Shown piece after piece: positions 1-20,657 of a DNA stretch of 20,657 nt; position 1 is the first letter of the stretch, and every line of letters starts with the position of its first letter. The notes under the pieces are model-generated. The model searched no databases and was not told the DNA's origin. It saw nothing but the letters and a program-made list of their open reading frames with translations. This DNA is from a virus: the IMG/VR virus record IMGVR_UViG_3300023179_000609, positions 1 to 20,657 of that record; one strand, 5' to 3'. The position numbers and the translations under genes are program-made.

Positions 1-819
1 GGTGGTTCTGTTGGTAACACACCAGTTACTGGCTCAAACACTGGAAGTATTACTACATCATCTACATCAATTACAAGCACTTCTTCTAGTGGCCATTCAC
101 AAGCTTATGTAACTATATCTGGTACATATAGTGGCGTTTCTTTTGGTATTACTGTAAGTGCTGACGGTGGCACAACATATGCTAGTGTGCCATTTGTCGA
201 TTTAACAAACGGTCGTTATTACAAAGCAGGTGCAACTGTATCACCAACAGATAACTCAACAAACGTATATATGGTACCTATCTCACCATTGACCAATGTT
301 GTGAGAGTGCTTGCTTCAGCTTGGACATCTGGTACGGGTGCTATTCGTATCAACTATGGTGCACCTAACCATACTTCAACATTTCAACAACCTCAGGTAG
401 TAACTCACACAGCCCTACCAACAGCAGCAACAACTCCAAACTCTACTCCATCACTTGGTGATAAGTTTGGTAGACAAGTAGTCATTCCTGGAACAGTAAG
501 AGATTTGGTTGGTACCCAGACCACAACTATATCTGCCAGCACAACTGAAACAACTATTGTTACAGCCGCAGCCAGTACATTCAACGACCTTACAGCCATT
601 ACAGTAGCTAACACCTCAACTACACCGACTAGGGTAGACTTTAGAAACACTACAGCAGGTTCAGTGATATTCAGCCTTTATATACCAGGTTCAGACGTTA
701 GGGGTATAACATTCCAACGACCTGTGCCACAGTCATCAGTAAACACTAACTGGACAGCAACATCTTCAGCATCAGTAACAGACTTAAGAGTATTTGCAGT
801 CTTTGATAAAAACGCCTAA
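1..819 (+). CDS. Phage virion structural protein, beta-rich (start lies left of the window)
   Basis: The reading frame is open from base 1 to the TAA at 817-819, so this is the C-terminal 272 residues of a longer protein; the GTG at 187 is only an internal valine. The sequence is rich in Thr, Ser and Gly with almost no charged helices. Two beta domains can be seen. The first (about residues 36-125) carries VTISGTYSG, SADGGTTY and an ASAWTSGTGAIRI strand pattern common in phage virion surface proteins. The second (about 155-272) begins with TTISASTTETTIVTAAAS. I infer a head-decoration, fibre or other exposed virion protein. It uses more C-ending and CGN codons than the tail genes, as does the capsid gene. 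The exact role is not known; the virion assignment is fairly safe from composition and context. Confidence 0.65.
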   Translation, partial: GGSVGNTPVTGSNTGSITTSSTSITSTSSSGHSQAYVTISGTYSGVSFGITVSADGGTTYASVPFVDLTNGRYYKAGATVSPTDNSTNVYMVPISPLTNVVRVLASAWTSGTGAIRINYGAPNHTSTFQQPQVVTHTALPTAATTPNSTPSLGDKFGRQVVIPGTVRDLVGTQTTTISASTTETTIVTAAASTFNDLTAITVANTSTTPTRVDFRNTTAGSVIFSLYIPGSDVRGITFQRPVPQSSVNTNWTATSSASVTDLRVFAVFDKNA

Positions 820-827
820 GGAGTGAT

Positions 828-1049
828 ATGAAATACGAAACACTATACGCAAACGACAATGGAACAATTAAAGTACGAATGACTATTGATGGTAAATCAC
901 TGGAGCAAGATTTTGATGCCGAAAACTTAGACGAAAATGTAAAAGTAGGTATGGCTGTATTTAAGGCTGAACTAGCCAATGCACAACCAGAACCAACATT
1001 TACCCCAGAAACTGTTACAGTCACTCCTAGTGAACTTCCAGAGGTCTAA
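828..1049 (+). CDS. Small acidic protein of unknown function (73 aa)
   Basis: An AAGGAG ribosome binding site that overlaps the stop of the preceding gene sits just before this ATG. The stop is immediately followed by the ATG of the LamG gene, so the three genes are probably translated from one message. The protein has a small beta/alpha N-terminal half (residues 1-48, with the phrase MTIDGKSLEQDFDAENLDEN) and a Pro/Thr/Glu-rich tail (about 52-73) that looks disordered. I do not recognise a family. Being wedged between two likely virion surface proteins, it may be an assembly helper or a small structural protein; this is inference from position only. Confidence 0.6.
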   Translation: MKYETLYANDNGTIKVRMTIDGKSLEQDFDAENLDENVKVGMAVFKAELANAQPEPTFTPETVTVTPSELPEV

Positions 1050-1781
1050 ATGGGCAAATACGGCACATTTGATAGAACTATCAAAGATGACAGTCCAGTT
1101 GCTTATTACAGATGTGCTGATGACCCTGCTACATTAATTTTGGCAGATTCTTCTGGGAATGCCAGAAATGGTACATTGTATTTTGGTGGCAACCCTAATT
1201 CAATTACTGATTCACAAACTTCATCTATGAATGTTCAATATGATGACAATTTTTCATTATTGACAGATGGCATAGAGGGCGAGTTAATTAGCTCAACTAA
1301 TGCAGCTTTAATTTTTGCCGCTAATACAGCCTATACAATAGAATTTGCATTTAAGTTAGTTGGCACATTAAACGTTTTATGTAGAGATGATACTACTGCT
1401 AATGGACATATAGCTTTGTTTGCTAGTGGCGGTTTTATTGCTTGTCGTTCTGGAACTGTAACAAATTTATCTGCTAAAGCATCTAACTTCTACAATGATT
1501 CAAAGTGGCACTATTGTCAGTTTGTTAGACGAGGAACTACAGCCCCAACAAATGAACTTTATGTAGATGGTGAAAAAATAATTGATGCTGCCACAGGAAC
1601 TGCTGCAGTTACTACTAAATGGCATTTAGGAAGAAATGGTTCGGGTGGCTCATTTACAAATGCTTATTTCGATGAATGGAGTTTTTATAACACTGCACTT
1701 AGTACTACACGACTTACAGCACATTTAACAGCTTGGGAAACATTACCAAGTCCAAGTCCTTTGATGACCGGAATAGGATAA
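1050..1781 (+). CDS. LamG/concanavalin A-like lectin-fold virion protein
   Basis: The 243-residue protein shows the layout of the LamG-like jelly-roll family (Laminin_G_3 type). An opening segment SPVAYYRCAD is followed by DSSGNARNGTLY, a central FAFKL strand, the typical KWHYCQFVRRG (about 150-160) and ELYVDGEKI (about 167-175) strands, then FDEWSFYNTALS near the C-terminus. Such domains bind carbohydrates on phage fibres or capsid surfaces. It starts directly after the stop of the 73-residue gene, with a GAGG-type binding site about 7 bases upstream. No enzymatic motif is visible. Its place ahead of the prohead protease, rather than after the tail hub, leaves open whether it decorates the head or the tail. 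The fold is fairly certain; the ligand is unknown. Confidence 0.8.
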   Translation: MGKYGTFDRTIKDDSPVAYYRCADDPATLILADSSGNARNGTLYFGGNPNSITDSQTSSMNVQYDDNFSLLTDGIEGELISSTNAALIFAANTAYTIEFAFKLVGTLNVLCRDDTTANGHIALFASGGFIACRSGTVTNLSAKASNFYNDSKWHYCQFVRRGTTAPTNELYVDGEKIIDAATGTAAVTTKWHLGRNGSGGSFTNAYFDEWSFYNTALSTTRLTAHLTAWETLPSPSPLMTGIG

Positions 1782-1963
1782 TGCAAGACATAAAATGCAA
1801 GAACTGCAATAAGCTTCTTGGTAAAGCTACTATTATGGTGGCAGCTATTAAATGTTCAAGATGCAAAATGATATTTGAATATCATATTTATACAAATACA
1901 CTACATACTACAAATCAATTTGACACAAGCAAAAATAATGCTAGAATGAAAAAAGAGTCCTGA
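1781..1963 (+). CDS. Com-like zinc finger protein (60 aa)
   Basis: The ATG at 1781 overlaps the LamG stop as TAATG, so I use it rather than the in-frame ATG at 1733, which lies deep inside the LamG gene. The first 40 residues match the pattern of the Mu Com family: MQDIKCKNCNKLLGK, then IKCSRCKMIFEYH, giving two CxxC pairs (Cys6/Cys9 and Cys24/Cys27). In phage Mu, Com is a zinc-binding protein that binds mRNA and switches on translation of the mom DNA-modification gene. No mom-like gene is visible here, so the target is unknown. The tail (about 38-60) is polar and probably disordered. Translation is likely coupled to the LamG gene, as the binding site is weak. Confidence 0.75.
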   Translation: MQDIKCKNCNKLLGKATIMVAAIKCSRCKMIFEYHIYTNTLHTTNQFDTSKNNARMKKES

Positions 1964-2000
1964 GAGACCTTTGCAATAGCAAGTCTTTTGGGAATTTTTT
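1949..2000 (+). terminator. Weak terminator-like hairpin before the protease gene
   Basis: After the Com-like stop, AGAC (1965-1968) can pair with GTCT (1983-1986) and TTGC (1971-1974) with GCAA (1979-1982) around an AATA loop. An A-run (1949-1954) can pair with the T-run (1995-2000) as an outer stem. The helix is bulged and GC-poor, so any termination would be partial. It separates the surface-protein cassette from the head genes. Confidence 0.3.
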
Positions 2001-2016
2001 AATATAAGGAGTAAAA

Positions 2017-2721
2017 ATGTTAATAAAGGCTGAAGGTTACATAGAAAAAGCTTCCAAACTTAAAGAAGGTGAAGTTTCTTTTGTTGTTTCAACTAATGCT
2101 CTTGATTCTCATGGTGAAAGAATCAATGTAGATGGAATTAATTTAACAGATTTTAAAAAGAATCCAGTTGTTCTCTGGGGACACGATGGATTCAATTTAC
2201 CAATAGCAAAAGCAACAAAGGTGTGGAAAGAAGGTGGAAAACTTATGGCAAACGCTCAATTCTACCTTAAAGATGCATTTGCTAATAAAGTTTATCAATA
2301 TATTGTAGATGGATATTTAAATGCAGTATCTATTGGTGGTATGGTTCAAGAATGGTCAAATGATGGGATTACAATAGACAAGCTTCTTATGAAAGAGTTT
2401 TCTGTTGTAAGTGTGCCGGCAAACCAAGAAGCTTTAGTTGCTGCTAAAAGCCTAGATGGTAACCAGAAAGCAGAACTTCGTGCTTTAGCTAATGCCTATG
2501 CTCGCAAATGCCTTGATGAAAAAGGTGAAGGTGAATTGCATAGGAATATTGATAATTTAGAAACACTCGTAGCCACCTTAAAGGAATTAGCCATTGGTGA
2601 AACCCAAGAAGTGCAGGCAGACGAAGTTACAAACAGGCGTGTTATCTTGAGTCAGGCTCAAGTGGTCGATAAACAGGTCGAGACCATAATAAGGTCTATT
2701 AAACTGAAGGAGAAAAAATAA
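2017..2721 (+). CDS. HK97-family prohead maturation protease (peptidase S78/U35)
   Basis: This serine protease would cleave the capsid protein's N-terminal scaffold domain during prohead maturation. The family core is clear: NPVVLWGHD carries the catalytic His56, LNAVSIGGMV carries the nucleophile Ser105, and FSVVSVPANQEAL (128-140) is the usual closing strand. The core ends near residue 145. The rest (145-234) is charged and helical, which fits a scaffold-like tail. The gene has a good AAGGAG site and overlaps the capsid gene as TAATG, the standard protease-capsid order. At 234 residues it is a little longer than many stand-alone members because of this tail. Portal and terminase, normally upstream, are not in the window. 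Confidence 0.92.
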   Translation: MLIKAEGYIEKASKLKEGEVSFVVSTNALDSHGERINVDGINLTDFKKNPVVLWGHDGFNLPIAKATKVWKEGGKLMANAQFYLKDAFANKVYQYIVDGYLNAVSIGGMVQEWSNDGITIDKLLMKEFSVVSVPANQEALVAAKSLDGNQKAELRALANAYARKCLDEKGEGELHRNIDNLETLVATLKELAIGETQEVQADEVTNRRVILSQAQVVDKQVETIIRSIKLKEKK

Positions 2722-3950
2722 TGAGTGATATTAAAACTCAAGAGATTGAAATTGATGCTGATGTAGTATCTGCTGTTGCTGAAAAAGCTGCAGAATCAAT
2801 CAAAGTTCCATCTGCTGATGACATTGCTGAAAAGCTTGCTGAAAAGATGGAAACTGCTAACAAAAAGCAAATTCACGAAAGTGAACAAAAACCTGAAGCT
2901 CGCCATCTAAAAACTGGTATGGCTTCACTACCAAAAGAAGTACGCTTTGCCAAAGGTTTGCTTGCACACCTTAACAAAGATTCACAAGGAATGGCTGAAT
3001 ACAACGACTATGTTGGAAAAGCTTGGGGTGAAATCTCAAAAGCTAACTATCAAAATGTTACAACTACTGTAGATGGTGGTGCTCTAGTACCAGACCCAGA
3101 GTTTGTAGCTGAAATTGAAAGATTAACTGATAGCTATGGTGTTGCTGCTCGTCTCGCTGATGTTCGTCGAACTGATAGAGATAGCGTAACCTTGCTTCAG
3201 GGAACAAACGAAATTAGCTTTACAAAGACTGGCGAAGCCACTGCTGTAAACGCTCAGAAACTTACTTACAACTATTCAACTGTTGCACTTGATAAGTACA
3301 TCACAACTTTAGTTATGACTAGCGAATTAATTGAAGATTCAGCTATTGACATCTTCACTGACGCTACTAACGAAGTTGCTCGTGCTCGTGCAAAATTGTT
3401 TGACCAGTTAGTATTTACTGATGCAACTTATGGTCTATTAAGCCCAACCATTGCTAAAGCTTACAAAACTGTTTCTGTTGGTAACGCACTTTCAGACTTT
3501 GATGCTGATGATGCTATGAACGCACAATTTGCTGTTAAAAGCTCTGCTCGTTCAAATGCACGATTCTTTATGCACCCAACTGTCTGGAACAAACTACGCC
3601 AAACTAAAGCTTCTACAGCTGGAACTTACTTATTTGGTGGACCTGGACAATCAGTAACACCAAATATTGATGGTATCCCAGTAGAACTAGTAGATGTAAT
3701 GCCTGAATCAGGTTCTATAGCTGCTAACAAAGCTTTTGCTGTGTATGGTGACCTATCTCGTGTAAAACTACATGTAAAACGACTACTTGAAACAAAAGTA
3801 TTTGATTCAGGTGTTGTAAAAGACGCTGGTGGTTCTGACATCAACTTGATTACTCAGGACTCATACGCACTACGAGCTACACTAAGATGTGTACCTCAAA
3901 CTCGTTTCAATGCTGCTTTCGCAATTATTGGAACTGGTACAGTAAGCTAA
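2721..3950 (+). CDS. Major capsid protein, HK97 fold
   Basis: The 409-residue protein has the two-part plan of HK97-type capsid proteins. A charged helical N-terminal arm (about 1-65, likely the cleaved delta/scaffold domain) is followed by the capsid fold. Typical phrases are GGALVPDPEFVAEIERL (about 117-133), the E-loop-like region with RTDRDSVTLLQG, TSELIEDSAIDIFTDATNEVARARAKLFDQLVF, and the FMHPTVWNKLRQ, VYGDLSRV and DSYALRATLRCVP stretches near the C-terminus. It assembles the icosahedral shell. Arginine is written mostly as CGN here, whereas the tail genes use mostly AGA, consistent with high expression. Its start overlaps the protease stop. The AAGGAG of the next gene follows directly after its stop. 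Confidence 0.93.
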   Translation: MSDIKTQEIEIDADVVSAVAEKAAESIKVPSADDIAEKLAEKMETANKKQIHESEQKPEARHLKTGMASLPKEVRFAKGLLAHLNKDSQGMAEYNDYVGKAWGEISKANYQNVTTTVDGGALVPDPEFVAEIERLTDSYGVAARLADVRRTDRDSVTLLQGTNEISFTKTGEATAVNAQKLTYNYSTVALDKYITTLVMTSELIEDSAIDIFTDATNEVARARAKLFDQLVFTDATYGLLSPTIAKAYKTVSVGNALSDFDADDAMNAQFAVKSSARSNARFFMHPTVWNKLRQTKASTAGTYLFGGPGQSVTPNIDGIPVELVDVMPESGSIAANKAFAVYGDLSRVKLHVKRLLETKVFDSGVVKDAGGSDINLITQDSYALRATLRCVPQTRFNAAFAIIGTGTVS

Positions 3951-3966
3951 TATAAAGGAGTAAATA

Positions 3967-4494
3967 ATGGCTAACATAAACAATCTTTATGTTGCTGCTG
4001 GTTCAAAAGTTACTTTCGGTGGTGTTGATTTAGGTCACACTGTTGATGGAGCTGAAATTGAAATAGCAAGAGAATTTACTGATGTTACAACTGATATATA
4101 TGGAAGCACTCCAATTGATAAAGTATTATCAGGTCAAACAGCAACAGTTAAATTAAAACTTGCTGAAATTACTCCGGGTGTCCTTGCTTACGCTATACCA
4201 GAAGCTGATTATGATGTTGGAAGTACTTCTGACCATCTTCACTTCGGTACTAAGTCAGGATTTAGCCTACGAAGTGTGGCATATCAATTAGATATTGTTC
4301 CACAGGGTAAAAACACAGATGGTAAGAAAACTATCACTTTCTTCAAGGCTGTTTCTACAGATAATGTAAAAGTCGCTTACAAAATTGATGAACAATCAGT
4401 TTATGAGGTTACTTTCACTGCTCTAGTAGATGAGAGTCGTGCTGCAACTGATGGTCGATTACTCGGTCGTGTTGGTCCAGTAGCTATTTCGTAA
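3967..4494 (+). CDS. Tail-tube-like (major tail) protein
   Basis: The 175-residue beta-rich protein reads like a siphovirus tail tube subunit: VTFGGVDLGHTVDGAEIEI near the start, then EFTDVTTDIYGSTPIDKVL and GQTATVKLKLAEITPG (about 37-72), a strand-rich middle, and YEVTFTALVDESR before a short glycine-rich end. The pattern of testing a 'TTD-YG-TP' strand followed by a 'VKLKLAE' strand is one I associate with tail tube proteins. It stands between the capsid gene and the head-tail adaptor gene, whereas tube genes usually follow the tail terminator gene. A strong terminator follows at once, so capsid and tube proteins form one expression unit. A capsid accessory protein is the main alternative. 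Confidence 0.68.
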   Translation: MANINNLYVAAGSKVTFGGVDLGHTVDGAEIEIAREFTDVTTDIYGSTPIDKVLSGQTATVKLKLAEITPGVLAYAIPEADYDVGSTSDHLHFGTKSGFSLRSVAYQLDIVPQGKNTDGKKTITFFKAVSTDNVKVAYKIDEQSVYEVTFTALVDESRAATDGRLLGRVGPVAIS

Positions 4495-4507
4495 TATAAA
4501 TTACGAA
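4488..4507. repeat. Perfect 8-bp inverted repeat across the tail-tube stop codon
   Basis: TTCGTAAT (4488-4495) and ATTACGAA (4500-4507) are perfectly complementary around a 4-base spacer. The left arm includes the TAA stop. It sits 8 bases before the terminator stem, so it could add a second hairpin or be an operator for the promoter that follows. Confidence 0.5.
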
Positions 4508-4514
4508 TAATATT

Positions 4515-4548
4515 AGAGCTTGGCTTTTGTCAAGCTCTTTTATTGTTT
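4515..4548 (+). terminator. Rho-independent terminator after the capsid/tail-tube unit
   Basis: AGAGCTTGGC (4515-4524) pairs with GTCAAGCTCT (4529-4538) over 10 base pairs with one G-T wobble and a TTTT loop, followed by a T-rich tract (4539-4548). This is the clearest terminator in the window. It separates the abundant virion proteins from the connector and tail genes, allowing different expression levels. Confidence 0.88.
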
Positions 4549-4587
4549 ATATGATATAATTTTGATATGATTAGGTTAGATTATAAC
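4543..4587 (+). promoter_or_regulatory. Promoter region of the connector/tail module, with shared motif
   Basis: TTGTTT (4543-4548) and TATGAT (4566-4571) are spaced by 17 bases, and TG sits one base before the -10 box (extended -10). A perfect TATAAT (4555-4560), also preceded by TG, lies just upstream as an alternative. Bases 4563-4587 match 13546-13570 at 19 of the 24 positions compared, starting with the identical TGATATGAT. The site follows directly after the terminator and precedes the adaptor gene, whose AAGGAG site is about 35 bases further on. Confidence 0.6.
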
Positions 4588-4618
4588 GCTGCAATTCTAA
4601 ATGTTAAGGAGTACATAA

Positions 4619-5173
4619 ATGGCATTGATAAGCACAGCAGATTTGGAAGCCAAACTGGGAAGACCTCTGACAACAGGCGAACAGCAAGGATTCAATCAAG
4701 CAAATGCAGCAATCCAAAGTTATGTGGAAAAGGTAATAGGCTCAAGTGTCGAATCTGTAAGCCCAACGACAAGATATTATGATGGTGGTGTTCAACACTT
4801 AAGTATTGACCCTTGTACTTCTATTTCAGCTGTTAAATATGTTGATGATACATTGGCAGTAGAGTATACATTCACTTCAACTGATTATACGCAAGAACCT
4901 ATAAATCGTGTTTGCAAAACAATGATTCGTAATAGACCTGGCAAATTTACTGAAGGCATAAATAATATATCTGTTACAGCAAAGTTCTCTATATATGAAG
5001 ATAGCAGTGTTTTGAATATAATAAAAGATGCTATACTTGATTCTTTAGTTTCTGAACTAGCAAGTTCTGATAATATAAAAAGCGAATCAATTGAAGGCTA
5101 TTCTGTAACTTATGTTAATGAGCAGACTAAAGCAGATTTAGATGGACTCACTTATTTGTTCCCAGAGGTTTAA
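4619..5173 (+). CDS. Head-tail adaptor (connector) protein, gp6/gp15-like
   Basis: The 184-residue protein has the features of phage head-tail connector adaptors, which form a ring under the portal. There is an N-terminal helical segment (LISTADLEAKLGRPLTTGEQ, then a long helix to about residue 40), a central beta region that includes YYDGGVQHLSIDPCTSISAV, and C-terminal helices (about 130-155). It follows a well-placed AAGGAG and is the first gene after the promoter. The next three genes fit the standard adaptor, stopper, neck and tail-terminator order, which strengthens the call. Sequence signatures in this family are weak, so position carries much of the weight. Confidence 0.7.
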   Translation: MALISTADLEAKLGRPLTTGEQQGFNQANAAIQSYVEKVIGSSVESVSPTTRYYDGGVQHLSIDPCTSISAVKYVDDTLAVEYTFTSTDYTQEPINRVCKTMIRNRPGKFTEGINNISVTAKFSIYEDSSVLNIIKDAILDSLVSELASSDNIKSESIEGYSVTYVNEQTKADLDGLTYLFPEV

Positions 5174-5176
5174 TAT

Positions 5177-5497
5177 ATGAAACCACCAATGTTACAAACT
5201 TGTTATAAACTCACAACAAGCCAGAACTCATATGGTGATTATACTTCAACTTCAGAAACAGCAATTGACTGTCATTTTAGATATATTAATCAACAAATTT
5301 TTGATAGTAATAATCAAGTAATTCAATCTGATGCTATGTTATGGACTGATATAGATAGTGGAATTGCATTAAAATCAATTATTAAATATGAAGGTGAGCA
5401 TTATATTGTAGAAAAAGTTACGAAAGCAAGAAGATTGAGAGAAACTGAAGTACAATTTTTGAAGTTTGAATTAAAAAGATATGGAGTTATATCGTGA
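5177..5497 (+). CDS. Head-tail stopper/joining protein, SPP1 gp16-like
   Basis: The 106-residue, mostly beta protein fits the small head-closure family that plugs the connector after DNA packaging. Typical stretches are the N-terminal CYKLTTSQNSYGDYTST and the C-terminal half, where a basic helix-strand (IIKYEGEHYIVEKVTKARR) leads to a final strand. Its position, right after the adaptor and before the gp10-like gene, is where stoppers are found. It ends inside the start of the next gene with a GTGA overlap. The family diverges quickly, so the call rests on size, strand pattern and order. Confidence 0.65.
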   Translation: MKPPMLQTCYKLTTSQNSYGDYTSTSETAIDCHFRYINQQIFDSNNQVIQSDAMLWTDIDSGIALKSIIKYEGEHYIVEKVTKARRLRETEVQFLKFELKRYGVIS

Positions 5498-5853
5498 ATG
5501 TAAAAGTTGTTGATAACTCTTTATTATTTACTAGCAAGCTTAAAAATGTTTTAAGTACTGCTCTTAATGAATCTTCAAGAGATATATTAATTTTGGCAAG
5601 AAACAGAGCACCATATAAACAAGGTGGATTAAGATTAAATTCTGATGCTACACAACAAAGTCTTTTAAATTATAGAGTTAATTATTATATAGAATATGCA
5701 AGGTTTCAAGAATTCGGTGGTGATAATAAAAGAGTAGTTAGGCATTATACTACTTCAGGAACAGGTAAAAATTATTTAAATGGTGCAGGGTCAATTATTT
5801 TTAAGAAGATGGATGGAACAATAAGAAAACATTGTAATAGGATTGGAATATAA
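5494..5853 (+). CDS. Neck / tail-completion protein, HK97 gp10-like
   Basis: The 119-residue protein starts at GTG (5494), overlapping the preceding stop by four bases (GTGA); the nearby ATG at 5498 is out of frame. Family features are a helical N-terminal third (SSRDILILARNRAPYKQGGL), in which Arg-Ala-Pro is followed by a Gly-rich turn as in gp10-like proteins, and then a strand with YYIEYARFQEFGG, the usual 'Y-A-x-x-x-E-F-G' signature. These proteins act at the head-tail joint or finish tail assembly. The C-terminus is basic and short. Coupled translation from the stopper gene is likely. Confidence 0.72.
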   Translation: MNVKVVDNSLLFTSKLKNVLSTALNESSRDILILARNRAPYKQGGLRLNSDATQQSLLNYRVNYYIEYARFQEFGGDNKRVVRHYTTSGTGKNYLNGAGSIIFKKMDGTIRKHCNRIGI

Positions 5854-6239
5854 TGGATATTGCAAACATTGTAGCTTTATACTTACAAACCAATAACTTT
5901 GGTACTGTAGGAAGTAATATTTTTATAGGACAAATGCCTGAGAACACTAATGGTATCTGGATTGAAAGAATAGGTGGCACTTTAAATAATTATGTACCTA
6001 TGGAAGAAACTGTACTTAATATTTATTCAAAGAATACTAAAGCTTCTTCAGCAGTAACATTATTAGAAAATATTAAACGATTTATTCACAGAATGCATAA
6101 CACCACACAAAACGCAAGTTATATTTACACTTTTTTGGTAGTTGGTGATATTGAAGATATGGCGAGGGATTCTCAATATGAGAAAATTTATAAATTAACA
6201 TTGCAAGTAGTCCATAGAGATACTGCTATAATAAGCTAA
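5853..6239 (+). CDS. Tail terminator protein (minor capsid/tail end family)
   Basis: The 128-residue alpha/beta protein fits the tail terminator group that caps the tail tube and joins it to the head. An N-terminal helix (IANIVALYLQ) is followed by NIFIGQMPENTNGIWIERIGG, a middle helix with LLENIKRFIHRM, and final strands that include YIYTFLVVGDIEDMARDSQ and KIYKLTLQVVHR. Its start overlaps the preceding stop as TAATG. It precedes the tail assembly chaperones, although the tube gene that normally lies between them is upstream of 4494 instead. Confidence 0.75.
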   Translation: MDIANIVALYLQTNNFGTVGSNIFIGQMPENTNGIWIERIGGTLNNYVPMEETVLNIYSKNTKASSAVTLLENIKRFIHRMHNTTQNASYIYTFLVVGDIEDMARDSQYEKIYKLTLQVVHRDTAIIS

Positions 6240-6249
6240 AGGAGATAAT

Positions 6250-6603
6250 ATGGCTTTAACTATACAAGACTTACAACCAAAAGGTTTTAAAGTAGAAATC
6301 AAAGGATTAATACTAGACTGTAAAGCACCCAGACTTTCACATACGCTTGTTTTAAGCAAGGTAGGTGAGATGTTTAATAATCTAGATAAGCTAGAGAGAG
6401 AAGACATTGTAAAGGCTGAGAAAGACTTTGACTGGGTAGTTGCTGAGTTAATACCTGAATTAAAAGGTATTGAATTGGGTATTCAAGATGTACTTGAAAT
6501 AGTTACACAAATTATGGAACATGTCGCCCCTGAAGAAAATAAAGAACTTGAGGAAAAGGGGGTTAAGTTTGACTCTGACCCAAAAGTAGAGAAGATTGGT
6601 TAA
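6250..6603 (+). CDS. Tail assembly chaperone, G-like
   Basis: The 117-residue protein is mostly helical and acidic, and lies directly before the tape measure cluster where lambda gpG-type chaperones are found. These proteins coat the tape measure protein while the tube is built. It ends with a TAATG overlap with the next gene. Near its 3' end the codons ...GAC CCA AAA GTA... contain the slippery heptamer C_CCA_AAA (6579-6585). A -1 slip there would replace the last five residues with the product of the downstream frame, giving a fusion of about 201 residues. A good AAGGAG precedes the ATG. Confidence 0.78.
   Translation: MALTIQDLQPKGFKVEIKGLILDCKAPRLSHTLVLSKVGEMFNNLDKLEREDIVKAEKDFDWVVAELIPELKGIELGIQDVLEIVTQIMEHVAPEENKELEEKGVKFDSDPKVEKIG
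6579..6585 (+). other. Programmed -1 ribosomal frameshift site (C_CCA_AAA)
   Basis: The heptamer CCCAAAA lies in the required X_XXY_YYZ phase relative to the G-like gene. After a -1 slip the next codons are AGT AGA GAA GAT TGG TTA ATG, entering the downstream chaperone frame with no stop. The stops at 6570 and 6576 in that frame lie just before the heptamer, so the frame is open only from this site onward. That is what a real site would need. Confidence 0.8.
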
Positions 6604-6854
6604 TGATGTACGCAGAGTTTTTAAGGTTTTATAATTATACAGCTGATGAAGCTCTTGCTGAATATGCAAAAAGATTTTTTGCTCTATGCAGTATGATGTA
6701 CAGAATACAAGCTAAAGATTCTTTAAATGACATTACAGTTATATCTGCCGGCACAAATGGTGGTCAAGAAGCTAAAAGAATTGTTGATGATTACAGAAAT
6801 CAATTTAAAGGTAATCATGGAATACTTCAAGAAGTAAGGACTATAAAGGGTTAA
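6603..6854 (+). CDS. Second tail assembly chaperone, T-part of a G-T fusion
   Basis: This helical, 83-residue frame (FLRFYNYTADEALAEYAKRF and following) lies between the G-like gene and the tape measure gene, the position of lambda's T frame. It is probably made mainly as the C-terminal part of a frameshift fusion: 112 residues of the G-like protein followed by 89 residues read from 6585. Its own ATG overlaps the G-like stop (TAATG, with a second ATG right behind), so separate translation by re-initiation is also possible. In lambda the G-T fusion recruits the tail tube subunit to the tape measure protein. The fusion is inferred from the slippery site and open frame. Confidence 0.72.
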   Translation: MMYAEFLRFYNYTADEALAEYAKRFFALCSMMYRIQAKDSLNDITVISAGTNGGQEAKRIVDDYRNQFKGNHGILQEVRTIKG

Positions 6855-6857
6855 ATT

Positions 6858-8837
6858 ATGTCTACAAATGTGGGTAGTATCTATTATGACTTAAGTCTGA
6901 ATACAGCTAGGTTTGAGATGGCTTTAGCAAGTATTAAAACTCAAATGAGTGGTATGAATGCTCATGTAAATACATCAGGTAATACAATTAAAAATTTTGA
7001 ATCCTCTGGTGGTTCAAGTTTTATGGCATTAGCAGGTAAAGCTGGATTAGTTGGTGCTGCAATAGCAGGATTTGGTTATGCAGTCAAAAATACAGTTGGT
7101 CCATTAATAAATATAGGTTCCGAAGCTCAAAACTTAAGAACTAATTTAGATGTTTTAACAGGTTCTACCCAAAAAGGTCAAGAGATGTATAAAAAATTAG
7201 TAGATTTTGCTGCTAAAACACCTTTTGAAACCACTGAACTTGTTTCTGCTACTCAACAAATGTTATCTTTTGGAATTACTACCGATAAAGTTATGCCATA
7301 TTTGAAATCTATTGGTGATGTATCAATGGGAAATAAAGATAAACTTGCTGGTTTAACTTACGCATTTTCTCAGGTTCAATCCACTGGTAGATTAATGGGT
7401 CAAGACCTTTTGCAAATGATTAATAATGGTTTTAATCCATTAGAAGAAATTAGTCGTAAAACAGGTAAAAGTATGGCTACATTAAAAGATGAAATGTCAC
7501 AGGGCAAAATATCTGCTCAAGATGTAGCAGATGCTTTTCAAAGTGCAACTGAAAAAGGTGGCAGGTTTTATGGTGGTATGGAAAAAGGTTCACAAACTTT
7601 ATCTGGTAGAATGTCTACTTTGAAAGATAACGCTAAAACTGCTATAAGAGCAGTATTAGGTATTGATGAAGAAGGCAATGTAAAAGCAGGTGGTTTATTT
7701 GACAGATTGAGCAAAGGAATGGAAAAACTCTTTCCGATTATGGAGAAAATTGCTAAAAATGCCGGACCAGCAGTATCAAATATTTTAAAAGCTATTGATG
7801 AAATATTAAGAAAATTACATCCAGTATTTGTTATTTTAGGAGAAAAAATAAAAGAAGCTACAAAAGAAGTAACAAAATTTTGGAATGAAAACAAATCTTG
7901 GTTGATACCTTTATTAAAAATTATTGGTGGAATAATTATTGGATTAGTTGTAGTAGCTATTGCTTCTTTAGTAGAATCAATAAGAATTTTATTTAATGCA
8001 ATGAATACGATAAGAACTGCAATTGTCTGGGTAATTGAAAAATTTAATGAATTTGCTGATTGGGTAGGTAGAGTTTGGAATAGTATAAAAAGTTACTTTA
8101 GTAATGCAATAAATACATTAGTTCAAGCTGGAAAAGATTTAGTGCAAGGATTTATAAATGGTTTAACTTCTATGTTTAGTAATATTTGGAATGCTCTTAC
8201 AACAGTATTTTCAGCAATTGGAAGATTCTTTAGTGGAGTTTGGGATTGGCTAAAATGGGCAGGTGAGTCTTTAGTAAGAGGTTTTGTTAATGGAGTAAAA
8301 AATGTTGCAGGGCATATATGGGATGGTTTATCAAGTACTTTTTCTTCTATTGGTAGATTTTTCAATGGTGTATGGAGTTGGTTAACTTGGGCAGGTGAAT
8401 CATTAGTCAATGGATTTGTTCAGGGAATTAAAAATATGTTTTGGGCTCCATATAATGCTTTAAGAGATGTTTTAAATAAAGCTAAAAGTTTATTTCCTAG
8501 AAGTCCTGCTAAAGAAGGTCCATTTAGTGGAAAGGGCTGGACTTTATATTCAGGTCAATCTTTAGTACAAGGATTTGCTGATGGTATAGAAAATATGTCA
8601 GATTTACCGCAGATTGCTTTAAATAAAGTTATGAGTCCATTAAGTGCTAACATTAATAATCCAATAGCTTTAAATGGTAATACACCTTCCATAAGCAACT
8701 CGAACCAAGTTAATAATCAATCTGTTAATAATATATATGGCAATATTTCACTTGGTGATTCTGGTGCAGTTAATACATTCTTTGACCAGTTAAATAGAAA
8801 CCAAGAACTTGCTGGAATGGGATTAGGAGTATTATGA
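6858..8837 (+). CDS. Tail tape measure protein
   Basis: The 659-residue protein sets tail length; at the usual 0.15 nm per residue this gives roughly 100 nm. The conserved tape measure domain spans about 85-250, with TQKGQEMYKKLVDFAAKTPFE, a middle segment SIGDVSMGNKDKLAGL, and QDLLQMINNGFNPLEEIS. Hydrophobic stretches occur near 56-75 and 350-372 (IIGGIIIGLVVVAIASLV), typical of proteins that reach the host membrane during DNA entry. A tandem 44-residue repeat follows from 424. A SPAKEGPFSGKGW motif near 540 and LVQGFADGIENM are common near tape measure C-termini. The end overlaps the distal tail gene as ATGA. Confidence 0.93.
   Translation: MSTNVGSIYYDLSLNTARFEMALASIKTQMSGMNAHVNTSGNTIKNFESSGGSSFMALAGKAGLVGAAIAGFGYAVKNTVGPLINIGSEAQNLRTNLDVLTGSTQKGQEMYKKLVDFAAKTPFETTELVSATQQMLSFGITTDKVMPYLKSIGDVSMGNKDKLAGLTYAFSQVQSTGRLMGQDLLQMINNGFNPLEEISRKTGKSMATLKDEMSQGKISAQDVADAFQSATEKGGRFYGGMEKGSQTLSGRMSTLKDNAKTAIRAVLGIDEEGNVKAGGLFDRLSKGMEKLFPIMEKIAKNAGPAVSNILKAIDEILRKLHPVFVILGEKIKEATKEVTKFWNENKSWLIPLLKIIGGIIIGLVVVAIASLVESIRILFNAMNTIRTAIVWVIEKFNEFADWVGRVWNSIKSYFSNAINTLVQAGKDLVQGFINGLTSMFSNIWNALTTVFSAIGRFFSGVWDWLKWAGESLVRGFVNGVKNVAGHIWDGLSSTFSSIGRFFNGVWSWLTWAGESLVNGFVQGIKNMFWAPYNALRDVLNKAKSLFPRSPAKEGPFSGKGWTLYSGQSLVQGFADGIENMSDLPQIALNKVMSPLSANINNPIALNGNTPSISNSNQVNNQSVNNIYGNISLGDSGAVNTFFDQLNRNQELAGMGLGVL
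8127..8522 (+). repeat. Tandem 132-base (44-residue) repeats inside the tape measure gene
   Basis: Two well-matched units (8127-8258 and 8259-8390) and a third that matches only in its first half (8391-8522) follow without gaps. Each begins AG(K/E)(D/S)LV, continues GF(I/V)(N/Q)G, and the first two end IGRFF-GVW-WL-W. They encode residues 424-467, 468-511 and 512-555. Unit gain or loss would shift tail length by about 6-7 nm per copy. Confidence 0.85.
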
Positions 8838-9616
8838 GCTATTTACAAACAGTAGTTTCTTATAATGGTATTGATTTAAACACTGTTGAAGGTTTAACAG
8901 TATTAGCTAGAGATTCATATAAACCTGCTAATAGAAATGTAGGTTCTTATGGAATATCAAGAGGTAATAAAAATAAAGTTATAACTGCTTTTTATGAAAG
9001 CAAACAAATAACAATTAAAGTTGGTATAGCTCAAAAAACTAGAGATTTATTAGAGCAATCTCTTGATAAATTAAATGCAATATTACAAGGTTATGAAGAA
9101 GATTTAATTATTCGTCAATCTGGCAAAGATAGAAAATATATTGCAACATTAACAAAAACTAATATAAGTGAAGATGGTGGAAGTTATGTAAATATGGATT
9201 TGATTTTTGAATTATCAGATATATTTGGATATGATACTTATACTACAACTTTACTTAATGTATCAAATTGGACTGGTGGTAGTAAAACAACCGAAATAAT
9301 AGTTGATGGTTCTAGTGTTACTCAATTACCATATATTTCAATAGTTTATAGCTCAGTTGTAGGTGGTACTGCTAAAACAGTTAGAATATCTAACGAAGCC
9401 ACAGGACAAACGCTTATATTGACTCGAGATTGGGTAACTGGTGATGTTTTGTTGGTAGATACTCTTAATCGTATAATAACAGTAAATGGAACTACAATAG
9501 CCTATACTGGTAGTTATCCAGAGTTCTCAGTAGGTACAGGTTATGTAACAGTCAGTGATGACTTTACTTCACGAACATACACAATGAAAATGACTTATAT
9601 TAAAAGGTATGTATAA
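8834..9616 (+). CDS. Distal tail protein (Dit), siphovirus tail family
   Basis: The 260-residue protein follows the tape measure gene, where the Dit ring that starts the baseplate is encoded. The N-terminal domain (1-140) includes NGIDLNTVEGLTVLARD and RGNKNKVITAFYESKQITI, as in Sipho_tail proteins. The C-terminal galectin-like domain (about 150-260) shows GQTLILTRDWVTGDVLLVD, NRIITVNGT and a YPEFSVGTG strand, the usual 'G-D-x-x-x-x-D...FP-x-L/F' layout. It builds the hexameric hub that joins the tube to the tail tip. It is joined to its neighbours by ATGA and TAATG overlaps. Confidence 0.87.
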   Translation: MSYLQTVVSYNGIDLNTVEGLTVLARDSYKPANRNVGSYGISRGNKNKVITAFYESKQITIKVGIAQKTRDLLEQSLDKLNAILQGYEEDLIIRQSGKDRKYIATLTKTNISEDGGSYVNMDLIFELSDIFGYDTYTTTLLNVSNWTGGSKTTEIIVDGSSVTQLPYISIVYSSVVGGTAKTVRISNEATGQTLILTRDWVTGDVLLVDTLNRIITVNGTTIAYTGSYPEFSVGTGYVTVSDDFTSRTYTMKMTYIKRYV

Positions 9617-11928
9617 TGCCACAGCAACTTACAAAAACATATGTATACAAAGTATATGATGGCACTACTTATCTTGGCGATTTAAAAGATGTAGTTTCAA
9701 CATTTAGTTACAGCCAGCAATTATATACAATTGGTGCTGAACTTAAAATAAAAGTAGCAGTAGATACAGATGTTGCTGGTTTAGCAGTAGAAGATATATT
9801 AGATGAAAATGGACAACCTATATTAAACGAAGAAAATCAAAAACTTACTATTGAAAGACAACCTGATACAGTTGGCGATACTAATCAAAATAATTTAATA
9901 CGCAATGATAATTCAGTTATAGTTTATGAATTTGATTCTTATTATCCAAATGGTAGGCAAGTATTTTCTGGATATATAAGCAAATGGAAAACATCTTATG
10001 GAACAAGTGATGAATCTATAGAGATAACTTGTTTATCTAATGGTCAAGATTTAGCACATCATATTATAAATTCAGGTGATACTGAATATATATCCCAAAC
10101 TACTTCTAATGCTGGTCCATATCAAACTTGGAATGATGGAGCTAAACCTAATAATCAATTTATAATTCAAACTTTTACAGTTCCGGCAGATACTTTAATA
10201 GGTGCTGCATCTATATATATTACTTCGGCTGTATCAGGGAGCGTTAGTGTTGAATTAAAATCAGGCTCAGTATCAGTTGGTTTTGAAAGTGGAACATTTT
10301 TAGCATCAGGTTCAACATCATATGGAGTAATTGGAGCAGTAACACCTATTAAAGTAGTATTTAATAATCCTGTAACATTGCTTGCAGGTAATAATTATTA
10401 TATAAAAGTTTGGGGTAATAATCCTGTTAGTCAAAAATTAAATTTATGGGGTTCAAATACTAATCCTTATGCTAATGGACAAATTTATTCTGGAAGTTAT
10501 CCTGGCACTTCATATTATTCGATAGATGCTTCAGTGCCAACTGATGACCTTGCTTTTATTATATGGAAGCATGGTAGTAGTACATTAGGCACATACTCCA
10601 GTAAAGACCCATCATATATATTAAATGACATATTAACTTTTTATCAATCAGAAGGTGGATTAGTAAAAAAACCATATACAGATATAAACTTAAAAGTACA
10701 ACAATCAACATATATACAACCATTTACTGGTGGTAACTGGGGTCAAGCTATTGCTCAAGTTTTTACACCCAGCTCTGATATTATAGTAAATACTTTAAGA
10801 ATTTTTGGTGGATGTACTGTCTCTGATTCAAGTTATATTACATCAATTGAAATTGTTAAGGGTGACCCAAGTACAGATTATGTTGAAACAATTGGTGGCA
10901 AATTTAGCTATACAAGAGGTGCTGGAAATGTCGGAATCGCATCTACAAGTACATTTAAAATGAATAAAACAACTTTAAGTTTCCTTACCGGTACTTTTCC
11001 TTCAATTAAATTATTAAAAAATCAAAAATACTATTGGATAGTAACTTTTGGTCAAGGTCAATTAGGGTATAGAAGTTTTGGTTATGCTGGGAGTACAACA
11101 CCTATACCCGATACTCAGGTTGGTGCAGCATATAGAATAAATTTATCTAACAATACAGGGCAAACTTTTGGTAGTGGAAGTTCTATACCTAATACATTTC
11201 AATTAGGTTATATGGATGATATTACAAATTATGATAATGATGGATATGAAAACACTGGAATAACAACATCTTATCAATTTAAATTAAATACTATTTTAGA
11301 AGGCGTTCAGGCAGTTACAAAATTATCCCCAGCAAATTGGTATTGGTATGTTAATCCCAGAAATAATGTATTATATTTTGCTGCTGCTTCAACTACTACT
11401 CAATTAACTTTTTATAAAAATACTCACATTAATTCATTGAGTATTGAAGCTACAAAAGAAAATATAGTAAATAATGTTTATTTTACAGGTGGTGATGATG
11501 GCACTGGAACGAATACTGATATTGTAGTTAATGTAACAGATACAGTTTCAATTACTACTGATAAATTAGGTTTATCAAGAATAAGTGATAATAGAGTTAA
11601 AAGTACTACCGGTGGAACAACTACTGCTAAATTAATTGCACAAAATGAAATAGATATAAATAAAGGTGAAACATATCAAACTGAAATTACTATACTTGCT
11701 GATACTATGGATTTGAGTAAAATTAAATTAGGTATGATGATTGATATTAAAGGTTTTGGTAATTTCATAGACAATTTCTTATTACAAATTGTTGGTATCA
11801 AATATGAACCAGACCAAGTAACTTTACAATTAGGAGTAAATCCTAAAAGAGCAAATTTATTAGTAGAAAAAATACAATCAAGATTAATTGATGCAGAAAC
11901 TAAAAATGCAACAGGGACACCAAGTTAG
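9616..11928 (+). CDS. Tail hub / tail-associated protein (Tal-like) with inserted lectin-like modules
   Basis: The 770-residue protein comes directly after Dit. The N-terminal part (1-150) with FSYSQQLYTIGAELKIKV and REVFSGYI-type strands (QVFSGYISKW) and the C-terminal part (about 560-770, with ENIVNNVYFTGGDDG and KLGMMIDIKGFG) form the hub domain found in siphovirus baseplate proteins. Between them lie two beta-sandwich insertions, about 155-320 (FTVPADTLIGAASIYITS, VELKSGS) and 350-545 (FTPSSDIIVNTLRIFGG, NQKYYWIVTFGQG), similar in layout to carbohydrate-binding modules. I see no peptidase or lytic motif. It probably closes the tube end and helps host binding. The stop TAG overlaps the next AGGAG. 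Confidence 0.8.
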   Translation: MPQQLTKTYVYKVYDGTTYLGDLKDVVSTFSYSQQLYTIGAELKIKVAVDTDVAGLAVEDILDENGQPILNEENQKLTIERQPDTVGDTNQNNLIRNDNSVIVYEFDSYYPNGRQVFSGYISKWKTSYGTSDESIEITCLSNGQDLAHHIINSGDTEYISQTTSNAGPYQTWNDGAKPNNQFIIQTFTVPADTLIGAASIYITSAVSGSVSVELKSGSVSVGFESGTFLASGSTSYGVIGAVTPIKVVFNNPVTLLAGNNYYIKVWGNNPVSQKLNLWGSNTNPYANGQIYSGSYPGTSYYSIDASVPTDDLAFIIWKHGSSTLGTYSSKDPSYILNDILTFYQSEGGLVKKPYTDINLKVQQSTYIQPFTGGNWGQAIAQVFTPSSDIIVNTLRIFGGCTVSDSSYITSIEIVKGDPSTDYVETIGGKFSYTRGAGNVGIASTSTFKMNKTTLSFLTGTFPSIKLLKNQKYYWIVTFGQGQLGYRSFGYAGSTTPIPDTQVGAAYRINLSNNTGQTFGSGSSIPNTFQLGYMDDITNYDNDGYENTGITTSYQFKLNTILEGVQAVTKLSPANWYWYVNPRNNVLYFAAASTTTQLTFYKNTHINSLSIEATKENIVNNVYFTGGDDGTGTNTDIVVNVTDTVSITTDKLGLSRISDNRVKSTTGGTTTAKLIAQNEIDINKGETYQTEITILADTMDLSKIKLGMMIDIKGFGNFIDNFLLQIVGIKYEPDQVTLQLGVNPKRANLLVEKIQSRLIDAETKNATGTPS

Positions 11929-11936
11929 GAGTAAAT

Positions 11937-12482
11937 ATGGGTAAAATTTCACAACTTCCACCAGATTCATCACCCAGTGCAGATGACTACACAGTTACAG
12001 TAGATAGCAGTACCAATCAAACAAAAAAAGTACGATTATCTGATTTAGTGACTTCAGTTGTTAATCAAATGTCTTCAACTGCTATAACAAAAAGAACTTT
12101 ACTTTTTGATAACGCTGGTGGAATTGATACTCAAACTATTGGTACAACTTTTACAGACACTACTTGGTGGACCGAGAAAACTTTTTCAACTACTGGTGGA
12201 GATATAGTTATTCATGTAGCTTTAACTTATTTTGCTAGTAATGCTAATAATTGTTATTTTAGGTTAGTCATTGATGGTTCTACCTATTCACCAAGTTCAA
12301 CTGGTTGGGCTCAATACAATAATGAAACTTCTAGTCACCGATTAACTGCTAGAACTTTATTATTAACTGGTTTATCTTCTGGCTCACATACAATTAAATT
12401 ACAAATGAGAGCTACTTCAGGAAATGTTTATAAAGACACAAATGATTATTTAAACCTTTTATTGGTAGAATATATTCATTAA
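11937..12482 (+). CDS. Receptor-binding/tail fibre protein, copy 1 of 3
   Basis: Residues 1-40 (GKISQLPPDSSPSADDYTVT, then KKVRLSDL) form a module common at the start of phage tail fibre and baseplate proteins, probably the attachment to the tail. The C-terminal domain (about 60-181) is beta-rich and closes with ...GNVYKDTNDYLNLLLVEYIH. It shares most of its landmarks with copy 2 (TKRTL, SSH-L, HTIKLQMRA, SGNV--DTNDY-N). I infer a trimeric receptor-binding head. The AGGAG site overlaps the stop of the hub gene. No catalytic motif is visible, and the receptor is unknown. Confidence 0.75.
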   Translation: MGKISQLPPDSSPSADDYTVTVDSSTNQTKKVRLSDLVTSVVNQMSSTAITKRTLLFDNAGGIDTQTIGTTFTDTTWWTEKTFSTTGGDIVIHVALTYFASNANNCYFRLVIDGSTYSPSSTGWAQYNNETSSHRLTARTLLLTGLSSGSHTIKLQMRATSGNVYKDTNDYLNLLLVEYIH

Positions 12483-12483
12483 A

Positions 12484-13041
12484 ATGGTTAAGATAACTAC
12501 ATTAAATCAAGATATATTGCCAACTGGTGATGATTATACAATCACTTTAGATGTTGGTTCTAGTTCGACAAAAAAAGTAAAACTTTCAGATTTAACTTCT
12601 TTAATAGTAAATACTATACCTAAAAATACAATTACTAAAAGAACATTAGTTATGAATGAAATTGCTACTACAGACCAGACAATTACTACAACATTTCAAA
12701 ATGTAGCAAATTGGACAGGAACTTTTACATCTTATGGTGGTACAGTTTATTTTCACACGAATTTTACTATGTGGAGACAGACTGTGGTTGACATTAATAT
12801 AATTAGATTAAGAATTGATGATTTATATGTTACACCACCTGATATTTATGGTTATGGTACTGGTGTTTCTATGCCAATAAATGAATTAAGTAGTCATAAA
12901 TTATTTAGTACTATATTCACTATTGATAATTTGCCAGCTGGATTTCATACAGTTAAAATGCAAGCGAGAACTAATAGTGGTAATGTCCGTTTTGATACTA
13001 ATGATTATATAAATATGGTAGCAATAGAATATGTACATTAA
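12484..13041 (+). CDS. Receptor-binding/tail fibre protein, copy 2 of 3
   Basis: This 185-residue paralogue keeps the N-terminal module (VKITTLNQDILPTGDDYTIT, then KKVKLSDL) and the same C-terminal domain outline as copy 1 (TKRTLVM, SSHKL, FHTVKMQARTNSGNV, DTNDYINMVAIEYVH). Between these landmarks the loops differ greatly, as expected for surfaces selected to bind different receptors. It starts two bases after the preceding stop with no clear ribosome binding site, so it is probably translated by re-initiation or coupling. Confidence 0.75.
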   Translation: MVKITTLNQDILPTGDDYTITLDVGSSSTKKVKLSDLTSLIVNTIPKNTITKRTLVMNEIATTDQTITTTFQNVANWTGTFTSYGGTVYFHTNFTMWRQTVVDINIIRLRIDDLYVTPPDIYGYGTGVSMPINELSSHKLFSTIFTIDNLPAGFHTVKMQARTNSGNVRFDTNDYINMVAIEYVH

Positions 13042-13050
13042 GGAGTAATT

Positions 13051-13545
13051 ATGCCAAAAATATCAAATCTACCACCAGACAGTTTACCAACATTAGACGA
13101 CTACATTATCGTCAATGATGCAACATCAAATTCAACAAAAAAAGTCACACTTAGTGCTTTATTTTCAAATCAATTAATAGGTAGCACAGGTTTAGCAAAT
13201 AATGCAGTCACTTCATCAAAAATGTCTCCTACTAAAGCATATGATGGTTCTTGGCAATATTATGATTTTGGGGCTTTTAGGTTTTATAGATATTCATATG
13301 CTGTAAATATATCTGTTACAAATGGTCAAAGAAATTCGCCAGGAACACTCCCAGTACCAAGTACAGTATCAGATTATACACAATGGAGATTATATTTAAG
13401 CTGGGAAGGTAATTATTCTGGTCACGCTGTTGTTGGTGCTGAAGCACCTACCTCAAGTGGATGGGTAATTAACATAGGAAATCAATATTCAGGAAGTGCT
13501 TTGACATTTAATGGAAACATTAGATGTTTATTGATACCAATCTAG
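13051..13545 (+). CDS. Receptor-binding/tail fibre protein, copy 3 of 3, different C-terminal domain
   Basis: The first 40 residues (PKISNLPPDSLPTLDDYIIV, then KKVTLSAL) repeat the module of copies 1 and 2. The rest is different: LANNAVTSSKMSPT, a short motif frequent in phage fibres, followed by a compact beta domain (about 70-164) rich in Tyr, Trp and Gly. The pattern suggests one anchor combined with different receptor-binding heads. It has its own AAGGAG site. The stop is followed directly by the promoter-like motif of the lysis module. Confidence 0.72.
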   Translation: MPKISNLPPDSLPTLDDYIIVNDATSNSTKKVTLSALFSNQLIGSTGLANNAVTSSKMSPTKAYDGSWQYYDFGAFRFYRYSYAVNISVTNGQRNSPGTLPVPSTVSDYTQWRLYLSWEGNYSGHAVVGAEAPTSSGWVINIGNQYSGSALTFNGNIRCLLIPI

Positions 13546-13570
13546 TGATATGATACGATTAAATTATGGC
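13546..13570 (+). promoter_or_regulatory. Promoter-like motif before the lysis module
   Basis: TGATATGAT (13546-13554) gives an extended -10 (TG, one base, TATGAT) and is identical to 4563-4571; 19 of the next-compared 24 positions match in all. No good -35 box is visible at 16-18 bases upstream. If this is a -10 box, transcription would start near 13560-13562, only a few bases before the ATG at 13566, giving a nearly leaderless message. Confidence 0.45.
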
Positions 13571-13823
13571 AACTAAGAATGAAAATGCTGAAATTGCTGT
13601 TCTACAAGAACAGATTAAAACTGTACAAAATGAACTAACAGATATAAAGAAAATTATCAAGGAAGTTCAGGACTGGATTAAAATACTCGATAGCCGGTAT
13701 GTTACTCAAGACCAATTTTCTGAATTTAAAGGTAGATGGTTTTGGTCACATTCTGCATCTGGAATTTTTGGTGGAGTACTTGTTGGTGTTACAATATATG
13801 TACTAACTCAAGGCATAAAATAA
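13566..13823 (+). CDS. XhlA-like membrane protein of the lysis module
   Basis: The 85-residue protein has an N-terminal coiled-coil (about 5-42, with LQEQIKTVQNELTDIKKII) and one C-terminal transmembrane segment (about 66-81, IFGGVLVGVTIYVLTQG). This is the layout of XhlA/hemolysin-type lysis partners, which act with a holin and endolysin. It precedes the endolysin gene by 9 bases, with an AAGGTGG-type site for the endolysin in between. No ribosome binding site is visible before its own ATG, and the promoter motif almost touches it. An alternative role is a holin antagonist or simple membrane anchor. Confidence 0.7.
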   Translation: MATKNENAEIAVLQEQIKTVQNELTDIKKIIKEVQDWIKILDSRYVTQDQFSEFKGRWFWSHSASGIFGGVLVGVTIYVLTQGIK

Positions 13824-13832
13824 GGTGGTGAT

Positions 13833-14483
13833 ATGACATATACAGAATTCAAAAACGCTTGGAATAATAGAAGAGTAGATTATGACAATGTTTATGGATA
13901 TCAATGTGTAGACCTTATACTTCAATATGTTAAGGAATGTTATGGCTTACAAACAGGTGTATCTGGAAATGCAATAGATTACTGGTATAGAACTTCACCA
14001 GCTTTACTTGGACAATTTAATAAAGTAACCGGAAATGCTCAGCAAGGCGATATAGTTGTACTGTTTGGACAGAATGGCAATCCTTATGGACACATTGGAA
14101 TTGCTGATAGACAGGATGGCTCTGGAATCTGGTTACTAGAACAGAATGCACTTGGTAATGGTGATGGAGTTGGAAGAAACGCTATCGGTGTTTATCGTGC
14201 TATCTCACCTTCGAGAGTTGCTGGAATACTTCGACCTAAATCTGCTCAACCAGTACCATCAGGAAGTGGAACTGCTAAAGCAATCAGACAAGCTTATGTA
14301 AGAACTTCACCATCAACTTCTGCACCCTTAGGTGGTTCACAATTACTTCAAGTAGGAGATACATTTACCTATAAAGGAAAGGTTGCAGGACAATTAGTTT
14401 CCCAGAATGGTGTAACTACAAACATTTGGTATAACTCAACTCGTGGCAACTATGTTTGGTCTGGTAACTGCAAGGATATATGA
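13833..14483 (+). CDS. Endolysin: CHAP amidase/peptidase plus SH3-like domain
   Basis: This 216-residue enzyme would cut peptidoglycan at the end of infection. The CHAP domain (about 1-135) shows YGYQCVDL with catalytic Cys25, GDIVVLFGQNGNPYGHIGI with His87, and LLEQNA with Glu103 or Asn105 as the third residue. A short linker (about 136-148, KSAQPVPSGSG) leads to an SH3-like wall-binding domain (about 149-216) with AYVRTSPSTSAPLGG and NIWYNSTRGNYVWSG. There is no signal peptide, so export would depend on the holin. It lies between two membrane proteins of the lysis module. Confidence 0.92.
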   Translation: MTYTEFKNAWNNRRVDYDNVYGYQCVDLILQYVKECYGLQTGVSGNAIDYWYRTSPALLGQFNKVTGNAQQGDIVVLFGQNGNPYGHIGIADRQDGSGIWLLEQNALGNGDGVGRNAIGVYRAISPSRVAGILRPKSAQPVPSGSGTAKAIRQAYVRTSPSTSAPLGGSQLLQVGDTFTYKGKVAGQLVSQNGVTTNIWYNSTRGNYVWSGNCKDI

Positions 14484-14484
14484 G

Positions 14485-14685
14485 ATGAAAATCTCTAAAC
14501 CTACTAAAGCTCAAATAATCAGCATTATTAAAAATACTTTGATAGCTGGTTTATCTGCATTTTTAATTGTTATAGAATCTCGTGGAAGTTTAGATAAATC
14601 AGCATTAACAGCTGCCGGCATAGCTGGATTAGTTGCAATAATAAAAACTATTGAAAAATTATTGACTGAAGAACATTTGAGTTAG
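14485..14685 (+). CDS. Small two-helix membrane protein, holin candidate
   Basis: I choose the ATG at 14485 because AAGGA lies 8 bases upstream and the start falls one base after the endolysin stop; an earlier in-frame ATG at 14443 lies inside the endolysin. The 66 residues give a basic N-terminus, a first membrane segment (11-31), a short loop (ESRGSLDK), a second segment (39-57, LTAAGIAGLVAIIKTI) and a charged C-terminus. This matches class II holins, which form pores that release the endolysin. Downstream rather than upstream placement is a common variation. No family motif is certain. Confidence 0.72.
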   Translation: MKISKPTKAQIISIIKNTLIAGLSAFLIVIESRGSLDKSALTAAGIAGLVAIIKTIEKLLTEEHLS

Positions 14686-14687
14686 AT

Positions 14688-15044
14688 ATGACCAATCCTG
14701 AATTGCCTAAGCCATCACCAAGCTTGGAAGCAATAGTGGGTGATGAAACTTATAAGTTTGATTATAGTAATACTATATTAATTGGCTTTGAGAATGATTA
14801 TCAGGAAACAAATGATAATTATGATTATACTTATATGAATAACATTAGATATATAGATGAAGATGGTGAAATTGTTTATATATATAAATCTATGAATTTA
14901 TGGCGAGAGCTTGCTCGTTTAGCTTTTAGTAGAGTTTTAAAACCTTACCCTGATGAAGATGATTTAGATGATTATGCAGATTTTTTTACAGCAGAATTAA
15001 ATAACGAAGTAAATTATGGTTCTATAGAAGATAACGAAGAATAA
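14688..15044 (+). CDS. Acidic protein of unknown function (118 aa)
   Basis: The protein is very acidic (Asp/Glu runs near 45-70 and 88-118) and Tyr-rich, with a Pro-containing N-terminus (NPELPKPSPSLEAIVGDETY). A helical stretch with SMNLWRELARLAFSRVLKP (about 68-86) is its only basic part. I do not recognise a family. It starts two bases after the holin candidate's stop without a clear binding site, so translation may be coupled. The acidity recalls DNA-mimic or inhibitor proteins of phages, but nothing specific supports that. It is probably a real gene by its position and length. Confidence 0.6.
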   Translation: MTNPELPKPSPSLEAIVGDETYKFDYSNTILIGFENDYQETNDNYDYTYMNNIRYIDEDGEIVYIYKSMNLWRELARLAFSRVLKPYPDEDDLDDYADFFTAELNNEVNYGSIEDNEE

Positions 15045-15050
15045 TTTTAT

Positions 15051-15076
15051 GTAAATATTTACAAGAAAGCTCGAGC
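15051..15076. promoter_or_regulatory. Two adjacent perfect palindromes before the phosphoesterase gene
   Basis: GTAAATATTTAC (15051-15062) is a perfect 12-base palindrome, and GCTCGAGC (15069-15076) a perfect 8-base one. Together they fill most of the 38-base gap before the GTG start at 15083. They could be an operator, or folded mRNA near the start, which lacks a good ribosome binding site. Function is not shown. Confidence 0.4.
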
Positions 15077-15082
15077 GAAATA

Positions 15083-16471
15083 GTGCATAATAGAAAATGG
15101 GTAGGCGATAGATTATGGTACTTGCTTAACTTACCTAAAGAAGATTTAAAAAATTTGTTTCCAAATCATCAATGGGAATCTTTAAAATCTAAACGAAAAC
15201 TATATAGAAGATATATAAAGGAACAAAAAATTATGCCACCTAAACGACCAAAAGAATATTACGAAGGAGAATCACCAGATGATATTCGCCAAAGACTTGA
15301 ACAACCATTAGGTGAAACTGTTGTAAGCCAAGTTATAGATGAAGAAACACGACAATTACTTCATAAGAAACTAGACCAAGTTATAGATGATACAAATATT
15401 AACCCAAGAATGGTCAAAGGTTTTAGGTTATCTAGCTGGGATGGGCTCACCAAAAATCAAGATGGTGAAGCAGAAATACATAAGCTCGCAGGTATTCAGC
15501 TAATCGCAGAAGCTAAAGATTTCGAGCCTAAATGGACAGAAATTACACAGATAGATTATCAGCCAGTTCCTATAGTTCAGGAAACAAAAAAATATCCCAA
15601 AGGTCAGCACACAGCTTTTATTCTTCCTGATACACAAATTGGTTATAGAAAGCTTGCAAATAATGAGATACATTCTTTTCATGATGAACAGGCTATATCT
15701 GCAGCATTATCAGTGTTAAAAGATGTTAGACCTGACCAAGTTATATTACTTGGAGATTTACTAGACCTTCCTGCCTTTGGAAGATATGAACAAACTGAAG
15801 ACTACGCTCATACAACTAATATGGCTTTACAATATGCCTGCAACTTACTAGACACTGTTCGTTCTCTGGTAGGTAAGAAAGCAGAAATTATTATTTTAGA
15901 AGGTAATCACGAAAGACGAATAGAGAAACAAAATAAATCTAATATGCTTGCTAATTTTTCTCTCAGGCAAGAAGGTGATGTTTCTAGCTTTCCAATTCTT
16001 TCAGTTACACATTTACTTAATTTAGAAAAGCGTAATGTGAAATATGTTGAAGGTTATCCAGCTGGAAAATTTTGGCTTAATGAAAGACTACAAGTTATTC
16101 ATGGTCATAGAGTTAATAGCTCAGGCTCAACTGCTGCTAAAATAGCTAAAGAAGAAAATGTATCAACTATACTTGGACATATACATAGAATTGAACAACA
16201 TATGGTAACTAGTAATGTATATAATGGTGGAAAAACTAACGCTGCTTATTCAGCCGGATGTTTATGTAAAATTGATGGTTCAGTTCCAAGTGCCAAAGGT
16301 TCTACAAAATTAGATGGTAGTGCTGTTAAAAACTACGAAAACTGGCAACAAGGTTTTGGTGTAGTTAGTTATTCAGAAGGCAATGCTCCATTTACATATG
16401 AACAAGGTTACATTGATACATTTAATAATTATGAAACAACTTATCGTGGAAAGGTATATCAAATTAAATGA
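15083..16471 (+). CDS. Calcineurin-like metallophosphoesterase with N-terminal DNA-binding-like segment
   Basis: The 462-residue protein carries all metal-binding motifs of the calcineurin-like fold: LPDTQIG (Asp183, with Gln185 in the usual His place), LGDLLD (Asp225, Asp228), GNHERR (Asn275-His276), IHGHR (His340) and GHIHR (His366, His368). I recall that phage relatives also carry the DxQ variant. The first 50 residues (LNLPKEDLKNLFPNHQWESL, then a basic KSKRKLYRRY) look like a small helix-turn-helix often found in these proteins. The substrate is probably nucleic acid or a nucleotide, but this is not visible. It starts at GTG with a poor ribosome binding site and ends in an ATGA overlap. 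Confidence 0.85.
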   Translation: MHNRKWVGDRLWYLLNLPKEDLKNLFPNHQWESLKSKRKLYRRYIKEQKIMPPKRPKEYYEGESPDDIRQRLEQPLGETVVSQVIDEETRQLLHKKLDQVIDDTNINPRMVKGFRLSSWDGLTKNQDGEAEIHKLAGIQLIAEAKDFEPKWTEITQIDYQPVPIVQETKKYPKGQHTAFILPDTQIGYRKLANNEIHSFHDEQAISAALSVLKDVRPDQVILLGDLLDLPAFGRYEQTEDYAHTTNMALQYACNLLDTVRSLVGKKAEIIILEGNHERRIEKQNKSNMLANFSLRQEGDVSSFPILSVTHLLNLEKRNVKYVEGYPAGKFWLNERLQVIHGHRVNSSGSTAAKIAKEENVSTILGHIHRIEQHMVTSNVYNGGKTNAAYSAGCLCKIDGSVPSAKGSTKLDGSAVKNYENWQQGFGVVSYSEGNAPFTYEQGYIDTFNNYETTYRGKVYQIK

Positions 16472-16686
16472 ACGAAGACCAAGCTCAACATTTAAAATCA
16501 ATTCTAAAGAACACAGAGTATCTTTTAACAGACAAATATATTAAAGGTGTACTCGAACATAAAACAATACTAAACAAAGACCACACAGTTTTAGAATTAG
16601 TCGATATGGCAATTGATGAAGCTATTGACCAAGTAACATATCTTTTAACTATAAAAGAAGTTCTAGAAAAAAATAATAATAATTAG
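16468..16686 (+). CDS. Small MazG-like helical protein (72 aa)
   Basis: The protein is all-helical. Its pattern KYIKGVLEHKTIL, a short turn, then LVDMAIDEAIDQVTYLLTIK resembles the core of phage MazG-like/DUF5664-type NTP pyrophosphohydrolases, in which Glu/Asp residues of the 'EH...EAIDQ' helices bind magnesium. At 72 residues it has only the two main helices, so it could be a minimal enzyme, a dimer-dependent one, or a regulatory remnant. It overlaps the phosphoesterase stop by ATGA, which suggests paired function with that enzyme. It is the last plus-strand gene before convergent transcription. Confidence 0.6.
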   Translation: MNEDQAQHLKSILKNTEYLLTDKYIKGVLEHKTILNKDHTVLELVDMAIDEAIDQVTYLLTIKEVLEKNNNN

Positions 16687-16888
16687 AATTGCTAACCACC
16701 AAGGTATACCAATTGCTATAAATATTAAATAGATTATTATTAATAAAATTAAATTCATAAGTTTAATTGCTGGCTGTGTATTTCAGTAGTTGTAAGTAGA
16801 AAGAATTTTTGGCTATAAATACCATTTAACCTGTTACGCTAATCTTGCCAAAGGATTGCATGCACCAGCTTTATTATTTTAACATTTT
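16687..16888. other. Convergent intergenic region with nested inverted repeats
   Basis: No convincing gene or tRNA lies in these 202 bases between the last plus-strand and last minus-strand genes. GCTGG (16769-16773) can pair with CCAGC (16865-16869), and inside that TTTTTGGC (16806-16813) can pair with GCCAAAGG (16847-16854), with two wobble pairs if read as plus-strand RNA. A structured RNA or a two-way transcription stop is possible. A 31-codon very hydrophobic minus-strand frame (16758-16663) is present but lacks a ribosome binding site. Confidence 0.35.
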
Positions 16889-17086
16889 TTAATTGAGTTT
16901 TTTTCTTCTCCTGCTTATTCTACCACCTTTAGCTCCTGCGACTCTTGCTAATTCAGGATTAAGATAAAATCCACCTGTGTTACCCTTGTGTCCACCTATA
17001 GTTCCAATTTTTCTATAAAAATCTTCACCATATTTCTTTTTATTTGTTTCAGCAGCTTTTTGACCACCTAATTTAGTTCCTGCCAT
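16889..17086 (-). CDS. Small basic KGG-motif protein (65 aa)
   Basis: The 65 residues are basic and Gly-rich, with repeats of the stress-protein 'KGG' type: KLGGQKAAETNKKKYG (5-20), TIGGHKGNTGGF (29-40) and AGAKGGRISRRRKK (50-63). Similar small proteins are frequent in phages and plasmids of Gram-positive bacteria; their role is not known, and nucleic-acid binding is a fair guess from the charge. An AGGAAA site lies about 6 bases before the ATG, and the start overlaps the end of the 49-residue membrane gene by 14 bases. It is the last gene of the leftward operon. Confidence 0.72.
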   Translation of the reverse strand: MAGTKLGGQKAAETNKKKYGEDFYRKIGTIGGHKGNTGGFYLNPELARVAGAKGGRISRRRKKLN

Positions 17087-17222
17087 TTCTTTTCCTCATT
17101 TCTTTTAAATATCTTATAGATTCTTCATGAAATGCTAATCCAATGAAAGCAATCCATAAACCAATCCAAAGTAATATTATTATTATTGCTATTGACAATA
17201 AAATAGTTAATATTGAAATCAT
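17073..17222 (-). CDS. Tiny membrane protein (49 aa) coupled to its neighbours
   Basis: The ATG at 17222 overlaps the stop of the 55-residue gene as ATGA, a strong sign of translational coupling, and its 3' end overlaps the KGG gene by 14 bases. The protein opens with a long membrane segment (about 2-31: MISILTILLSIAIII, continuing LLWIGLWIAFIGLAF), followed by a charged helix (HEESIRYLKEMRKRN). No family is recognised. It is short enough to be missed by common length cut-offs. Because the membrane segment is low in complexity, the gene call rests mainly on the overlap and the clean charged tail. Confidence 0.5.
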   Translation of the reverse strand: MISILTILLSIAIIIILLWIGLWIAFIGLAFHEESIRYLKEMRKRNGRN

Positions 17223-17386
17223 TTATTAGAATATATTAATGTAATTACAGATTGGATTCCCCAGACTATACATACAAATAATCCAGCACCGATATCAGGA
17301 GTACTTGGTTCTGAAATTAAACCAAAAAATCCTAAAAGTGAAATTGTAATTCCTATAATACTTGTTACTTTACTTGCAGTTTGCAT
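17219..17386 (-). CDS. Small two-helix membrane protein (55 aa)
   Basis: I choose the ATG at 17386 because a GAAAGG site lies 7 bases upstream and it clears the transglycosylase stop at 17400; the longer in-frame start at 17509 would lie inside that gene. The protein has two membrane segments (about 6-25 and 33-52) joined by a loop with SEPSTPDIGAG. The layout is holin-like, but it lies on the strand opposite to the lysis genes, next to a membrane-anchored transglycosylase. The stop overlaps the start of the 49-residue gene. The function is unknown. Confidence 0.62.
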   Translation of the reverse strand: MQTASKVTSIIGITISLLGFFGLISEPSTPDIGAGLFVCIVWGIQSVITLIYSNK

Positions 17387-17399
17387 ATTTAAACCTTTC

Positions 17400-17984
17400 T
17401 TACCACCAATGATTATTAAGCCAAAATCTATACGCATTTTCCCAACTGCCGTATCTTGAAATTGCATATTGTTCAAAATATTTATCTTGACAATTAAAAT
17501 CAGCTCCACAAGGAAGTTTAGTGCCAGGACAAGCCTGTCCTATACCTCTACATCCTATACTGTTTACTGAAGATGGATTACAACCAGATTCTTTCATATA
17601 AATATAATCTTTATAGGGATTTCCGGTATTGCAACCAGCTTGAGCTGATACAGTTGATATACCAATTGCTTTATTAGAAGCTTCGGCTATCTTGTTTTGC
17701 TGTTTTGTAAGTTTAGCTTGTAATTGGCTACTTAAGTTATTTTTTTCTTGTTCTAGTTGCTTGATTTTCTCTAGCTGTTGTTGCTTTTCTTGTTCTGTTT
17801 GAGCTTTGCTATTCAAAACATTTTCGTATTGAATATTAAGCTGTTTTAGCTTAGCTTCAGATGATTTCAATTCAATTTTTTGCATTTGCAATTTATTGTT
17901 TGAGTGTCTGATGTTAGCTACTCCCAGCCAGATAAAACTTAATAGTAATATGCTGACCAGTGGTATTGAAAGTTTTGCTTTCAT
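17400..17984 (-). CDS. Membrane-anchored coiled-coil protein with lytic-transglycosylase-like domain
   Basis: The 194 residues fall in three parts: an N-terminal membrane anchor (about 6-22), a long Gln/Lys/Glu coiled coil (about 30-100), and a C-terminal domain (118-194) that resembles small lytic transglycosylases/aggregation-promoting-factor ends. The likely catalytic Glu132 lies in YMKESGCNP, followed by GIGQACPG and the closing YGSWENAYRFWLNNHWW. Six cysteines (118, 135, 145, 152, 159, 165) suggest disulfides outside the membrane. It would trim peptidoglycan while tethered to the membrane. I recall similar closing motifs in Saccharibacteria and Actinobacteria. Possible jobs are DNA-entry support, lysis or exclusion of other phages. 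Confidence 0.78.
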   Translation of the reverse strand: MKAKLSIPLVSILLLSFIWLGVANIRHSNNKLQMQKIELKSSEAKLKQLNIQYENVLNSKAQTEQEKQQQLEKIKQLEQEKNNLSSQLQAKLTKQQNKIAEASNKAIGISTVSAQAGCNTGNPYKDYIYMKESGCNPSSVNSIGCRGIGQACPGTKLPCGADFNCQDKYFEQYAISRYGSWENAYRFWLNNHWW

Positions 17985-18032
17985 AACATTAACCTGCGTG
18001 TGTCTGAAATTCTCTGGTTAGCTGTCTCCTGT

Positions 18033-18233
18033 TTACTTTGTAAATTGTTTGACCAATACTACGCTTGCCCAGAATGCTTGAGGGATTGTAAGAACTACTG
18101 GTAGCAGTCCATCTGTACCCATAACTATGACAGTTGTAGTGTAGGCTATACTTGCAATTACGAATAATTGCAATACACCAATTATACCATTTCCAAATCT
18201 TGTACTGATTTTTTTATGTTTTAATTTTGACAT
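18033..18233 (-). CDS. Small two-helix membrane protein (66 aa)
   Basis: A basic N-terminus (KLKHKKISTRFGNG) is followed by two membrane segments (about 16-38 and 43-62) and a short basic end. A good AAAGGA site lies about 6 bases before the ATG. It is 48 bases upstream of the transglycosylase gene and probably in the same message. No family is recognised. Together with the 55- and 49-residue proteins it makes three small membrane proteins around one peptidoglycan enzyme. The hairpins in its leader (18245-18289) may control it. Confidence 0.65.
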   Translation of the reverse strand: MSKLKHKKISTRFGNGIIGVLQLFVIASIAYTTTVIVMGTDGLLPVVLTIPQAFWASVVLVKQFTK

Positions 18234-18244
18234 ATCTTTCCTTT

Positions 18245-18289
18245 CTCTTGTTTTAATAACAAGCTCAAGTTCTCATAAGAGAACAAGAG
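18245..18289 (-). promoter_or_regulatory. Mutually exclusive hairpins in the leader of the membrane cassette
   Basis: In the minus-strand transcript, CTCTTGTT (18289-18282) can pair with AACAAGAG (18252-18245) over 8 perfect pairs. It can instead be replaced by two smaller stems: GTTCTC with GAGAAC (18284-18279 and 18274-18269, TTAT loop) and CTTGTT with AACAAG (18263-18258 and 18252-18247). The last arm ends just before the ribosome binding site of the 66-residue gene. This is the layout of a switch or attenuator, but no T-run of a terminator follows. Confidence 0.4.
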
Positions 18290-18296
18290 TTTATCA

Positions 18297-18761
18297 TTAA
18301 TTGTTTCTTATGTATTGAAATACATATTTTTCTGACCATTTATTGTTGTTATACTTTTTGCAACATTTACCACAAGCATTTGTAGATTTTTTATTTGCTT
18401 TACTTTGATAACCACAACTGTTACATATAAGTATATATTTAGCAGGTGGTTGAACAATTGTATTTGGGTCATAAGTTCTTTCACCACTACATCCGATAGA
18501 TTTTGCAACTGCTTTCCATATATGGTTATGATGACAACCTCTTGTTAAAGCGTGAGCTATTTCATGTAATAGTGTTTCCTTAACTACTTCTTCAGTATTT
18601 AATTCAGTTAATTTTTCTGATAAAGAAATTGTTCTATCAGTATAGTTACATTGTCCAAATCTTCTGACTGACCTATCAAATTTAAATGTCCATCCAGTTT
18701 CTAACAAATCGTGTTCATCTAATAATTTGACTGCTAGTCCATAAGCTTTTGTTGTATTCAT
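18297..18761 (-). CDS. SprT-like zinc metalloprotease with C-terminal zinc ribbon
   Basis: The 154-residue protein has the SprT-like core: a helix-strand start (KAYGLAVKLLDEHDL, then GWTFKFDRSVRRFG), and LLHEIAHAL with zinc ligands His66 and His70 and catalytic Glu67, followed by HHNHIWKAVAKSIG, which supplies the third ligand (His80 or a neighbour). A zinc ribbon follows with Cys113-Cys116 and Cys130-Cys133. Eukaryotic relatives (Spartan) cut proteins crosslinked to DNA; phage versions are common but little studied. A GAAAGGA site lies 7 bases before the ATG. The neighbours suggest an early or middle gene linked to DNA metabolism. Confidence 0.87.
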   Translation of the reverse strand: MNTTKAYGLAVKLLDEHDLLETGWTFKFDRSVRRFGQCNYTDRTISLSEKLTELNTEEVVKETLLHEIAHALTRGCHHNHIWKAVAKSIGCSGERTYDPNTIVQPPAKYILICNSCGYQSKANKKSTNACGKCCKKYNNNKWSEKYVFQYIRNN

Positions 18762-18843
18762 TTTGTAATCCTTTCTACTTAATTACTCTTATATTGTCTC
18801 TCATTACATTAATAAAGACAACAATTCTATATGGAAATATTCA
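18762..18843 (-). promoter_or_regulatory. Leader of the SprT gene with inverted repeat
   Basis: This 82-base gap is the longest between minus-strand genes here. TTGTCT (18794-18799) and AGACAA (18816-18821) form a 6-base inverted repeat around 16 bases. On the minus strand TTGTCT and TATAAG resemble promoter boxes but are 22 bases apart, which is too far. I see no clear promoter. Confidence 0.25.
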
Positions 18844-19215
18844 TTATTCTTTTTCAATTATATCGACATATACTGCTGACCAAGATGTACCATAATGAGT
18901 AATACCCCAAACATATTCGTCTAAAACATAACTATAAAAAATTAATTCATTAGTTATATTTTGAAGATATTTTGCATCTGCTGGTGTTATTAAATACCAT
19001 TGAAAAATATCTATATCATATTTTTGATGTTCAAGACCTCCCCAAATATTGCAATCTTCATTTTCGCAGGAACAATTATATAAATTGCCATTAATTTTAT
19101 TATCTCTAATATCATTATCAAGTTCAGAAACTCTATTAAATAAATATATATTATCTAATCTATTTGCCAATTCTTCATAAGAAATATTTTCTACAATTTT
19201 TTTAGTTTTATTCAT
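18844..19215 (-). CDS. Phage protein of unknown function (123 aa)
   Basis: The 123 residues show a helical, acidic N-terminal third (ISYEELANRLDNIYLFNRVS), a Cys-containing middle (NCSCENEDCNIWGG, about 47-60) that could bind a metal, and a final part rich in Tyr, Trp and acidic residues. I do not recognise a family. It has a clear AGGAG site inside the end of its upstream neighbour and is directly adjacent to it, so it is almost certainly a real gene of the leftward operon. Confidence 0.62.
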   Translation of the reverse strand: MNKTKKIVENISYEELANRLDNIYLFNRVSELDNDIRDNKINGNLYNCSCENEDCNIWGGLEHQKYDIDIFQWYLITPADAKYLQNITNELIFYSYVLDEYVWGITHYGTSWSAVYVDIIEKE

Positions 19216-19518
19216 TTAATTATTCTCCTTGTTTTTTAATTTAGTAGATTTAATTTTTTCTTCTAATTGATAGAATTTATAAGCATTTTCTAAACTTCCT
19301 TTAGAACCTTTTTTTACTTGTTTATAAGATGGTATATAGTTACCCCAATAATCTTCTTTTGGTTCGTCAGCAAGTATACAAGCTCCACTTTCTAAAGCAT
19401 CCATAGCTCTTCTACCGTAATGACCTTCCATTAACCAACACTGTCCAGAATCTATTAATGATTGTAGACTTCCATATGGATTGTCCATTATTTCTTTATG
19501 TATAGTTGAATAGTTCAT
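19216..19518 (-). CDS. Small phage protein of unknown function (100 aa)
   Basis: The 100 residues carry recognisable but unassigned phrases: WLMEGHYGRRAMDALESGAC and ADEPKEDYWGNYIPSYKQV, followed by KKGSKGSLENAYKFY. I recall similar small proteins in other phages, with the 'DY(W/Y)G...PS...KGSKGS' outline and no known function. A GGAAAGGA site precedes the ATG by about 7 bases, and the gene starts one base after the stop of its upstream neighbour. The C-terminus is Lys/Asn-rich. Confidence 0.62.
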   Translation of the reverse strand: MNYSTIHKEIMDNPYGSLQSLIDSGQCWLMEGHYGRRAMDALESGACILADEPKEDYWGNYIPSYKQVKKGSKGSLENAYKFYQLEEKIKSTKLKNKENN

Positions 19519-19519
19519 T

Positions 19520-19795
19520 CTAATTCCTTTCCAATATATCTAACTTACTAATTGGGATTTCATATATAGTTATGTTTGGATTGTTCTTTAAAGCTTTAAT
19601 TGGATATGTTTTAGCATTATCCCCACTAATATAAAATGTACGAGGATAAATTCTATCGCCATAACTATTTTTTGCTAATATTTCTATCTCATTATGTTGA
19701 CCAATTTTATATGTTGCCAAACCAACTTTTCTGCCATCCCATATTGGCATTTTAATTGTAAATTTTTGACAAGGTGTTGTTCTACTTAAAATCAT
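19520..19795 (-). CDS. Small phage protein of unknown function (91 aa), coupled to the exonuclease
   Basis: The ATG overlaps the exonuclease stop by ATGA, and its AAGGAG site lies in the exonuclease coding end. The protein is mostly beta (FTIKMPIWDGRKVGLATYKI, then IEILAKNSYGDRIYPRTFYI) with a basic character. The closeness to the exonuclease suggests a role in recombination or replication, but nothing in the sequence names it. Confidence 0.6.
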   Translation of the reverse strand: MILSRTTPCQKFTIKMPIWDGRKVGLATYKIGQHNEIEILAKNSYGDRIYPRTFYISGDNAKTYPIKALKNNPNITIYEIPISKLDILERN

Positions 19796-20310
19796 AACTT
19801 ACTCCTTATGTTATCAATTATTTTTTTATCTCTTTTAACTTCTACTATTTTTATTGCATCTTCAATACGAACATCTGGATTAAAAAATACTACATCTGTC
19901 GAATCTAAATCTGTAATTAACATACCGAAATGTATTTGTGCTAGTATTTCAAAAGGCACTTCGTTAGAACATTCATAATGACGCTCACGATTAAAACATT
20001 TTACTTCTATTAATTTATTACCACATATACCATCTGGTGAATATCCAGCACCAATGTACTCACTATTAGTTACAAAACCAACTCGCCAAACATCTACATC
20101 ATTAATTTTTTCATATATTTCAATCGCCTGAGGTTCAAGTATATGACCTCGCTGAGTGTAATAGTTACCTGCAAATGTTTTATTGGCTCTATTTAATGCT
20201 TCTTTTTTACCAAATGTAAGTAAGTCTTTAGCAGATGTTCCTGTAATTTTTCCAGTACGCAAGGTAAGCCATTCCTGACTACCCTGCTTAACATTATGAA
20301 TTTTAATCAT
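19792..20310 (-). CDS. YqaJ/lambda-type recombination exonuclease
   Basis: I prefer the ATG at 20310 (172 residues, IKIHNVKQGSQEWLTLRTGK) to the TTG at 20325, since it matches the usual family start. Motifs of the YqaJ viral recombinase nuclease are in order: GSQEWLTLRTGKITGTSA (10-27), RGHILEPQAIEIYE with Glu59, GYSPDGI with Asp93, LIEVKCF with Glu102 and Lys104, and AQIHFGM with Gln125. Such enzymes resect double-stranded ends 5' to 3' and hand the single strand to an annealing protein. That partner is probably the gene directly upstream. The frame overlaps both neighbours by a few bases. Confidence 0.87.
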   Translation of the reverse strand: MIKIHNVKQGSQEWLTLRTGKITGTSAKDLLTFGKKEALNRANKTFAGNYYTQRGHILEPQAIEIYEKINDVDVWRVGFVTNSEYIGAGYSPDGICGNKLIEVKCFNRERHYECSNEVPFEILAQIHFGMLITDLDSTDVVFFNPDVRIEDAIKIVEVKRDKKIIDNIRSKL

Positions 20311-20657
20311 TGAATACTTCAACAATTCTATCTACTTCTTCTGGAGTGAATTTTACATCTTGAAGTTTAACTTCAGACATTTCTTCAGCTGGTGTTGCTT
20401 CATAACCAGCCATCTTCATTAACCAGCCAAAAGCATTTCTATATGCTTTACCAACAGCTCTAGTTTGAGCCATACTAGCAATTGCATATTCATCAAAATA
20501 TTGCTTACCTTTTTCTTTATTAGTACAGATTGCTATACCACAACCTACAACTTCGTTGTTTTCTAATCTTACTAGATTAACTTTTGCTCTATATTTAACT
20601 ATGTTGTCTGTAGATAAATCCTTTAACGACTCAACCACAGGAAAACTCTCAAAACTC
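20303..20657 (-). CDS. Probable phage single-strand annealing/recombination protein (start lies right of the window)
   Basis: The frame is open to the right edge, so only the C-terminal 118 or so residues are present; the GTG at 20638 is internal. The sequence VRLENNEVVGCGIAICTNKE, then a stretch with YAIASMAQTRAVGKAYRNAF and GWLMKMAGYEATPAEEM, matches a motif I associate with phage recombination proteins that accompany exonucleases. The last 25 residues are acidic and end EEVDRIVEVFND. Location directly upstream of the YqaJ-type exonuclease fits an exonuclease-annealing pair. The family cannot be named safely without the N-terminus. Confidence 0.6.
   Translation of the reverse strand, partial: SFESFPVVESLKDLSTDNIVKYRAKVNLVRLENNEVVGCGIAICTNKEKGKQYFDEYAIASMAQTRAVGKAYRNAFGWLMKMAGYEATPAEEMSEVKLQDVKFTPEEVDRIVEVFND

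Follow-up and report, generated by a model that had tools for sequence, protein, structure and literature searches.

A conserved slippery site probably directs −1 frameshifting between two tail chaperone-like genes in a group of uncultivated phages

The stretch of viral DNA analysed here (the window: 20,657 nucleotides, positions 1 to 20,657 of IMG/VR record IMGVR_UViG_3300023179_000609) carries two small overlapping genes, G and T, in the order tail terminator, G, T, tape measure (Table 1). T lies in the −1 frame relative to G, which raises the question of whether T is made as a separate protein or is reached by ribosomes that slip near the end of G. We estimate a probability of about 95% that the locus contains a functional programmed −1 ribosomal frameshift signal of the lambda G/GT kind, the slip itself being what we infer from the sequence signal, its conservation and the selection acting on the −1 reading of the overlap.

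A sequence-only reading of this DNA had proposed an in-phase C_CCA_AAA near the end of the G-like gene, and the heptamer is indeed read directly there. Counted in codons from position 6250, CCCAAAA divides as C CCA AAA, which is the correct X_XXY_YYZ phase. The position near the stop stands, but the distance of 18 bases given for it is measured from the start of the AAA codon; from the end of the heptamer to the TAA there are 15 bases. The two −1 stops that had been placed before the heptamer, at 6570 and 6576, are both present together with a third, and the −1 frame is open from the heptamer through the 83-residue T frame, as had been claimed. T consists of 83 residues when counted from its own ATG and contributes 89 residues to a fusion when counted from 6585, and the computed length of the predicted G-T fusion (112 + 89 = 201 residues) agrees with the earlier figure.

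Table 1. Features of the G-T region and its flanking genes (coordinates are those of the window).
Feature	Coordinates	Strand	Remarks
Tail terminator gene, directly upstream of G	5853..6239	+	Pfam Phage_tail_terminator_6, 2e-10; same in repeat search
G-like tail assembly chaperone gene (0 frame)	6250..6603	+	117-aa ORF; TAA stop 6601-6603; AAAGGAG ribosome site
Shine-Dalgarno-like AGGGGGT	6557..6563	+	G run ends 16 nt before heptamer; probable upstream stimulator
Closed −1 frame	6564..6578	+	Stops TAA 6564-6566, TGA 6570-6572, TGA 6576-6578, read directly
−1 slippery heptamer C_CCA_AAA	6579..6585	+	Read directly; in phase
T-like open −1 frame	6579..6854	+	Stop TAA 6852-6854; own ATG 6603
Doubly read 15 nt, heptamer to G stop	6586..6600	+	−1 frame SREDW; substitutions mainly synonymous in −1 frame
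Tape measure protein gene, directly downstream of T	6858..8837	+	PHROG tape measure families to 6e-57; Pfam TMP_3 4e-31

In-phase X_XXY_YYZ occurs at 38 of 5285 in-phase positions (0.7%) of the window's plus-strand genes, among which CCCAAAA is found in phase a single time, and the chance of an in-phase heptamer in an overlap this short is approximately 6%. At this chance level the heptamer of a single sequence is suggestive, and it is the comparative evidence that makes the case strong. A second in-phase heptamer, A_AAG_GGG (6555-6561), overlaps the Shine-Dalgarno-like run. It was rejected as a slip site, since a slip there would immediately meet the −1 stop TAA at 6564 and the heptamer is absent in relatives such as L016.

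A direct search with G found a single close relative among viral contigs and no homologue among GenBank phages, and a genome scan with the G-T alignment gave no match. Homologues were gathered via the major capsid protein, which yielded 35 related loci, 22 of them with both G and T. L041 is identical to L026 in the G-T region and was dropped, leaving a first set of 21 loci plus the window. Further relatives were obtained by a capsid profile search, after which G and T profiles located the pair in eight previously unused loci (the held-out set). When genomes were scanned with the capsid profile, the only hit was a metagenome-assembled bin (L051), and no named host was found. The tape measure protein was discarded as a route to relatives, as the phages it matched share that domain only and have other genes upstream. 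The locus set includes the near-duplicates L015/L017, L033/L034/L035 and L053/L054. L011 (PP511318.1, Dulem virus 31) has a genome of 35.8 kb that includes genes for a tail sheath and a tape measure protein; its record assigns it to the Microviridae, evidently in error.

Homologues of the window's G are 31-69% identical to it. In all 22 sequences of the first set, window included, T is in the −1 frame and a canonical heptamer is present in phase: C_CCA_AAA in 19, T_TTA_AAA in two and A_AAA_AAA in one. All eight held-out loci have C_CCA_AAA in phase. Among them are L076 and L080, in which the capsid protein shares just 35-37% identity with that of the window. A canonical in-phase heptamer is therefore found in 30/30 loci with the pair, and the 29 loci other than the window (26 with C_CCA_AAA, two with T_TTA_AAA and one with A_AAA_AAA) bear out the slippery site without exception. 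Where the heptamer is replaced, it is only by another canonical one (T_TTA_AAA in L025 and L037, A_AAA_AAA in L043). Depending on the locus, the heptamer lies 3 to 42 nt from the G stop, while it remains linked to its upstream context. Judged from these alignments, the putative −1 slip signal is evolutionarily conserved in this uncultivated phage group.

A heptamer of this kind could arise as a chance combination of codons that is kept only for the residues Asp-Pro-Lys, and K112 is in fact invariant and D-P-K common in the alignment. The choice of codons argues against this. Codon identity (the share of sequence pairs with the same codon where the amino acid is shared, not corrected for phylogeny) is 100% at D110, P111 and K112 (106, 121 and 171 pairs sharing the amino acid, respectively), compared to 47% over G residues 1-108, and these are the three highest of the 62 G columns with enough data. 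Despite the uncorrected phylogeny, a background of 47% indicates that synonymous sites are far diverged. D110 is always GAC, a codon used for only approximately 20% of the window's Asp residues; likewise, P111 is always CCA and K112 always AAA. Furthermore, the residues differ in L025, L037 and L043, and the slippery heptamer is still there. We regard retention for the residues alone as scarcely credible.

The stretch between the heptamer and the G stop provides a second line of evidence. It is doubly read only if ribosomes slip, because no −1 start codon precedes the ATG at 6603. In 12 loci that share this architecture, the overlap shows 170 pairwise differences, of which 137 are synonymous in the −1 frame and 71 in the 0 frame. 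For comparison, 81 and 114 of the 473 possible non-stop changes would be synonymous in the −1 and the 0 frame, respectively. These pairwise counts are non-independent, and a parsimony count is sounder. On a tree built without the overlap stretch, 17 changes were counted in the overlap, and 9 of them affect the middle base of a 0-frame codon, equivalent to the last base of a −1 codon; in the remainder of G, the middle base accounts for 77 of 545 changes (p = 3e-4). The result is weaker with strictly the same 10 taxa (p = 0.03). Since changes between the heptamer and the ATG are mostly silent in the −1 frame, this stretch appears to be translated, and the substitution pattern supports protein-level selection on its −1 reading.

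The overlap also has features that might allow T to be made without a slip. T could be solely a separate protein produced by translational coupling, with termination at TAA 6601 and restart at the overlapping ATG 6603. The TAATG overlap and a GAGAAG 9 nt before the ATG would suit such a restart, as would the ATG that 20/22 first-set loci have 2-5 nt past the beginning of the G stop codon. However, coupling leaves unexplained both the codon invariance of the heptamer and the selection on the −1 frame upstream of the ATG. The ATG at 6603 is also required by the conserved W-L-M of the fusion, and the spacing of the upstream G run is kept relative to the heptamer, not to the ATG. In L038, the first ATG is 71 nt downstream, inside conserved T sequence, with only a TTG nearer. 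In L076 and L080, no potential start codon (ATG, GTG or TTG) precedes the conserved T sequence, so that T would be made there only as a fusion and not by re-initiation. Re-initiation alone cannot explain these start-codon-less members or the varying distance from heptamer to stop, and we consider it very improbable as the only source of T.

Somewhat less improbable, though still unlikely, is a combination in which frameshifting gives the fusion and re-initiation at ATG 6603 adds some free T. Most members have features of re-initiation alongside the frameshift signal, with an ATG that overlaps the G stop or lies no more than 5 nt from it. Members without a T start codon argue that free T is not generally needed, however, and the fusion's own residues can account for the ATG at 6603. 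Frameshifting into T, with the fusion as its product, is thus the reading that we prefer.

Upstream of the heptamer, the Shine-Dalgarno-like G run is a candidate stimulator of the slip. At G residue 104, 18 of 20 sequences use GGG for Gly, versus 1 of 71 at the other Gly columns of G, and the share of GGG among Gly codons in these loci is 2-15%. In one case (L030) residue 104 is GGA, and the sequence there is AAGGAGT. With the common bacterial anti-Shine-Dalgarno sequence assumed, GGGG(G)T is the best match to it within gene G, both in the window and in most relatives; many relatives have a stronger match here than at the gene's own ribosome site. GGNGG and AGGKG upstream of a slippery site are listed as proven stimulators, with a stimulatory interval of 6-17 nt (PMC4066793), and a review gives a range of 9-14 nt for Shine-Dalgarno stimulation of −1 slips (PMC5009743). 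The spacing of the G run, 14-16 nt, is at the edge of the first interval and at or past the end of the second, so stimulation of the slip by the conserved run is no more than plausible. Base pairing between the G run and the CCC in the heptamer is disfavoured, because L025 and L037 keep GGGGG while their site is TTTAAAA.

Downstream of the heptamer, no conserved RNA structure was found in these loci. Folding z-scores, calculated with shuffles that preserve base composition only and not dinucleotides, scatter around zero and are strong only in L016 and L038, and a downstream stem-loop was rejected as a general stimulator. The strong predicted hairpin of L038 (8373-8432; dG -19.2, z -3.5) lies just after the heptamer and is a possible substitute stimulator; this locus has neither the G run nor a nearby T ATG. 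L043 has a run of eight A. A Shine-Dalgarno-like sequence is found at 9-13 nt in members with altered distance (L039, L051, L072 and L076), and L038, L043, L053/L054 and L080 are without a good one. It is possible, at a little less than even odds, that frameshifting in this group is driven mainly by a G run that pairs with rRNA at the unusually long spacing of 14-16 nt, without downstream structure, and that members lacking the run use substitutes, namely the Shine-Dalgarno-like sequence at 9-13 nt in the four loci above, the L038 hairpin and the eight A of L043. If any part of the signal adds something new, it is the conserved G run upstream.

Neither G nor T of the window matched Pfam or PHROG families at E below 0.001, and G had no sequence match in Pfam or PDB. 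Five of the 22 G members touch PHROG tail assembly chaperone family 1442, weakly (best E 0.005), and T likewise has only weak sequence matches among known chaperone families. The best viral fold matches of an AlphaFold model of G (pLDDT 79) include several annotated tail assembly chaperones. The model aligns with the HK97 chaperone 2OB9 (Z 5.4 over 87 residues) and with YqbN 3KLU (Z 3.5 over 84 residues), at 9-10% identity in each case. The modelled fold thus resembles that of the HK97 tail assembly chaperone, which is supportive at Z values below the level that proves a relationship. Overall, the apparent likeness of G to known tail chaperones is weak by sequence and moderate by predicted fold. 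Two further entries high in the fold list, 3FGX and 5IR0, are uncharacterised proteins and were set aside. A fold search with T gave unspecific helical matches only. The parallel with lambda G/GT drawn in the sequence-only reading gains support from the conserved heptamer, the selection on the −1 frame, the gene order and the HK97-like predicted fold.

With frameshifting as the preferred reading, most ribosomes would read gene G to the stop at 6601, giving the putative 117-residue chaperone. An inferred minority on CCA AAA (6580-6585) would move back one base, with the two tRNAs re-pairing with CCC AAA, and would stay in the −1 frame to make the 201-residue fusion. The Shine-Dalgarno-like G run probably pairs with 16S rRNA and would thereby stimulate the slip. 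By analogy with lambda, the tape measure protein would be coated by many copies of G and few of GT, with tail tube subunits recruited through T. C_CCA_AAA is among the motifs that shift above 0.10% without stimulators in E. coli (PMC4066793). Long-tailed phages widely conserve a low-level −1 frameshift that joins two chaperones encoded ahead of the tape measure gene (PMC5009743), and PMC3483164 cites Xu et al. 2004 for this trait. Frameshift efficiencies of 6-7% have been measured for HK97-like chaperone genes (PMC3711429).

The tape measure gene has a conserved start. Its first 20-45 residues (MSTxVGSIHYDLxLDTSxFD; window 6858-6995) are conserved in nearly all relatives, and the rest of the protein is often weakly similar among them; the chaperones could make contact at this conserved N-terminus. 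In L026 (8704-9135) and L041 (3870-4301), T is followed directly by a 143-aa ORF, in the place that the start of the tape measure gene occupies in other members. Judged by eye, this ORF looks like a homing-endonuclease-type gene. Elsewhere in the window, 3967-4494 has PHROG Ig-domain and major tail protein matches and adjoins the capsid gene. Three tandem ORFs at 11937-13545 share a similar N-terminus (ISxLPPDSxPxxDDY...TKKVxLSDL), differ in their C-terminal parts and have no Pfam match; they are perhaps modular tail fibre or receptor-binding proteins. A calcineurin-like phosphoesterase (15083-16471; Pfam Metallophos 1e-7) follows the lysis genes on the late-gene strand, and SprT-like and YqaJ-type recombinase genes on the minus strand (18297-20638) mark an early or replication block.

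These data suggest a likely function for two otherwise unmatched small proteins of a group for which no cultured member was found in our searches. They also correct the annotation, as gene callers would give two separate genes. The 30 loci differ in their slippery sites, upstream stimulators and overlap lengths, and as a set they should be useful for testing what bacterial −1 signals require.

The gene pair very probably belongs to the lambda G/GT kind, a well-known kind, found here in an uncultivated phage group; the tail assembly chaperones of lambda and their counterparts were reportedly described by Levin (1993) and by Xu (2004, 2013). As in lambda, two overlapping genes stand directly before the tape measure gene, with the −1 frame used by the second, and shortly before the first stop there is a canonical heptamer in phase that is conserved among relatives. 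The slippery site of lambda is G_GGA_AAG, whereas here it is C_CCA_AAA. The pair also differs from lambda G/GT in its conserved upstream Shine-Dalgarno-like G run, in showing no clear sequence similarity, and in the placement of the candidate tail tube gene (3967-4494), which is near the capsid gene with four genes between it and G, rather than directly upstream of G. The HK97 chaperone and YqbN resemble G in predicted fold and differ from it in sequence, at the low identities given above. Compared to the E. coli dnaX and IS-element −1 signals, the spacing of 14-16 nt is longer than usual and a conserved downstream hairpin is absent; what those signals share with the one described here is a Shine-Dalgarno-like sequence upstream of a slippery heptamer.
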